64,000 nt of DNA. It comes from Bdellovibrio bacteriovorus str. Tiberius (GTDB lineage: Bacteria; Bdellovibrionota; Bdellovibrionia; Bdellovibrionales; Bdellovibrionaceae). The stretch is from positions 744,001-808,000 of the forward strand of contig NC_019567.1 of assembly GCF_000317895.1 (NCBI RefSeq), given 5' to 3'. Positions 1 to 64,000 of this stretch are shown piece by piece (within the stretch, counting starts at the first letter, position 1; each line of letters starts with the position of its first letter). The notes below the pieces were generated by a model that was not told the origin of the DNA, did no database searches, and saw nothing but the letters and a program-made list of their open reading frames with translations. Position numbers and translations under genes: made by a program.

Positions 1-351
1 GAAGTCTCGCGCCGGAACAATGCCCGTCTGGGTATTACGGGCCTGCTGATTTTCCGTGATGGATATTTCGTGCAGCTCCTTGAGGGTGAAGAAGCTCCCG
101 TGCGCAAAGTGCTGGACGCCATCCGCGAGGATGATCGCAACTATTCCGTCAAAGTTTTGATTGAAACCATCGGGGAAGAACGTCTTTTCCCGGATTGGTC
201 CATGGCTTTTCACGACGGTGATATCACCACATCCTCAACCAACCATCTGATTGAGCTTTTCGAATCGGTCGTATCCAGCGATCTGAGTCGCCGTGGTCTT
301 ATCATGCCGATCCTGAAAAAGTTCCGCGCATCCGCCCCCGAATTGAAATAA
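1..351 (+). CDS. BLUF-domain blue-light sensor, 3' part only
   Basis: The reading frame is open from base 1, so the gene starts outside the window. The visible 116 residues match the second half of a BLUF flavin-binding domain: the NNARLGITG segment carries the flavin-contacting Asn, FVQLLEG carries the Gln central to the BLUF photocycle, and ERLFPDWSMAF carries the Trp seen in AppA-type proteins. BLUF proteins bind FAD and change hydrogen bonding around this Gln on blue light. The protein ends about 30 residues after the domain, so this looks like a short stand-alone BLUF protein whose output partner is not visible. The first Tyr of the domain lies outside the window. Confidence 0.85.
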   Translation, partial: EVSRRNNARLGITGLLIFRDGYFVQLLEGEEAPVRKVLDAIREDDRNYSVKVLIETIGEERLFPDWSMAFHDGDITTSSTNHLIELFESVVSSDLSRRGLIMPILKKFRASAPELK

Positions 352-417
352 AAGGTTCCCGGTTCTTTTTTAGGCCCACATTGCGTTATGGATGAACATC
401 ATAGAAAGGATTCACTG

Positions 418-849
418 ATGAAAACCCTGCTGAATAAACTGATTGCCCCACGAAATTTCAATACCAAGATGGATGACTTTGCGCTGACGGTCTTGCGCGT
501 GTTCATCGGCCTGACCATGGCTTTCTCTCATGGGTTGGGAAAAATTCCTCCTCCGGAAATGCTGGTGGAAGGTGTGCGTTCAATGGGCTTCCCAGCGCCG
601 GAGCTGTTTGCTTGGTGTGCTGGATTGGCTGAATTTGCCGGCGGTATTTTGCTGGCGTTGGGTCTGTTGACCCGTCCCGCAGCTGCGTTCATGGTATTCA
701 CCATGATGGTGGCGGTGTTCGGTGTTCATGCGGCGGATCCGTTTGGTCAAAAGGAAATGGGCCTGTTGTATCTGTTCACCGGTTTGTTCTTTGTTCTGCA
801 CGGAGCTGGCCGCTGGTCAGTGGATCACCTGATCACGAAAAAGAAATAG
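418..849 (+). CDS. DoxX family membrane protein
   Basis: A 143-residue protein with about four hydrophobic segments, typical of the DoxX family of small inner-membrane proteins. The pattern LRVFIGLTMAFSHGLGK near the N terminus followed by FAGGILLALGLLTRPAA is characteristic. DoxX proteins are often linked to quinone or redox-stress functions, but the reaction is not settled for most members. An in-frame ATG 30 bases upstream exists, but the ATG at 418 has an AGGA Shine-Dalgarno sequence at suitable distance, so it was chosen. It is single-gene and ends at a strong terminator shared with the convergent lipB. Confidence 0.85.
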   Translation: MKTLLNKLIAPRNFNTKMDDFALTVLRVFIGLTMAFSHGLGKIPPPEMLVEGVRSMGFPAPELFAWCAGLAEFAGGILLALGLLTRPAAAFMVFTMMVAVFGVHAADPFGQKEMGLLYLFTGLFFVLHGAGRWSVDHLITKKK

Positions 850-870
850 TTCCTTGCACACGTTAAAATG

Positions 871-898
871 AAAAAGGAGCCGGAAGGCTCCTTTTTTT
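871..898. terminator. Bidirectional terminator between doxX and lipB
   Basis: AAGGAGCC and GGCTCCTT form an 8-bp stem around a GGAA-like loop. An A-run lies on one side and a T-run on the other, so it can end transcription of both convergent genes. Confidence 0.85.
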
Positions 899-927
899 AT
901 TTGGATCTGCAGAAATTTCAATTGGCT

Positions 928-1587
928 CTATAGAACGTCCAGCAGACGGCGTTTCAGCTTTTCTTTGAATTCACTGACATTCACTTTCGCCCCCGTCAGT
1001 TGTTCAAGGCTGATCATCACTTCCGGTGGGAAACCGCAGGGACGAAGTCCTTGGAAAGCTTTTTCATCATGGGTCAGATTGATGGCGGCCCCATGGAAGG
1101 CCACCCATTTGCGCACACCCACGCCGACAGAGGCAATCTTGTGATCCTTGACCCACACACCAGTGTCATCGGCATCCGTGCGGTTGAAGCTGCTTTTGGA
1201 TGAAGAGCGTGCCTCGATACCCGACAGGCCATAGGTTTTCAGTACGTCGACAATGGCGTCTTCAAACACTTTCAAGTAAGGATTGATCTCGCGGTCTTTG
1301 CGGCCCTTGCGGGTGTGGGCCAGATTCAAAATTGGATAGATCACAAGCTGGCTGGGACCGTGATAAGTGGCGCGGCCCCCGCGAGTGACCTCCACCAGCG
1401 GGCCCTGCCAGGCAAAGACATCTTCGGCCTGAGTGGCGCGACCCACAGTCACCACCGGAGGATGTGTGCAGAACACCAGAACGCCCGGAAGGTCTTCGGT
1501 GTGCACCTTTTCCACCAGGTCATTTTGTTTTTTCAGAGCCTCATCATAGTTGATAAGTCCCCAATCCTGAAAAATCAGATCAGCCAT
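928..1587 (-). CDS. lipB: Octanoyltransferase LipB (lipoate biosynthesis)
   Basis: LipB moves octanoyl groups from acyl carrier protein to lipoyl domains, the first step of lipoate synthesis in the cytoplasm. The signature RGGRATYHGPSQLV is present, as are the catalytic Lys in the KIASVGVGVRKW segment and the catalytic Cys in LRPCGFP. The 219-residue form starting at ATG 1587 (MADLIFQDWGLINY) has the usual family length and N terminus; a longer TTG start at 1635 is possible. Its product is needed by the two-lipoyl E2 protein encoded at 11.5-13.1 kb. One oddity is Ser instead of the usual Gly in HGPGQ. Confidence 0.93.
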   Translation of the reverse strand: MADLIFQDWGLINYDEALKKQNDLVEKVHTEDLPGVLVFCTHPPVVTVGRATQAEDVFAWQGPLVEVTRGGRATYHGPSQLVIYPILNLAHTRKGRKDREINPYLKVFEDAIVDVLKTYGLSGIEARSSSKSSFNRTDADDTGVWVKDHKIASVGVGVRKWVAFHGAAINLTHDEKAFQGLRPCGFPPEVMISLEQLTGAKVNVSEFKEKLKRRLLDVL

Positions 1588-1792
1588 GATTTGTTTGTGC
1601 CACCGATTTAAGTCCAAGTCATTCTTTCTCTTCAAAGGTCCAATTCAGAGGGCAGTGTGCAATCTTTGGACAGCAATTTCATTCGAGGTGTAAACGCACT
1701 AGTCACAAAAATTTCAAAATGAGATTCGTTTGAAAAGCCACGGAACATGCCCCCAAAATGGTTTCAGGAACACAAAGAAGCAGGGAGAGGGT

Positions 1793-3427
1793 ATGAAGAA
1801 TCTAGGACTGATGAGCACATTGATCGCCGCGATCGCTCTGACAGGATGTCTGGACAACGGCGGTGGCACTGAGGTGAAGCAAGACCTCAATAACGGTGAC
1901 TTCAGCGTTATCACTGAGCCGGAAACAGGCTCTGGTGGCGGATCCAGCGGTGGCAGCACCGAAGAAGGCAGCACCGGTTCAGGTGGTGACAACGGTGGCA
2001 GTGTGCCGGCTCCATCAGACCCTGAAGGTTTTGATATCAACAAAGGCGCAGTTCTGACGGCGTCCACAAACCTCAGTCTTGATTTCTATCCTCCTTTCCA
2101 CACGGCTTACACCAAGGTTTCTGAAAATGAATCCTGCGGTGGCGGCACTTGGGTGGACTATGCGGACTCTGGGGTTCTGCTAAGCTCCAAGACCAATCAG
2201 AATGTTCCAGTCAGTGTGCAGTTCCGCGATCATGATGGTCGCACCAGTTCCTGCTATGTTCGCCGTATCTATATTGACCAGGTCGGTCCGGACATTGTGT
2301 TTGCAAAATACCCATCCGCTCCGGTTGAAGAAGGCCTGGATGTGGAGCTTATCTTCACAGTGACTGACGCAGGTGCCGGTGTGGCTTCCGTGACTTGTTC
2401 CATGGGTGCTTCCACCAAGGCATGTGCTGCCGGACAGAACAAGATCGTTTTGCCAAAACTTGCCGGTGGTGACTACACCCTGAAAGTTTCCGCGACAGAT
2501 AAATTGGGTCATGCTTCTGAAAAATCCATCTCGTTCAAAGTTTCCTCCATGTACAAACAAATGGTGAACAACGTGAAAGTGAACGAATACCAGAAAGTGG
2601 ATATTTTGTTCGTGATCGATAACTCGGGATCCATGGAGTACGAACAGAAATCCATGGCGTCCCGTGTGCGCAACTTCCTGGATGTGGTGAAAGGTCTGGA
2701 CTGGCAGATTGCCGTGACCACCACCGATCCGGTACACAAAACTTTGGGGGACGGCCGTTTGGTTCCTCTTTATAACAAGCCCGGCCAGTACATTCTGACA
2801 TCTTCCATGAACGACGCCGAAGCCCGCACAACTTTGAGCAACACTTTGCAAAGATCAGAAACCGGTTCCGGCAGTGAGCAAGGTATCTTCGCCGCTTACC
2901 GCGCGATTGAACGCTCGATGACGGCATCCGGTGGCAACGCGAACTTCATCCGTAACGATTCCCAGCTGGCTGTCGTGGTGATCTCGGACGAAGATGAATC
3001 TGCCAACGGTGCGAAAAATGATCCTGCGAACTTTGTGAAGTTCGTGGCTGACAGCTTCGGTTCCCAGAAAGCCATGAGCTTCCATTCCATCATCGCCCGC
3101 CCTGACGATCAGGCGTGCTTGAAGGGTGAAGGTTATTCAGCAGGCTTCCGTTACGAACAGATTTCCAAACTGACCGGCGGTGTGATCGGTGACGTGTGTG
3201 CATCTGATTATGCAGCTCAAGTTCAGGGGATCGCCGAAGGTGTGCGCAAGACTTTGAAGTCCATCACTCTGACTTGTGCGCCAGTTGTGGATGCCATGAG
3301 ATCCATCCTGGTTCTGAAAGATGGGCAGGTGTATGATGGCACTCGCAAGATGGAAGGGCTTAATCTAGTCTTTGACCAAATGCTGCCTCAGGGGAATTAC
3401 GAAGTTTACTACTCTTGTATCAAGTAA
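1793..3427 (+). CDS. Lipoprotein with Ig-like region and von Willebrand factor A domain
   Basis: A 544-residue protein beginning with a lipoprotein signal (lipobox LTGC), then a Gly/Ser-rich flexible linker of about 50 residues, a beta-rich Ig-like region (about 70-260) and a vWA domain (about 268-500). The vWA domain has an intact MIDAS DNSGS motif in VDILFVIDNSGSM and a later VVISDEDES strand. vWA domains bind ligands through a metal ion, so a surface adhesion or protein-binding role is likely, but no ligand can be inferred. The ATG at 1793 is preceded by AGGGAGAGG; a start at 1730 would spoil the signal peptide. The gene is followed within 5 bases by the first copy of the structured repeat. 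Confidence 0.8.
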   Translation: MKNLGLMSTLIAAIALTGCLDNGGGTEVKQDLNNGDFSVITEPETGSGGGSSGGSTEEGSTGSGGDNGGSVPAPSDPEGFDINKGAVLTASTNLSLDFYPPFHTAYTKVSENESCGGGTWVDYADSGVLLSSKTNQNVPVSVQFRDHDGRTSSCYVRRIYIDQVGPDIVFAKYPSAPVEEGLDVELIFTVTDAGAGVASVTCSMGASTKACAAGQNKIVLPKLAGGDYTLKVSATDKLGHASEKSISFKVSSMYKQMVNNVKVNEYQKVDILFVIDNSGSMEYEQKSMASRVRNFLDVVKGLDWQIAVTTTDPVHKTLGDGRLVPLYNKPGQYILTSSMNDAEARTTLSNTLQRSETGSGSEQGIFAAYRAIERSMTASGGNANFIRNDSQLAVVVISDEDESANGAKNDPANFVKFVADSFGSQKAMSFHSIIARPDDQACLKGEGYSAGFRYEQISKLTGGVIGDVCASDYAAQVQGIAEGVRKTLKSITLTCAPVVDAMRSILVLKDGQVYDGTRKMEGLNLVFDQMLPQGNYEVYYSCIK

Positions 3428-3431
3428 GCTT

Positions 3432-3556
3432 CGGTTGGTGAAAAAGGCCCATCTGACTTCGTTGTCGGGCCTTTTGCTTCTCTCCGACGTGCTTGGAGCA
3501 CGCCTCCGTTTCGCAAAAAGCCCTCCGCCTTGCATCTGGACCTTTTTGACCAACCG
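3432..3556 (+). repeat. Structured 3'-end repeat, copy 1
   Basis: First of three related elements (others at 21700 and 24225). Ends GGTTGGTGAAAAAGG and CCTTTTTGACCAACC pair with one mismatch. Internal parts include a hairpin around TGACTTCGTT, a second stem (CTTTTGC with GCAAAAAG) enclosing CTCCGACGTGCTTGGAGC, and a conserved CCCTCCGCCTTGC. Loops and joints match the other copies while stem sequences differ but still pair. It begins 4 bases after the stop of the vWA lipoprotein gene. Confidence 0.85.
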
Positions 3557-3579
3557 CCTTTCTAGGGGTTGGTTTGGTT

Positions 3580-4596
3580 TTAGAACCAGTATTTATATCC
3601 GAGACTGAAACCAGTCATACTTCCGCGACCGTAATCAATAGAACTAGTGCCAGATGTCTGTGTCATGTTTAAGGCCACCGATCGGATTATAAAATCGATG
3701 GATGAGTTTTCAGTTAGAAGAACGCCTGCGCCAAAGTAGGCACCCAATCCACCATAAATTTCAACTGAAGAACCGTCTGTGTCAGTTAGGGTTGGGATAC
3801 TTAGGTTTAAGCCGAACGGAATATAAAAGGTATTCCATCGATAAGCTAACCCAGCCTCTCCAATCAGAAATGAAAGTTTCGGCTTAGTTCCGGTAAAGTT
3901 ACCAGAAGCTGTGCCACCACTACCTGTGAATTTAATAGTGTTGATTTTACGACCGACTTCTAAAAGAAGGCTCGTTGAAATTCCCCAGTTTTGAGGTTTC
4001 ATTCTGGCGAATGTTAGTCCAATGCCAACTGAAGAATCCGTACCAAATTCTGCATTCAGATTACCGCTCCCACTTGATGTGGTGGCATATACATCTTCAA
4101 AATTAGCCTGGTTTGCTGAAGCATAGTAAACTGAAAAGCCGAGTCTTGGACCGGATGCCCATCTTTCCTCCAAAGAACTTGGAAGCTCGTCCATAGCTAC
4201 CTGTGGAGTTGATGGAGTATGTTGAGAATTGCTTTCTTCTTCGATCAGAGCCAACTCTATAGGAAGATCTTTCGTGATTTCTTCGCGATTTAGACACTCT
4301 TTCGAACTGAGAGTGAGCAATGAATCCTTTTTGCCTTTAAGTATAAGAGAGCATTGTTTGTTGTTCGGAAACGTAACAAGAAAAGTTTTGCCGGGGCTCA
4401 GTGTTTCAAGGGAATTGGAAGTTTCTGCAACAACTAAGTTTTGAGAGGGAATTACCTGCTTTATTGTATATGCCGATGTTTTAGGAGTTTCGGCAGCTTC
4501 GGTGGAGGTTGCTTGGTTTTTGTCCGCTTCTTGCGCCGAAGAATTTTGAGCGGCGAAAAGCAAAGTCATTGCGAAAATAAGAATTGCGCTATTCAT
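3580..4596 (-). CDS. Probable outer-membrane beta-barrel protein, unknown function
   Basis: A 338-residue exported protein. The signal peptide MNSAILIFAMTLLFAAQ ends near SSAQE, followed by a Thr/Glu/Ala-rich linker and a small beta-rich region. From about residue 150 the sequence alternates polar and hydrophobic residues with Gly-rich turns, and it ends in YKYWF, an aromatic terminus typical of outer-membrane barrels. The ATG at 4596 has AAGGA upstream; the longer frame from 4650 would mask the signal peptide. The gene is visibly richer in A and T than its neighbours, which hints at transfer. No family was recognised. Confidence 0.7.
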   Translation of the reverse strand: MNSAILIFAMTLLFAAQNSSAQEADKNQATSTEAAETPKTSAYTIKQVIPSQNLVVAETSNSLETLSPGKTFLVTFPNNKQCSLILKGKKDSLLTLSSKECLNREEITKDLPIELALIEEESNSQHTPSTPQVAMDELPSSLEERWASGPRLGFSVYYASANQANFEDVYATTSSGSGNLNAEFGTDSSVGIGLTFARMKPQNWGISTSLLLEVGRKINTIKFTGSGGTASGNFTGTKPKLSFLIGEAGLAYRWNTFYIPFGLNLSIPTLTDTDGSSVEIYGGLGAYFGAGVLLTENSSIDFIIRSVALNMTQTSGTSSIDYGRGSMTGFSLGYKYWF

Positions 4597-4690
4597 AGGG
4601 ATCCTTTGTGTTGGGATCCTTATCTTTTTATTTTGTTTGAAAGTAAGCAAATTTATATTTGTTTTCAGTCCATTGGTCTAGAGTACAAAT

Positions 4691-5836
4691 TTAATTCTGT
4701 AGGATGCGGTTTAGGGCTTTGGCTACTTCGGCGGATTCGTTGATGACTCTTTGGCTGATGGCTGGGTTTTCCATGAAATAGCCGAAGGCGCGGATGATTT
4801 GGGTGTTTTTTTGGTCGGGGCTTACGTTTGTTAAGTCATAAGCTGGGTTTTTATAGGCGTGAGCGTTCCACAGGCTTTCTAGATTTAGATCTGTGCGGTT
4901 TCTTTCCAGCCATACTCTTGCTGGCTGGGCTACGTGGCAGCTGGCGCAGTCCATGTTTTCTGGGTTGAAGCTGTGCGGGTCTTCGGCGCGGTGGATGGCG
5001 CGCAGTTCTTTTCTTAGCAGGTCTTCGTTGCCTGTTTTCATGCGGGCGGAATTGCCGATGACCTTGTTGAATGAATCTTCGCCGGTGGCTTCTGGGGAAA
5101 TAAGGCCGCGTTCGAAGTGGTCTGATGGGACTGCGAAGTTGACGAAGGCTTGGGCTGATCTGTCCAGGCGTGGGATCTTCATCAGTTTTAGCTGACCATT
5201 GCGCACTTCAAAGCCCGAGAAAGACCACATGTCGCCAGCGCCTCGGACCACCATCGCGGTGATGCGGGTCAGGTTTGCGGGGCCTGCGTATTTGCGCACG
5301 ATTTGGTTGAACTCTAACAACGCCGGGGATTTGTCGGCTTGTACGGCCCAAGCGGGGTGCACTTGCAGAGGCAGACCTTTGGTTTCGACTTTGTTGCGAA
5401 GTTTCCACGCCATTAGATCTTTTGTCAGGGAATCAAAGTCAGCATCGCTTAGCACATAGAAGCTGTGCAGGGCTGCATCGACGGATTGCACGCGGTTGCG
5501 GAAGCCTGGTTCCAGCGGTTGCCATACCAGGCGGATTTGTTTTTGGCAGGACTGTGGGGTTGGCAGTGGGAAGCACGGATCGATGCGCACGGCGATCACA
5601 CGCAGGGATTCGGCCACGTCGTTTTCGCTCATCACCGGAGTCAGCGGAGGAATCGTTCCCATAAATGCCGGGTTCAGCAGCGGACCGCCACGGCCGGGGG
5701 TGGTGATGCCCATCAGATTGTCGTCGCCAAAACGGGCCGGCAAAGGCATCAGGTAAGAGACGTCATTCAGGTCCCAGGCGGCGTTGGCCTGAAGACCCAG
5801 AAACAGGGCAAGGGCAAATGCGAATGTGGCTTTCAT
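4691..5836 (-). CDS. Exported protein with a single CxxCH haem-binding motif
   Basis: A 381-residue protein with a clear signal peptide (MKATFAFALALFLGLQANAA) and one haem c attachment motif, CASCH, near residue 300 in NMDCASCHVAQPARVW. Otherwise the sequence is not a recognisable cytochrome c. Proteins with this layout occur in delta-type proteobacteria without known function; a periplasmic redox or sensing role is an inference. The ATG at 5836 gives the signal peptide directly, though its Shine-Dalgarno is weak; ATG 5884 is an alternative. It is divergent from the phosphatase gene at 5965. Confidence 0.65.
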   Translation of the reverse strand: MKATFAFALALFLGLQANAAWDLNDVSYLMPLPARFGDDNLMGITTPGRGGPLLNPAFMGTIPPLTPVMSENDVAESLRVIAVRIDPCFPLPTPQSCQKQIRLVWQPLEPGFRNRVQSVDAALHSFYVLSDADFDSLTKDLMAWKLRNKVETKGLPLQVHPAWAVQADKSPALLEFNQIVRKYAGPANLTRITAMVVRGAGDMWSFSGFEVRNGQLKLMKIPRLDRSAQAFVNFAVPSDHFERGLISPEATGEDSFNKVIGNSARMKTGNEDLLRKELRAIHRAEDPHSFNPENMDCASCHVAQPARVWLERNRTDLNLESLWNAHAYKNPAYDLTNVSPDQKNTQIIRAFGYFMENPAISQRVINESAEVAKALNRILQN

Positions 5837-5964
5837 GCGACGCAAATTTCCATTTTTGATGCGCCAATTCAACAAGATTCCCATAAAACGCCGGGCCAAG
5901 GACCTAATTGAAAATGAATTAAACGCGCTTCGTGTTATCATGGGTTTTTACGGAAAGGCGTGGA

Positions 5965-6714
5965 ATGAAACTGCAGGGCGGAATCAATTTCAGAGACATG
6001 GGTGGGTATCTGACAACGGACGGCAGACGGGTTAAAAAGAACCGTCTTTATCGTTCCGGCTCCCTGTCTCGTTTGACGGCTGAAGACTGTGCTCAGCTGG
6101 AAGCCCTAGGGGTCAGTGAGATCCATGATTATCGTGATCTGAAGGAATCCGCTGCCGATAAGGACGTTGTCTGGAACGGCGCGGTCTATGAATGTCATCC
6201 GGCGAATCCGGATTCTCACGCTGTGAAAAATGACAACCACGATTTCTGGGCGGATGAAAATCTGCGCGTGGTTCCCAGCGATTTTATGGAAACTCTGTAC
6301 AAACAGCTGCCGTTCGCCAATCGCTCCTATCAAAGACTGTTTGAACGCGTGCAGCCTTTGGAAAAAGGCGCACTGGTTCAACACTGTGCTGTCGGAAAGG
6401 ACCGCACTGGCGTCGGATCAGCGCTGACATTGTTGTCTTTGGGAGTTTCGCGAGACGCTGTTGTTGAAGACTATCTGCGTACAGAGCAGACATTGCAGCC
6501 ATTCCGCGAACAGGTCTTGAATAAAGTTGAAAATAAACTTTCCAGCAAAGGCCTTGAAAACCTGCATTATCTGATGTCAGTGAAAGAACATTTCCTGAGC
6601 GCAGCCTTGGATGCCATTCACGAACGCTACGGCAGCCTTGAGCGCTACTTCGCCGTGGAATTCTCACTGACCCCGGAAAAGCTGTCCGCTTTGAAAAGCA
6701 ACTACCTGGAGTAA
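5965..6714 (+). CDS. Tyrosine/serine phosphatase, PTP-like (HCxxGKDRTG)
   Basis: A 249-residue cytoplasmic protein of the bacterial tyrosine-protein phosphatase family (LipA/IphP-like). The N-terminal GGINFRDMGGY and RLYRSGSLSRL are the usual family hallmarks, and HCAVGKDRTG is the active-site P-loop with catalytic Cys and Arg present. Substrates in such enzymes include phosphotyrosine proteins or phosphoinositides and cannot be assigned here. The start at 5965 follows GGAAAGG; the frame from 5932 only adds 11 unlikely residues. Confidence 0.85.
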   Translation: MKLQGGINFRDMGGYLTTDGRRVKKNRLYRSGSLSRLTAEDCAQLEALGVSEIHDYRDLKESAADKDVVWNGAVYECHPANPDSHAVKNDNHDFWADENLRVVPSDFMETLYKQLPFANRSYQRLFERVQPLEKGALVQHCAVGKDRTGVGSALTLLSLGVSRDAVVEDYLRTEQTLQPFREQVLNKVENKLSSKGLENLHYLMSVKEHFLSAALDAIHERYGSLERYFAVEFSLTPEKLSALKSNYLE

Positions 6715-6888
6715 ATCCCCCTTTTTCGACTTTTAGTTTACTGGAATTCGATCTTAAAAATAAGAAAACCTGATGATGCGAAGACTAAGGCTGAAAACAA
6801 GAAACTTCACTATGGACTTGCGCTAGGTACTGGAGCTGCTGCCATTTTGAGTTTGGTTGATTACCTTAAGGCAGCAGGTGTTTTTTAG
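6715..6888 (+). pseudogene. Possible gene remnant encoding a hydrophobic C-terminal tail
   Basis: The stretch after the phosphatase stop codon stays open in the same frame up to a TAG at 6886-6888. It reads through DAKTKAENKKLHYGLALG into a membrane-like segment ending DYLKAAGVF. No start codon or Shine-Dalgarno sequence is visible. It could be the 3' remnant of a lost gene or chance. Confidence 0.25.
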
Positions 6889-6890
6889 TT

Positions 6891-7691
6891 CTATTTCAAG
6901 ATCACCACAATATTAGGTTCGCTGACGACGATCAGTTTTCCGTCTTTGGCGAATGTCATGCCTTCATATTGCTGGGCCACCGCCGGCAGATCCAATGTGC
7001 TGACGGCTTGTCCCTGGCGGTTCACGCGCATCACACGGGAAGACTCATGACTGAGCAATAGCAGTTGATCGTTGGCATCGTCGTAGACACAGGCGGAAAG
7101 ATCGCTCATTACATGTTTCAAAAGGCGTTCTGTATCGAACGGTTCTTTCAATCCCAGTGCAGTGGAATCCAGAATGTCATTGCCATGAGTGGGGCGGTTC
7201 CATTCAAAGATGCGTTTCGGTTTCTTTTCCTGAACCGCGAAAAGCACGTTGCGGTTCTTGGAATAACAAACGCCTTCCAAGCCCATGTTGTTTTTTAATG
7301 GTGCCGGCAGTTGCATCAACTGAACATCTGCGCGTGATTCACGCGCATCAACAGTTGTTTGGCTTTCATTGATCTTAATAATCAACACGTGATTGGATTC
7401 CGTGCTGATGGCGTATTCGTTTTTCCCCAGATACACGATGTCTTCGGTGTCGTCATCCAGCAGGTTGGTGACACGAATGATGCGCACAGGTTTTGCGAAG
7501 TCCTCTTTGTATTCAAAGATGGTTCCGGAATTATTCTGAATCAGAAAATAAGAATCACTGTCGGGGTTGTATGTGATCCCGGACAGATTGCCGCCCACCT
7601 CGGGCAGGGTCTTCTGTAACGTAATAGCTTCTTGGGCAAAAGCATTTGTGGATAACAACAGCAATGCAGTTAGAACGACTTGGATTTTCAT
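6891..7691 (-). CDS. Exported SdiA-regulated-domain (YjiK-like) protein
   Basis: A 266-residue protein with signal peptide MKIQVVLTALLLLSTNAFAQ. The following sequence matches the SdiA-regulated beta-propeller family: GGNLSGITYNPDSDSYFLIQN, DTEDIVYLGKNEYAI and GLEGVCYSKNRNVLF are the repeated blade motifs. The family's biochemical role is not established; members are periplasmic and probably bind metal or ligand. The ATG at 7691 has a GGGGGAA Shine-Dalgarno sequence; the 17 extra upstream residues are rejected because they precede the signal peptide. Confidence 0.75.
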   Translation of the reverse strand: MKIQVVLTALLLLSTNAFAQEAITLQKTLPEVGGNLSGITYNPDSDSYFLIQNNSGTIFEYKEDFAKPVRIIRVTNLLDDDTEDIVYLGKNEYAISTESNHVLIIKINESQTTVDARESRADVQLMQLPAPLKNNMGLEGVCYSKNRNVLFAVQEKKPKRIFEWNRPTHGNDILDSTALGLKEPFDTERLLKHVMSDLSACVYDDANDQLLLLSHESSRVMRVNRQGQAVSTLDLPAVAQQYEGMTFAKDGKLIVVSEPNIVVILK

Positions 7692-7855
7692 TAAATTCCC
7701 CCGGGCTGAATTCTTAACCTGAGACAGAAGCCACTGAAACAATAATCTAATTCTGTGTCTGTTTTGTAAAGATTTGGCAAGCTCCCCTTTAGTCTAGGTC
7801 GCATTTTCCGAAACTGGTGGGGTCCGTCAACGTCTACATCCAGGAGAACGTTTCA

Positions 7856-8587
7856 ATGATTTCATCCACGATACAAAAACTGATGCTTTCCACGGTGGCG
7901 GTGCTAAGCCTTGCCGCCTGTTCTCAAGAGGGTCTTATCAAGGGCGCCGCCCTATCCACCAAAATCACCCAAGGCGACGTGTATGTTTCGCTAAAAACCC
8001 AGGTGGACTCCAACAACCTGCAGATCATGAGTGTGCAGTTGCCGATTTATAATCCGGAAAATCCAGTGGAGATGCTGGGAATGCTCAATGTCTCGTCCCT
8101 AGTGCCGGGGATTACCGATATCGATCTGGTATTGAACTTTTCCCGAATCACCAAGATTCCGGCCCTGCAGGCTGAAAAAGGCCTGCCCAACGGAACTCTG
8201 TTTCCGGTCATGGGGGTGAAGGCGGAAGAATGGTATTCGATCCCGCTGAGTGACAGCCGTGTCTCAAAGTTGTATCTGAATCTGGATTTGCAGACACCCA
8301 AAGTGGTGTTGGGATGTGCGCTAGGTACAGATTCACTCAGTGCCGGGATCGTGGCCAACCTCTTCACCGGCTTTAGTGCTCAAGGGGTGACGGGTTATGG
8401 CGGCGTTTACAGCGGCTTGCTGCCGGGACAAAGCGGGGTGGCTGTGTTTGCTGATGTGACGTCGGTGCTGAAAACTTCCAGCGCAGGAGTCAGCTTTTTG
8501 GATCGCACCACAAAGAGTCGCCAGAGCCGGGTCGTCGAACGTTTGCAGCAGTTGAACCAGAAGCGTTCGGTACTGCGATTTCGTTAA
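7856..8587 (+). CDS. Lipoprotein of unknown function
   Basis: A 243-residue lipoprotein with lipobox LAAC after a short hydrophobic segment (MLSTVAVLSLAAC). The mature part is beta-rich with no recognised domain. The C terminus is basic (RQSRVVERLQQLNQKRSVLRFR). The start at 7856 is supported by AGGAG upstream. It ends at a bidirectional terminator. A conserved Bdellovibrio-type envelope protein is the most that can be said. Confidence 0.6.
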   Translation: MISSTIQKLMLSTVAVLSLAACSQEGLIKGAALSTKITQGDVYVSLKTQVDSNNLQIMSVQLPIYNPENPVEMLGMLNVSSLVPGITDIDLVLNFSRITKIPALQAEKGLPNGTLFPVMGVKAEEWYSIPLSDSRVSKLYLNLDLQTPKVVLGCALGTDSLSAGIVANLFTGFSAQGVTGYGGVYSGLLPGQSGVAVFADVTSVLKTSSAGVSFLDRTTKSRQSRVVERLQQLNQKRSVLRFR

Positions 8588-8605
8588 AAAGCCTGCTTTG
8601 AAAAT

Positions 8606-8640
8606 AAAAAAGCCGACCTGTTAAGGGGTCGGCTTTTTGT
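8606..8640. terminator. Bidirectional terminator
   Basis: AAAAAGCCGACC and GGTCGGCTTTTT form a long stem with A- and T-runs on either side, between two convergent genes. Confidence 0.88.
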
Positions 8641-8660
8641 TTTATTGATTTGCGGAAGTC

Positions 8661-9080
8661 TTAGTAGTGAATCACTTCAAAAACCGCACGGCAACCGCGG
8701 TTCACCCAAACACGGTCGTTATAGATACCGAATGTATTATTGTATAGGCACGCATCGTAAGAGATCACGTTGTACAGGCGCACGGACTGAACGTTGTACG
8801 GGCTGAAGTAGCACTCTTGATAGTAATAGTTCCAGGATTCGCAAGTGATGTATTCAACGCGAGGACCGGCTGGTGGGTAAGGATTCGGATACGGAGCCGG
8901 AGGACGTGGATTTGGGCGCGGATATGGATCTGGGCGCGGGTTGCCTGGATAAGGCGCTGGGCGCGGTCCTGGGCGGATGTAGCTTGTTTCTGCGTCTTGG
9001 TACTGGCTTTCCAAAATATCTGCCTGAGCCCATGGTGCCAGGCCAAAGACAATTAGCATTGCAAAGAATAGGTTTTTCAT
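8661..9080 (-). CDS. Exported DUF3011 protein with Pro-rich linker
   Basis: A 139-residue exported protein. After the signal peptide (MKNLFFAMLIVFGLAPWAQA) come about 40 residues of Pro/Arg/Tyr-rich repeats such as RPDPYPRPNPRPP, then a DUF3011-like domain. That domain begins YITCESWNYYYQEC and ends VWVNRGCRAVFEV, with spaced Cys residues probably forming disulfides. DUF3011 domains are found in exported proteins and have no known activity. The ATG at 9080 has a GGGGGAA Shine-Dalgarno sequence. Confidence 0.75.
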   Translation of the reverse strand: MKNLFFAMLIVFGLAPWAQADILESQYQDAETSYIRPGPRPAPYPGNPRPDPYPRPNPRPPAPYPNPYPPAGPRVEYITCESWNYYYQECYFSPYNVQSVRLYNVISYDACLYNNTFGIYNDRVWVNRGCRAVFEVIHY

Positions 9081-9174
9081 CGTTTCCCCCAAAAAAGGTG
9101 TCATTGTGACTACAAAAATCTTGTACCCCGCAATTATGCAGGAATGGTGCCGACGTTTTTCGGTGTCAGAATGG

Positions 9175-9813
9175 CTAAAATTTCCAGTCTTCGATCAAAA
9201 GGGCCGCCTGCAGCTTTCCCTGGCGGGTCAAGGCGCTCAGGGATTTGATACGATAATCAAATGAGAACTCATTGGCCGAGTTGATCTCGGTCACCCGATG
9301 AAACGGGAAGCTTAGACGCAGTTTTGTGAACTGCACGATCTTCAAAGCGGTGGCCGCCAATCCAAAGCATGCGTAGTAAAACAGGCTGTCGCGCTCCCAA
9401 AGGTCGAACCAAGTGTGGGTCGTCAGTTGCTCCAGTGTGAACGAACAGCGGTCATAACAGCTTAACGAACGGAAGATCTGGAATTGATCGGCATTATAGA
9501 TCTGGATGTACTTTTCCTTGTCCAAAGTGTCGTGCAGATCCGACGGCGGAACGATGCCCATGCGAAACAGAAACTGCAGAACAAAACGCTCGTTCGAAAA
9601 ACTATTTTCCAAATATTCCGAACGCAGGGCGCCCACATAGGCTTCCAGTGCCTGGGTTACGGCAGCTTGCCTGGCCGGGGGCAACTTGGTGAAGTAAAGC
9701 AGCTGGGGATTGTCGTAGGCGCGCATTTCAATGTCCATGCACTTAAGCAGGGACGCCAGCTCAACAAGGTGTGAGCGATAGATGGATGTCTGTGTGTTTA
9801 AAGCTAATTCCAT
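9175..9813 (-). CDS. Cytoplasmic protein of unknown function
   Basis: A 212-residue protein without signal peptide or clear membrane segment; one moderately hydrophobic stretch (SLFYYACFGLAATALKIVQF) lies near residue 150. No motif was recognised. Base composition matches the neighbourhood, and the frame is free of stops over its full length, so it is likely real. It stands alone, with an AT-rich upstream region and only a weak GGA before the ATG. Confidence 0.6.
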   Translation of the reverse strand: MELALNTQTSIYRSHLVELASLLKCMDIEMRAYDNPQLLYFTKLPPARQAAVTQALEAYVGALRSEYLENSFSNERFVLQFLFRMGIVPPSDLHDTLDKEKYIQIYNADQFQIFRSLSCYDRCSFTLEQLTTHTWFDLWERDSLFYYACFGLAATALKIVQFTKLRLSFPFHRVTEINSANEFSFDYRIKSLSALTRQGKLQAALLIEDWKF

Positions 9814-9988
9814 AATCTAATCCGTATTTAGGTATATTTCATACTGGATATGGACTGAAAGTGGGTGCACTTTTGAACTTACTTACAGATTTGTAAGGCA
9901 AATGTGCGGGGAGCAGGCAAAAAGCTCACGATGGCCTGTAGGAATTATCGATCATATGTACGGTGTCTGTTGGTCGATGGCAGAAATG

Positions 9989-10017
9989 AAAAAGGCCGGC
10001 TTGCGGCCGGCCTTTTT
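9989..10017 (-). terminator. Terminator of the E2-lpd unit
   Basis: AAAAAGGCCGGC and GGCCGGCCTTTTT flank a TTGC loop just after the lpd stop. The stem is strong and symmetric, so it may act in both directions. Confidence 0.85.
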
Positions 10018-10026
10018 ACAGAAAGC

Positions 10027-11448
10027 TTAGGCTTTCAAAGGTTTTTGAATGATATGGATCGCGTGACCCAAAGTCGCCTCAGCGGCTTCCATCATGGTTT
10101 CACCCAGAGTTGGGTGAGGGTGGATGGAAAGAGCCAGGTCTTCGATACGAGCGCCCATTTCAATCGCCAGAACTGCTTCAGAGATCAAGTTGGAAGCTTC
10201 CGGACCGACGATGTGAACGCCCAACAATACGTGGGTTTTCTTATCAGCGATCATTTTCACGAAACCGTCTGTTTCCATCATGCTCACCGCGCGGCCGTTG
10301 GCTGCGAACGGGAACTTGCTGATCAGAAGATCTGTGTGACCTTTGGCTTTTGCTTCAGCTTCAGTCATGCCGGCTGCTGCGATTTCAGGATCCGTGAAGA
10401 CAACAGCTGGAACTGTTTTCGCATCGTAAACACGGTTATGGCCCGCGATCACTTCAGCAACAAGGACACCTTCATGGGATGCTTTGTGCGCCAGCATTGG
10501 CTGACCACAGATATCACCGATAGCGAAGATGTTTGAAACATTCGTGCGGCGTTGAGCATCGACTTTCACGAAGCCACGCTCGTCAACAGCAATGCCAGCC
10601 GCTTTCAGATTCGCCTGATCGCCATTTGGACGACGGCCTACGGTTACAAGGATTTTGTCGCATTTAACAACTTCGTCTTTGCCGTTGATCTCGACAGTGA
10701 CTTCGTAACCGTCTTTGACTTTTTTCTGACCTTTGGCTTTTGCTCCGTAAAGAACATTCACGCCCGCTTTAGTCAGTTTGCGAGTCACGATCTGAGCGCA
10801 ATCCGGATCAACCACGCCCGCTAGCAATGCTGTCTGAGCTTCAATCACAGTCACTTCAGTGCCCAACTTACGCAGGTAAGAAGAGATTTCCAGACCGATG
10901 TAACCACCACCGATAACCGCCACGCGCTTAGGGATGGTGTCGAACGCCAATGCGCCCGTGGAAGAACAGATATCTTTTTCGTCGAATTTGAAACCAGGGA
11001 TTTCAATCGGACGGGAACCTGTTGCCACGATGAAGTATTTCGCCTGAACTGCTTCAGTGCCGGCAGAAGACTTCACAGAGATTTCTTTGGAGGTCTTGAA
11101 TTCAGCTTCACCCTTGATGATGGTGACGCCATAACCTTTAAGAAGCTGGTTCACACCGCCGGACATCTTGTCAGAAACGGATTGTTTCCATTTCACAAGT
11201 TGTTTCATGTCCACGTCGATGCCACCTTTGATGTTCAAGCCCATTTCTTTGAAATTGTGCTGAGCTTTGTGCAAAAGGTGAGTCGCAGTGATCATGGCTT
11301 TGGACGGGATACAACCCACGTTCAAGCACACGCCACCCAGGAATTCACGTTCGATAACTGCTGTTTTAAAACCAAGTTGTGCGGAACGGATCGCAGCCAC
11401 ATAACCGCCCGGACCCGCACCAATAACTACTACGTCAAAATTTTGCAT
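10027..11448 (-). CDS. lpd: Dihydrolipoyl dehydrogenase (E3)
   Basis: A 473-residue FAD-dependent disulfide reductase that reoxidises dihydrolipoyl groups on E2 using NAD. Visible signatures are the N-terminal FAD-binding GAGPGGYVAA, the redox-active disulfide GGVCLNVGCIPSK, the NAD-binding GGGYIGLE and the catalytic HPHPTLGE near the C terminus. It lies 66 bases downstream of the E2 gene in the same direction, so they form one unit. No E1 gene is next to them, so E3 may serve several 2-oxoacid complexes. GGAGA precedes the start. Confidence 0.96.
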   Translation of the reverse strand: MQNFDVVVIGAGPGGYVAAIRSAQLGFKTAVIEREFLGGVCLNVGCIPSKAMITATHLLHKAQHNFKEMGLNIKGGIDVDMKQLVKWKQSVSDKMSGGVNQLLKGYGVTIIKGEAEFKTSKEISVKSSAGTEAVQAKYFIVATGSRPIEIPGFKFDEKDICSSTGALAFDTIPKRVAVIGGGYIGLEISSYLRKLGTEVTVIEAQTALLAGVVDPDCAQIVTRKLTKAGVNVLYGAKAKGQKKVKDGYEVTVEINGKDEVVKCDKILVTVGRRPNGDQANLKAAGIAVDERGFVKVDAQRRTNVSNIFAIGDICGQPMLAHKASHEGVLVAEVIAGHNRVYDAKTVPAVVFTDPEIAAAGMTEAEAKAKGHTDLLISKFPFAANGRAVSMMETDGFVKMIADKKTHVLLGVHIVGPEASNLISEAVLAIEMGARIEDLALSIHPHPTLGETMMEAAEATLGHAIHIIQKPLKA

Positions 11449-11470
11449 AATAAATCTCCAATTAAGTCCA

Positions 11471-11511
11471 GCTGAAACACCTGCCGGTGCCTCAGCCTCC
11501 TCCGGCGAGCC
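11471..11511 (-). other. Intercistronic hairpins between E2 and lpd
   Basis: The 66-base gap holds two adjacent inverted repeats: GCTGA/TCAGC enclosing CACC/GGTG, then CCGGC/GCCGG. There is no T-run, so they are more likely mRNA processing or stability elements than a terminator. Confidence 0.4.
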
Positions 11512-11514
11512 GGC

Positions 11515-13134
11515 TTAAATCAGCTCCACCAATAGTTTGCCTGGATTTTCGATGCGGCCGATGAAGGCAGCAAGGAATCTTGCAGCCACAGCGCCGTCGA
11601 TCAAACGGTGATCGGCAGTCATTGTGTAGTTCATAACTTTAATCGCGGAAACCTGGCCGTTTTTCAGAACCACTTTTTCGTCGATTTTGTACATGCCCAG
11701 GATCGCCACTTCAGGGTGGTTGATCACAGGAGTCGCATAAGTGCCACCGATAGAACCGATGTTCGTCACAGTGATGGTTGCACCCTTCATTTCATCCGGT
11801 TTCAACTTGCCGTCACGAGCACGCTTGGAAAGATCCAGGATCTCTTTGGAGATTTCCAGGATGGATTTCTGGTCTGCGTTTTTGATCACTGGAACGACAA
11901 GGCCGTTTGGAGTGTCGGCTGCGAAGCCCAGGTTGAAGTACTTTTTGTAAACGATTTCGCCAGCTGCATCGTCGATGGATGCATTGAACATCGGGAATTC
12001 GCGGATCGTTGCAATCAAGGCCTTCATAACGATAGGAAGGTAAGTGATCTTCGTGCCGTTTTTCTCTGCGTGTTCTTTCAGGCTTTCGCGAAGAGCAACC
12101 ATCGCATCCACTTTCGCTTCATCCATGATGGTGAAGTGCGGGATCACGTGCTTGGAACGCTGCATGTTTTCAGCGATTTTCTTACGGATACCGATCAGAG
12201 GAACGCGCTCTTCAGCTGCGCCCGCCGGGCCCTGGTAAGAAGGCTTAGGAATAGACATGGTGGCGGAAGCCGCGGATTGCTGAGGTTTCGCCGCAGCTGA
12301 ACCAGCGCCGCCGTTGGAAGACATGACATCTTCACGAGTCACGCGACCTGCAAGACCAGTACCGGAAAGGGAATTGATATCAACGCCCATTTCACGAGCC
12401 AGACGACGAGTCGCCGGAGTCGCCAATACTTTGGAGTCTGCCACAGGTGGGAAGATGTCGCTGGAAGCAGTCGCCACTGGTGCTGCTTTGGCGGCGGGAG
12501 CCGCGGAGTGTGCAGGCGCAGACTGCACTGGACCAGCACTTGGAGCCGCTTTCGGAGCTGCCGCGCCACCTGCACCCTCAAGGATGATCATGGTGGAACC
12601 GACTTTGACTACGTCGCCGGATTTGAATTTCAATTCTTTTACAACACCAGCCACTGGAGTCGGAACTTCCACAGTCGCTTTGTCAGTCAGAACTTCAGCA
12701 ATCGCCTGATCCGCTTTTACAGAGTCACCTGGTTTTACCAACCATTTAACAAGTTCGCCTTCAGTCACGCCCTCGCCCAGTTCAGGCAATTTCACGTCTT
12801 GAGCTTTACCACCACCACCTGCAGCCGGAGCTGGAGTGGAAGCTGCAGGAGCCGGAGCCGCCGCCGCTGGTTGAGCGGCTGCCGGTTTTGCAGCGCCTGC
12901 ACCATCAAGAGTGATCATAGTCGCGCCGACTTTTACTACGTCGCCGGATTTGAATTTAAGATCTTTTACGACACCCGCAACCGGTGACGGAACCTCTACC
13001 GTTGCTTTGTCAGTCAATACTTCTGCGATAGCCTGGTCAGCTTTGACCGCATCGCCTGGTTTTACCAACCATTTTACCAATTCACCTTCAGTAACGCCTT
13101 CTCCAAGCTCGGGCAGTTTCACATCAGTTGCCAT
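11515..13134 (-). CDS. 2-oxoacid dehydrogenase E2 with two lipoyl domains
   Basis: A 539-residue dihydrolipoamide acyltransferase. Order: lipoyl domain 1 (about 2-78), Ala/Pro linker, lipoyl domain 2 (about 114-190), Ala/Pro linker, peripheral subunit-binding domain (ATPATRRLAREMGVDI), and the catalytic domain ending in DHRLIDGAVAARF with the catalytic His and Asp. Each lipoyl domain has the lipoylated Lys in LTDKATVEVP. The acyl specificity (pyruvate or branched-chain) cannot be read from this sequence. The ATG at 13134 begins the usual MATDVKLPELGEG; an ATG at 13161 is an alternative. It is followed by lpd; E1 is absent from the window. Confidence 0.93.
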   Translation of the reverse strand: MATDVKLPELGEGVTEGELVKWLVKPGDAVKADQAIAEVLTDKATVEVPSPVAGVVKDLKFKSGDVVKVGATMITLDGAGAAKPAAAQPAAAAPAPAASTPAPAAGGGGKAQDVKLPELGEGVTEGELVKWLVKPGDSVKADQAIAEVLTDKATVEVPTPVAGVVKELKFKSGDVVKVGSTMIILEGAGGAAAPKAAPSAGPVQSAPAHSAAPAAKAAPVATASSDIFPPVADSKVLATPATRRLAREMGVDINSLSGTGLAGRVTREDVMSSNGGAGSAAAKPQQSAASATMSIPKPSYQGPAGAAEERVPLIGIRKKIAENMQRSKHVIPHFTIMDEAKVDAMVALRESLKEHAEKNGTKITYLPIVMKALIATIREFPMFNASIDDAAGEIVYKKYFNLGFAADTPNGLVVPVIKNADQKSILEISKEILDLSKRARDGKLKPDEMKGATITVTNIGSIGGTYATPVINHPEVAILGMYKIDEKVVLKNGQVSAIKVMNYTMTADHRLIDGAVAARFLAAFIGRIENPGKLLVELI

Positions 13135-13395
13135 GTTGCGAGAGTTCCTTTCGTTGTTCATATCTAAATCTAAAACACCTCGTTCTAGACGCACCCTAGA
13201 GCATTTGCACGGGATAACACGCAGCATAAACGGTATTGAAAATCAGCTGTCACAGGATGCCACGTAACAGTGTGATTTTTCCACGGTTTCCAATAGGTTG
13301 CGGGTCGGGGAGGGGGGCTTTGAAAGGGGTCGACAAAAGGCCCTTTCAGGGACTAATTTCAGGGTGTTGATTTTGACTTGAAGATTGGGGTTCCT

Positions 13396-14127
13396 ATGAA
13401 GTTTCACAGCAAGCTGCAAGAAGGTATTTTTCTAAAGCGTTATAAACGCTTCTTTGCGGATATCGAGTTCCAGGGGCAGCAGGTGACCGCTCACGTTCCC
13501 AACACCGGCAGTTTGAAAAGCGTGAACAATCCAGGACAGCACTGTCTGTTCTCTGAAAGCACCAATCCGGAACGAAAACTGAAATACACTCTGGAAATGA
13601 TCAAGTCTCCGGGGGGCTCTTGGGTGGGCGTGAACACAGCGACTCCAAATACAGTTGTACGTGAAACCCTTCATCATGTTGTCGGCCACAAAAAAGAAGT
13701 GGTGGGTGGCTTTGCTCACTGGGCGGCCTTTGACGAAGTGAAGCCGGAATACAAAATCAGCGCTGAAACCCGCCTGGATTTCGCCCTGAAGAAAAACAAC
13801 AGCGACAAAATGCACTTCATCGAAGTTAAAAACGTGACCCTGGCAGAAGAAAACACAGCCAAGTTCCCAGATGCCGTGACTGAACGCGGGCAAAAGCACT
13901 TGCGCGAGCTGATGGCGCTGATGGAACAAGGTCACACGGCTGAAATCGTTTTCACCATCCAGCGCCACGACTGCGGCACGTTCTCTCCGGCAGATGACAT
14001 TGATCCTGAATACGGGCGTTTGCTGCGTGAGGCTCATCAAAAAGGCCTGCGCGTGTCTCCGTTCGTTGTGGATCTGACTCCAGAATCTGTAGAGCTTTCA
14101 GAGACAGTTTTGCCCCTGAAAATGTAA
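13396..14127 (+). CDS. sfsA: SfsA family protein (predicted nuclease fold)
   Basis: A 243-residue SfsA protein, historically named for sugar fermentation stimulation and now viewed as a DNA-binding nuclease-fold family. Visible motifs include VPNTGSLKSV near the N terminus, SPGGSWVGVNTATPN and the nuclease-like core RLDFAL...FIEVKNVTLAE, which carries acidic and Lys residues. FPDAVTERGQKHLREL is also diagnostic. ATG 13396 was chosen over TTG 13378 because it follows a G-rich Shine-Dalgarno sequence and matches family length. It is monocistronic with its own terminator. Confidence 0.92.
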   Translation: MKFHSKLQEGIFLKRYKRFFADIEFQGQQVTAHVPNTGSLKSVNNPGQHCLFSESTNPERKLKYTLEMIKSPGGSWVGVNTATPNTVVRETLHHVVGHKKEVVGGFAHWAAFDEVKPEYKISAETRLDFALKKNNSDKMHFIEVKNVTLAEENTAKFPDAVTERGQKHLRELMALMEQGHTAEIVFTIQRHDCGTFSPADDIDPEYGRLLREAHQKGLRVSPFVVDLTPESVELSETVLPLKM

Positions 14128-14135
14128 TTTCCTGC

Positions 14136-14166
14136 AGCCCCACATTGTTTGTGGGGCAAAGTTTTT
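14136..14166 (+). terminator. sfsA terminator
   Basis: GCCCCACA and TGTGGGGC form an 8-bp stem, followed by AAAG and five Ts. Confidence 0.75.
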
Positions 14167-14235
14167 ATCTCAGGGTCATGGGTTGTCATGACCTCAATAC
14201 GAGCCTAACCTCATCTCTTGTGAAGGAGAACTCGT

Positions 14236-15282
14236 ATGATTCCAGTCAATGCCTATGCGGCTTATCAATCCAAAGAACCACTGAAACCTTTTAAATTTGA
14301 GCGCCGTGATCCCGGTGTCGACGATGTTCAGATCGACATCCACTATTGTGGAGTCTGTCATTCGGATCTGCATCAGGTGCGTGACGAGTGGGGCGGTTCC
14401 AAGTTCCCGATGGTGCCGGGGCATGAGATCGTCGGTAAGGTTGTCAAAGTCGGCAGCAACGTGAAGAAATTCAAAGTCGGTGATGCCGTGGGTGTGGGTT
14501 GTCTGGTGGATTCCTGCCGTCACTGCAGCTCTTGTGATGAGGGGCTTGAACAATACTGTGAAAACGGTTCTGTCGGTACGTACAATTCTTTGGAAAAAGA
14601 CGGCAAGACCGTCACGCAAGGCGGGTATTCCACACAAATCGTGGTGAATCAGGATTTTGTCCTGAGCATTTCACCAAAACTTCCTTTGGATAAAGCGGCA
14701 CCTTTGTTGTGCGCAGGGATCACCACGTATTCACCACTTCGCCATTGGAAAGTGGGCCCGGGCAGCAAGGTCGCGGTCATGGGATTGGGCGGCCTTGGTC
14801 ACATGGCGGTCAAGCTGGCGGCTGCGATGGGGGCTGAAGTCACAGTGCTCAGTTCTTCGAACAAGAAAAAAGACGATGCTCGCCGTTTGGGGGCCCATGA
14901 CTATGCGGCGACCTCGGAAAAAGAAACTTTCAAAAAGTACAATCGCAAATTTGATCTGATCATCAACACCGTGTCAGCACCGATTGATCTGGGCGCGCAT
15001 CTGCAGTTGCTGAAACGTGATGGCACGATGGTGCTATTGGGTGTGCCAGACAAGCCGGAAGCGATTCACGCGTTTCCGCTGATTGGCGCCCGTCGCAGTC
15101 TTGCGGGTTCGTTGATCGGCGGCATCGCGGAAACTCAGGAGATGCTGGATTTCTGTGCTGCCAAAGGTGTCACGTCAGACATTGAACTGATTGCCATCGA
15201 CAAGATCAATGAAGCTTACGAAAGAATGTTGAAGGGGGATGTGCGCTATCGCTTTGTCATCGACATTGCGTCGCTGAAGTAA
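14236..15282 (+). CDS. Zinc-dependent NADP alcohol/aldehyde dehydrogenase (YahK/CAD type)
   Basis: A 348-residue medium-chain dehydrogenase. Catalytic zinc ligands appear in [12 protein letters not shown] and [12 protein letters not shown], and the structural zinc is held by the four Cys in [17 protein letters not shown]. The Rossmann motif [17 protein letters not shown] is followed by a Ser-rich strand end (TVLSSS), which favours NADPH. Relatives reduce aldehydes such as cinnamyl or aliphatic aldehydes, and detoxification is a likely role. GAAGGAG precedes the start. No operon partner. Confidence 0.9.
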
Positions 15283-15332
15283 GGCCAGCAGAGCATCTGT
15301 TCGACAGTTTTTCTGGACCTGTTTTTTGGTCG

Positions 15333-15363
15333 GGAAAGTGTCAATAAAGCTGACACTTTCCCT
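15333..15363. other. Perfect 12-bp inverted repeat
   Basis: GGGAAAGTGTCA and TGACACTTTCCC flank a 7-base spacer, 50 bases after the dehydrogenase gene and 100 bases before the next start. There is no T-run after it. It may be a terminator variant or a protein-binding site. Confidence 0.5.
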
Positions 15364-15462
15364 CTGAAACGCTGATAAATATTCAGCCAATTCAACAGTC
15401 TTTAAAGTTTTGAATATGAGTGACCGATTTCCTCTGTGAACAACCAACGGAGGATCGGCACG

Positions 15463-16224
15463 ATGTCTTTCTTACGCACTAAAACACTCGCGGTACTTAC
15501 CACAACACTTCTGCTGGCAGCCTGCGGACCTGGAATTCCGGTTCTGCCAGATGACCCTAACAATGAACCCTCGGCGCAACAGCCAAGCGATGGGAATTCC
15601 GCTCAAGGGGGCACTGAACTGCCAAGCACTGAAACGCCAGGCATCGTAGAGCCTGAAACTCCACCACCAGTGGCGACCAACTCGAACGACGATGTGCTAA
15701 GCCAGTATCAGCATCTGGATCCAAATCACATTGTTCCGACCAAAGCTTTGGAAACAGCGGTTTTGTACTTCCACGAAAACAAGGCGAAGTTCAAAAATCA
15801 GGCGGTGATGTCGATTTTGGATTTCAGTCAGAAGTCCACACAGAAACGCTGGTACTTCATTGATATGAAGACGGGCGCAGTGTGGAACGTTCACGTGTCC
15901 CACGGAAAAGGTTCTGACAGCAATCACGACGGCTTCGCAGAAAAATTCAGCAACGTTGAAGGCTCCAACGCATCCTCTTTGGGCTTCTATAAAACGGCAG
16001 AGACCTATCAGGGCAGCAACGGTTATTCCCTGCGCCTGGATGGTCTGTCCACGACGAATTCCAATGCCCGCTCGCGCGCGATTGTCGTGCATGGGGCAAG
16101 TTACGTTCAGGACTCCAACGTGATCCAAGGGCGCAGCTGGGGTTGCCCGGCGGTTTCCCAGGCCAACCGCGATAAGGTTATCAACCTGATCAAGGGTGGC
16201 AGTCTGCTTTACGCCTTCAAATAA
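15463..16224 (+). CDS. L,D-transpeptidase-like lipoprotein (YkuD_2 type)
   Basis: A 253-residue lipoprotein (lipobox LAAC) with a Pro/Ser/Thr-rich linker of about 60 residues and a C-terminal murein L,D-transpeptidase catalytic domain. IVVHGASYV supplies the catalytic His and RSWGCPAVS the catalytic Cys. Such enzymes cross-link or decorate peptidoglycan stem peptides in the periplasm; in Bdellovibrio, secreted L,D-transpeptidases are known to modify prey wall, but whether this one is used on self or prey is unknown. ATG 15463 has a GGAGG Shine-Dalgarno sequence. Confidence 0.85.
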   Translation: MSFLRTKTLAVLTTTLLLAACGPGIPVLPDDPNNEPSAQQPSDGNSAQGGTELPSTETPGIVEPETPPPVATNSNDDVLSQYQHLDPNHIVPTKALETAVLYFHENKAKFKNQAVMSILDFSQKSTQKRWYFIDMKTGAVWNVHVSHGKGSDSNHDGFAEKFSNVEGSNASSLGFYKTAETYQGSNGYSLRLDGLSTTNSNARSRAIVVHGASYVQDSNVIQGRSWGCPAVSQANRDKVINLIKGGSLLYAFK

Positions 16225-16249
16225 CAATTTAGTTCGTTTTCTGTTTTGC

Positions 16250-16293
16250 GCTCATAGGACTTCGGCATTCCTCCGATAAGAAGTCCTATGAGC
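16250..16293 (+). promoter_or_regulatory. Perfect hairpin that buries the start codon of the next gene
   Basis: GCTCATAGGACTTC (16250-16263) pairs perfectly with GAAGTCCTATGAGC (16280-16293) around a 16-base loop. The ATG at 16288-16290 and part of the weak AAGAAG ribosome site lie in the right arm. In mRNA this would block translation until opened. Confidence 0.6.
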
Positions 16294-17247
16294 TTTCTGT
16301 ATTCAGTCCTTCTGCCATCTCTGCTTTTCGTCTTTGTGGTTTCTGCGCAAGCCAAAGAAACCGACAATCTGACCGGACGAAACAAGAATCTTGCTGACAG
16401 CACTGAAATTTTTGATCGCGAGATGAACAAACGTCTGCAGGAATTGCAGGCCGAAGCAAGCTCTGAAGGCATTTCCTGCAACGATCCACGCAAATTGCGT
16501 ATTTTGTTTCATGACCTTAACGACGCCCGGTTTTTTATCGGTTCGTTGGAGTCCTGGGCGGAAGACAACAGTCAGGTCGCCAAGCGCGAGCTGACGGCAC
16601 AGCAATCGGCCTATGATGGCGTACTGGACAACGGCTGGATTTTCAATCGTCTGAAGCTGGCCTCCACGGTGAAAGTAAACGGCCAACTGGTGGGTACGGA
16701 TAAGTTCGGCCACTTCATTGATCAGGGTTTTGAGTTTTACACACCTTATCGCCAAAGCGGCTATCGCATGTCCACGGCCCTGCATTCCAGTCTGGGATCT
16801 GAAAAAGGTTATTCAGGCGGTGGGTCCACGGGCACCATTTCCTATGCCGATGCCATGGCCAACTATCAGGGTATTTTGTTTTATCATGCACTGGCCGAGG
16901 GGCCGAATCCGTACTTCCGCTGTTCTGAAGGCAAGTGGACCCAAATTCGTGAATTCCGCTGGGCTGACTATGTCGATGCGGGGTGGGACGAAGGCATCAA
17001 TTGCAGCGTGATGGCATCGCCTGAAGCACAAGCCAAGTTCAACGCCAATCTGGCGAAGCAGGGGCAGACTTGTCCTGCCGACACCAGCGCTTGTGCCCAG
17101 TTGAACACGCGGTACGCGGTCTTTGATGAATATGTGCTTTCGCCGGAATGCCGTAAAGTGGCTAAGGCGCCCGTGGGATCGTATGGTGCCGGAAAATCAT
17201 CTTCCGGAAAATCCTCGCTGGGCAAAAGCGGAAAGGGGACACGCTAA
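16288..17247 (+). CDS. Exported protein with DKFGHF motif and basic C-terminal repeats
   Basis: A 319-residue protein with signal peptide MSFLYSVLLPSLLFVFVVSAQA. The mature part contains GTDKFGHFIDQGFEFY, a motif found in a group of uncharacterised exported proteins, several Cys residues and a C-terminal tail of repeated GKSS-like units (residues about 295-319). Function unknown. No other in-frame ATG would keep the signal peptide, so 16288 stands. The stop overlaps the next start by one base (TAATG), so the two genes are translationally coupled. The start codon lies inside a perfect 14-bp hairpin. Confidence 0.65.
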   Translation: MSFLYSVLLPSLLFVFVVSAQAKETDNLTGRNKNLADSTEIFDREMNKRLQELQAEASSEGISCNDPRKLRILFHDLNDARFFIGSLESWAEDNSQVAKRELTAQQSAYDGVLDNGWIFNRLKLASTVKVNGQLVGTDKFGHFIDQGFEFYTPYRQSGYRMSTALHSSLGSEKGYSGGGSTGTISYADAMANYQGILFYHALAEGPNPYFRCSEGKWTQIREFRWADYVDAGWDEGINCSVMASPEAQAKFNANLAKQGQTCPADTSACAQLNTRYAVFDEYVLSPECRKVAKAPVGSYGAGKSSSGKSSLGKSGKGTR

Positions 17248-17603
17248 TGGAGCTGTTGTCATTGCTGGAGGCTCAAAAATCTTTGGACACTTTGCTTAAG
17301 TGTCCGGGTTTGCGTTGTGTGCTGGATTCCTTCGCCGTGGATCTGTCTAAAAATACCCGGGAAGACATTTACGTGTACTTGAAAGACGGCGGCAGTCCGC
17401 AAGTGCAGCGTCTGTGTCTGCCGATGGAGCGCCCGCGCAGAGCCGAAGCTAATGAAGTCTGTTATATGGTAAAGCTGAAGCGTGCGGGGGAAACTCAGGT
17501 GTTGTGGCGAAATGAACGGGGGATGTGGAAGCTCAGCAACGCCTCTAAAAGGCCTCTCACGGCTGGTGAAAAGGCCCCTTCCGGCAACGCTGTCGGCAAA
17601 TAG
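17247..17603 (+). CDS. Small protein coupled to the upstream exported protein
   Basis: A 118-residue protein with no signal peptide, starting on the last base of the previous stop codon. It contains several Cys residues in the first half (LKCPGLRCVLDSF, RLCLPME, EVCYMV) and a basic C terminus. No family was recognised. One-base overlap suggests the two products work together. Its TAG stop directly touches the TAG of the convergent HEPN gene. Confidence 0.55.
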   Translation: MELLSLLEAQKSLDTLLKCPGLRCVLDSFAVDLSKNTREDIYVYLKDGGSPQVQRLCLPMERPRRAEANEVCYMVKLKRAGETQVLWRNERGMWKLSNASKRPLTAGEKAPSGNAVGK

Positions 17604-17987
17604 CTAAAGAAGGCGAAGCTGTTCGCCAACCAGTTTTTTCAAGTTCTCGACGTAACCCATGTACTCTTCCATGTCCAGGCGCTCGTCTTTGCGGATGTGG
17701 GCGCTGGGGGAGTTGTAAGGGGTCAGTTCAATGACGTCCGCGTGGGATGAAATGGCAGAAAAATTGCCTTCTTCCAGAACCTGCATCAAGGCATCCAGAT
17801 CGTGGCCCTCATCATCGTGAGGGTATTCCAGACCGCGCATTTCACACAAAGCTTTCAGAAACTTTTCGCAGGCTTGCGCCAGATTGTAACCCACCAAATC
17901 GTGCTGGGTATCGTCGGACAAATGTTTCTTGGCCGTATCGAGGTCGTCCTGGGCCTTAAGAATCATTGATTTTGCGTGTGCGCTCAT
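17604..17987 (-). CDS. HEPN-domain protein without a nucleotidyltransferase partner
   Basis: A 127-residue all-helical protein of the HEPN superfamily. The pattern DDLDTAKKHLSDD, then YNLAQACEKFLKALCEMRG, and HDLDALMQVLEE matches solitary HEPN proteins of the PF05168 type. HEPN domains often act in RNA cleavage or pair with MNT nucleotidyltransferases, but there is no MNT gene beside it and the RNase R-x4-6-H motif is not clear. AGGAGCTCCT precedes the start. A toxin role is not supported. Confidence 0.7.
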   Translation of the reverse strand: MSAHAKSMILKAQDDLDTAKKHLSDDTQHDLVGYNLAQACEKFLKALCEMRGLEYPHDDEGHDLDALMQVLEEGNFSAISSHADVIELTPYNSPSAHIRKDERLDMEEYMGYVENLKKLVGEQLRLL

Positions 17988-18045
17988 AGGAGCTCCTTGG
18001 TGTAGTTACGATTACTTTAGTGGCTGGACCTGTACGGCGCAAATA

Positions 18046-18081
18046 AAAAAACCCACAGTTTTTTCAAACTGTGGGTTTTTG
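18046..18081 (-). terminator. Terminator of the DsbA-like gene
   Basis: AAACCCACAGTTT and AAACTGTGGGTTT form a long stem, with a T-run on the minus strand (A-run on the plus strand). Confidence 0.85.
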
Positions 18082-18102
18082 AAGTTCGATCTTTAAAAAA
18101 GA

Positions 18103-18885
18103 TTACTTCGCTTCAGCCAAGTGACGGTCGATGATTTCTTTGAAATCAGCGAACGGATAAGCGCCACGCAGGGAAACGCCATTGATCAGGAAGCCTGGAG
18201 TACCGGAGAAGTTGAATTTACGAGCTTCTTCCATGTCAGCTTCGATACGTTTCTTAACCACTTCAGAGTTAAGATCTTTTTCAAGCTTCTTCATGTCCGC
18301 GCCAGCTTTTTTAGCTGCATCTTTCAATGCGCCTTCTTTTTTAGTTCTCAACTCACCTTGGTTTTCGAATACCAGGTTGTAGAACTTTTCAGCTTTAGCA
18401 GCGTCTTGCAAAGCGATCGCTTCGAAGTACTGAGCTGCAGGCATTGCCATTGGGTGGAAATCCAAAGGAAGGTGCTTGTAAACAACGCGAACGTCCTTAG
18501 GGTAAGCTTTCATCACTTCATCAACAGTTGCGTGACCTTTAGCGCAGTATGGGCACTCGAAGTCAGAGTATTCAATGATAGTAACTTTAGCGTCTTTAGG
18601 GCCAAAGATAACGCGGCCTTCTTCGATAGCCGGTTTCAATGGGTTTTTGAATTCGTCGTCACGCTTTTTGCCTTCTTCGGCAACAGCTTTTTCCTGAGCT
18701 TTACGTTGAGCGTTTTGAGCGGCTTTGTTCACCACTTCAATGAATTGCTCTGGATCTTTTTCGATCGCCGCGAACACGATGCTCGGATCTTTTTCTACTG
18801 CTTCCTTGAGTTGTTTAGCTGAAGGGGCACAGTTTACCAATGTAAGTGCCAGTGCTGAAATTCCAAATAACTTAAGTGCTTTCAA
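18103..18885 (-). CDS. DsbA-like thioredoxin-fold lipoprotein
   Basis: A 260-residue lipoprotein (lipobox LVNC) with a charged helical N-terminal part (about 25-85) and a DsbA/DsbG-type thioredoxin domain (about 88-258). The active site is CPYC in EYSDFECPYCAKGH and the cis-Pro loop is SGTPGFLING. Such proteins form or shuffle disulfides in the periplasm. The helical spacer may reach out from the membrane. It is a single gene with its own terminator. Confidence 0.9.
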   Translation of the reverse strand: MKALKLFGISALALTLVNCAPSAKQLKEAVEKDPSIVFAAIEKDPEQFIEVVNKAAQNAQRKAQEKAVAEEGKKRDDEFKNPLKPAIEEGRVIFGPKDAKVTIIEYSDFECPYCAKGHATVDEVMKAYPKDVRVVYKHLPLDFHPMAMPAAQYFEAIALQDAAKAEKFYNLVFENQGELRTKKEGALKDAAKKAGADMKKLEKDLNSEVVKKRIEADMEEARKFNFSGTPGFLINGVSLRGAYPFADFKEIIDRHLAEAK

Positions 18886-19031
18886 TGTCTTCCTCCAAGA
18901 TGGATGATTGTAATTTTTTGAGCCCCTTTATATTGACATCATTTTCAGTTTAGAGGGAAGGAAAAAATCCCGGTCCAAGGTCCTGCTAATTAGGACTTGT
19001 CTCACTCTAAGACCCCTTTAAACTGACTTCT

Positions 19032-19649
19032 ATGAATAAATCAAATTTCCTTTTAACAATGTTCGCAGTTATGTTTCTTGGCGGTACGGCGCATGCTGGC
19101 CTGCTGTTTAACTATTCTCAATTGGCACTGAAGGATCTGGATCAGATGAATCAGCTGGTCAGTGAGAAGGTTAAAGAATCGAAAAAGTCTTCCAGCGGCA
19201 AAGCTGTGCCACTGAAAGAGGCACTACAGGCAGTGTATGCACGCCCAAATGATGACGAGATGATCGAGAAAGTTGTGTCTCCTTTGCGTTCAAATCTAGA
19301 TGAACTGGAGTCCTGGGAAAAAACGATCAGTCAACTTACTGACGAAGCGATCAATGCCCTGAAGAATCCTCGTGCTTTTAAGCCGGTCGTACAAGTGACG
19401 TACGTCATTTTCCTCGAGAATCTGCTGGCGGAAATCAAGCCCCATGCGAAAAATGACGGATTTGAAAGGAAGATTGCTGAACGTATTCGTGACGCAAAAA
19501 TCGAAGTCACCAAGGACGCTGTCAGTGAAAGAAAGCTGCGCATGATGAAGGACACGACATCCCCTTCTGAGATCGCTGGCAGCATTCTGACCCATAAAAA
19601 CGAAACTCCGTCTGAAAAACCGGCAGATTCTGCCGCCTCCGAACAGTAA
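19032..19649 (+). CDS. Exported helical protein of unknown function
   Basis: A 205-residue protein with signal peptide (MNKSNFLLTMFAVMFLGGTAHA) and a mostly helical, charged mature part ending in a Pro/Ser/Glu-rich tail. No domain recognised. No Shine-Dalgarno sequence is visible; the bases before the ATG are CTTTAAACTGACTTCT, so a very short leader is possible. It has the flanking 14-base GGCCCAG/CTGGGCC inverted repeat after it (19668-19694). Confidence 0.6.
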   Translation: MNKSNFLLTMFAVMFLGGTAHAGLLFNYSQLALKDLDQMNQLVSEKVKESKKSSSGKAVPLKEALQAVYARPNDDEMIEKVVSPLRSNLDELESWEKTISQLTDEAINALKNPRAFKPVVQVTYVIFLENLLAEIKPHAKNDGFERKIAERIRDAKIEVTKDAVSERKLRMMKDTTSPSEIAGSILTHKNETPSEKPADSAASEQ

Positions 19650-19818
19650 TTTCCCTCGACCGGACCGGGCCCAGGTCTGTTTCGACTCTGGGCCAGCGTC
19701 AAACGATAGATCTCCTCAAGTCTTCAAAAATCGCCTCAAATTGACTCAAGTTCTAATGAACTCCTACCGATAGAAACACCATGTGGGCTGGATGCCCTTG
19801 AGCAATTAGGAGGATTCG

Positions 19819-20097
19819 ATGTTTCTGCAAGGCGATTTGCAATTAGTGTTCGATGCTCTCTACACAGTAGGGGCGATTGACCCTGTATTGAAACTTGATT
19901 GGTCCGAAGTGACGCGGGAGATGATGGCAAACCCACAAATCCTGAGTGACGCTTTCCAGACAATCAACGGCTGCCGTGGCAACAAAGACCTTCTGGTTCA
20001 GAAGCTCCACATGATGGATCCAAGATCCGTGAATTATATCGCTATGGAGGTGGCCCGTGAGTTTTGTGAGTTCCAGGATCGCACAGAGTTGCACTAA
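19819..20097 (+). CDS. Small conserved-looking protein, first gene of the cpaF unit
   Basis: A 92-residue soluble acidic protein with no recognised domain. A strong TTAGGAGGATTCG ribosome site precedes the ATG. Its last 41 bases overlap the GTG start of the following cupredoxin-like gene, so the two are translationally coupled, and the CpaF-type ATPase follows. It may be an accessory or regulatory subunit; this is inferred only from position. Confidence 0.65.
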   Translation: MFLQGDLQLVFDALYTVGAIDPVLKLDWSEVTREMMANPQILSDAFQTINGCRGNKDLLVQKLHMMDPRSVNYIAMEVAREFCEFQDRTELH

Positions 20098-20569
20098 GGT
20101 TCTTTGCCTGTTGTTGCTGACTTCTGTCGCGAATGCGTGGGAAGTGGATTTTTCCCGCCGTCAGGTAGAGTTCAACAAGGTTAAAAACGAAGATCGTCTG
20201 CCCGCCAGCGTGCAGGAGGATCAGTCCGTCAATATTCTCAGCAAGGTGTTTGATTCGGTTGAACCGACTCAGGATATCGTCATCATGAATACGGAAAAAG
20301 GTTTCGTTCCTGCGCAGGTGCGCCTTAAAAAGGGTGGCAACTATCGCATTCATGTGGTGAACGTGAACAACAAGGAAAAAAACGTCAGCTTCGTGCTGGA
20401 TGCTTTCTCTGAGCATCACAATACGGTGTTTGGCGAACAGAAGACTTTCCATGTGACACCAAAGACAGATGGAATTTTCTCCTACCAGTGCCCGGAAACG
20501 GCAGTGCAGGGGAAGTTCATCATCTATTCCGATGCGGCAGCGCCTGATCGCATGCCGGCATCCAAGTAA
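20057..20569 (+). CDS. Exported cupredoxin-like protein
   Basis: A 170-residue protein with a signal peptide (CLLLLTSVANA) and a C-terminal cupredoxin-like beta domain (about 75-160). The segment IVIMNTEKGFVPAQVRLKKGG and FSYQCPET resemble the edge strand and ligand loop of this fold. After the Cys there is no clear His or Met in the expected spacing, so a type-1 copper site is doubtful. The GTG start at 20057 has GGAGG upstream inside the previous gene. It sits between a small protein and a secretion-type ATPase. Confidence 0.65.
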   Translation: MSFVSSRIAQSCTKVLCLLLLTSVANAWEVDFSRRQVEFNKVKNEDRLPASVQEDQSVNILSKVFDSVEPTQDIVIMNTEKGFVPAQVRLKKGGNYRIHVVNVNNKEKNVSFVLDAFSEHHNTVFGEQKTFHVTPKTDGIFSYQCPETAVQGKFIIYSDAAAPDRMPASK

Positions 20570-20593
20570 TTTTTTATCTGAGGAAAGGCACCC

Positions 20594-21700
20594 ATGTCTG
20601 ACCAGTCGAACGTTTTCAAACAGACCATTCAGCAGAATCTCGGTCCTGTTGCGAAATACCTGGAAGACAAGGGTGTGTCCGAAATTCTTATCAATGGCCA
20701 TAAGGAAATCTTCGTGGAAAGAAAGGGTAAGCTCGAAAGAGTTTCCGAGTCCTTCCCGTCTGAAGACGATCTGCGTGCAGCGGTGAACAGCATCGCGCAA
20801 AGCGTGGGTCGCCGTATCGATGACGAATCGCCTCGTCTGGATGCGCGTCTTCCGGATGGTTCACGTATTGCGGCGGTGATTCCGCCAATGTCCCGCAAGG
20901 GCACGACACTTTCCATTCGTAAATTCACGAACAACAAAATCACTTTTGCTGACTATATCCGCTTCGGTGCGATCACCGAGGATGGTGCGCGTTTCCTGGA
21001 CATCTGCATGTTCCTGGGGAAAAACATCATCGTCAGCGGTGGTACCGGTTCCGGTAAGACGACATTGCTTTCGCTTTTGTGCACGCGCATTCCGAAAGGG
21101 CAGCGTGTGATGGTGATTGAAGACTCCTCCGAGCTGCAGGTGGATTACGAGCACGTGGTGATGTTTGAAACCCGTCAGGCCGATGCCATGGGTAAGGGTG
21201 AAGTCACGATCAAGGATCTTTTGAAGTCCGCTCTGCGTTTGCGTCCCGACCGAATTATTGTCGGGGAGGTTCGTTCCAGCGAAGCCATGGAACTGCTGAA
21301 CGCCATGAATACCGGTCACAAGGGATGTATGGGAACGGTCCACGCCAACACGCCGGAAGATGCGATTGTGCGTTTGGAAGCCCTTGCTCAAGGTGGCGAT
21401 GCGAAGATCAGTGAGAAGGCTTTGCGCTCTCAAGTGTCTTCGGCGATTGAAATTATTATCCAGGTCTCACGTTTTTCGGACGGATCTCGCCGTATCGCAG
21501 CAATCAGCGAAGTGCGCGGATTCAGTGCGGATGGTTCATACAACGTGATCCCGATCTTTGAAATGTCCCGCCTAACACGCCGTCCCGATGGAACCCTGGA
21601 AGGAAAGCTCCAGCCCACAGGCAACGTACCGTCGTTTATGGAAGAAATCATCGACAACAACCTCCCATTCCCAAAATCCAAGTTCGCAAAAGCAGCCTAA
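20594..21700 (+). CDS. CpaF/TadA-type secretion ATPase
   Basis: A 368-residue AAA-type secretion ATPase of the CpaF/VirB11 class, which powers Tad/Flp pili or type II/IV secretion from the cytoplasmic face. Visible are the N-terminal domain ([16 protein letters not shown]-like), Walker [10 protein letters not shown] near residue 147, the Asp box [10 protein letters not shown], Walker [14 protein letters not shown] and the His box GCMGTVHAN. The usual Tad partners (TadB, TadC, RcpA/CpaC, pilin) are not in the window, so it is solitary here. The length is shorter than typical CpaF because the N-terminal extension is missing. Confidence 0.9.
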
Positions 21701-21821
21701 AGCGGTGAAAACCGGGCGTTCGACTGCGTTGTCGGGCAACCTGCTCGCTCCGACGTGCTTGGAGCACGCCTGCGCTGTGCGGGTCACCCTCCGCCTTGCG
21801 CCCACCCAGTTTTGACCGCTT
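21700..21821 (+). repeat. Structured 3'-end repeat, copy 2
   Basis: Second copy of the family at 3432 and 24225. Ends AAGCGGTGAAAAC and GTTTTGACCGCTT pair with the same single G opposite G as in the other copies. The first base is the last base of the upstream stop codon. Conserved parts are GACTGCGTTGTCGG, CTCCGACGTGCTTGGAGC and CCCTCCGCCTTGC. The internal stem is ACCTGC with GCGGGT. Confidence 0.85.
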
Positions 21822-21933
21822 CCCCTTAAAAGGTGCCTGGTTGTTTCTTCTGGCTATACCGCGTCATCCGGACGCTAAAATCGTTCGTTTTTTTGTGTTT
21901 AAAGAGTGGAAAAACTAGGCTAAGACCTTCTTC

Positions 21934-22959
21934 GTGCACTTTAGTTGTAAGATTTCAAACGCAGTTCTAACCGTTCTGGAGCAGCAAGGCGAAGACCTCA
22001 GCCCGCTGTATGAGCAGATCCATCTTCCGATGGAATTGCTCAAGGACTCGTCGTATTGGATGACTGCGCCTGAAATGGAAAACTTTCTGGAAACCGTCCT
22101 GCGCCTTCCGCTGAAGCGCGAAGAAAATATCCTGCAGCGTGCGGGACATGAAGGGCCGGAGTTGCGTGCGTGGGGAGTGCTCGACAGCGTCCTGCGCATG
22201 ATGCCGCATCCTCAGGAAATCTTTAATCAACCAGAGCAGTTCCTTTCTTACTTTATCTCTCCAAAACCACCGATTGAAAATCTTCGCCGTGATGAAGCCA
22301 GCATCTCGTTTGATCTGCCTTTGCCGGCAGAACAATACCCGCTGGTGACGACTTACCTGAAGGCGGCGTTTGAGTCCCTGCCGGTTTACGTCGGTCAGCC
22401 TGCGGCAGTCTGTAACTGGGAAGGCATCACCATTCAGCTGAACTGGTCCACCCAGCAAAGTTCGATCTTCAGCGAGTCGGTCGGCCACCAGGTCAGCCCG
22501 GCATTGTTCCAAAGTCTGATCGATGATCTTCAGCGCACCCAGCGTGAACGTGAAGATCTGCAGAAATATGTCGGTGACCTTGAAGAAAGAATCCGTACAA
22601 TTGAAAAGCAGAATCTGAAGTCCGCCACCGGCGTTCAGGCGGAAGCGCCCGAGAATGCAGCGTCCTCGCTGCTGCCTCATGAAGGCTCTTTGTCCCACCT
22701 GAATTTCGACAGCGAAACTCCGGGTTATGTTTTGAGTCAGAATCTGGCGCGCCTGCATGACTACATGGTGCGCGCCCAGCAGCTGATCACCATGCTTGCG
22801 GCCCAGGGGAAAATGACCCCGGCGGTGAAAGAGGCCATGAGACGCGTTGACTGGGAGTTCGTAAAAACCCAGTACCCGCGCACGGTCTTTGAAAGCATGG
22901 ATCTGGTTAAGAAAACGATGAATAAAAACGCCGACAAAGAAGGAAATCAACATGTCTGA
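21934..22959 (+). CDS. Unknown protein upstream of enolase, coiled-coil centre
   Basis: A 341-residue cytoplasmic protein. The start [21 protein letters not shown]...[16 protein letters not shown] resembles the helical N-terminal ligand-binding part of AraC-type or haem-NO-associated regulators, but there is no DNA-binding domain. A coiled coil runs from about 195 to 240 ([20 protein letters not shown]), and the C-terminal third is helical. The GTG start at 21934 is tentative. It overlaps eno by 8 bases, so the two are probably co-translated. Function unknown. Confidence 0.65.
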
Positions 22960-24220
22960 AATCATCAGTGTCATCTCTCGTGAAATCCTGGACAGCCGTG
23001 GAAACCCGACTGTAGAGGTTGAAGTTACAACAGCTGACGGCAACATGGGCCGCGCCGCAGTTCCATCCGGTGCCTCCACAGGCGCACACGAAGCCTGCGA
23101 GCTTCGCGACGGCGACAAAAACCGTTTCCTGGGTAAAGGCGTTTACAAAGCTGTCGACAATGTTCGTGAAAAAATCGCTCCGGAAATCGTGGGCCTTCAG
23201 GCAACTGAACAGGTTTACATCGATAAAATCCTTCGCGACATCGATGGCACTGAAAACAAATCCAACCTGGGTGCGAATGCGATCCTGGGTGTGTCTTTGG
23301 CGGTTGCAAAAGCAGCAGCTCAGGACTGTCGTTTGCCGCTTTACCGTTACGTTGGTGGTTCCCAGGCTTCTCGCTTGCCGGTTCCATTGATGAACGTTCT
23401 GAACGGTGGCGCGCACGCAAATAACGGTTTGGACATTCAGGAATTCATGATCGTTCCAACTGTGAACAACTCTTACGCTGAGTCCCTGCGTGCAGGTACT
23501 GAGATCTTCCACACTCTGAAAAAGATCCTGGCGAAAAAAGGTCTTTCCACGGCAGTAGGTGACGAAGGTGGCTTCGCTCCGAAATTGGGCTCCAATCAGG
23601 AAGCTCTTGATTTGCTGATGAACGCGATCGTGGACGCTGGTTACGATCCAGGTCAGAACGTGTTCCTGGCGTTGGACGTTGCTGCAACTGAAATGTTCAA
23701 AGAAGGCAAATACGAATGGCAGGGTGGTCATATCAGCCCAACCGAACTTCTTGGCATCTACAAATCCTGGGCAGAGAAATATCCTCTTGTTTCCATCGAA
23801 GACGGCTTCGCGGAAGACGACTGGGATTCCTGGGTTCAGTCCACAGCTCAAATGGGCTCGACTATGCAGTTGATCGGTGATGACTTGTTCGTGACCAATC
23901 CAAAACGTCTGCGCATGGGTCTTGAGAAAAAAGCGGGTAATGCTTTGCTGGTGAAAGTAAACCAAATCGGTACTTTGACTGAAACTTACGAAGCTGTGAA
24001 TCTGGCTCAACGTAATAAATTCCGCACTATCATGTCCCACCGCTCTGGTGAAACTGAAGACGTGACGATCGCAGATCTGGCTGTAGGCCTGAACTGTCAT
24101 CAGATCAAAACAGGCAGCTTGTGCCGTGGTGAAAGAACCGCGAAATACAACCAGCTTCTGAGAATCGAAGAAGACTTGGGTGGTATGGGTATGTACTGGG
24201 ATAAAGCCGCCTTCCGATAG
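22952..24220 (+). CDS. eno: Enolase
   Basis: Full-length 422-residue enolase, converting 2-phosphoglycerate to phosphoenolpyruvate in glycolysis. Family signatures visible include [33 protein letters not shown], the metal-binding [22 protein letters not shown] and the C-terminal [10 protein letters not shown] followed by [18 protein letters not shown]. It starts inside the end of the upstream unknown gene and is followed within 5 bases by the third structured repeat and a clear terminator. Confidence 0.98.
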
Positions 24221-24224
24221 GCGC

Positions 24225-24347
24225 GGTCGCTGAAAAGGGTCCGACTGACTTCGTTGTCGGACTCTCTCCTTCTCTCCGACGTGCTTGGAGCACGCCTCCG
24301 TTTCGGAGAGAACCCTCCGCCTTGCATTCGAACCCTTTTGAGCGACC
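24225..24347 (+). repeat. Structured 3'-end repeat, copy 3
   Basis: Third copy. Ends GGTCGCTGAAAAGGGT and ACCCTTTTGAGCGACC pair with one conserved G-G opposition. Hairpin GTCCGAC/GTCGGAC closes the TGACTTCGTT loop, and TCTCTCC/GGAGAGA replaces the unrelated internal stems of copies 1 and 2. It begins 4 bases after the enolase stop. Confidence 0.88.
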
Positions 24348-24379
24348 TTGGTTATGGGGGTGCTTTGGGGGACTGGCTC

Positions 24380-24405
24380 AAAAGCCCGCTTTCGCGGGCT
24401 TTTTT
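24380..24405 (+). terminator. Enolase terminator
   Basis: AAAAGCCCGC and GCGGGCTTTT form a stem around TTTC followed by a T-run, about 30 bases beyond the structured repeat. Confidence 0.9.
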
Positions 24406-24421
24406 GCGTTTTGGGGCGGGG

Positions 24422-24452
24422 GCTTGTGAGTCTGCTGAGCAGACTCACAAGC
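24422..24452. other. Perfect 15-bp inverted repeat next to the catalase stop
   Basis: GCTTGTGAGTCTGCT, one G, then its exact reverse complement. It lies 5 bases from the end of the catalase gene. There is no T-run on the minus strand, so it may be a terminator-like mRNA stabiliser or a binding site. Confidence 0.6.
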
Positions 24453-24456
24453 TGGG

Positions 24457-25890
24457 TTAGGTGTGGCCTAGTTTTGAGGCGATTCTTGCGCCGTAGTCAG
24501 CGTCGCATTTTTTGAAGTGTTCTATGTTTTTGGTTTGCAGGTACTCTGAGATGGTTTTCATGGTGCCTGCGATGTTTGTGGTTAAGCGGTCTTTTTCTTC
24601 TTCGCTGAGCATTCGATACAGGTTTCCGGCTTGTGTGAAATCGTCATTGTCCTTGTGGGAGTCATGGCGATCCAAAGTGCCTGATAAACTCAGGGCAGGC
24701 TCTTTGAAGCTTTCGTTTTGTACGGGGCCACCAAAACCATTGGGTTCATAGTTGTCCTGTCGTCCTCCGTTGCCGTCGAATCTCATGCTGCCATCGCGGT
24801 GATAACTGTTTACTTCCGAATGCGGGCGATTCACTGGCAGATACTGATAGTTTACTCCCAGACGATAGCGTTGAGCATCCGGATAGGCGAACAGTCTTCC
24901 TTGCAGCATCTTGTCCGGTGAAAAACCCACGCCTGGTGGCACATTGCTTGGGGAAAAGGCGGCTTGTTCGACTTCCGCAAAGTAGTTTTCTGGATTGCGG
25001 TTTAGTTCCAGCACACCCACATCCAACAAAGGGAACTCGCTGTGTGGCCACACCTTGGTTAAGTCAAACGGATCATATTTGAATTGTTCCGCCTGGCGTT
25101 CGGTCATGATCTGAACTTTCAAAGCCCAGCGCGGGAACTCTTTGCGTTCGATGGCTTCAAACAAGTCACGACCTGCATAGTCCGGATCAGATCCTGCCAG
25201 TTCGACAGCTTTGGCGACGGAAAGATTTTTAATCCCTTGCATGGATTTGAAATGGAATTTCACCCAAACGCGTTCGTTCTTGTCGTTGATAAAACTGAAC
25301 GTGTGGCTGCCGTATCCATTCATAAAGCGATAGCCATCGGGAATGCCGCGGTCACTGAACAAGATCGTGATCTGGTGCAAAGCCTCGGGCGCTTTCGACC
25401 AGTAATCCCACATGCGCGCCGGGTTCTTGTATCCTGTCTGCGGATCGCGTTTTTGCGAGTGGATAAAGTCGGGGAACTTCAATGGATCACGTTCAAAGAA
25501 CACCGGCGTGTTGTTTCCGACGATGTCCCAGTTGCCTTCTTCGGTGTAAAACTTCAAAGCAAAGCCACGGGGATCGCGTTCCGTGTCGGCAGATCCTTTT
25601 TCGCCGGCGACGGTTGAAAAGCGCAGGAAGGCTTCCGTCTTTTTGCCAATCTTTGCAAAGATCGCGGCTTTGGTGAAGCGGGTGATGTCATGGGTGACCG
25701 TAAAGGTGCCATAGGCGCCAGAACCCTTGGCGTGCACTACGCGTTCAGGAATGCGTTCACGGTTGAAATGGGCAAGCTTTTCAATCAGGTGATAATCCTG
25801 TAAAGCCACCGGACCACGCGGGCCGGAAGTAAGGCTATGCTGGTTTTCAGAAACGGGAATGCCTGCGGATGTTGTTAGTGTCTTTTTCAT
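24457..25890 (-). CDS. katA: Haem catalase, small-subunit type
   Basis: A 477-residue monofunctional catalase that breaks down hydrogen peroxide. Diagnostic segments are [20 protein letters not shown] with the distal His, [19 protein letters not shown], the distal Asn in [13 protein letters not shown], and the proximal Tyr in [14 protein letters not shown]. The length fits clade 3. The gene starts 3 bases after the ankyrin-repeat gene, with which it forms an operon. No signal peptide, so it is cytoplasmic. Confidence 0.97.
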
Positions 25891-25893
25891 AAA

Positions 25894-26379
25894 TTAACCT
25901 CGTGCGGGGATGAAGAATTGGGACAAAGCCTGCAGACGGCGCCAGAAACGCGATCCTTGGGCGGGTGGTTCAGATTGAAGTTCGTTGAACAGGCGCACCA
26001 GATCGTCGCGCCCAAAGGCCTCGGCAAAGCTCAGGGCCGTTTGACCCTTGGGGTTGCGGGCATTCAAATCCGCGCCTGCGCGTAGCAACTGACGGGCGAC
26101 CTTGTCATGGCCCTTGAAAGCCACACCCATCAAAATGGTATTGCCGCTTTGGTCGCGCGAATTGACGTCCGCGTGACAAGAGATCAGCAGGCTCACCAGG
26201 GAAAGGTGGCCGTTATAGGCTGCCAGCATCAGCAGCGAGTGACCCTTGTGGTTTTTCAGATTGGGATTTCCCAGGTTCTTCAGATAAGTCATGACCTCGT
26301 TATAGTCATTGTGGCGAACGGCCTCAAAAACCGGGTTTTCGGTTTGTGCCGTCTTAAGATAGTCTGCCCACGCTCTCAT
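25894..26379 (-). CDS. Ankyrin-repeat protein upstream of catalase
   Basis: A 161-residue protein with about three ankyrin repeats: HKGHSLLMLAAYNGHLSLVSLL, DQSGNTILMGVAFKGHDKVARQLL and NPKGQTALSFAEAFGRDDLVRLF-type units. It precedes katA by 3 bases. In Pseudomonas aeruginosa an ankyrin protein (AnkB) next to catalase genes is needed for full catalase activity, so the same role is likely here. There is no signal peptide or membrane anchor. The upstream region is AT-rich. Confidence 0.85.
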   Translation of the reverse strand: MRAWADYLKTAQTENPVFEAVRHNDYNEVMTYLKNLGNPNLKNHKGHSLLMLAAYNGHLSLVSLLISCHADVNSRDQSGNTILMGVAFKGHDKVARQLLRAGADLNARNPKGQTALSFAEAFGRDDLVRLFNELQSEPPAQGSRFWRRLQALSQFFIPARG

Positions 26380-26471
26380 AACACCTCTCTTGCTTTCATT
26401 AAGATCGGCGAAATTGATGTATAAATCGAATCGATATTAAATATGAGAACTATCAATAAAAACTATAAAGA

Positions 26472-26506
26472 GAAGGCTGGACCTAGGCTTCGGTCCTGTA
26501 GCCTTC
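26472..26506. other. Hairpin upstream of the ftsB-like gene
   Basis: GAAGGCT with AGCCTTC encloses GGACC with GGTCC around an 8-base loop. It lies in the gap between the divergent ankyrin/catalase operon and the ftsB-like gene. A role as a leader element is possible. Confidence 0.35.
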
Positions 26507-26533
26507 GTCTGGGTATATAGCTAGAATGAATTC

Positions 26534-26839
26534 ATGTCTTACACACAGTTTGCGGTTGGTTTACGTCGATTTCTGAACAGTCCCACGAAGGTGGCGCTGG
26601 TTTGTTTGCTGATCTTTTCCATTTCCATTGTGGTGAATGGGAATGCCTTCCGCCTGTGGGGTTTGCACCGTGATTTCGAAAGAATAACATTTGAGATCCA
26701 ACAGACGCGTCAAAACATTGCAGCGTTGTCCGGCCAACTTAAGCAGGCTAAGGATCCTTCATTTATTGAGCGCCAGGCTCGCGATAAATTGGATCTGGCG
26801 GGCGAACACGACCTGGTTTTCGTTTTCCCAGAGCAATAG
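26534..26839 (+). CDS. ftsB: FtsB/DivIC-type septum protein
   Basis: A 101-residue bitopic membrane protein: short cytoplasmic start, one membrane segment (VALVCLLIFSISIVV), then a heptad-like coiled coil, ending in PSFIERQARDKLDLAGEHDLVFVFPEQ. The last part is the hallmark of FtsB/DivIC, which joins FtsQ and FtsL at the division site. The start lacks a clear Shine-Dalgarno sequence. The usual neighbour eno lies nearby but is separated here by the catalase operon. Confidence 0.8.
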   Translation: MSYTQFAVGLRRFLNSPTKVALVCLLIFSISIVVNGNAFRLWGLHRDFERITFEIQQTRQNIAALSGQLKQAKDPSFIERQARDKLDLAGEHDLVFVFPEQ

Positions 26840-26874
26840 TCCATAGCTCATCGCATTATCTGGTGTTTTCCGGG

Positions 26875-26880
26875 TATAAT
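26875..26880 (+). promoter_or_regulatory. Possible -10 element for the HTH gene
   Basis: A TATAAT hexamer stands 59 bases before the ATG at 26939. No good -35 hexamer is seen. Confidence 0.3.
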
Positions 26881-26938
26881 ACAAATAGTATTCCTGCTCT
26901 ATAAAGGGATACTTTTTTAAGTGATCCCAGGGGTTTAT

Positions 26939-27241
26939 ATGCTAGATAATACTCAGCAGCTTGATTGGAATAAAGAATCTCTCCGTGACCTACGCCTGCG
27001 TTTGGGCTGGAGCCGATCCGATCTTGCCCGTCGTTTGCATTGTTCAATTGGTGACATCGAAGCTTGGGAAGAAGGACGCCGTTCTGTCGAGTCTTCCATC
27101 CGTGGTGATTTGGAAATCATTCTTCGTCAGGCGGAAGCTTGCAGTGACGAGGTCAAATACACTCCGGCTGCGGAAAACGAGCTGGATAAAAATGCCCTGG
27201 AACAAATCGATTTCACTCGCGTGAAAGCCGAATTGAAATAG
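26939..27241 (+). CDS. Small helix-turn-helix (XRE-type) protein
   Basis: A 100-residue protein with an XRE-like helix-turn-helix: LRDLRLRLGWSRSDLARRL followed by CSIGDIEAWEEGRRSV, so it probably binds DNA. The rest is acidic and helical. The ATG at 26939 with AGGGG upstream was preferred to the GTG at 26921. It is upstream of polA, and separated from it by only 63 bases, so they may be co-transcribed. No target site can be named. Confidence 0.75.
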   Translation: MLDNTQQLDWNKESLRDLRLRLGWSRSDLARRLHCSIGDIEAWEEGRRSVESSIRGDLEIILRQAEACSDEVKYTPAAENELDKNALEQIDFTRVKAELK

Positions 27242-27304
27242 GCATCAATCATCGACAATCAGGCCTGTGCGGTGTAGACCTTTGGTTTACATCCGGAGGC
27301 CTTC

Positions 27305-29905
27305 ATGAAGAAAATCTACCTTATTGACGTCAGTGCCATGTTCTTTCGCGCTTTCTACGCGATTCGTTCGCTGTCGTCTCCAAGCGGAGTCCCGGTCAAC
27401 GCCGTCTACGGCTTCCTTTCCATGATGATCAAGCTTTTGAAAGAGGAAAAGCCCGAGTATCTGGTGTTCTGTTACGATCGCAAAGAGCCTTCTTTCCGTA
27501 AAGCGATGTACGACGGTTATAAAGCTCATCGCACAGAAATGCCGGATGAACTGGCTCAACAAATTCCTTACATCAAAAGACTGGCCGATCTTCTGGGAGT
27601 TCCTGCATTTGAAGTCGAATCCTTCGAGGCCGATGACATTATCGGCACAGTCACTAAATGGGGTCGTCGCAATGGCATGGAAGTGTTCATCGTCAGCGGC
27701 GATAAAGACTTTGGCCAGTTGATCGAAGACAACGTCACTATGTACGACACCATGAAGGGTGTTCGCTACAATGCCGAAGGTGTTCTTGAAAAATGGGGTG
27801 TTCGCCCGGATCAGTTTATCGATTATCTGGCCATTGTAGGGGATACTTCGGACAACGTTCCTGGTGTGAAAGGTGTCGGAGAAAAGGGCGCCATCAAACT
27901 TCTGGAGCAGTTCAAACACATCGAAGACATCTATGAAAACATCGACAAAGTTGAAAGTAAAAGCGTTCGCGAAAAACTGATTGCTTCCAAAGACAATGCC
28001 ATTTTGTCCAAAAAGCTGGTGACGATTTCTTGCGATGTGCCGATGCCGGATGATCTGGAAGCGTACAAGTTGAAGCCTTTCAAGGCAGACGAGCTGCGTG
28101 CCTTCCTGCACGAGCTGAATTTCAAATCTTTCGAAAAAAGTCTGTTCGGAACGGTGGACACAACTCCGGCAGCGCCTTCAGCTTCCGCGCCTGCGGCTCC
28201 GGCGGGACCACTGATAAAGGCCGCCGCACCGGCGATGCCTTTAAGTATTGCCGATGACGTGGCACCAACGATCGTGATTGCCAAAGAAGAGCGTCAGTTC
28301 ACCGAAAAGAGCATGACGACCCGTGAACTTGCCGACTTCCTGGCCGAGCACCAAAGCCTTTGGGGCTTTAGCGACATGCGTGGGGTGTTCATCGGAACTG
28401 AATCGCAAATCATCCAGGTTTCTGATCACGAGTACCTTGGTAAACTGACTGATACTTTCCAGGTTCAATGGCATGGCTATGACCTGAAGTCGTTCTGGCA
28501 CAAGATTGGCGCGAAAGCTCCGGTGGCGGCTTGGGATTCCCAGTTGGCTGCTTATGTTTTGAAAGCCGGGGACACCTCCGACTTTGGCAAGATTTATACT
28601 CGCTTTATGGCAGATGTTTTGCCGGATCTGGCTTCACCCGCACAGCTTTACAATGCCCATTTGAACTTCGCCACGACTTTGAAATCCCAGTTGCAGACGG
28701 TGCAGGGTGAAAAGGTCTATCAAGAGCTGGATTTGCCATTGGCAAGAGTGCTGCTGTCCATGGAACGTTTGGGCGTTCGTATCGACAAGGACCTTTTGGC
28801 CAAGCAAAGCGAGGACCTTGCGAAAGACATCGCAGAAATCGAAAAACAAATTCATGAAGCCGCTGGCGAGGCCTTCAATGTCGGAAGTCCGAAGCAGCTG
28901 GGTGTGATCCTGTTTGAAAAGCTGGGTCTGCCCGCGGGCAAAAAAACCAAAACCGGTTATTCCACAGATGAAGAAGTTCTGTTGGGACTGGAACATCCGA
29001 TCGCAAAGCTGGTTTTGCAATGGCGTGAGATGTCCAAGCTGAAATCCACTTACGTGGACGCTTTGCCAACCATGATTGATCCTAAAGACGAGCGTGTGCA
29101 CACAAGCTTTAATCAGGCTCTGACCACCACGGGCCGTCTTTCCAGCACGCAGCCAAATCTTCAGAACATCCCGATTCGTACCGCGCGCGGCCAGCAGGTG
29201 CGTAAGGCATTCATTGCGGCTCCTCGCATGAAGCTTTTGTCGGTGGATTATTCCCAGATCGAATTGCGTATTCTGGCGCATATTTCTGAAGACCCGAATT
29301 TGTGCAAAGCCTTTGCTGAAGACCTGGATATTCACGCGGCCACAGCAGCGGAAGTGTTTGGGGTGGCTTTGAAAGATGTGACTGCTGAACACCGTCGTTC
29401 TGCCAAGGCCGTGAACTTTGGTATTGCTTACGGGCAGGGGGCTTTCGGTCTGGCAGAAAACCTGGGCATTTCACGCACGGAAGCCAAGGATATTATCGAT
29501 CGCTATTTCAACCGTTTTAAAAACGTGCGGGAATATATCGATGGCACGGTAAAAACGGCTCACGAAAAAGGCTATGTTGAAACTTTGTTCGGTCGCCGTC
29601 GTTACATCGACGAGCTTCAGTCCAAGAACATGGCTTTGAAAAAGTTCGGCGAGCGCGCTGCGATTAATGCCCCGATTCAGGGAACTGCCAGTGATCTGGT
29701 GAAAAAGGCGATGATTGAGGTGTTCGAAAAAGTGCCGGTGCGCATGCTGTTACAAGTGCACGATGAATTGATTTTTGAGGATTTCGAGGAGAATCTGCAG
29801 AAGCATTCCCCTCAGTTGGTTTCAATCATGGAAAACGTGATGAAACTGAAAGTGCCGTTGAAGGTCAACTATGCAATCGGGAACAACTGGGACGAAGCGC
29901 ACTAG
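27305..29905 (+). CDS. polA: DNA polymerase I
   Basis: An 866-residue family A DNA polymerase. The 5'-3' exonuclease domain (1 to about 285) has FDGYKAHR-like, EADDIIGT and SGDKDFGQL motifs. An Ala/Pro linker is followed by a 3'-5' exonuclease-like domain, then the polymerase domain with motif A DYSQIELRIL, the O-helix RRSAKAVNFGIAYGQGAFGL and motif C LLQVHDELIFE. The proofreading domain lacks the usual DxE metal-binding start; at that place it reads LWGFSDMRG. Proofreading is therefore probably lost, as in Taq polymerase. CCGGAGG precedes the start. Confidence 0.97.
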   Translation: MKKIYLIDVSAMFFRAFYAIRSLSSPSGVPVNAVYGFLSMMIKLLKEEKPEYLVFCYDRKEPSFRKAMYDGYKAHRTEMPDELAQQIPYIKRLADLLGVPAFEVESFEADDIIGTVTKWGRRNGMEVFIVSGDKDFGQLIEDNVTMYDTMKGVRYNAEGVLEKWGVRPDQFIDYLAIVGDTSDNVPGVKGVGEKGAIKLLEQFKHIEDIYENIDKVESKSVREKLIASKDNAILSKKLVTISCDVPMPDDLEAYKLKPFKADELRAFLHELNFKSFEKSLFGTVDTTPAAPSASAPAAPAGPLIKAAAPAMPLSIADDVAPTIVIAKEERQFTEKSMTTRELADFLAEHQSLWGFSDMRGVFIGTESQIIQVSDHEYLGKLTDTFQVQWHGYDLKSFWHKIGAKAPVAAWDSQLAAYVLKAGDTSDFGKIYTRFMADVLPDLASPAQLYNAHLNFATTLKSQLQTVQGEKVYQELDLPLARVLLSMERLGVRIDKDLLAKQSEDLAKDIAEIEKQIHEAAGEAFNVGSPKQLGVILFEKLGLPAGKKTKTGYSTDEEVLLGLEHPIAKLVLQWREMSKLKSTYVDALPTMIDPKDERVHTSFNQALTTTGRLSSTQPNLQNIPIRTARGQQVRKAFIAAPRMKLLSVDYSQIELRILAHISEDPNLCKAFAEDLDIHAATAAEVFGVALKDVTAEHRRSAKAVNFGIAYGQGAFGLAENLGISRTEAKDIIDRYFNRFKNVREYIDGTVKTAHEKGYVETLFGRRRYIDELQSKNMALKKFGERAAINAPIQGTASDLVKKAMIEVFEKVPVRMLLQVHDELIFEDFEENLQKHSPQLVSIMENVMKLKVPLKVNYAIGNNWDEAH

Positions 29906-29915
29906 GGGCTTCGTC

Positions 29916-30554
29916 TTATTCAGTTTCCCAGCCGACCACACGTCCGCCTTCGAAGTACACAAAACGTGTTTCTTTGCGGTAGCCTTCCGGGGCGGATACA
30001 AACTTCTGATATTTCCAGCGCTCATTCTTGTAAAGCGGATTGCCCGAGACTTCGACGCTCATCGGGTCCCCCCAGGATCTTTTGACATAATCCTGCGGCA
30101 TGCCCACGGCAATGTCCTGGGATTCAATCAAGCCCTTCATTTCTTCCTGCGGAGCCTGTGATCTGTTCCACACACTGTTGCGGTTCACCCAGGCCTGACG
30201 GCCTTCGATGGACGGGATGGACAGAACTTCGATTTTTTCTGCATCATTTTTAAGCCAGGGCAGGATCTTGGAGTACTGTTCGCGCTCTTTGCGCGAGGAC
30301 AAGCTGCGTTCCAACTGGCGCAGTTGCTGACGTTCGCGGACGGCCTGCAGGTCACGGCCGCTCAATGAACCTGGGTCCAAACCCAGTTCGTAAGCCGTCT
30401 GACGGGTTTGGCGGTCATAAATACCGCGGTTGGAGTTGTCGCTATAGCGGACATCTTCCGGCGCCGGTGCATATCCGCTGTCCGCGGAACGATGAAGGTG
30501 GGAACAACCACTTAAGGCCCCCAGGGCCACAATGACGGATACAAGGACTTTCAT
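29916..30554 (-). CDS. Lipoprotein with BamE/SmpA-like C-terminal region
   Basis: A 212-residue lipoprotein (lipobox LSGC) with a charged, Arg/Glu/Gln-rich helical middle and a C-terminal segment like the BamE/SmpA/OmlA fold: IAVGMPQDYVKRSWGDPMSVEVSG then NERWKYQKF and FVYFEGGRVVGWE. BamE-like proteins assist outer-membrane assembly, but the long middle part is unlike BamE, so the role is uncertain. It is convergent with polA, only 10 bases between stops. Confidence 0.65.
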   Translation of the reverse strand: MKVLVSVIVALGALSGCSHLHRSADSGYAPAPEDVRYSDNSNRGIYDRQTRQTAYELGLDPGSLSGRDLQAVRERQQLRQLERSLSSRKEREQYSKILPWLKNDAEKIEVLSIPSIEGRQAWVNRNSVWNRSQAPQEEMKGLIESQDIAVGMPQDYVKRSWGDPMSVEVSGNPLYKNERWKYQKFVSAPEGYRKETRFVYFEGGRVVGWETE

Positions 30555-30660
30555 TAAAGATCTCTCCTGCAGTCTTAATGCTAGCCGATGGACTTCTGTT
30601 TATAAATTGTTCTTGCGACGTATTTGATTCCTTCCTTACAATCGTCTTGGGGGAATCCGA

Positions 30661-31644
30661 TTGGCTGAACAGGAAAACACGACCAAGGTAGAGGAAGATA
30701 TCAAGGACGGCGCTCCGGAAGGGGAAGCTGAAGATTTGATGTCCCTTGAGTCCTTGGACTCTGCACTGGCGGAAGCAGACCCCGAGTTTGCTCAGTCCCT
30801 GAATGAAATCGGTCCCGATGTGGCCGGTGGTGCCTTGATTTATGAAGAAGGCATCGAGCTTGAGTACACCCTCGCAGAAGAAGAAAAGTTGTGGCAATCC
30901 GCGACCGGATTCCGCAAGAGGATTTTAAAGATTCTCCCGTTCCTTCCGCGCATTTCCTACAAAGTTAAAATGAAGCGCACCGTGATGCGCTTAAGCTGGA
31001 GAAAATTCAAAGAGCAGCTTCGCCATCGCATTGTGAATGCCGGGCCGCTTTTGCTGGCTTGGGCGAAAAGAACCGCTCTGGGGTTCAAAGCCGGCCTTGG
31101 CAGGGGCATGGCGACCTTCAAGTCATTCTCGCTGGTGAAAAAGCTCGCGTTGGTGGGTTTGCTGGTGGTGACGGCAGGTGCGAGTGTGGTGATTTATCGT
31201 ATGGCCACGAAGGGTTTGATCCCTCAACACGAAGATTTGTTCATTCACTCGATGGCGGACTGGGCATCGCAAAAATATCAATACGATCCCAAAACCGAAG
31301 TGGAGTCCTTCTATGATTCCACTCGTGCCGCGCAAAATGTGTTCCTGATGCAAAGAATGGTTGTGAATCTGCGCCGTTCAGCCGAATCCGGCACCAATCC
31401 CATGGGGGCTTTTGAGTTCTATGTGGAAGGCGCGGCCTCTGATGTCGTTGTCGAAATCAAAGACCGCGAAGCGGAAGTGGAAGACTTGTTCCTGAGAACG
31501 ATCGAGGAGATGACTTTCGATCAGGCAGCCTCAGGGGCGGGCAAACAAGAGCTTTGCGAACGTCTGCGCAAAGAGGTGAACAAGATCCTGACCAAGGGTT
31601 ACGTGCGCCGGATCTTTATCAAAACCGCGATCGTTAAACCTTAA
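30661..31644 (+). CDS. FliL-like single-pass membrane protein with long acidic N terminus
   Basis: A 327-residue protein. An acidic stretch (1-90) and a basic helical part (100-150) precede one membrane segment (about 158-180, [16 protein letters not shown]). The C-terminal region [25 protein letters not shown]...[16 protein letters not shown] resembles FliL, which supports the flagellar motor stator. It is longer than FliL and has no flagellar neighbours, so it may belong to another motor. The TTG start is supported by GGGGGAA. It overlaps the convergent regulator gene by 11 bases. Confidence 0.55.
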
Positions 31645-32863
31645 AGCTCGTGATATCGATGTCATAGTATTTTAAACGGTCATGCAGGGTGCTTTTAGGC
31701 ATGCCCAGATCCTGAGCCGTTCGGCGCTGATTTCCTTTGTTCGCCTGCAGGCGCTTGATGATCATCTGTTTTTCAATCTCTTTAATCACCGGCATGTCGT
31801 TACTGACGCGCTCTTCGGATTTTTCCAAAAGTGTCTTATCCAGCAGCTTTTCGATGTGGTTTTCGGTGATGTGAGTGCGCGGGTAAAGCGCGGCAGCGCG
31901 GCTGACCAGATTTTTCAATTCACGAATATTCCCGGGCCATGGGTGCTTTTTCATACGGGCAATCGCGCCGAATGAAAAACGCACACGCATTTTGCGGGCA
32001 AAGGTGTAAAGCAGCTCTTCAAAGTCCTCCATGCGCAACGCCAAAGCAGGTGGCGCCACCGACACCACATTCAGACGGAAGTAAAGATCCGAACGGAACA
32101 GGCCTTCGCGGATTTTTTCAGACAGGTTTTGGTGAGTCGCTGCGATAATACGAACATCGGTGCGCACGTTACGATCCGCACCCACTGGGCGGATTTCGTT
32201 GTTTTCCAGGGCGCGCAGCAGTTTAGCCTGCAGGCTGTAGGAAAGATCACCGATTTCATCCAGGAACAGCGTGCCGCCGCGGGCCGCTTCGAAGGCTCCT
32301 TTGCGGTCGTTGATGGCGCCGGTAAAGCTGCCTTTTACGTGACCGAAAAGTTCACTTTCAATCAGGGTTTCGCTGAGGGCGCTGCAGTTCACGCTGACGA
32401 ACGGTCCCTTGTCGCGAAGGCTGTTTTCATGCAGGGCTTGGGCAATGACATCCTTACCGGTTCCGGAAGGGCCCAGGATCAGCACCGGGAACTCGGTTTT
32501 GGCGACATTGGAAAGGGTCTGCAGTTCTTCGTTCCAGACGTCATTGCGGCTTTTGATCGGGAAGGGAGTGTTTTCTTCCTGCTGGGTCAGGAACAGGAAT
32601 TCTTGTTCTCCCAAACGGATGACGTCGCCTTCTTGCAGGAAGGCTTCCATCACGCGGGCATCATTCACATAGGTGCCCTGCGGGGTGCGCAGGTCGCGGA
32701 TCAAATATGATTGATCTTTCTTTTCGATACGGGCGTGGCGTTCGGCCACTTGTTCACCTTGGACCTGAATCTGGCATTGCGAATCTTTGCCAAGAGTAAC
32801 GAACTCATGCAAAGTCAGGGTTTTTGGGTTTTCGTCCATTGTTTTCAAGAATGCTTGTGACAT
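31634..32863 (-). CDS. FHA-domain sigma-54 activator
   Basis: A 409-residue transcription activator. An FHA phosphothreonine-binding domain (about 15-95; [31 protein letters not shown]) is followed by the AAA+ sigma-54 contact domain with Walker A GPSGTGKD and Walker [13 protein letters not shown], and a Fis-type helix-turn-helix at the C terminus ([20 protein letters not shown]). The sigma-54 loop reads GSFTGA in place of GAFTGA. Such proteins respond to Ser/Thr phosphorylation; no kinase is adjacent. Fully compatible with activation of predatory-cycle genes, but the target is unknown. Confidence 0.93.
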
Positions 32864-33047
32864 GGGGTCTCCTGCTTAAAAAGTACCCACCTTTGTGGTG
32901 GGGAATGCGATGACCCACCACTTCAAGACTTTGACCGGGCTGGATTCAAATATAAGTGGGGCTCGGGCTTTTCGACTCGCCAAATTATCCTGCGACGGAC
33001 TAGGTTCTCGGAATTGAGAAATGGGTGGAGCTCTGATAGTCTTGGCT

Positions 33048-33619
33048 ATGCCAAAGACGATTCAATTTATCAAAAGCGCCGTTCTGGAAAAGGACTTCCC
33101 CGTACACAAGAAAGTTGAAGTAGCCATCGCCGGCCGCTCCAATGCCGGAAAGTCGTCTTTTATCAATGCCCTGACCAAAAACAAGATCGCGAAAGTCAGT
33201 TCCACGCCGGGTAAAACCCGTTTGTTGAACTTCTTTGAGCTGGATCAGTCCTATGTGATGGTGGATATGCCGGGTTACGGCTTTGCCGCGCGTTCCGGGG
33301 ATGAAATGCGTGAATGGCACCGCATGATTGAAACTTATCTTATGAACCGTGAACAACTTCGTGGACTGCTTCTGGTGATGGACATCCGTCGCTCGTGGAC
33401 AGAAGACGAAGAGCTTTTGAAAGAGTTCTCTGAACGTCGTGGCTTCCCCCTGGCGGTGGTGCTGACCAAGGCCGACAAAATGTCGCGCAGTCAGATGCTG
33501 CAGGCAGTGGCGAAAGTGAAGAAGGCCTCGGGCCTGAGTGCCGTGTTCGGTGTGTCCTCGCTTAAAAAAGAAGGCCAGGACGCGGTTGAAGACTACATCT
33601 ATGAAAACTGGGTAAAAGA

Positions 33620-33623
<4 letters not shown>
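33048..33623 (+). CDS. engB: Ribosome-assembly GTPase EngB (YsxC/YihA)
   Basis: A 191-residue GTPase with G1 GRSNAGKSSFINAL, G2/G3 STPGKTRLLNFF and DMPGYGFA, and G4 TKADK. EngB is needed for 50S subunit assembly. The start at 33048 gives the usual family N terminus; the in-frame ATG at 33021 adds nine residues. Its stop overlaps the kdsB start by four bases (ATGA), making it the first gene of the engB-kdsB-pyrG-kdsD operon. Confidence 0.93.
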
Positions 33624-36024
<2,401 letters not shown>

Positions 36025-36041
36025 GAAAGGTTCGTTAGAAT

Positions 36042-37022
36042 ATGTCCAAAGTTATTCAACAGGGTCTGAAAGTTCTAGAGGTCGAGGCCCAGGCCATTCT
36101 GGCATTGAAAGAGCGCCTTGGCGACTCTTTCGAACAGGTGGTAAAGATGATCACAGCCTGTGACGGCAAAATCGTTCTGACGGGCATGGGTAAATCCGGC
36201 CAGATCGCCAGAAAGCTTGCCAGCACTTTTTCTTCCACGGGAACTCCGGCGGTGTTTCTGCATCCGGCGGAAAGTTCGCACGGGGATTTGGGCCTTGTTG
36301 AAAACAACGACGTGGTGATTGCGCTGTCTTATGGCGGCGAGTCCCCTGAGTTCGCAGGTATCTTAAGGTTTGTTTCCCGCAAGGGCATTCCTTTGATCGC
36401 GATCACCGGCAAGCCAGAGTCCTCTTTGGCCAAAGCTGCTCAGGTCACTTTGAATGTTCATGTTTCTGAAGAAGCTTGTCCCTTGGGTCTTGCACCCACC
36501 GCCAGCAGCACCGCGACCCTGGCCATGGGTGACGCTGTCGCGATGGCCGTGATGGCAGAAAAAGGCTTCAGTTCTGAAGATTTTGCTGAATTTCATCCCG
36601 GCGGCAGTCTGGGCTATCGCCTGTTGACCCGCGTGCGCGATGTTATGCATGGTGGGGATGCCCTGCCGACGGTGACTTTGGATACGCCGATTCGTCAGGT
36701 GTTCTCGATCATGACCCATAAGGATGTTCGTGGCGCTGCCGGTATCGTCGATGAAAAAGGCGATTTGGTCGGGGTGATCACGGATGGTGATATCCGTCGT
36801 CGTCTGGAAAAGTCCAATGACCCGTTGACGGGTCTTGCGAAAGATTTGATGACCACCAATCCAAGAACCATTGATGCGAACGAATTGGCTGAAAAAGCCT
36901 TATTCGTCATGGAGCAGTTCCAGATTCAGATGGTCTTTGTGCTGGATAAGGAATCCGCAAATCCGCGCAAACCAGTGGGCATCCTGCACATCCAGGATCT
37001 ATTGCGCGCCAAAGTACGTTAA
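36042..37022 (+). CDS. kdsD: Arabinose-5-phosphate isomerase KdsD
   Basis: A 326-residue enzyme that makes arabinose 5-phosphate, the sugar source for Kdo. The SIS domain (about 35-170) contains VLTGMGKSGQIARKLASTFSS and ALSYGGESPEF, and two CBS domains follow (about 205-320). It lies 17 bases after pyrG and shares the operon with kdsB; kdsC is at 55.6 kb and kdsA is outside the window. A terminator follows. Confidence 0.95.
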   Translation: MSKVIQQGLKVLEVEAQAILALKERLGDSFEQVVKMITACDGKIVLTGMGKSGQIARKLASTFSSTGTPAVFLHPAESSHGDLGLVENNDVVIALSYGGESPEFAGILRFVSRKGIPLIAITGKPESSLAKAAQVTLNVHVSEEACPLGLAPTASSTATLAMGDAVAMAVMAEKGFSSEDFAEFHPGGSLGYRLLTRVRDVMHGGDALPTVTLDTPIRQVFSIMTHKDVRGAAGIVDEKGDLVGVITDGDIRRRLEKSNDPLTGLAKDLMTTNPRTIDANELAEKALFVMEQFQIQMVFVLDKESANPRKPVGILHIQDLLRAKVR

Positions 37023-37030
37023 TTTATGAG

Positions 37031-37062
37031 GCCGCCTTTGTTTGTCACAAAAGGCGGCTTTG
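37031..37062 (+). terminator. Terminator after kdsD
   Basis: GCCGCCTTT and AAAGGCGGC form a 9-bp stem; only three Ts follow directly. Confidence 0.55.
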
Positions 37063-37103
37063 ATTCCTAATACCTGCAAACAGGCAAAACGCAGGAGTCT
37101 GAT

Positions 37104-37469
37104 ATGTCTCTAAAGAAATCATTGTTGGTATTTGTAATGGGTGTGTTTGTCATTCTTGCAGGAATGATCAGTCCGGCCAAAGCTGCTGAAACCTTGGAAA
37201 TCGTACCGAATCAAAAAGTCTGCATGGTGACCAATATGGTTTTCCCGCGTGATCAGATTCCGGTAAAACAGGGCGGCAAAACTTATTATGGCTGCTGTGA
37301 AAACTGCAAAAAGACCCTGGCTGAAGATGCCACGGCCCGTGTGGCGATCGACCCGGTATCCGGCAAGTCTGTCGACAAGGCGACGGCGGTGATTGCGGCT
37401 CGTGCCGATGGTTCTGTGGTTTATTTCCAGAACAAAAAGAACTTCGAAAAATTCCGCACGCGCAAATAA
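37104..37469 (+). CDS. Exported small metal-binding-type (TRASH/YHS-like) protein
   Basis: A 121-residue exported protein: signal peptide MSLKKSLLVFVMGVFVILA, then a Cys-rich domain VCMVTNMVF...GKTYYGCCENCKKTLAED that resembles TRASH/YHS metal-binding modules. Heavy-metal binding in the periplasm is a fair guess; the metal is unknown. It is followed 14 bases later by the GyrI-like gene, so the two may be co-transcribed. Confidence 0.65.
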   Translation: MSLKKSLLVFVMGVFVILAGMISPAKAAETLEIVPNQKVCMVTNMVFPRDQIPVKQGGKTYYGCCENCKKTLAEDATARVAIDPVSGKSVDKATAVIAARADGSVVYFQNKKNFEKFRTRK

Positions 37470-37483
37470 TTTCAGGAGATCCC

Positions 37484-37969
37484 GTGACCCATTCCTTCAC
37501 ACAAAAAACAGATATCAAGATTATCGGAATTTCAGTTCGCACCAGCAACGGCGCTGAAATGCAAGGAAGTGGTAAGATCGGGTCCCAGTGGCAGAAGTTC
37601 TTCAGCGAAGGGGTGATGCAAAAGATCCCGAATCAAATCGCTGATGGACCGATTTATGCAATTTACACCGATTATGAAAGCGATGTGAACGGCGAGTATT
37701 CGTTTGTTCTGGGTAAAGAGGTTTCTTCTTTTGATAATCTGCCTGAGGGATTGATTGCGAAAGTATTGCCAGCTTCCAGATATGCTGCTTTCACTTCCCA
37801 ACAGGGGCAGATGCCCAATGTTGTGATCGAGCTTTGGCAGCACATTTGGGGCTTGAGCCCAGCGGACCTGGGGGCTGAGCGCGCCTACAAGGCAGACTTT
37901 GAGATTTACGATCAGCGCAGTGCAGATCCTCAAAACTGCCAGGTCGATGTGTTTTTGTCGGTTCGTTAA
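37484..37969 (+). CDS. GyrI-like small-molecule-binding protein
   Basis: A 161-residue protein of the GyrI/AraC effector-binding type. The layout KIIGISVRTSNG, FSEGVMQKIP, YAIYTDYESDVNGEYSFVLGKEV and YAAFTSQQGQMPNVVIELWQHIW matches the two-fold effector-binding fold. Such proteins bind hydrophobic compounds and some protect gyrase. There is no DNA-binding domain. The GTG start has AGGAGA upstream. The 3' end overlaps the convergent phosphatase by 4 bases. Confidence 0.75.
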   Translation: MTHSFTQKTDIKIIGISVRTSNGAEMQGSGKIGSQWQKFFSEGVMQKIPNQIADGPIYAIYTDYESDVNGEYSFVLGKEVSSFDNLPEGLIAKVLPASRYAAFTSQQGQMPNVVIELWQHIWGLSPADLGAERAYKADFEIYDQRSADPQNCQVDVFLSVR

Positions 37970-38445
37970 ATTTTGTCGCTGCGGTCCTGAACTTTGTCGA
38001 TCAGGCCTTCGATGGCGTCTTCCAGAATATCCAGAACGTGATCAAATCCGTCGACGCCCCCATAGTAAGGGTCTGGTACGCCTTTGACTTTGAATTCCGA
38101 ACAGTAGTCAGTGACCAATGAAATCTTGTCCAGCAGGGTTTTGTCCGGGCAGCGCTGGCGCAGATTTTCAAGATTGCTGGCATCCATCGCCAGTATCCAG
38201 TCGAAGTCATAATAGTCAGACTCGCGAACTGCGCGTGAAATACTTGTCAGATCATATCCGCGGCGCTCGCCGTGCAGAATACTGCGTGGGTCGGCTTTTT
38301 CTCCGTCGTGGGCTCCGGAAGTTCCAGCGGAATCAACCACCCATGGCAGGTCTCGTTGTTTGATAAGCTGTGCTGCCACGGCTTCAGCAGTGGGGGAGCG
38401 ACAGATGTTTCCTAGGCAGACAAAGAGTAATTTTTGGCTTTTCAT
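37966..38445 (-). CDS. Low-molecular-weight protein-tyrosine phosphatase
   Basis: A 159-residue phosphatase with the P-loop VCLGNICRSPTAEAV (Cys, Arg and Ser present) and the catalytic Asp in VPDPYYGG. Cellular targets may include tyrosine kinases of polysaccharide synthesis or other phosphotyrosine proteins. ATG 38445 gives the standard start MKSQKLLFVCLGNICRSP; 38481 is a longer option and neither has a good ribosome site. It is the second phosphatase family in this window. Confidence 0.93.
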   Translation of the reverse strand: MKSQKLLFVCLGNICRSPTAEAVAAQLIKQRDLPWVVDSAGTSGAHDGEKADPRSILHGERRGYDLTSISRAVRESDYYDFDWILAMDASNLENLRQRCPDKTLLDKISLVTDYCSEFKVKGVPDPYYGGVDGFDHVLDILEDAIEGLIDKVQDRSDKI

Positions 38446-38488
38446 TTGAATTATTTTAGGGCTATTATTTTGTCTTGTCATTACAAGT

Positions 38489-38564
38489 GGGGCCGTAGCT
38501 CAGCTGGGAGAGCGCAACGCTGGCAGTGTTGAGGTCGTCGGTTCGATCCCGATCGGCTCCACCA
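38489..38564 (+). tRNA. tRNA-Ala (anticodon GGC)
   Basis: A complete 76-base cloverleaf with encoded CCA. The acceptor stem GGGGCCG pairs with CGGCTCC and contains the G3-U70 wobble that marks alanine tRNAs. The anticodon loop CTGGCAG gives anticodon GGC, and the T-loop GGTTCGATCC is normal. Confidence 0.97.
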
Positions 38565-38629
38565 ATTCTCTTTATCCTTAAAATGTGTTGTTCAGCAGTC
38601 TTTGGTGTGGTTTTTTCCTGCTAAAAGAC

Positions 38630-38659
38630 TTGTCATGATTTTGTTTGGTCTTCTTTAAA
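38630..38659 (+). promoter_or_regulatory. Possible promoter for the DUF1254 gene
   Basis: TTGTCA (38630) and TTTAAA (38654) are separated by 18 bases, about 40 bases before the start codon. Confidence 0.35.
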
Positions 38660-38696
38660 CTGGATGCTGCGACACAATTACAAGGAGAATATTTTT

Positions 38697-40100
38697 ATGA
38701 AGTCATTGGCTATGGCTTTGGTTCTTTTGTTTTCTGGGGCGGCACTGGCGGTGGATACAGAGGCTCGGGAATACACTGCTGCTCGTGAAGCTTATCGGCA
38801 GTGGTATCCGGCTGTTTCGATGGAAGGCATCATGAATGGGATGCGGCAGTTAGGGGTGCGCGACAACATTAATATGTTCAGTGCTCAGGCCGACTCCAAA
38901 TCACTTGGGTTTACTGCGAATCAGGACACTCCCTATGGAGCTGCGGTCTTGGATATTTCCAAAGGGCCCTTTGTTATTGAAATGCCGGCAGGTCCTTTTA
39001 TGGGGCTGGTAAATACGCATGATCAGTCCTGGGTTGTCGACATGGGGATTCCGGGACCGGATGCCGGAAAGGGAGGAAAATACCTTATCGTGCCTGACGG
39101 GTACAAAAGTGAAATTCCACAAGGTTACTATGTCGGTAAGTCGGCAACCAACAAGGTGTTTGTTGTTGCCCGTATTATCCCACAGGGAAATGACTTGAAC
39201 AAAGCTCAAGCGCTGCTATCAGGGATTAAGATCTATCCTTTGGCGACGGCCAAGAATCAGAAACCTCTGACTATGGTGGATATCTCGGGGCGAGATGGGG
39301 ATATGACTTCTCTGAAGTGGGAAAGTAATATTCAGTTCTGGGAAAAGCTGGCAAAAATAATCAATGAAGAGCCGGTCAACAGGAAGAAACAGGCGGCTTA
39401 TGATCAGTTGAAAGCGTTGGGTATTGAAAAAGGCAAGGCCTTTAAACCTAACGCCAGCCTGAGATCCACATTGGAGCGTGCGGCCCAGGACAGTCAAAAA
39501 GAGCTGTTGGCAAATTCCTATGCCACCACTGGCCGACCGGACAAAGTGAAGTGGTCTGATCGTAAATGGGAATGGCTGCTTTTAAACAGCAAGCCCGAGT
39601 GGGCGGCAGATCATGACATCGATACAGTGGCCAGGGACCGCTATTTTGCGCAGGCGATTGTGATGTCACCGGCCATGTTGCGACGGGATGCAACCGCGGG
39701 GTCCTTGTACTGGGGGGCCTTCAAAGACTCGAATAATAAAGCCCTTGATGGCGGAAAATCTTATAAGTTGACAGTGCCGCTGCCGGTGCCCGCCCGTTTG
39801 TTCTGGTCGGTGACTTTATATGATTCTGACACCCGCAGTTTGATTAGCAACGGATCCAAGAAATCTTCATTAAGATCATTGGTCGAGCTGGCGGATTTGA
39901 AAGGTGCAAAGTCCGTGGATCTTTTCTTTGGTCCTCGGGCCCCGGCGGGGAAAGACGCGCATTGGGTAAAAACCAATCCGGGAAAAACCTGGTTTGCTTA
40001 CTTCCGTATCTATGGGCCTGAAAAAGCCGCTTTTGATAACACGTGGAAGCCCGGGGATTTTGTGCAGATCCAGTCTGAATCCATGGCATTGAATCAGTAA
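38697..40100 (+). CDS. Exported DUF1254/DUF1214 protein
   Basis: A 467-residue exported protein (signal peptide MKSLAMALVLLFSGAALA). The N-terminal part (DTPYGAAVLDISKGPFVIEMPAG) matches DUF1254 and the C-terminal part (AFKDSNNKALDGGKSYKLTVP, FWSVTLYDSDTRSL) matches DUF1214. These paired domains are common in envelope proteins of unknown activity. AAGGAG precedes the ATG at 38697; an upstream in-frame start at 38664 is less likely. A terminator follows. Confidence 0.8.
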   Translation: MKSLAMALVLLFSGAALAVDTEAREYTAAREAYRQWYPAVSMEGIMNGMRQLGVRDNINMFSAQADSKSLGFTANQDTPYGAAVLDISKGPFVIEMPAGPFMGLVNTHDQSWVVDMGIPGPDAGKGGKYLIVPDGYKSEIPQGYYVGKSATNKVFVVARIIPQGNDLNKAQALLSGIKIYPLATAKNQKPLTMVDISGRDGDMTSLKWESNIQFWEKLAKIINEEPVNRKKQAAYDQLKALGIEKGKAFKPNASLRSTLERAAQDSQKELLANSYATTGRPDKVKWSDRKWEWLLLNSKPEWAADHDIDTVARDRYFAQAIVMSPAMLRRDATAGSLYWGAFKDSNNKALDGGKSYKLTVPLPVPARLFWSVTLYDSDTRSLISNGSKKSSLRSLVELADLKGAKSVDLFFGPRAPAGKDAHWVKTNPGKTWFAYFRIYGPEKAAFDNTWKPGDFVQIQSESMALNQ

Positions 40101-40111
40101 AAGACCGTTAA

Positions 40112-40240
40112 TTAATGAAAATAAAAAAGGGGTGTCTGCGGTGCCCCTTTTTTATTTTCTGAACTGCTGTCCGTGGCCTTTGCCACTGAAAATGCGATCA
40201 GAAGCATCATCGCAATGGAATAGATTAAATTAATTTTCAT
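40112..40240 (-). CDS. Possible 42-residue exported peptide
   Basis: A short reading frame with an excellent ribosome site (GGAGG, 6 bases before ATG at 40240). It encodes a signal-peptide-like start (MKINLIYSIAMMLLIAF then SVAKA) and a mature part of about 20 residues beginning TDSSSENKKGA. Its 3' end overlaps the terminator of the neighbouring gene. It is too short to judge by codon use, so it is a candidate only. Confidence 0.45.
   Translation of the reverse strand: MKINLIYSIAMMLLIAFSVAKATDSSSENKKGAPQTPLFYFH
40123..40155 (+). terminator. Terminator of the DUF1254 gene
   Basis: AAAAAAGGGG and CCCCTTTTTT flank an 11-base loop, with an AT-rich tail. Confidence 0.8.
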
Positions 40241-40330
40241 CTGAGACCTCCGCAGCCCTATTGAGCCACTCCTGCTGACGGGGTTTAATCATCGCGAGGT
40301 CCAGAGTGATGAAAAACATGTGCGGTGGTG

Positions 40331-41377
40331 CTACTTGGTTACAACTTCGGCGCTGCGCACTTGCTGGATGTATGTGATGATTTGCCCTTCAGCAGCAGCG
40401 CGAACGTCAGCTTGTTTTTTGGCTTTGGCGATTTGACCGTTCATCAGCACTTTCTGAATCGTATCGTCCACTTCGATGGCGTGGCCGGCGTCTTTCAGGA
40501 TTTTACGTGTATCCAGCACGGCTTTCAGATAGCGGGTCATTTCGTTGACCTCAACGTCGTTGTACTTGCTCAGATCCAAAGTCCACTTCATGCCCAACAG
40601 ACCCAGCTTCACTTTGTTCTTCAGGCCCTTGTCGATGTTGCTGGCTTTGGCGACCAGCATGGTCAGGATAAAGTTCTGTCGAGCCTGCAGGATCTGAATA
40701 AGTTTGCTTTCAAATGCCAGCAGGTCATAAGAAGACGCCTTCAGGTCGTTCAGGGAAATACGACCTGCATCCAGATCGGCTTTTTGTTTCAAAGCACGCT
40801 CGATCAAAGACAGCATGGACATGTGTTCGATCCCTTTCGGGTCGACACGGTTTTTTTGTTTGTCGTTCACTTCGTGCATGGTTGTCACCAACGCCAGGAA
40901 GTTCATGTCACGGTTGTCGTCAGAGGTTGGAGAAATAAAATCTTCTGTCGGTGCATATTCATGAATTTCACGAATGAATTCACGAGCGGCCGAAGACGCC
41001 AGTTCTTCACGGCGGTGATCGTTGTCCAGACCCTGCATGGACCACAGTTGGAACTCATAAGCCCAGAAGTACTTTACACCCAGGCTTAGCTTTTTCGCCA
41101 TTTCCTTGGATTCATTCAGCTGTTGAAGGAATTCTTTGCGTAAAAGAGCGGCGTTACCCTGCCTTAGGGCATCGTAAAGCTCGGCGGTTTTGTTATCCAA
41201 AGATTCTGATTTTTTATCCAGCTCGCCGGTTTTTTCTTCCATGCGCTTGGTGGTTTCGTTCATTTCCACCGTGGACTTGTGCATATCATCCAGATTTTTT
41301 TTCATTTCGCAGGCAGAAGTCAGGCTGCCAATACAGGCAAGCATCAGCAGGGTTTTCAAATGTGAATCGCGAAGCAT
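40331..41377 (-). CDS. Lipoprotein with coiled-coil N-terminal region
   Basis: A 348-residue lipoprotein (lipobox TSAC). Directly after the Cys comes a heptad-rich coiled coil (about 25-75; MHKSTVEMNETTKRMEEK) followed by a long helical region without known domain. It lies upstream of the peptide gene at 40112 on the same strand, with about 90 bases between them. No function can be assigned. Confidence 0.6.
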   Translation of the reverse strand: MLRDSHLKTLLMLACIGSLTSACEMKKNLDDMHKSTVEMNETTKRMEEKTGELDKKSESLDNKTAELYDALRQGNAALLRKEFLQQLNESKEMAKKLSLGVKYFWAYEFQLWSMQGLDNDHRREELASSAAREFIREIHEYAPTEDFISPTSDDNRDMNFLALVTTMHEVNDKQKNRVDPKGIEHMSMLSLIERALKQKADLDAGRISLNDLKASSYDLLAFESKLIQILQARQNFILTMLVAKASNIDKGLKNKVKLGLLGMKWTLDLSKYNDVEVNEMTRYLKAVLDTRKILKDAGHAIEVDDTIQKVLMNGQIAKAKKQADVRAAAEGQIITYIQQVRSAEVVTK

Positions 41378-41493
41378 AGTTCCTCCAGAACGGTCAGTAT
41401 TCGGAGGGGAAGAGCATAAAGGATGCCATCAAAACTAGAGCTTGGAATCTAATACCGAGATTTATACGGCTTTGTCTTGAAAGCCTGTAATGC

Positions 41494-41530
41494 AAGAACT
41501 GTCCTACTTTTTGACAGCAGGGCAGTTCTT
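41494..41530 (-). other. Hairpin after the sugar dehydrogenase fusion gene
   Basis: AAGAACTG and CAGTTCTT flank a 21-base loop, 10 bases past the stop codon. There is no T-run, so termination is uncertain. Confidence 0.3.
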
Positions 41531-41540
41531 ACAAAACGAG

Positions 41541-43652
41541 TTAGCGGGAAATGTAGTACACACCGTCTTCCGGTGCCGGGCAGGCTTGTTTGTACAGACG
41601 GCTGTGGGAAGGAACCATATAGATGCGGCTCCATTTATAGCCGTCAGCAGATATTACTGTCGCCGGGCGAGGGTCCAAGTACACGATGTCACCCTGGGCG
41701 ACTTGCCCGCAGACGGTCGCGCTGGTGGATGGTTTCGCTCGGACGTTGCGTTTATCCACCATCTTAAACTGACCGTAGCGGTTGTCGATATCCGTCGGAA
41801 GGGAATTCACCCAAGCGGCAATGATCTTGTTCACTCGCTCACCTTCAGCGGTGCCAAAGATCTGTTCTTTGTCGGCCGGAGGCATCGGCGTGTAGCCTTC
41901 CACCCGGGCGACACTGCCATACAGTTTGCTGCGCTCAAGGTTCCCCGGAAGGATCCATTCGTTTTTCACCAGGAAATCCAGATTGCTGAAACGGTCTTTG
42001 CCAAAATCCTGTGCCTGCATATTGCCATGACAGCCCAGACAGTGCTTTTGAATCAGCTCGGTTTGAACCTTGCGATAGCCTTCTTCCAGCCCAGGGCTTT
42101 CTTTGACTGCCGATCTCCAGGCCAGAAGCTGCACTTGCGGATCGTTGGCGGCAGCGGCGTTCTTGTCACAAGGCTCCTGGTGATTGGCGCCAGCAGATCT
42201 TGCCAGTCGCACGATGCTGCGGGTTTCACGGTCCTCGACAATCCACAGGGATCCATCGGAAGCTTCGGTGAAGGCCACCGGAGCCCCCTTAGGGCGAATG
42301 CCTTGGACAGCGTCCCACTTGGAAATGATTTCGGTGTAGGATCCATGACGGGCCATTCCGCCATGCGGAGTAAAGGCCTTGCGCGTGCTGCACGCACCTT
42401 TTTGATTGAATCCGAAAGTAGAGCCGGATTCTTTCGCCAGGGGCAGACCATTGCTGTCCACGTTGTAGGCGACCAGACGATGTCCAGTGGGTTGATAGCC
42501 GTGCCACGTAACCAACAACTTGTCGCCGAAAAGATCACCGAACATTTCACCCTTATAGTATGCCATGTGCAATGGGGCCACGTGAGGTGGCATCAGCAAC
42601 CACGGAGCCTGATAATCACCGATACCGGAAGGATTGGCTTGGGCACAGTCCACGGGTTTTTTAAACTGTTTGTGCAAAGGAAGGTTTTTATTTTCCGGGA
42701 ACAGCCATTCCGGCGAAGTTGCGTGGAAGTTGTAGCAATAGGGCCAGCCATAGTGGCGACCGACACCGTTATCCAGGTCCACGACGTTGATTTCTTCGTA
42801 AGGTTCTTCCAGTTCGGCAAAGTCGCGGCTGTTTTCACCCTGAATCAGGTAACCTTTGTCCGAAATTGCCATGGCCATCGAGTTGCGCAAACCCAGTGCG
42901 GTGATTTCATAGTTTTTGACTCCACCCGCGGGAAGGTTCTTCAGAAGCTGGGCTGGGATGCGATAGATGGCACCGTTGCCTTGAGCTTGGTCTTCCGGGC
43001 AGGATTTGTAGGCACCGGTTCCCTGAACCACGCAGTGGTCGCTGGGTGATCCGGAGTTGATGTAAAGGTCCCCGTTGCGTGGATCAAACACGAACTGCGA
43101 AAGCGGGTGCATGTAGCCCTCTTTGCGCGCCAGATTTCCGACGACCATCGTCCAATCCGTGACCTGATTGTTTTTCAAATGAAATTTCGAAATGCGCGTG
43201 CGTTCACCGATATAGTAAAAACCATCCGGTCCCAGTGCCAGTCCATGCGGGGTTTCCAAATTCAATTTCAAAGTTTTGATTTCATAGGGCGCCGAGCCCG
43301 AACGTGTCAGCAGGAACAGACGGCCGTTTTGAGGACTCCATCCGCCCATGTCGACCACCAAAAAATCCTGGGTGCCGGTAATCTGCAAGATGGTGCGGGG
43401 TTTGATAAAGCTTTTGTCGTTGCTGCGATCCACGGCGCGATCCCGTGGCATCACCATACCCAGGCAAGTGCCGGGCATTGTTTCCACTTGCAGGCGCGGA
43501 AAGCCGTCGCAGGAGGTGTCTAGCGGGTCGTAAAGATAGCCGCTTTTATCCAGCACCATGCGCGCCGCCGCTGTTTTGCGGTCGGCAGTTTTTTGCAAAG
43601 ACGTACACTGAACCAAGGAAAAAGCCAGAACCAGCCAGAATAAAACGCGCAT
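41541..43652 (-). CDS. Lipoprotein fusion: PQQ sugar dehydrogenase-like propeller, cytochrome c, SH3 domain
   Basis: A 703-residue lipoprotein (lipobox LVQC). The main part (about 60-520) resembles soluble PQQ-dependent glucose/sorbosone dehydrogenases: LETPHGLALGPDGFYYIGER, GRHYGWPYCYN and TEASDGSLWIVEDRE are typical blade segments. A cytochrome c domain follows with CLGCH near residue 542, and a bacterial SH3-like domain (NVRAKPSTSATVCGQV) near 635-690 ends the protein. It could oxidise a sugar and pass electrons to its own haem at the periplasmic face. The start is supported by the lipoprotein signal MRVLFWLVLAFSLVQC. Confidence 0.8.
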   Translation of the reverse strand: MRVLFWLVLAFSLVQCTSLQKTADRKTAAARMVLDKSGYLYDPLDTSCDGFPRLQVETMPGTCLGMVMPRDRAVDRSNDKSFIKPRTILQITGTQDFLVVDMGGWSPQNGRLFLLTRSGSAPYEIKTLKLNLETPHGLALGPDGFYYIGERTRISKFHLKNNQVTDWTMVVGNLARKEGYMHPLSQFVFDPRNGDLYINSGSPSDHCVVQGTGAYKSCPEDQAQGNGAIYRIPAQLLKNLPAGGVKNYEITALGLRNSMAMAISDKGYLIQGENSRDFAELEEPYEEINVVDLDNGVGRHYGWPYCYNFHATSPEWLFPENKNLPLHKQFKKPVDCAQANPSGIGDYQAPWLLMPPHVAPLHMAYYKGEMFGDLFGDKLLVTWHGYQPTGHRLVAYNVDSNGLPLAKESGSTFGFNQKGACSTRKAFTPHGGMARHGSYTEIISKWDAVQGIRPKGAPVAFTEASDGSLWIVEDRETRSIVRLARSAGANHQEPCDKNAAAANDPQVQLLAWRSAVKESPGLEEGYRKVQTELIQKHCLGCHGNMQAQDFGKDRFSNLDFLVKNEWILPGNLERSKLYGSVARVEGYTPMPPADKEQIFGTAEGERVNKIIAAWVNSLPTDIDNRYGQFKMVDKRNVRAKPSTSATVCGQVAQGDIVYLDPRPATVISADGYKWSRIYMVPSHSRLYKQACPAPEDGVYYISR

Positions 43653-43793
43653 GATATCCCCATGAAGAAGTCCTTATTCAATTATGGGGGCTTTTAAGCC
43701 CTTATCAAATGCAAATTTTCCATATTCATTCCTTTGTTGGGGTTGGTTTTCCCGATATGCCGGGGTCCGGTGTCATCATAATAGGGAGGCCTC

Positions 43794-44438
43794 ATGGATG
43801 GAGCCAAACTTCTTGTCAGTCTTGTTACCTTGTTGATTGTGAACCCGACCCTGGCCAGCACGGATCGCATGGAATGGGGCACGGGCAGTTCCAGTTTTAA
43901 AATGCCCAAGGTGAAGGACCGGGAAAAACTCAGTTTGCTGCTGCCATCTTTCGTGGTTCACGGAATCAAGCCTACGATGACAGCGTCCGTGGAAATGCCC
44001 CGTAAACTGGACGGCAATGGCGCCGCAGTGATCACGCCGGGGGTTGGGTTGGAATATCAAACAGCCAGCGGGGTCACCTTTCTGGCGGCTATGGTGAAGG
44101 ACTGTTATGACAACCTGGCCGGAACTTTTCAGATCGGGCGCAATTATGAGCTCAGCGACAGGGTCAGTGCAGGGTGGTCCATGGGAGTTTACGCTCGACA
44201 GACACCGATGGCCTGTGAAGAAACGACCTTCGGTCCCTATTCCTACCGGGAGTGCTATGAACTGGACAGCTACAAATGGAAATTCATGGGCAGTGTGAAC
44301 GGGCATTCGGTGGATGTGATCCCGATGCCGTTTGCCCACCTGACTGCGGCTTTGTATAAAAGCCGCGATATGCAGGTGGACTTGAAAATCATGAGCAATG
44401 TATTTTTGAACGAAGTGGGGATTGGCATCCCCTTCTAA
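43794..44438 (+). CDS. Small exported beta-barrel-like protein
   Basis: A 214-residue protein with a signal peptide ending near LASTD. The mature part alternates hydrophobic and polar residues with aromatic girdles (KWKFMGSVNG, HLTAALYKSR) and ends IGIPF, consistent with an 8-stranded outer-membrane barrel. It resembles lipid-modifying barrels in size only, so function is unknown. It is convergent with the dacB gene, with 3 bases between their ends. Confidence 0.55.
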   Translation: MDGAKLLVSLVTLLIVNPTLASTDRMEWGTGSSSFKMPKVKDREKLSLLLPSFVVHGIKPTMTASVEMPRKLDGNGAAVITPGVGLEYQTASGVTFLAAMVKDCYDNLAGTFQIGRNYELSDRVSAGWSMGVYARQTPMACEETTFGPYSYRECYELDSYKWKFMGSVNGHSVDVIPMPFAHLTAALYKSRDMQVDLKIMSNVFLNEVGIGIPF

Positions 44439-44441
44439 GGG

Positions 44442-45752
44442 CTACTTCTTGGAAAGGGTCACAACCGGGGCGTTGGCTTCTGTCAGGTAAGAGTTTTGAT
44501 CAAACGGCAGCGCCAGAATTTCAGTGTATTGAATTTCTTTCGGGCCGGAACGTTTGTTGATCAGCTGACTGATTTTATTTTTGATCATTTGTGTGGCCAC
44601 ACCACGGTCAGAACTGCTCTGATCCATATCTGTGTGCAAAAGAATCGCAAAATAGAATTCCCCCTCTTTGGTGGAAATAGAACCTGCCAATGTCTTGGCT
44701 TTGTTCACAGTTCCGGTCTTGGCGATCATGGCTCCTGCGGCGTTGCCCCCGAAATTATCCACGGTAGAGTCATTGTCTTTGTTAGCTACGGAAAGCACGT
44801 CGCTTAACTTGTAGCCCTTGGCTTCCAGGGATTTGTTCAGCGTGTACAGTGTTTTGATCATGGTTTCGCAAGTGGCTTCATTATAGATCGGCTTGGCGGT
44901 GGTGCCTTCGTTGTTGCCGGATCCGTTATGGAAGACGATCTGGTTCTGATCCGCTTTCAATGTCGCCGCGGCAAACGTGTTGAACGCGGCCGTGCCACCC
45001 AGATTCCAGTACAGATTGTCAGCGATATAGTTGTTGGACTGGTTATTCATGCGCTTCAGGATCGTGCGTAATGGAGCCGATTGCAGAACCACGCTGCCCG
45101 TGTATTTGTCTTTTTTGTAGCTGACCTTAGGCAGGAAGGAAATATTGCGCACTTCCAGTGCTGGCTTTTCCAGCATAAAGACTTTGGCTTTGGTGGCTTT
45201 TTCACGCAGCTTGCTGTACATCGAACGGTTGATAGCGGTGGAAAAAGACTCTTTCAGATTCTTGATCACGGCTTCGGCCTGCTGTTCAATGGTTTCATAA
45301 CGTGGAGTCACGCCGCCAATACGGGGGGACTCTTCCGCCAGCCAATCCAGCAGGAAGTTTTCGTCAAAGGTCAGGTTTTCAATCTTCGTGACCTTCATGC
45401 GGTTCAATTCAGAAATCAGGAAATAACTTAAGTTACGACCGAAGATAGGATCACGGCTGCCTTCAACATGCAGATCCATGGAGCCGTTGGCTGTCGGGGT
45501 CAGGTGCAAAACTGTTTTATGGCGATAGTCGACACCCAGTTTTTCAATCGCCCACAAAGTCGTGATCACCTTGGAAATAGAGGCCAACGGAAACTTCTTT
45601 TGCATGTCTCCTTCGCCTTCCACCTTGCCAGCGGCGGCGGCGGCTTTCATATGGCATACGGAATTGACATAAACCTTGGCAGAGGCCGAAGAGGCCATCA
45701 AAACAGGTGCAGCCAGGGCTGCCAGGATACCAAGTTTAAATGTTGAAGCCAT
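44442..45752 (-). CDS. dacB: D-alanyl-D-alanine carboxypeptidase/endopeptidase (DacB/PBP4 class)
   Basis: A 436-residue exported S13 peptidase. Catalytic motifs are SISK (58-61), SNN (239-241) and KTG (345-347). The gap between the first two is about 180 residues, while it is about 240 in E. coli PBP4, so an accessory domain appears shortened or missing. In Bdellovibrio, DacB enzymes of this kind round up prey cells by cutting prey wall cross-links; this gene may be such an enzyme, which cannot be decided from sequence alone. It is single and ends next to a convergent gene. Confidence 0.88.
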   Translation of the reverse strand: MASTFKLGILAALAAPVLMASSASAKVYVNSVCHMKAAAAAGKVEGEGDMQKKFPLASISKVITTLWAIEKLGVDYRHKTVLHLTPTANGSMDLHVEGSRDPIFGRNLSYFLISELNRMKVTKIENLTFDENFLLDWLAEESPRIGGVTPRYETIEQQAEAVIKNLKESFSTAINRSMYSKLREKATKAKVFMLEKPALEVRNISFLPKVSYKKDKYTGSVVLQSAPLRTILKRMNNQSNNYIADNLYWNLGGTAAFNTFAAATLKADQNQIVFHNGSGNNEGTTAKPIYNEATCETMIKTLYTLNKSLEAKGYKLSDVLSVANKDNDSTVDNFGGNAAGAMIAKTGTVNKAKTLAGSISTKEGEFYFAILLHTDMDQSSSDRGVATQMIKNKISQLINKRSGPKEIQYTEILALPFDQNSYLTEANAPVVTLSKK

Positions 45753-46022
45753 ACGTCCTCCTTTGCCGCGTTTTCGGCGACCGACTGGCAGAGTTCATGT
45801 TTCATGCCGGGGTCAATTTCAATGAGTCAGATCCGAGGGGCAGTTATAGGGCCTTTTACGTCTAAAGTGACGGAAATTGGCAGTCAATTTGTCAATTGCC
45901 ATAGCCGGAGATTGCGGCCCGGAAAGGGCAATTAAGTCTTCGTCATTCTGTTTTATTTTGGTTGTGATCAAGGGGCAAAGACTGACAATGATCGTCTCTT
46001 TAGACGCTTCCGGGGGAAGAGT

Positions 46023-46706
46023 ATGTTGGATTTTTCTGTTCTTAACTCATCATTTGCCAATCCGACGTGGATTTCAATCATCTATGCCTTTTTGCTCAGT
46101 TTCATTCTGGGGACGGCCTTGGCTGTGGCCTATGTGAAGACCTTTCGGGGACTGTCTTATTCGTTGAATTTCCTGCACGGCCTGGTTCTTTTGCCGATCG
46201 TTATTGCAATTGCGATGCAGGCCATTGGGGATAACGTTGCTCGCGGGATCGGAATGATCGGGGCCTTGTCCTTGCTCCGATTCCGCACGAACGTCAAAGA
46301 CCCCCGCGATATGTTCTTTATTTTTGCTTCCTTGGCTGTGGGTCTGGCTTCCGGGGTTCATGCCTATGGCATCGCCATTTTGGGAACGTTCTGTTTTATT
46401 CTGGCGCTGACTGTGCTGCAAAAATCCCCCTTCGCTGCGGGTCCGCAGTTCGATGGTCTGTTGCGTTTGAATTTGTCTCGGTCAGGGCAGGATCAGCGCG
46501 AAGTCGAAGGCGTGCTGGAAAAATCCTGCCGTCACTTTGCATTGGCCACGATCCGGGAAATGGGGCAGGGCGAGCGTCTGGATTATTCTTATCAGGTGCG
46601 TTTAAAGCCCCGTCAGACTTCCGCAGAGCTTGTTGAAGAGCTGGGGCGTATTTCTTCCGTGCGCGGCCTGAACTTTATGAATCAAGAATCCGTGATCGAG
46701 GTGTAA
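46023..46706 (+). CDS. DUF4956 membrane protein, partner of VTC polymerases
   Basis: A 227-residue protein with about four membrane segments (residues 15-130, e.g. IIYAFLLSFILGTALAVAYV) and a soluble C-terminal domain. The segment MIGALSLLRFRTNVKDPRDMFFIFASLAVG is the DUF4956 signature. DUF4956 genes sit beside VTC-domain polyphosphate polymerases in many bacteria, as here three genes downstream. The GGGGGAAG before the ATG is strong. First gene of the four-gene unit at 46.0-50.4 kb. Confidence 0.88.
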   Translation: MLDFSVLNSSFANPTWISIIYAFLLSFILGTALAVAYVKTFRGLSYSLNFLHGLVLLPIVIAIAMQAIGDNVARGIGMIGALSLLRFRTNVKDPRDMFFIFASLAVGLASGVHAYGIAILGTFCFILALTVLQKSPFAAGPQFDGLLRLNLSRSGQDQREVEGVLEKSCRHFALATIREMGQGERLDYSYQVRLKPRQTSAELVEELGRISSVRGLNFMNQESVIEV

Positions 46707-46707
46707 G

Positions 46708-48459
46708 GTGAAACTAGCTGACGTCGTCGGGACCGAGAACCGTTTTCTATTGGGCTGCTGGAGTGCGGCCGTGGTTCTGGTATTGATGTTGGGACTGGTG
46801 CTGGGGTCTGATCCTGTCAGCATTCTGGGCGTTGCTGAATCACGTGAATTTCAGGTTAACTTCGACAGCCCCGTAGAAATCAAACACATCTATGTGCTTC
46901 CCAGTCAGATTGTGCGTAAAGGGGATCTGCTGGCGGAATTGGGCCAGTCCGAGTGGGAATCCCAGTTGCGTGTTTTGAAAAGCCGCTATGATAAACTGAA
47001 TGCCGAAATGCACCTGCGCCAGCAACTGGCCGGAGTCGTCAAAGATCTGGGACATTTGGCTCCGCAGGCGGATCCTTTGCTGGTCGAATTGGAAGACGCC
47101 CGCCGGGAAATGGCTTTGATCGAAGGCCGCATGAAGAATCTTTTTGTTTTTGCCGAAGTTGACGGCGCCGTGGGCGCGGTGAATTTCAAAAATGGAGAAA
47201 AGGCGCCGGCCTTTGCCCCCCTGATCACGCTGGTCCCCCTGAATCCCACTTACGTAAATGGCTATATCAATGAAAACCTTTCATCTACGTTGTCCGTGGG
47301 GCAGGTGGTGGAAGTCAGTTCTGCCGGAGGCAAAGTCGTGCGGGGCTCGGTGGTCAGCATCGGTTCGCGCATCGTGCAGATTCCGGAGCGTCTGTTAAGG
47401 ATTCAAACCCTGCCCGCTTGGGGACGTGAAGCCGTGATCAAGATTCCTCGTGCGAATGAATTCCTGCTGGGGGAAAAAGTTTTTGTTCAGAAAAAATGGA
47501 GTTTGTCTCTGCTAAGCCTGGCCAATGCCGACGAAGCAACCCAAGCCCAGGAAGCTCAGCAACAGGATCCACGCGACATGGATATTCCTTTGAATATTGT
47601 AGAGACCTTCAAGCCGGAGATGTCGGGTGTGGTCTTTGTGCCCGAGCTGAAACAGTTTGTTCTGGTTTCTGATGATTATCCTGAAGACCGCCCGGTGCTG
47701 TTCCTGATGAATGAGCAGGGGCAGATTCAACCCCATCAGATCCAGCTTTCCGGATTGCCAGTGATGGCGGACATTGAGTCAATGTCGGTACAGGGCGAGC
47801 ACTTGTATTTGCTCAGTTCCATGTCGGCGACCAAAAAAGGAAAGCTGAAGGAAGAACGACAGATCTTCGCACAGATCAAGCGCAATGGCCTGCGCTACAG
47901 CGTGGAACATCATGTGGATTTGCGTAAACCCCTGTTGCTGGCCCTGAAAGAATCGCAAGATCCGGTGTTGAAGTCCATCTATGAAGCTGATTTGAAACTG
48001 ACCAAAGAGGGCTTTGAGGTCGAAGGCCACGCCATTGAAAACAAAGATTTGTACCTGTCACTGAAAGGCCCCGTGCTTCATCGCAACGAGGGATTGATTC
48101 TTAAGGTGTCGGACTTTGCTTCGGTCTTTGACGGTGTTTTAAAACCAGCCCAAGTGACCCTCGCGGCGCGATTTGAGATGAAACTGCCTCATCAGGATGT
48201 TGAATTGGTGCTGACAGATCTGATCAAGCAGGGCGATGCCTTCTATCTGGCATCATCCTGTCGCGGGGCTTCGTGCAGTGCCATCTGGAAGATGACGGCA
48301 GGTCAGAATGCACCCGAGCTGTTGCATGAATTCCGCATGCGTCATCTGGAGGGCTTGGCACTTCACCCGGACATGCATCAGATGTTTGCCGTCTTTGATA
48401 GCAAAAGCTCCAGTCAGTATGCCGTCGTCAGTCTTGTCGCCGATAAAAGGACCCCGTGA
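46708..48459 (+). CDS. HlyD-type adaptor fused to a propeller-like domain
   Basis: A 583-residue protein: short cytoplasmic start, one membrane segment (AAVVLVLMLGLVLG), a HlyD/membrane-fusion-type part (about 40-270) with lipoyl half-motifs (LPSQIVRKGDLLAELGQSEW and VFAEVDGAVGAVNFKNGE) flanking a coiled coil, and a C-terminal region (about 290-583) that looks like a beta-propeller (SGVVFVPELKQFVLVSDD, HLEGLALHPDMHQMF). The last part resembles phytase-like or DUF3616 domains. It probably links the inner-membrane DUF4956 protein to the TolC-like protein. Start GTG, two bases after the preceding stop. Confidence 0.7.
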   Translation: MKLADVVGTENRFLLGCWSAAVVLVLMLGLVLGSDPVSILGVAESREFQVNFDSPVEIKHIYVLPSQIVRKGDLLAELGQSEWESQLRVLKSRYDKLNAEMHLRQQLAGVVKDLGHLAPQADPLLVELEDARREMALIEGRMKNLFVFAEVDGAVGAVNFKNGEKAPAFAPLITLVPLNPTYVNGYINENLSSTLSVGQVVEVSSAGGKVVRGSVVSIGSRIVQIPERLLRIQTLPAWGREAVIKIPRANEFLLGEKVFVQKKWSLSLLSLANADEATQAQEAQQQDPRDMDIPLNIVETFKPEMSGVVFVPELKQFVLVSDDYPEDRPVLFLMNEQGQIQPHQIQLSGLPVMADIESMSVQGEHLYLLSSMSATKKGKLKEERQIFAQIKRNGLRYSVEHHVDLRKPLLLALKESQDPVLKSIYEADLKLTKEGFEVEGHAIENKDLYLSLKGPVLHRNEGLILKVSDFASVFDGVLKPAQVTLAARFEMKLPHQDVELVLTDLIKQGDAFYLASSCRGASCSAIWKMTAGQNAPELLHEFRMRHLEGLALHPDMHQMFAVFDSKSSSQYAVVSLVADKRTP

Positions 48460-49619
48460 TGCTTTTGTCTTGGATCCTTTTGGGGGGACTTTCTTCTTTT
48501 GCGGTGACGCCCGAGCAGGTATTAAAAACAGCCTGGTCCGACACGGCCTACACTTCGCAGGAAGAAATGCGCCCGACCGATTCCCGCAATCCCTTGCGCA
48601 ATGTCGAGGGTTTTGTCAGTGCTGAAAAAGAAGATGACAAAAATGAATACGAAGTCGGGCTGAAGTTTCAGTTCCGCTCGTGGCCGGAGTGGAAGCTGGG
48701 ACCCAATTCAGAACCGCGCAAGAAAGTTTTGAAAGAGGCTTCTTTGGCGTGGGCTCTTCATGAACGCTATTTGAATTTAATCTCGTATGAAATCAGTCAG
48801 CAGAAAATGGCGGTGTTGAACAGTTCCATGAAATTGTCCGAGGGTTATTTAAAGGCGCAAAGTCTTTCCTTGCGGGCGGGGCGCACGTCGACTAAGTCCT
48901 TCCTGGGGGCGCAAGGGGACATTTATAAGCTGAAACGCCTGGAAAGTGTGATTGCGCAGGAAAACAAACTGGCGGTCAAGAAACTAAAATCCTGGGTTCC
49001 GCAATGGGGGGAAAGCCCGCTGGAAGGCTTTGATCTGATCAGTGTGCAAGAGGTGCTTGATTCATTGGGCAGCCAGCCTGCACCGGAAGCTTCTTTGACG
49101 GCGCGAATATCAGAGACTGAGTTTAAAGACATTTCCCGGGAACTGGAAATTCTGCGCGGACGTGAAGATCAGTGGGTCAAGGGACTGGATGTTTCCCAAA
49201 CTCGCAAAGAAGATGAAGTCGGTTACAAGGTCGAACTGACTTTGCAGCTTCCGCATCTTGGGTCGGATGATCTGTCCCGGCAAAAACAGAATGAATTGAT
49301 TCTAAAAAAAGCCCTGAAACAAAAGGAAGCCGAAGACAGCAAAGACCGCCTGCTAAGTTTGAAGAATCAAATTCAGAGCCTGGCGGGGCTTTATAAGATG
49401 ACCAGTCAGGGCCTGAAAGAAAGTCAGAAAGTGAAAGCTCAAGACACTTTGTCAGTACTTGAGGGCCGCCTGTTGCAGGAACAGACCGAGTTGGATTTGC
49501 TCAGCCAGCAGCAGGAGATTCTGACTTTATTTGTCGAGTACCTGCTGGAAAGTGAAAGGTTGGCTGCCGAGCCCGCCAAAAACCATCTTAGTAAAACCCA
49601 GAAGGTGGTGGCGCTGTGA
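48456..49619 (+). CDS. TolC-like outer-membrane factor
   Basis: A 387-residue exported protein with a signal peptide (MMLLSWILLGGLSSFA) and long heptad-like helices (ALHERYLNLISYEISQQKMAVLNSS; KAEDSKDRLLSLKNQIQSL-type). The repeated coiled-coil halves and beta-rich segments (VGLKFQFR, YKVELTLQLP) fit the TolC fold, though the similarity is structural, not by clear motif. Overlaps the adaptor gene by four bases and the VTC gene by four bases, so all four genes are translationally coupled. Confidence 0.65.
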   Translation: MMLLSWILLGGLSSFAVTPEQVLKTAWSDTAYTSQEEMRPTDSRNPLRNVEGFVSAEKEDDKNEYEVGLKFQFRSWPEWKLGPNSEPRKKVLKEASLAWALHERYLNLISYEISQQKMAVLNSSMKLSEGYLKAQSLSLRAGRTSTKSFLGAQGDIYKLKRLESVIAQENKLAVKKLKSWVPQWGESPLEGFDLISVQEVLDSLGSQPAPEASLTARISETEFKDISRELEILRGREDQWVKGLDVSQTRKEDEVGYKVELTLQLPHLGSDDLSRQKQNELILKKALKQKEAEDSKDRLLSLKNQIQSLAGLYKMTSQGLKESQKVKAQDTLSVLEGRLLQEQTELDLLSQQQEILTLFVEYLLESERLAAEPAKNHLSKTQKVVAL

Positions 49620-50401
49620 GTGGACCGGTATCTCCGCTGGCGCTGGAGCGGTATGAATTGAAGTATCTGATCCCGGCAAGTCTGGTAGAACCCATTTCGC
49701 GCTTTGTGGAAACCTATTGCGAAATGGATTACTATTCCACTGTTTCGCCGGACAAGCACTACACCATCAACAGTCTTTATCTGGATACGCCCAGCTTATA
49801 CCTGCTGCGGTTTAAAGAATCTGCCAACGCCTTTAACTTTAATATGCGCATTCGGTCCTATGGTGATAACCCCAAGCCACCTTATTTCTTTGAGATTAAA
49901 TACAAGCTGCGGGAATTTGTGCGCAAGAAGCGCGCGCTGGTCCATGACGAAAACTGGGTGGATATTCTGGATTGGGGAGTCATCCCGGATCATATTCAAG
50001 GAAGTTCCCACGGAAATCTGGAAGAGTTTATCCGGATGAAGATGACCTATAACGTGGGGCCGGTGATTTTGACTCAGTACCGCCGCAAGGCTTATCTGTC
50101 GGTTGTGGACGACTATGCTCGCGTCACCTTTGACCGGGACCTGCGCTTTCAGGAAATGAACGAATGGCGCGTGCGACCGGACAGTAATTTATTAAGCCAC
50201 TATGATCATCCGGACTCTTTTGAAGAACCAGGGTGCAATGTCATTCTGGAATTGAAGTGCGAAAAGAAGATCCCTTATTGGATGGTGGACCTGATCCGGC
50301 GTTTTGAACTGGAAAGCGGCTCGTTCTCGAAATTCGGAAATTCCATGACAACCTTGTTGGGAGTGCCCGAGGTTTTAGCCCCGGGCCCTTTGTATCTTTA
50401 A
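49616..50401 (+). CDS. VTC-domain polyphosphate polymerase
   Basis: A 261-residue cytoplasmic VTC domain. The substrate-binding tunnel motifs known from yeast Vtc4 are all visible: RYELKYLI, SLYLDT, RIRSYGDN, FFEIKYK, VRKKRALV, YRRKAYLSV, RVTFDRDLRF, ILELKC and SKFGNS. The family makes polyphosphate from ATP. Last gene of the unit with DUF4956, adaptor and TolC-like protein; the convergent kinase-like gene overlaps its end by four bases. GTG start within the preceding stop. Confidence 0.88.
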   Translation: MSGPVSPLALERYELKYLIPASLVEPISRFVETYCEMDYYSTVSPDKHYTINSLYLDTPSLYLLRFKESANAFNFNMRIRSYGDNPKPPYFFEIKYKLREFVRKKRALVHDENWVDILDWGVIPDHIQGSSHGNLEEFIRMKMTYNVGPVILTQYRRKAYLSVVDDYARVTFDRDLRFQEMNEWRVRPDSNLLSHYDHPDSFEEPGCNVILELKCEKKIPYWMVDLIRRFELESGSFSKFGNSMTTLLGVPEVLAPGPLYL

Positions 50402-51765
50402 TTGCTGCAAGGGGTGAGCGGGGGACGCGCCCCCGGCAGATAATTTTCCAGATCCAAGTCAAACTTCAGCTGACCTGTGCGACAGGTGCCGGTCAGGATT
50501 TCTTTGGCCTTGCTGGCATTGTCCTGTAAAGACCGATAGTCCTTGTCGGTAAAGAGCAGTTCTGTTTTGAAGTAGTCCTTGGTGGCAGGGGCTGCCAGTG
50601 ACTTTTCAAAAGCCATAAAGTAACGATAGGTCAGATAGCTCATATGACGGACTTTTTCCAGGACGCTGTAAGCTCGCATCATATTGTCTTTGATGACGCC
50701 ACAGTCGTTGTCCTTCAGGATCATTTCTTTTAAGACCACGGCCGTCCGTCCGGCCATTTGGCGTTTTTCTTCGGCCGGTATCACGATCTTTCCATCCACA
50801 AGTTCGGCGTCGGATTTAGAGCGCTCAATGCGATTGGTGGAAGGATTGATCGAATACCAATAGAACTTATAGTGAATGTTTCCGATGCGGTCCTGCTGGT
50901 TCATCAAGGTGTCGATCAGAACCATATCGGCGACGTCTTTCATTTGAATCACATCCTGGGCCACGCGGGTGAATTCCCCAGAGCCCACCAGTTGGGCGAC
51001 CGTTTTGGTGCTGGCGACCTTTAAGAAGGGCTTTTGTTTCAGGAAGCGCTGATAGCGGCTGTTGTATGTGCCTCGTCCACTGACGTCATTATAGACATTT
51101 TCATTCTTTACATTGTCAGAAAGTCCGCCGTAAAGCTGCGTGAAGGTGGTGTCCACCAGTTGGGGAAAGGCACGGGGATTTAGATGCATTTCCCCCAGTT
51201 TTCGCCAAGCCTGGGCAATAGTATCTGTCGAGTCACGCAGGGCGTGCACCGCCTTGTTGGTCAGCTGGCTGTGAACTTTCAAATCCATGGTGCGGATCAC
51301 TGATACAGGAACCCGGCCGACCCCGCCCAGAATGCGCGACATATGATAGTAGGCCAGAATCGATGGCGTATAAGAACAGGTGATGGTCTGTTTGAATTTC
51401 GCCTCGGTTTTAACGGACATTTTTTTTAGGTTGCAGTCTGAAGCATCAATGGCCTCTTTGCTGTAACTGGCATTCGGAGCCAGCAGCAAGACGCCAGGAT
51501 TGGTGGAGTTGTATTTCGGGCAGATGCCGACGGTGCGATAGAAGTCATAACCGCACAGCGTGCTTTCTTTACTGGTGTCATCGCTGCGATAGGCAGCGCC
51601 GGGCCACTTTTTTGGAACGACACAAAGTTCGCGCACACCATAGGGGGAAAAGTATTCGGTTCGCGTTTCGCCTTTAAGATTTCCAAGGTTGATGGCAACC
51701 GCATTGGAAAGGGGAATGATGACAGATAAAACAGCCGAAGTGCAGATTGCGACGAGCTTCATCAC
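50398..51765 (-). CDS. Secreted kinase-like protein (Fam20C/HipA/CotH-type signature)
   Basis: A 455-residue exported protein (signal peptide near MMKLVAICTSAVLSVIIPLSNAVA). Kinase-like landmarks are LAYYHMSRILGGVGRVPVSVI (helix and strand before the catalytic loop), LIDTLMNQQDRIGNIHY (catalytic DR..GN loop) and LKDNDCG (metal-binding DN.G). These match atypical kinases such as Fam20C and CotH, and some bacteria encode CotH next to VTC and DUF4956 genes. An N-terminal Lys/Glu pair is not certain. Substrate unknown. It is convergent with the VTC gene and divergent from the phosphatase-like gene. Confidence 0.6.
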   Translation of the reverse strand: MMKLVAICTSAVLSVIIPLSNAVAINLGNLKGETRTEYFSPYGVRELCVVPKKWPGAAYRSDDTSKESTLCGYDFYRTVGICPKYNSTNPGVLLLAPNASYSKEAIDASDCNLKKMSVKTEAKFKQTITCSYTPSILAYYHMSRILGGVGRVPVSVIRTMDLKVHSQLTNKAVHALRDSTDTIAQAWRKLGEMHLNPRAFPQLVDTTFTQLYGGLSDNVKNENVYNDVSGRGTYNSRYQRFLKQKPFLKVASTKTVAQLVGSGEFTRVAQDVIQMKDVADMVLIDTLMNQQDRIGNIHYKFYWYSINPSTNRIERSKSDAELVDGKIVIPAEEKRQMAGRTAVVLKEMILKDNDCGVIKDNMMRAYSVLEKVRHMSYLTYRYFMAFEKSLAAPATKDYFKTELLFTDKDYRSLQDNASKAKEILTGTCRTGQLKFDLDLENYLPGARPPLTPCSN

Positions 51766-51935
51766 ACTACCTCATTTGGGTGAGAACTTAGGTCCTTCTT
51801 TGTTTATATCGAGGAAAGGAAATTTTAAATACTTACAAGTTCAGAAGACCAATGTCGGTTTTGTGGGCTCGCATTCACATTTTATTGGTCCAGCAAACTT
51901 GTGTTCACAGACAGAAGTATTTGAAGATGACGTTT

Positions 51936-52742
51936 ATGAAATACATAACTCTGTCAAAATCCATTTTATTCTGTTTTCTGACTGCAAATGTGATTGGTTG
52001 TGCAAAGGGCAGTGTGACTGAGGCTTTGTCCACCGGGAATTCCACAAGCGCCGTGGAAACTGTGCCAGAAGTCACAGATCCTTCTGTTTTTCGACTGGAT
52101 CAGGAAGTAAAAAAATATAAAGCACGCTACGAACTTGAGTCAGCCTCTGACAAATCGACTGATAATAAAGGGCTTGGTGACACGAATCTGTGGGGCACGC
52201 GAAACTTTCGCGTGGTATTGCACGGAGTTTTATATCGCGGCGGAGCGAACAATAAATACTTCGATCCACCTCGGTCCAACACCAATCCGCTGCCCACCAC
52301 GGGTCTGAACAACCTGTGCAAAGAGGACTTTTCGGCGGCGGTGTATTTGTATTCAGAAAATTTCGCAACGGCACCTAAAAGCGTGAAGTGCCAGAATACG
52401 TCCCATCAGGATCAGACGCTGGCATATAAGCAGTATGCCGCCGCTGGTGAAAATGAAAAGATTCTTGCGATGGTCTATGACCGGATCAAAGGAAAATCAA
52501 ACGGGCCTATCTATGCCCATTGCTGGAATGGCTGGCATTCTTCGGGGTTGATCTCAGGAATGGTGCTGAAGCAGTTCTGTGGCTGGTCCAATGAAAAAGT
52601 GGATGCCTATTGGATGCAAAACACCGATGGCAACAATCAAGGATTTGAAACGATAAGAAAAAGACTTCGAGACTTCAAGCCCCTCGTCAAGTTTTCAATC
52701 ACCGCAGAGGAAAGAAGCCTGATATGTCCTGAGACGTATTAA
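51936..52742 (+). CDS. Lipoprotein with a degenerate dual-specificity phosphatase loop
   Basis: A 268-residue lipoprotein (lipobox VIGC) followed by a Ser/Thr-rich linker and a phosphatase-like fold: [11 protein letters not shown] is the usual start, and [16 protein letters not shown] sits at the P-loop. The Cys is present, but the Arg expected five residues later (C-x5-R) is replaced by Ser, so the activity may be lost or altered. The ATG at 51936 gives the lipoprotein signal [22 protein letters not shown]. It is divergent from the kinase-like gene. Confidence 0.65.
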
Positions 52743-53479
52743 GGTGTTTCATGGAACCGCAGGACCTTCCCAAGGAACGTCCTGGTTCTTTCGCTTTCGG
52801 CGCGGTTGAAGATCTTCTCCGGCGGCCCTTGCTCGACAACCTGGCCTTCATCCATAAATAGGATGCGATCACTGACTTGTCGTGCAAAACCCATCTCGTG
52901 GGTCACAATCACCATGGTCTTTCCACTGTGAGCCAGGGATTTGATGACATCCAAAACTTCTCCGACCATTTCCGGATCCAGAGCCGATGTCGGCTCATCA
53001 AACAACATCACTTGCGGTTCCATAGCCAGCGCCCGGGCAATGGCGACACGCTGTTGCTGTCCGCCGGAAAGTTCGTGTGGGTAGCTGTCGGCCTTTTCAG
53101 CCAGGCCCACACGGGCCAGCAGTTCTTGGGCCTTGGTTTCGGCAGCATCCTTTGAAAGATGTTTAACCTTCGTGGGTGCCAGCATAATATTCTGCAAAGC
53201 CGTTTTGTGCGGGAACAGATTGAAGCGCTGAAACACCATGCCCACATGAGCACGCAGTTTGTTAAGATCCGTCTGGGGGTTGGTGACTTCAAAGCCGTCG
53301 ACCCTGATGGTGCCGGCTTGGGCGATTTCAAGGGCATTGATGCATCTTAAAAAGGTGCTCTTGCCAGATCCAGAAGGGCCGATTACACACACCACTTCGT
53401 TGTCCTTGATTTCGCAGGACACGTTTTTCAGAACCTGGCGGCTGCCAAAGAATTTGTCCAATGATTGAATTTGAATCAT
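52739..53479 (-). CDS. Polar amino-acid ABC transporter ATPase
   Basis: A 246-residue ATPase with Walker [10 protein letters not shown], the signature LSGGQQQR, Walker [13 protein letters not shown] and the switch His in [10 protein letters not shown]. Its Q-loop and D-loop patterns are those of GlnQ-type amino-acid importers. Last gene of the three-gene importer unit; its start overlaps the permease gene by four bases. Confidence 0.95.
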
Positions 53480-54219
53480 GTGGATTGGTACCTTTTCTCA
53501 AGACGGTGAACCACAAAGGACATACCCAGGGTGATGATCAGATAGATCAAAGAAATAAACAAATACGGTTCCCAATACCTGGCATAGGCGCCAGCAGCGG
53601 TGCGGGCCGCGTAAGCCAGTTCTGCCAAACCGATGGCCGACACCAAAGAAGAATCCTTCAGCAGGGTGATGGCTTCATTGCCCAGCGGAGGCAGCATACG
53701 ACGAAACGCCTGCGGGATGATGACGGATTTCATGGTGTGGAAATAACCAAGTCCCAAAGACCTCGCCGCTTCAAACTGACCTCGGTCGATGGATTGAATC
53801 CCGGCGCGGAAGATTTCCGCGATATAAGCAGCAGAATTCAGGCTGAGCGCCAGGGCGCCGGAAATAAGCGCGCCGTATTCCCGTTTCAGGTAAAGGGCCA
53901 TGTCACCCGAGATCAGCAGACCGTCCTCCGGATGAATCAACAACGGCACCAGTGCAAAATGAATCAAAAGGATTTGCACAAACAAGGGGGTGCCGCGGAA
54001 GAAGCCGATATAGATTTGCGAAGGCAGGCGGACGAACAGTTGAACCGGCCAACGCCACGGGCCTCGTTCTATACGGGCGATTTTTCCCAGTCCCAAAAAC
54101 AGGCCCAGGACAGTGCCAAAGAAGATTCCAATCAGGGTCAGTTGCAGGGTGGTGACAAGCCCCTGCATAAAAAGGGGCCAGTATTCGATGATGATGTCAG
54201 TGCGAAACCACGAAAACAT
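53476..54219 (-). CDS. Polar amino-acid ABC transporter permease
   Basis: A 247-residue membrane protein with about five membrane segments and the HisMQ/GlnP permease signature ([28 protein letters not shown]). It overlaps the ATPase gene by four bases and the binding-protein gene by one. Substrate likely a polar amino acid; identity not resolvable. Confidence 0.93.
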
Positions 54220-55007
54220 CAGTTCTTCTTTTCTCCGAAGTATTTTTTGAAGATGCCGTCATAGGTGCCGTCGGTTTTGATGGCTGCCAGTCCGTCGTTG
54301 ATCTTCTTCAGCAGGTCTGTGTTGCCCTTTTTAACCGCGATACCGTACTGCTCTTTCGAGAAGCTGGTGTCGGACAGGACTTTGAAGTCTTTCGGGTTGT
54401 TGGCAAAGAAATTGTTGATAACACCATTGTCGGCGACCACGGCATCGACACCGCCATTGATCAGCTCTTGCAATGCCAATGGTGTGCCTTCAAAACGTTT
54501 GATGTTCGGGCTGGCTCGGCCCAGCAGGCGGGTGACGACTTCATCACCAGTGGTTCCGATCTGAACTCCGACCTTCAGGTTTTTCAAATCATCGAATTTG
54601 GTGACTTTGGAAGCGTTGGGAACCGCGATTAACTGAACGGCATCAAAATAGGGATCGGAAAAGTCCATGGTTTTTCTGCGTTCGTCATTGATAGTGATGG
54701 CGGAAATCAGAATGTCACGGTCGCCGGATTCAAGCTGGCTGAACAGCCCTTCCCACGGAGTGTTTACGATATCCAGAGTCAGGCTTTGTTTGGCAGCGAT
54801 GGCCTGGATGATTTCGATGTCGAAGCCGCTGATGCTTTTGTCGGCGTTTTCGATTTCAAATGGGGCGTAGGCTGCATCCGTTCCAACAGTGAGTTCTTTT
54901 TTTGCGGATGTTTTTGCCACAGTATCGGCGGTCCCGGGCTCTTTTTTGGTGCAACCCAAAGTGATTAGCAGAAGGCAACTGGTGATAAGAAGCGAAAGTC
55001 GTTTCAT
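54219..55007 (-). CDS. Amino-acid-binding lipoprotein of an ABC importer
   Basis: A 262-residue family 3 solute-binding protein with lipobox LGC. Diagnostic segments: GTDAAYAPFEIENADKSISGFDIEI, TPWEGLFSQLESGDRDILISAITIND, RRKTMDFSDPYFDA, VGVQIGTTGDE. ATG 55007 has GGGGGA upstream; the longer frame to 55070 precedes the lipoprotein signal and was rejected. First gene of the importer operon. Confidence 0.94.
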   Translation of the reverse strand: MKRLSLLITSCLLLITLGCTKKEPGTADTVAKTSAKKELTVGTDAAYAPFEIENADKSISGFDIEIIQAIAAKQSLTLDIVNTPWEGLFSQLESGDRDILISAITINDERRKTMDFSDPYFDAVQLIAVPNASKVTKFDDLKNLKVGVQIGTTGDEVVTRLLGRASPNIKRFEGTPLALQELINGGVDAVVADNGVINNFFANNPKDFKVLSDTSFSKEQYGIAVKKGNTDLLKKINDGLAAIKTDGTYDGIFKKYFGEKKN

Positions 55008-55091
55008 TAAAATCCCCCGAATGTGTCTACTGGACCCGTCCACTTGACCACCGCTTCTGTTTTGAGTCAAATGTCATTTCGGGAGTAATTC

Positions 55092-55514
55092 ATGAAATCC
55101 GTTCTGGTCAAGGTTGTCGGCTCGATTCTGCGCAGCCTGTTCATTTCCATCGTGATGTTTGTCATTGTTTTTTCTGTGATCACGCGTGAATTCCCGCCCA
55201 ACTTCGGAAAGCTTCAGGGAAGCTGGCAGAATCTGCAGCAGATGGCGCAGCTCAGTCGACAGATTCATGATCAGAACAAAGTTTTGAAATCGCAGCAGGC
55301 TCAAGATGGCTTTGTCGAAGATGCCGATCTTGAAAAACTGCAGGAGCTGAACTTGAAGCGCGCCGAACTGGGGGCCGGTCTTTTAAATGGCGAAGCAATC
55401 GGTGTTTCGGCCTCTGCGGACACCGAGGCGCTTAAAGTCCGGGTCCAGGAACTTGAAAAGCAACTATTCCGTTTGCAACAAAGAGTGAACGATCTCGAGT
55501 CAGCCCGACCTTAG
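55092..55514 (+). CDS. Single-pass membrane protein with coiled coil
   Basis: A 140-residue protein with one N-terminal membrane segment (LRSLFISIVMFVIVFSVI) and a long charged coiled coil with heptads at about 50-85 and 110-138 (LKVRVQELEKQLFRLQQRV). It precedes kdsC by 53 bases on the same strand, but no role is suggested by the sequence. Confidence 0.6.
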   Translation: MKSVLVKVVGSILRSLFISIVMFVIVFSVITREFPPNFGKLQGSWQNLQQMAQLSRQIHDQNKVLKSQQAQDGFVEDADLEKLQELNLKRAELGAGLLNGEAIGVSASADTEALKVRVQELEKQLFRLQQRVNDLESARP

Positions 55515-55567
55515 TCGGTATATCCACACAACCCTAAGTCCTGTATCAGAGTGGGGCACTTGCTCCA

Positions 55568-56098
55568 TTGTCTTTTATTTTTCACAATGATTCAGTGGCA
55601 TTAGAAATATCAAAACTTAAAAATATCAAGATGTTGGTTCTCGACGTTGATGGCGTATTAACTGACACACGCGTGTGGTTTGATGGCACCGAATGGCGAC
55701 GCTTTTATTCCATCCGGGATGGCGTTGGTATCAAACGTCTTATGGAATCCGGTTATAAAATAGCAGTGATTACAGGCAGTAAGGCAGAGGACATTCGCGC
55801 GCGCGTGAAGGCTCTTGGTATTCAGTATTTCTATGAGGGTGCTCTCGACAAAGAGCCCTCTTTCTTGCAGCTGCAGCAGGAATCCGGCCTGAAGCCTGAA
55901 GAGATGGCTTATGTCGGTGATGACATTTTTGATATTCCCATGATCGAGGCGGTGGCATTTGGAGCAACAGTTCCAGAGGCTGTCGAGGAAGTTATGGAAG
56001 TGGCTGATTATGTGACCCGCAGACCTGGTGGTTTGGGGGCTGTTCGTGAAGTTTGTGATTACATCTATAAATACGGTGCATTTTCATCGGGTAGGTAA
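55568..56098 (+). CDS. kdsC: Kdo-8-phosphate phosphatase KdsC
   Basis: A 176-residue HAD-family phosphatase that removes phosphate from Kdo 8-phosphate. Motifs: nucleophile in MLVLDVDGVLTDT, VITGSKAEDIRARV (motif II), and GDDIFDIPMIEAV (motif IV). RRPGGLGAVREVCDYI at the C terminus is specific to KdsC. The start is unclear: TTG 55568 has a weak ribosome site and no in-frame ATG precedes the catalytic strand except ATG 55631. It complements kdsB and kdsD at 33-37 kb. Confidence 0.93.
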   Translation: MSFIFHNDSVALEISKLKNIKMLVLDVDGVLTDTRVWFDGTEWRRFYSIRDGVGIKRLMESGYKIAVITGSKAEDIRARVKALGIQYFYEGALDKEPSFLQLQQESGLKPEEMAYVGDDIFDIPMIEAVAFGATVPEAVEEVMEVADYVTRRPGGLGAVREVCDYIYKYGAFSSGR

Positions 56099-56101
56099 GA
56101 C

Positions 56102-56824
56102 ATGCTAAAAAATGGTTTCAAGGCCGCTCTCATCATAGTTCTTGCGCTGATGCTGCATAAGGCGGCTTTTGCGGAAGTGGTGAATCTTCCGACAGAGGAA
56201 CTGGCTCAGGAATCCGTGCTTCCTGTTTTCGATAAACCCGTCAGCGTAAAAAACCGCAACGTGGTGACTGCCGGTCGTTTTGAAGTCGATGGTTTCTATG
56301 GCTACGCGATGACAGAACCCATCGCCAACGTTTCCAAGCTGGGCCTGGGTATCTATTATAACACCAGCGAAGCTCACGCCTGGGGTCTTTTGATTGCCAA
56401 GAACTTTGCGGGTCTTTCCAGCTACGCTGACCAGCTGGATCAGCAGTTCAGTCTGGATTTCAGCCGTGCCCCGTCGCCAGAGATGACGATCATGGGTGAT
56501 TACAATCTGAAAGCCTTCTACGGAAAAATGAGTCTGACCAAATCCCTGGTGTTCAACACGCTTCTTTACGGATCCGCTTCTGTGGGTGCGGTGAAGTATG
56601 TGCACAAGACTTACCCGGCGGTGGCTGTGGGTATCGGTCAGAAATTCTATTTCACCAAACAATGGGCATTGCGCTTTGACCTGCGTCTTTATGCCAACCA
56701 GGCTCCGATCCCGTTCCTGAACGGCGCGCTGAAGCCCAGCGATCCAAAGCCTGACTACAGTGATTTCCAAGAGCGTCTAACCTACACTACAAACCTGGAT
56801 GTGGGTTTGTCGTATCTGTTCTAA
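56102..56824 (+). CDS. Outer-membrane beta-barrel protein of the Glt cluster (GltA/GltB-like)
   Basis: A 240-residue exported protein with signal peptide MLKNGFKAALIIVLALMLHKAAFA and a barrel of the myxobacterial outer-membrane type (TIGR04565): GRFEVDGFYGYAMTEPIANVSKLGL and the C-terminal YTTNLDVGLSYLF. In Myxococcus xanthus, GltA, GltB and GltH barrels anchor the gliding complex in the outer membrane. It follows kdsC by three bases and is the first gene of the Glt cluster here. The exact Glt letter is inferred from gene order. Confidence 0.8.
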   Translation: MLKNGFKAALIIVLALMLHKAAFAEVVNLPTEELAQESVLPVFDKPVSVKNRNVVTAGRFEVDGFYGYAMTEPIANVSKLGLGIYYNTSEAHAWGLLIAKNFAGLSSYADQLDQQFSLDFSRAPSPEMTIMGDYNLKAFYGKMSLTKSLVFNTLLYGSASVGAVKYVHKTYPAVAVGIGQKFYFTKQWALRFDLRLYANQAPIPFLNGALKPSDPKPDYSDFQERLTYTTNLDVGLSYLF

Positions 56825-56837
56825 GAGGAGCTGACAG

Positions 56838-57638
56838 ATGTTAAGCAGAAAACTCACTTCTCTGGTAATTGTTTTCCTGGCGCTGACGGCGCCGGGCCTG
56901 GGTTATGCCCAGTCTGAAGGTGACGAACTGGATGTGATCGAACTGGAGCTTGAAAAAGAAGCTCCAAGACAGCAGCCGTCTATTTCTGATTCCACGCCGT
57001 CCTATCAGGAGACTGCTCCGAAGGACAACACCCTGACGGACTTCTCGGGACTGGGCACATTGGCTCCTTTCCAGGAAATTTCCATCATTCAAAAACGCTT
57101 CCTGCCAAAAACCGGCCGCTTCCAGTTGTTCGGTGGTTTGACGACAGTGACGAATGATCCGTTCTTCCTGACATTCGGTGGGGTGGCGAAAGCCAGCTAC
57201 TTTATGTCTGAAAGCTGGGGGCTTGAGCTGAACTATTTCGGTCTGACCACGTCCAATCGTCAGGCGACGGATGAGTTGCGCGAAATCAACGGCGTTTCCA
57301 CCGAGAATCTGGTTTATCCAAAATCCTTTATCGGGGTGGATCTGATGTACGTCCCGGTTTACGGAAAAATGACCTGGTTCAATGAAACGATCGTTCCATT
57401 TGACCTGTATCTGTCTGCTGGTTACGGCAATACTGAAACCCAGTCCGGTGAAAGTGCAGGAACTGTGCACTTGGCTGCGGGGCAGATTTTTGCCCTGAGC
57501 AAAGCTTATGCGGTTCGCTGGGATTTCAGCTGGAACTTCTTCAATGCCAAAGGCATCGACGGCTCTACAAATTCATTCAACAACCTCTTCCTTACCGTGG
57601 GTATGAGTTGGTTCTTCCCGGAGGCTAGTTACCGATGA
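56838..57638 (+). CDS. Second Glt-type outer-membrane beta-barrel protein
   Basis: A 266-residue exported protein of the same barrel family: signal peptide ends near GLGYAQ, then an acidic linker and a barrel with QIFALSKAYAVRWDFSWNFFNAKG and FLTVGMSWFF at the end. It is a paralogue of the previous gene, 13 bases apart, and overlaps the next gene by four bases (ATGA). A heterodimer of barrels like GltA/GltB is plausible. Confidence 0.8.
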   Translation: MLSRKLTSLVIVFLALTAPGLGYAQSEGDELDVIELELEKEAPRQQPSISDSTPSYQETAPKDNTLTDFSGLGTLAPFQEISIIQKRFLPKTGRFQLFGGLTTVTNDPFFLTFGGVAKASYFMSESWGLELNYFGLTTSNRQATDELREINGVSTENLVYPKSFIGVDLMYVPVYGKMTWFNETIVPFDLYLSAGYGNTETQSGESAGTVHLAAGQIFALSKAYAVRWDFSWNFFNAKGIDGSTNSFNNLFLTVGMSWFFPEASYR

Positions 57639-59221
57639 AGAAATTATTACCTCTCCTGATTGCCGCAAGTATTGCAGTTCCGGTGGTGGGCGATGCCCAG
57701 CAGCGTAAAACTCTGAAAAGACAAACTGCGCCGGCCCGCCGTGCGGCTCCTGTTTCAGGGAACACACGTGAAGCCACTCTTCGAAATCAACTGAGCAACG
57801 CTCTTCGTATGGCGCAAAGCGGGCAGTATGAATCTGCTGCCAATGCGCTGTTTTCGCTGAGCCGCCGTTCTGAACTGGCTGCGGAACGTCCGCAGATCAA
57901 ATACATCCTGGGCACGATGCTGGTAGAGCTGAAGCTTTATCAGACGGCCGCATTCCAGTTCGTGGATGTGATCCGCATGAAACATCCCAAGTATTCCAAA
58001 ATGGCCATCGAAAAACTTTCGATTGTGGCCGATTCTTTGGGTGATGACACGATTTTGAATTACGCGATTTCCCGAGTGGACTTGAATGACTTCCCGGCGA
58101 ACCTGCGTGATATGATCAACTTCCGTTTGGGCGAAATCCGACTGCGCAACCGCGAATTTGCCAAAGCTGCGGACTTGTTCAGCCGTGTTTCCCCAACCAG
58201 CAGCTATTATTTCCAGTCTTTGTACGCCAAGGGCCTGGCAGAACTTGAAGCCAATCAGCCGTCATTGGCTGTGGGCACATTCAACAAAATGCTCGATGCC
58301 CGCCGTCGTGCTCCGGTGACGGACACGAACAAAGTGGCCGCTCAAATGGGTCTTGCCCGTGCACTTTATCAAAAGCAGGATTGGGATGCTTCAGTGGAAG
58401 CTTATTCCCAGGTTCCCCGCGATACTTTGATGTGGCATGACGCTGTCTTTGAGCAGAGCTGGGCGATGCTGCGTGCGGCGCGCTTCCGTTCTTCTTTGAG
58501 TAACTTCCAAACTCTCCACTCGGCATATTACGAAGACTTCTATATGCCGGAGAGCTTGCTTTTGCGCTCAATCGTATATCTGTACATCTGTAAGTACGAC
58601 GAGATGGAAAAGGTTCTGAGCCTGTTTGAAAAAACTTATGGGCCGGTCCGCTCCAAAATCGGTGACTTCCTGAAGTCCTCCAACGAAGCCGGTACCTTCT
58701 ATGCAGAGGTTGAAAAAGCCCATCTGATGAAGACCACGGACAAGTCGGCGAACCTGCGTCTGCCATACATCGTTCTAAGAAACGTGCTGGATCAGGGGGA
58801 TGTAAAACGCTCCATGCATTATCTGGAAAAACTGAATCAGGAAAAAGCGCGCGTGGAATCAAATTCTGCATTCCGTGCTTCTCCACTGGGTCAGTATTCC
58901 CTGAAGATCCTTGCAAACCGCAGCAAGAACACGAAGTTCGCCGTTGGCGACATGGTCAAGGCGCATCTGTTGAATATGCGCGTGGAATTGCGTGATCTTT
59001 ACGAACAAGCCGGATTCATCCGTTACGAAATGATCACGGGCCGTAAGGAAAGCATCAAAAAGAAAATCGCCGGTAAAGACATCAGCGGTGACCAGATCGA
59101 TGAAAACGTGAACCGCAAGTTCTACATCGAAAACGGTTACGAGTACTATCCATTCCAGGGTGAGTACTGGCTGGATGAAGTTGGAAACTACCATTACCTT
59201 GGAAAACAGAGCTGCGAGTAA
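57635..59221 (+). CDS. Periplasmic TPR protein, GltC-like
   Basis: A 528-residue exported protein (signal MKKLLPLLIAASIAVPVV then DAQ) with tetratricopeptide-like helical repeats (about 55-380) and a conserved C terminus, NGYEYYPFQGEYWLDEVGNY with HYLGKQSC. The domain order and neighbours match GltC of the Myxococcus gliding machinery, which connects outer-membrane barrels to periplasmic partners. Start overlaps the upstream stop. Four bases separate it from the following TPR gene. Confidence 0.78.
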   Translation: MKKLLPLLIAASIAVPVVGDAQQRKTLKRQTAPARRAAPVSGNTREATLRNQLSNALRMAQSGQYESAANALFSLSRRSELAAERPQIKYILGTMLVELKLYQTAAFQFVDVIRMKHPKYSKMAIEKLSIVADSLGDDTILNYAISRVDLNDFPANLRDMINFRLGEIRLRNREFAKAADLFSRVSPTSSYYFQSLYAKGLAELEANQPSLAVGTFNKMLDARRRAPVTDTNKVAAQMGLARALYQKQDWDASVEAYSQVPRDTLMWHDAVFEQSWAMLRAARFRSSLSNFQTLHSAYYEDFYMPESLLLRSIVYLYICKYDEMEKVLSLFEKTYGPVRSKIGDFLKSSNEAGTFYAEVEKAHLMKTTDKSANLRLPYIVLRNVLDQGDVKRSMHYLEKLNQEKARVESNSAFRASPLGQYSLKILANRSKNTKFAVGDMVKAHLLNMRVELRDLYEQAGFIRYEMITGRKESIKKKIAGKDISGDQIDENVNRKFYIENGYEYYPFQGEYWLDEVGNYHYLGKQSCE

Positions 59222-59224
59222 AGT

Positions 59225-62200
59225 ATGAAAATCAACAGGCATCAACTTCTTGTTTCCGGATTTATGAGTCTTGTTCTGGCGTCCACTGCGGGCGCTCAGA
59301 CCAAAACTGTTAAGACCACCAAAACCGTCAAGAAAAAGACTGTCGGTGAACTGTTGTCCCAGGCCAATGATGGCACTCGCGGCGGCAGGGTGCAGATGTC
59401 CAAAACGGACACATCACTGCCTTCAGCGAACATGGGTTTCAAACAGGATGTCCAGAATTACAACCTGGAATCAGTTAAACCCCCGCGCTCTTCTGAAATC
59501 ATGCAAAGAGACAGCGGCAACGGTCAGGCCGAGTACGAAAGAGTTCTGGATCAGCAGATCCGCGAACTGTACAAGCTGACGCAAAAATTCAAAACCAGCC
59601 CGAACCGCGGTGAACTGTGGTTGCGTCTGGCAGAGCTGTATGTCGAAAAAGCCAGTCTGATTGATTCCCGCAAGCAGGATGAATACGACGCGAAACTGCG
59701 TGCGTTCCAGGCGGGTAAAACCAAATCCAAACCTCGTCTGGATACGGCGGAAGCCCGCGAATACAACAAAAAGGCCGTTCAGCTTTATGAATGGTTCCAG
59801 CGTGATTTCCCACGTGACGAAAAAATGAGCCAGGCGCTCTTCTTCCTGGGGTACAACTATTTCGAACTGGGTGAAGTCAAAAAAGGCGCGGATTACTATG
59901 AAAAGCTAACCCGCGGTTATCCGAACTCCCAGTTTGTCGGCGAGGCGCACTTTGCCCTGGCGGAGTACTATTTTGAAAATGAAAAATGGGCGAATGCCTA
60001 TAAAGAATATTCTTTCCTGATCAAGGAAAAGAAACACCGTTTGCACACCTTTGCCCTGTACAAGGGTTCATGGTGTTTGTTCCGTCTGGGCAAGGTTCAG
60101 CAGGCGATGACGTATCTTGAATATATCATCAAAGCCGGCAAGAACGAAACCGGGGACCAACTGGCAAGCCGTATGAAGGTGAACCGCACGCGTCTTGAGG
60201 GTGAAGCCCTGCGTGACATCGTGGTGTTCTATGCGGAAGGCGGCGATCCAAACAAGGCGGCGGATTACTTCAAGAATCTTGTGGGCGGCAACTACAGCCC
60301 TTACCTGGAAAGACTGGCGTATCAGTATTCTGATCGCGGTAACAAAGATGCTTCCCGTGACGTGTTTAAGCTTCTGATCTCTCAGAACCCGACAGCTCCA
60401 AAAGCTTTCGAGTACCAGTATCAGATCGTGCAAAACTACTTTTATGCGAAGAACACGCAGCGCTTTAAAACCGAGCTTTACGGCTGGGTGAAGGACTATG
60501 ACTCCAGTGGAGCATGGTATGCCGCGAACAAAGGCAACAAAGAGCTGATTGAAAATTCTTATAAACTGCGTGAAACCACGCTGCGAAACTATGTTTTGCA
60601 GCAGCACCAGACAGCGCAGAACTCCCGTGCCCAGTATTCGCAGTCCCAGGCTTACGAAGGTTATCAGTTGTACCTGCGTGAGTTCCCGGATTCAGCGACG
60701 GTGGCGGACATGCACTTCTACTTCGGTGAATTGCTGTACGATATGGGTAAATACGACGAAGCTTCCATGCAGTACAAATGGGTCGTGGATAACGCGCCTC
60801 AAAGCAAGTTCTATGGCAAATCTGCCCAGAACTTGATCTTGTCTGTTGAGCGCAGCATCCCTTCTGATCAGGAAATGCAAAAACGCGTGGGGAATTCCAC
60901 TGATCCGGTTCCTTTGGAGCCAAAAGTGGACCGCTTCATCAAAGCCGGTCAGTGGTACGTGGAAAAGTTCCCAACAGCGGAAAAAGCGGTGGAAATCAAA
61001 TTCCGTATGGGCCGTCTGTACTATCAAAGCAATCACTTTGATCAGGCAACGACTCACTTCCGTGACATCGTGAAACAGCATCCGAACACCAAATATGCCG
61101 AATATTCAGCCAACTTGTTGCTGGATATTTACAACCTCAGAAAAGACTATGTGGGACTGGAAAAAACCGGTGCCGAGCTTCTGGCTGTTCCGGGCATTGC
61201 TTCCTCCAAGGCGGGCGCGGACATCCGTGGCGTGATGGAAAAAGCGTCCTTCAAGCGCGGTCAGGATCTGGAGCTTGAAAAGAAATACGCAGACAGTGCG
61301 CAGGTGTTTGAGTCCTTCGCGAAACAAAATCCGAAGTCCAATCTGGCAGTTAATGCGAACTTCAATGCGGCCGTGAACTATGAGCGTGCAGGCATGAATG
61401 CACCGGCGATCGCGGCTTACCAGGGGGTTTTGGCCTCTAAAGATCCGGCCGCGGACAAGTTGAAACCGAAAGCGCGCCGTTTGCTGGCGAAGCTCTACCA
61501 GGATTCTGCCCAGTTCGAGGAAGCAGCGAAACTTTACCGTCAGGCGGCTCAGGAAAATCCAACGGATTCCCTGGCTCCGAACCTGATGTTCAATGCGGCT
61601 GTGCTGTATGAAGCCCTGGGTAAATCGGATGAAGCCATCCGTTCTTACACGGACTTCACTAAAATGAACAAAAAACACAGCGACAACGTTGAAGCGGTGT
61701 TCAGTATGGCTCAGATCCATCGTAAAGCCGGTCAGACCGGTGCGGCGATTGCCCGTTACACGGAATACGTGGAAGCCGGCGGTCGTGATCAAGAGCGTGT
61801 GGTTGAAAGTGCTTACTGGGTCAGCGAGCTGTCGACTCGTCAAAGAGCGACAACAAGAGCTCAGGAATGGCGCCAGAAAACTTTGGCAATCCAGAAGCGT
61901 TTTGCGCCTAACAAAAAAGGTGTGGGTGCGACTTACGCGGCCCGTATCAAACTGGCAGAAGCAGAAGACACTTTCAAAGAGATGAAATCCGTGACCTTCC
62001 CTAAAGATCCGGCCAAACAAAAGGCAGCAGCTGACAAGAAAGTCGCTTTGCTGACCAAGTTGACCGGCGAACTGGCGGAAGTGATCAAGTTTGACAGCGC
62101 GGAAGAAATCGTAAGTTCGCTTTCGATTCTGGGCGACGCCAACTTGAACATGGCTCAGGCAATCATCAATGCGCCACTGCCTCCGGGGCTGAACGCAGAA

Positions 62201-62425
62201 GAAACGAAGCAGTACAAAGCGGGTGTGGAAAAGTTCGCAGAACCGTTCAACTCCAAGGCTCGTGAAAGTTACAAGGCCACGGTGGATCGCGGTCTGGAGC
62301 TGGAAGTGTACAACGATGGCTTCAAATCTGCTTACGAGTTCATGAACAGCAAGGATCCGAAGGGTTATTACAACGGCGGCGAAGTGGGCTCTGACATTCG
62401 TCTGGTGAATTGGATAGGTCAATAA
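59225..62425 (+). CDS. Large TPR protein, GltD/AgnA-like
   Basis: A 1066-residue exported protein with a signal peptide (VSGFMSLVLASTAGAQ) and more than ten TPR units across 100-900, for example FLGYNYFELGEVKKGADYYEKL, AHFALAEYYFENEKWANAYKEY and GRLYYQSNHFDQATTHFRDI. In Myxococcus the corresponding AgnA/GltD is a large TPR component of the gliding motor. It is the third gene of the coupled series and overlaps the AglT-like gene by one base. Confidence 0.8.
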   Translation: MKINRHQLLVSGFMSLVLASTAGAQTKTVKTTKTVKKKTVGELLSQANDGTRGGRVQMSKTDTSLPSANMGFKQDVQNYNLESVKPPRSSEIMQRDSGNGQAEYERVLDQQIRELYKLTQKFKTSPNRGELWLRLAELYVEKASLIDSRKQDEYDAKLRAFQAGKTKSKPRLDTAEAREYNKKAVQLYEWFQRDFPRDEKMSQALFFLGYNYFELGEVKKGADYYEKLTRGYPNSQFVGEAHFALAEYYFENEKWANAYKEYSFLIKEKKHRLHTFALYKGSWCLFRLGKVQQAMTYLEYIIKAGKNETGDQLASRMKVNRTRLEGEALRDIVVFYAEGGDPNKAADYFKNLVGGNYSPYLERLAYQYSDRGNKDASRDVFKLLISQNPTAPKAFEYQYQIVQNYFYAKNTQRFKTELYGWVKDYDSSGAWYAANKGNKELIENSYKLRETTLRNYVLQQHQTAQNSRAQYSQSQAYEGYQLYLREFPDSATVADMHFYFGELLYDMGKYDEASMQYKWVVDNAPQSKFYGKSAQNLILSVERSIPSDQEMQKRVGNSTDPVPLEPKVDRFIKAGQWYVEKFPTAEKAVEIKFRMGRLYYQSNHFDQATTHFRDIVKQHPNTKYAEYSANLLLDIYNLRKDYVGLEKTGAELLAVPGIASSKAGADIRGVMEKASFKRGQDLELEKKYADSAQVFESFAKQNPKSNLAVNANFNAAVNYERAGMNAPAIAAYQGVLASKDPAADKLKPKARRLLAKLYQDSAQFEEAAKLYRQAAQENPTDSLAPNLMFNAAVLYEALGKSDEAIRSYTDFTKMNKKHSDNVEAVFSMAQIHRKAGQTGAAIARYTEYVEAGGRDQERVVESAYWVSELSTRQRATTRAQEWRQKTLAIQKRFAPNKKGVGATYAARIKLAEAEDTFKEMKSVTFPKDPAKQKAAADKKVALLTKLTGELAEVIKFDSAEEIVSSLSILGDANLNMAQAIINAPLPPGLNAEETKQYKAGVEKFAEPFNSKARESYKATVDRGLELEVYNDGFKSAYEFMNSKDPKGYYNGGEVGSDIRLVNWIGQ

Positions 62426-63270
62426 TGAAAAGAATAATCACTTGTTTCAGTTTGCTGGCACTGGCGGCTTGTTCTTCCAGTCCAACCAAAGAAACCTCTG
62501 AAGAAACCAAAACGGCGGTGGCGGAAGCCCCGAGGGTTGAGGTGGATGAGTTCAAGGATCTGGAAAAGGTCGAGCCGGTTCGTCCGGTGACTCCACCAGC
62601 GCCTTCCCAATATGCGGTTTTGAATGAAGCGATCAAGTCCCAGTCTGATGAAAGAATCTATCAGGCTTCGACTCAGATTCTGACCCAGTCCCCGAATGAT
62701 GCCCGCGCCCTGAATGCCCTGGCGATGTATCACTATAAACGTGGACGTTTTGATCTGTGTCGTTACCTGCTGGGGAAAGCCATCAGTTCCAGCCCCAAAA
62801 CAGCAGAGCTTTACTCGAATTTAGGCATTGTCCAGCTGGCGCAAAATGAGCGCCGCGATGCTGTGAAGTCCTTCCGCAAAGCTTTGGACATCAATAATGA
62901 CGAAGCGGTGGCGGCGGCAAATCTGGGCGCGATCTATGTTCAGGAGCGTGATTTCGCGAAAGCCGGTGTTGTGCTCGAAACAGCCTATCGCAAGGGTGTG
63001 CGTGATCCTCGCGTTTTGAACAACTATGGCATTGCTCTGACGGCACAAGGGAAACTGGACCGTGCAGAAGAAATGTATAAAGCGGCTTTGAAAGACAGCG
63101 GTAACAACAAAGAGGTTCTGTTCAACTACGCCATTCTGCTGGTCGATCATATGCAGAAGTATCAGGATGGCTTGGAAGTTATTAACAGACTAAAGTTTGT
63201 AGGTGGACCTGCAGATAGCCGTAATCGCATTATTGCTTTGGAAAATAAGGCGAAAGCTGGGATAAAATAG
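62425..63270 (+). CDS. TPR lipoprotein AglT/GltE-like
   Basis: A 281-residue lipoprotein (lipobox LAAC) with a Glu/Pro/Thr-rich linker and three or more TPR units: ALNALAMYHYKRGRFDLCRYLL, AELYSNLGIVQLAQNERRDAVK and LNNYGIALTAQGKLDRAEEMY. It matches AglT (GltE), an outer-membrane lipoprotein of the Myxococcus gliding complex. ATG 62425 overlaps the previous stop; a frame from 62410 adds five residues before the signal and was rejected. Confidence 0.85.
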   Translation: MKRIITCFSLLALAACSSSPTKETSEETKTAVAEAPRVEVDEFKDLEKVEPVRPVTPPAPSQYAVLNEAIKSQSDERIYQASTQILTQSPNDARALNALAMYHYKRGRFDLCRYLLGKAISSSPKTAELYSNLGIVQLAQNERRDAVKSFRKALDINNDEAVAAANLGAIYVQERDFAKAGVVLETAYRKGVRDPRVLNNYGIALTAQGKLDRAEEMYKAALKDSGNNKEVLFNYAILLVDHMQKYQDGLEVINRLKFVGGPADSRNRIIALENKAKAGIK

Positions 63271-63292
63271 AGTGAAGGATCGGGTGAGGACT

Positions 63293-63601
63293 ATGTTGCG
63301 ATACGTAAGACACATGACAATTATGCTGGCCGCACTTTTCATTTTCGAAGTGAGCCATGCGCAGTCATCCTCTCGGTCCACGACGACCACGACCACAACA
63401 ACGACAACCACCACGAAGAAGAAGGCGACGCTGAACTTCGAGGACGAGTTGGTTGAAGGGTCGACGCAGAAGCCGGAACTGTTTTATCTCTTTCAGAAGA
63501 AAAACTTCAACTATAAGAGATTGATCAAGTTGAGAGAAAACTTTTTACCCGAGATGAGACGAACAACAGAGGATATCCAGCGGGTCCGGGGTGCTAATTG
63601 A
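63293..63601 (+). CDS. Small exported protein with a poly-threonine run, in the Glt cluster
   Basis: A 102-residue exported protein (signal segment MTIMLAALFIFEVSHA) with twelve consecutive Thr near residues 33-44, coded by a mix of ACN codons, then a basic/acidic helical tail (RLIKLRENFLPEMRRTTEDI). ATG 63293 has GAGG upstream; a GTG at 63272 is possible. Its position between AglT-like and the FHA gene suggests GltF, but the similarity was not proven. Confidence 0.6.
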   Translation: MLRYVRHMTIMLAALFIFEVSHAQSSSRSTTTTTTTTTTTTKKKATLNFEDELVEGSTQKPELFYLFQKKNFNYKRLIKLRENFLPEMRRTTEDIQRVRGAN

Positions 63602-64000
63602 GATCGCCGTTAATATTTAGAATTTTCAAAAACAATCAGCTCGTTGGTGTTAAACAGTTCGACCAGGATCAAATCGTGGTTGGGCATAACGCCGAAGTGC
63701 ATCTGGATCTGGATGCGGATGGTGTTTCACCGATTCACTGCCTGATCGAACTTCGTGATAACGGATGGTATGTCTGTGATTTGGGTTCTTCTCAAGGGAC
63801 TTTCAAAAACGGGCAGGCTGTTCTGGATGAAGCCATCGCCTCTGGCGATGAAATCGAAGTGGGTCCTTTCCGTATTGCCTTCTTTGTGGGTGTGCCGAAA
63901 CCTAAAGTGGTTCCGGGGGCGCCAGCTTCTGAATCTGCGGCTCCAGTTGCTGAAGTGCCAGCACCACCTCCGCCAAAGCCGGAACCATCCATGCCGCCTG
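63598..64000 (+). CDS. FHA-domain protein GltG/PglI-like, cut by the window end
   Basis: An FHA phosphothreonine-binding domain occupies the first 100 residues: IVVGHNAEVHLDLD, SPIHCLIEL, WYVCDLGSSQGTFKNGQ. A Pro/Ala-rich linker follows and runs off the right edge. The Arg usually found in GR of FHA domains is His here. GltG (PglI) of Myxococcus has an FHA domain, membrane segment and C-terminal periplasmic part. Start TTG at 63598 overlaps the previous TGA by four bases. Confidence 0.75.
   Translation, partial: MRSPLIFRIFKNNQLVGVKQFDQDQIVVGHNAEVHLDLDADGVSPIHCLIELRDNGWYVCDLGSSQGTFKNGQAVLDEAIASGDEIEVGPFRIAFFVGVPKPKVVPGAPASESAAPVAEVPAPPPPKPEPSMPP

Follow-up and report, generated by a model that had tools for sequence, protein, structure and literature searches.

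A four-gene cassette of Bdellovibrio bacteriovorus, conserved across bacterial phyla, unites a VTC polyphosphate polymerase and a DUF4956 protein with a proposed HlyD-TolC-type duct and is a candidate route for polyphosphate export

We report here on a cassette of four genes, found on the plus strand at positions 46023-50401 of a 64,000-nucleotide stretch of the Bdellovibrio bacteriovorus str. Tiberius genome (contig NC_019567.1, positions 744,001 to 808,000), referred to as the window; the host genome is a single contig of 3,988,594 bases. The genes had been predicted, from the bare sequence, to overlap or nearly touch, and the layout of the open reading frames agrees with this: a 1-base gap separates the DUF4956 and adaptor genes, and 4-base overlaps join the adaptor to the TolC-like gene and the latter to the VTC gene. 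The features of the cassette are as follows.

45753-46022: gap of 270 bases between the cassette and a divergent S13/PBP4-like gene (gene layout)
46023-46706, plus strand: DUF4956 membrane protein, 227 aa (Pfam PF16316)
46708-48459, plus strand: HlyD/MacA-type periplasmic adaptor with C-terminal beta-propeller, 583 aa (HlyD_3, AlphaFold2, Foldseek)
46732-46803, plus strand: single N-terminal transmembrane helix of the adaptor (residues 9-32 predicted helix; hydropathy segment 11-43)
46819-47493, plus strand: adaptor part, residues 38-262, with alpha-hairpin at residues 81-143 (predicted secondary structure)
47557-48438, plus strand: beta-propeller, residues 284-577 (AlphaFold2 model, structure matches)
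48456-49619, plus strand: TolC-type outer-membrane factor with signal peptide, 387 aa (predicted fold)
49616-50401, plus strand: VTC polyphosphate polymerase domain, cytosolic, 261 aa (PF09359)

The 270-base gap is the probable place of the cassette promoter; a consensus search for promoters around the cassette, this gap included, gave nothing above chance, and the same result was obtained for terminators and Rfam families. Beyond the gap lies the divergent gene of the S13/PBP4-like peptidase (44442-45752). On the opposite side, a convergent gene (50398-51765), encoding a secreted protein of 455 aa with no Pfam family, extends over the VTC stop, with an overlap of 4 bases, and across most of the genus it stays next to the cassette. 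A functional tie of the cassette to either neighbor was considered and discarded, the adjacency being insufficiently conserved. VTC and DUF4956 are present in one copy each in the genome, which also encodes a PPK1, so that VTC is not required for the ordinary internal polyphosphate store; searches of the same genome found no PPK2 and no match to CotH.

The protein encoded by the last gene matches PF09359 with 173 bits (cut-off 23), the domain spanning residues 12-247, and its profile matches yeast VTC4 structures with an E value of 1e-10. Three residues invariant in 30 sequences, R78, R80 and E212, align with R264, R266 and E426 of yeast VTC4, named as catalytic in PMC9911596. Within its 261 aa, the protein has neither the SPX domain nor the membrane helices of a eukaryotic-type VTC subunit, and hydropathy analysis detects no hydrophobic segment in it. 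To judge from its family and active-site residues, it would make polyphosphate from ATP.

The first gene encodes a protein matching PF16316 (50.3 bits, cut-off 30.6), with hydrophobic segments at approximately residues 11-41, 43-73 and 97-135, followed by a soluble C-terminal part, as indicated by hydropathy. Identity to relatives in various phyla ranges from 41 to 89%, and 19 residues, R86 and R88 among them, are invariant. A weak match to MgtC was also recorded; MgtC proteins have a role in Mg2+ and phosphate homeostasis. We propose that the DUF4956 protein is an inner-membrane channel or a docking subunit for VTC.

The two remaining proteins were modelled with AlphaFold2, the input alignments comprising 46 adaptors in one case and 53 TolC-like proteins in the other, all from loci of the genome scan described below. 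The adaptor scores 26.4 bits against HlyD_3 (cut-off 22.2), and its model, propeller included (pLDDT 88.9), is matched by Foldseek to MacA (3fpp, E value 5e-11), EmrA and MexA; family match and model together display the barrel-sandwich, hairpin, beta-barrel and N-terminal anchor of a membrane fusion protein. Residues G219, P226, R228, G239-E241 and G255-V258 are conserved in the 46-row alignment. The TolC-docking motif R-x3-L-x6-S, searched as a strict pattern, occurs in only 9 of the 46 adaptors, which we count against export through a duct. The TolC-like protein of the window matches no Pfam family even at an E value of 1; among its 53 aligned relatives, 16 match the OEP profile, with a best E value of 5.7e-30. 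Its single-chain model (pLDDT 92.8) superimposes on E. coli TolC with Z scores of 21-22 over 360-376 residues (21.4 over 360 residues for 1ek9), as against 7.8 for the best unrelated fold. Residues 1-16 are probably cleaved as a signal peptide. The folds originally guessed for the HlyD-like and TolC-like proteins are thus both recovered in the models.

The propeller announced for the HlyD-like protein is likewise real: the model matches YjiK (Z score 20.1) and human apyrase (Z score 17.8), and relatives of the domain match the Phytase-like, SdiA-regulated and DUF3616 profiles; direct comparison of its sequence with those of solved structures gave matches at chance level only. Residues E304, S306, D355, E357 and E548 are conserved in all of 34 rows, E439 in 33, and position 503, S or T, is S in 32, a distribution which suggests, at the level of sequence, a central ion-binding site. 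The conserved S-E-E-S-E pattern is reminiscent of the Ca2+ site of human apyrase and may correspond to it. Adaptors come in a long form of about 580-690 aa, which bears the propeller, and a short form of about 276-400 aa, which does not; the core of the cassette is therefore made of adaptor, TolC, DUF4956 and VTC, the propeller being accessory. A product-binding role of the propeller is conjecture, given the number of cassettes from which the domain is absent.

A few observations concern the origin and the reading frame of this module. The linker between adaptor and propeller (47494-47556, KKWSLSLLSLANADEA) looks like a signal peptide, as would be left by the fusion of a formerly separate secreted propeller, and a free-standing relative, 31% identical over residues 291-565, is encoded in a genome of the same genus (G007, contig 1:288235-289047). 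In three Chitinispirillaceae contigs (L158:7620-7730, L162:7640-7720 and L169:3600-3680) the frame changes between adaptor and propeller at a run of 9-11 A, and the propeller has neither a good start codon nor a signal peptide of its own. Such a change may reflect programmed slippage, decay by frameshift or an error of assembly; as a slippage site, the A9 run of the UBP6/rumen loci was dismissed as unremarkable, given that AAA makes up 80-96% of the lysine codons there.

Genomic distribution indicates that the four genes are inherited together. VTC of this cassette was found in 20 of the 66 genomes of the family, where strong matches to DUF4956, TolC and VTC coincide in the same genomes; the adaptor search, which covered the genus, agrees with this pattern. 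Wherever the contig permits, family genomes with VTC keep the same four-gene order, with changing flanks. The sole exception to the all-or-none rule is a genome (G018) with three of the genes, in which TolC is cut, apparently by the contig end. In two genomes (G059 and G060) the VTC and the DUF4956 protein are distant ones, and the duct genes are missing. Within the genus, VTC, adaptor and DUF4956 are missing from 8 of the 24 genomes, three of which are single-contig assemblies of 99-100% completeness. Elsewhere in the phylum, exporter genes accompany VTC at 12 further loci and are absent from the other VTC loci fetched.

This distribution bears on the suggestion, made when the locus was first noticed, that exported polyphosphate could be an aid to predation, by chelating metals or helping to reshape the prey cell. 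In such a role it might act in concert with the adjacent PBP4-type peptidase. The divergent peptidase gene is, by gene order, probably the orthologue of HD100 Bd0816, a prey-rounding gene (PMC3276566), which speaks for this explanation. In most relatives, however, the peptidase gene lies apart from the cassette, the 8 genomes of the genus just mentioned do without the latter, and many carriers of the cassette belong to taxa for which predation is not known, Fibrobacterota and Desulfobacterota among them. We consequently abandon a general, predation-specific role, and regard a predation device as highly improbable.

To define the distribution beyond the phylum, the VTC alignment was run against 84,980 species genomes, yielding 80 loci. 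All four genes lie within 6.5 kb in 57 of these, and most of the remaining loci are broken at contig ends. The loci belong, as titled in the records, to Bdellovibrionota, Desulfobacterota, Fibrobacterota, Pseudomonadota, Calditrichota, Delongbacteria, Myxococcota, Campylobacterota (a partial contig) and unnamed rumen lineages, and the complete four-gene set is found in at least seven bacterial phyla. DUF4956 is located either first or after VTC, the latter arrangement being that of Myxococcota (VTC-DUF4956-HlyD-TolC). Conservation of gene order, put forward at the outset as a check, hence extends to relatives and well beyond them. Recurrence across phyla with differing flanks, together with all-or-none inheritance within the family, establishes that the four-gene unit is confirmed and not due to chance.

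Two further comparisons were made on the same material. In a tree built from 107 VTC domains, with a bootstrap not fully settled and several long branches outside the export-linked cluster, a well-supported branch consists of export-linked rows only (70 out of 70), and a wider one contains 76 out of 79; in this sequence tree, export-linked VTCs group apart from VTCs without exporters. Pairwise distances of the four proteins correlate at 0.85-0.92 over the 57 loci, much of which is expected from shared descent alone. That the genes are merely adjacent, brought together by operon drift with no joint function, is strongly disfavored by conservation across phyla, by all-or-none presence and by the clustering of VTCs, and we find this explanation scarcely credible.

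DUF4956 accompanies VTC also where the exporter is absent, an observation which cuts both ways. On one side, the pair may act alone, and adaptor and TolC may carry something else. The adaptor, the TolC-like protein and DUF4956 could export another substrate, be it a metal, some phosphorylated small molecule or a phospho-polymer of a different kind, with VTC supplying or sensing the substrate, or making local polyphosphate as a counter-ion or energy source; the weak likeness of DUF4956 to MgtC and the many substrates served by TolC ducts fit such a scheme. On the other, its pairing with VTC in the absence of an exporter implies that DUF4956 follows the polymerase rather than the duct, and the cassette has no further transporter or enzyme as a constant member. 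Export of another substrate is, in our judgement, unlikely, though of all the alternatives it retains the most weight.

A different role for the polymer is suggested by CotH kinase genes, present in 21 of the 80 scanned loci, some of them with lamin-tail domains. The product of VTC and DUF4956 might serve as phosphoryl donor for exported CotH-type kinases, or be attached to surface proteins, delivery being left to the duct. Pairs of VTC and DUF4956 are already known beside Gram-positive pel loci, in groups of CotH, polyphosphate polymerase and DUF4956 (PMC7112168), which share with the cassette the VTC-type polymerase next to DUF4956. These groups differ, however, in lying beside pel genes, along with CotH and DUF4832, and adaptor and TolC are not listed there. 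Three quarters of the scanned loci have no CotH nearby, and its absence from the genome of the window rules out such a function here, unless the organism has an acceptor of another kind. Envelope phosphorylation as the role of the pair is, on balance, decidedly unlikely.

We consider it moderately probable that the four genes encode one envelope-spanning machine, in which cytoplasmic synthesis of polyphosphate drives its passage through DUF4956 and a HlyD-TolC duct. The cytosolic VTC domain would make the chain from ATP beneath DUF4956, which, by analogy with the channel of yeast VTC, would pass the growing chain across the inner membrane. The adaptor and the TolC-type factor, whose folds are predicted, would assemble into a duct leading from the inner membrane through the periplasm and the outer membrane. 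No ATPase is encoded in the cassette, so polymerization would supply the driving force and itself expel the chain, a mechanism already proposed for yeast VTC and for the synthase-dependent secretion of polysaccharides. The propeller would be an optional periplasmic module of the adaptor, perhaps with a part in binding divalent cations or in processing the polymer. Polyphosphate would thereby end up at the cell surface or beyond it, as a pool distinct from the internal store made by PPK1.

The coupling of synthesis to translocation in this make-and-export scheme has a precedent in the yeast VTC complex (Vtc1/Vtc3/Vtc4), whose polymerase domain belongs to the same family and has the equivalent catalytic residues, and for which synthesis in the cytosol is proposed to go hand in hand with transit through a channel in the membrane (PMC9911596). 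In contrast to the yeast complex, the VTC of the cassette has neither SPX domain nor membrane helices, the place of the Vtc1-type helices being taken by DUF4956, and the additional adaptor and outer-membrane factor would direct the product to the outside rather than to the vacuole. Cellulose, alginate and Pel secretion offer a second parallel, since there, too, synthesis is proposed to drive export along an envelope-spanning path, with a glycosyltransferase in place of VTC. The duct of these synthase-dependent systems is a TPR protein with a beta-barrel, whereas that of the cassette would be a HlyD-TolC one. The folds of adaptor and TolC are shared with MacAB-TolC, EmrAB-TolC and HlyBD-TolC, from which the cassette differs in having a polymer synthase and a small membrane protein instead of an ABC, MFS or RND pump gene, and in the propeller borne by its adaptor.

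The original prediction of a phosphopolymer exporter hence stands in part. VTC and DUF4956 do occur together with proteins that have the predicted folds of an adaptor and an outer-membrane factor, in conserved order, and VTC has residues equivalent to the catalytic ones of VTC4; the likeness to type I secretion, on the contrary, does not hold in detail. Lacking an ABC ATPase of its own, the cassette is not a type I secretion system, a judgement made within the cassette, as an ABC protein could be encoded elsewhere; the nearest ABC genes, from 52739 onward on the minus strand, resemble an amino-acid importer.

All the parts belong to known families, and what appears new is the joining of VTC and DUF4956 with HlyD and TolC, for which we found no description in a search falling short of most subscription journals and preprints. 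Within the same limits, nothing was found on extracellular polyphosphate export, or on the presumed neighboring locus tags. Polyphosphate occurs on the outside of some Gram-negative cells, such as those of Neisseria, and we know of no established route for its export to the surface. The cassette is a concrete, genetically simple candidate for such a route in many phyla, and offers the widespread bacterial VTC-DUF4956 pair a testable role; if the scheme is true, it adds a new class of polymer to envelope-spanning export, together with a mechanism that needs no dedicated ATPase, and direct release of internally made polyphosphate to the exterior may be a habit of many bacteria. A broader version, which we hold to be quite unlikely, sees in the cassette a widespread ATPase-free secretion machine, in which polymerization drives a phosphopolymer to the surface and, near CotH genes, the polymer acts as extracellular phosphoryl donor for kinases where ATP is scarce.

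Two further loci deserve separate mention. In a gammaproteobacterium, a gene for a PHO4-type phosphate transporter is inserted between the TolC-like and VTC genes (L141:3727-5319), faintly hinting, at this one locus, at a link with phosphate. Another genome (G048) carries, besides an intact cassette on a different contig, a second VTC copy broken by stop codons (L035; contig 133, approximately 11123-11813).
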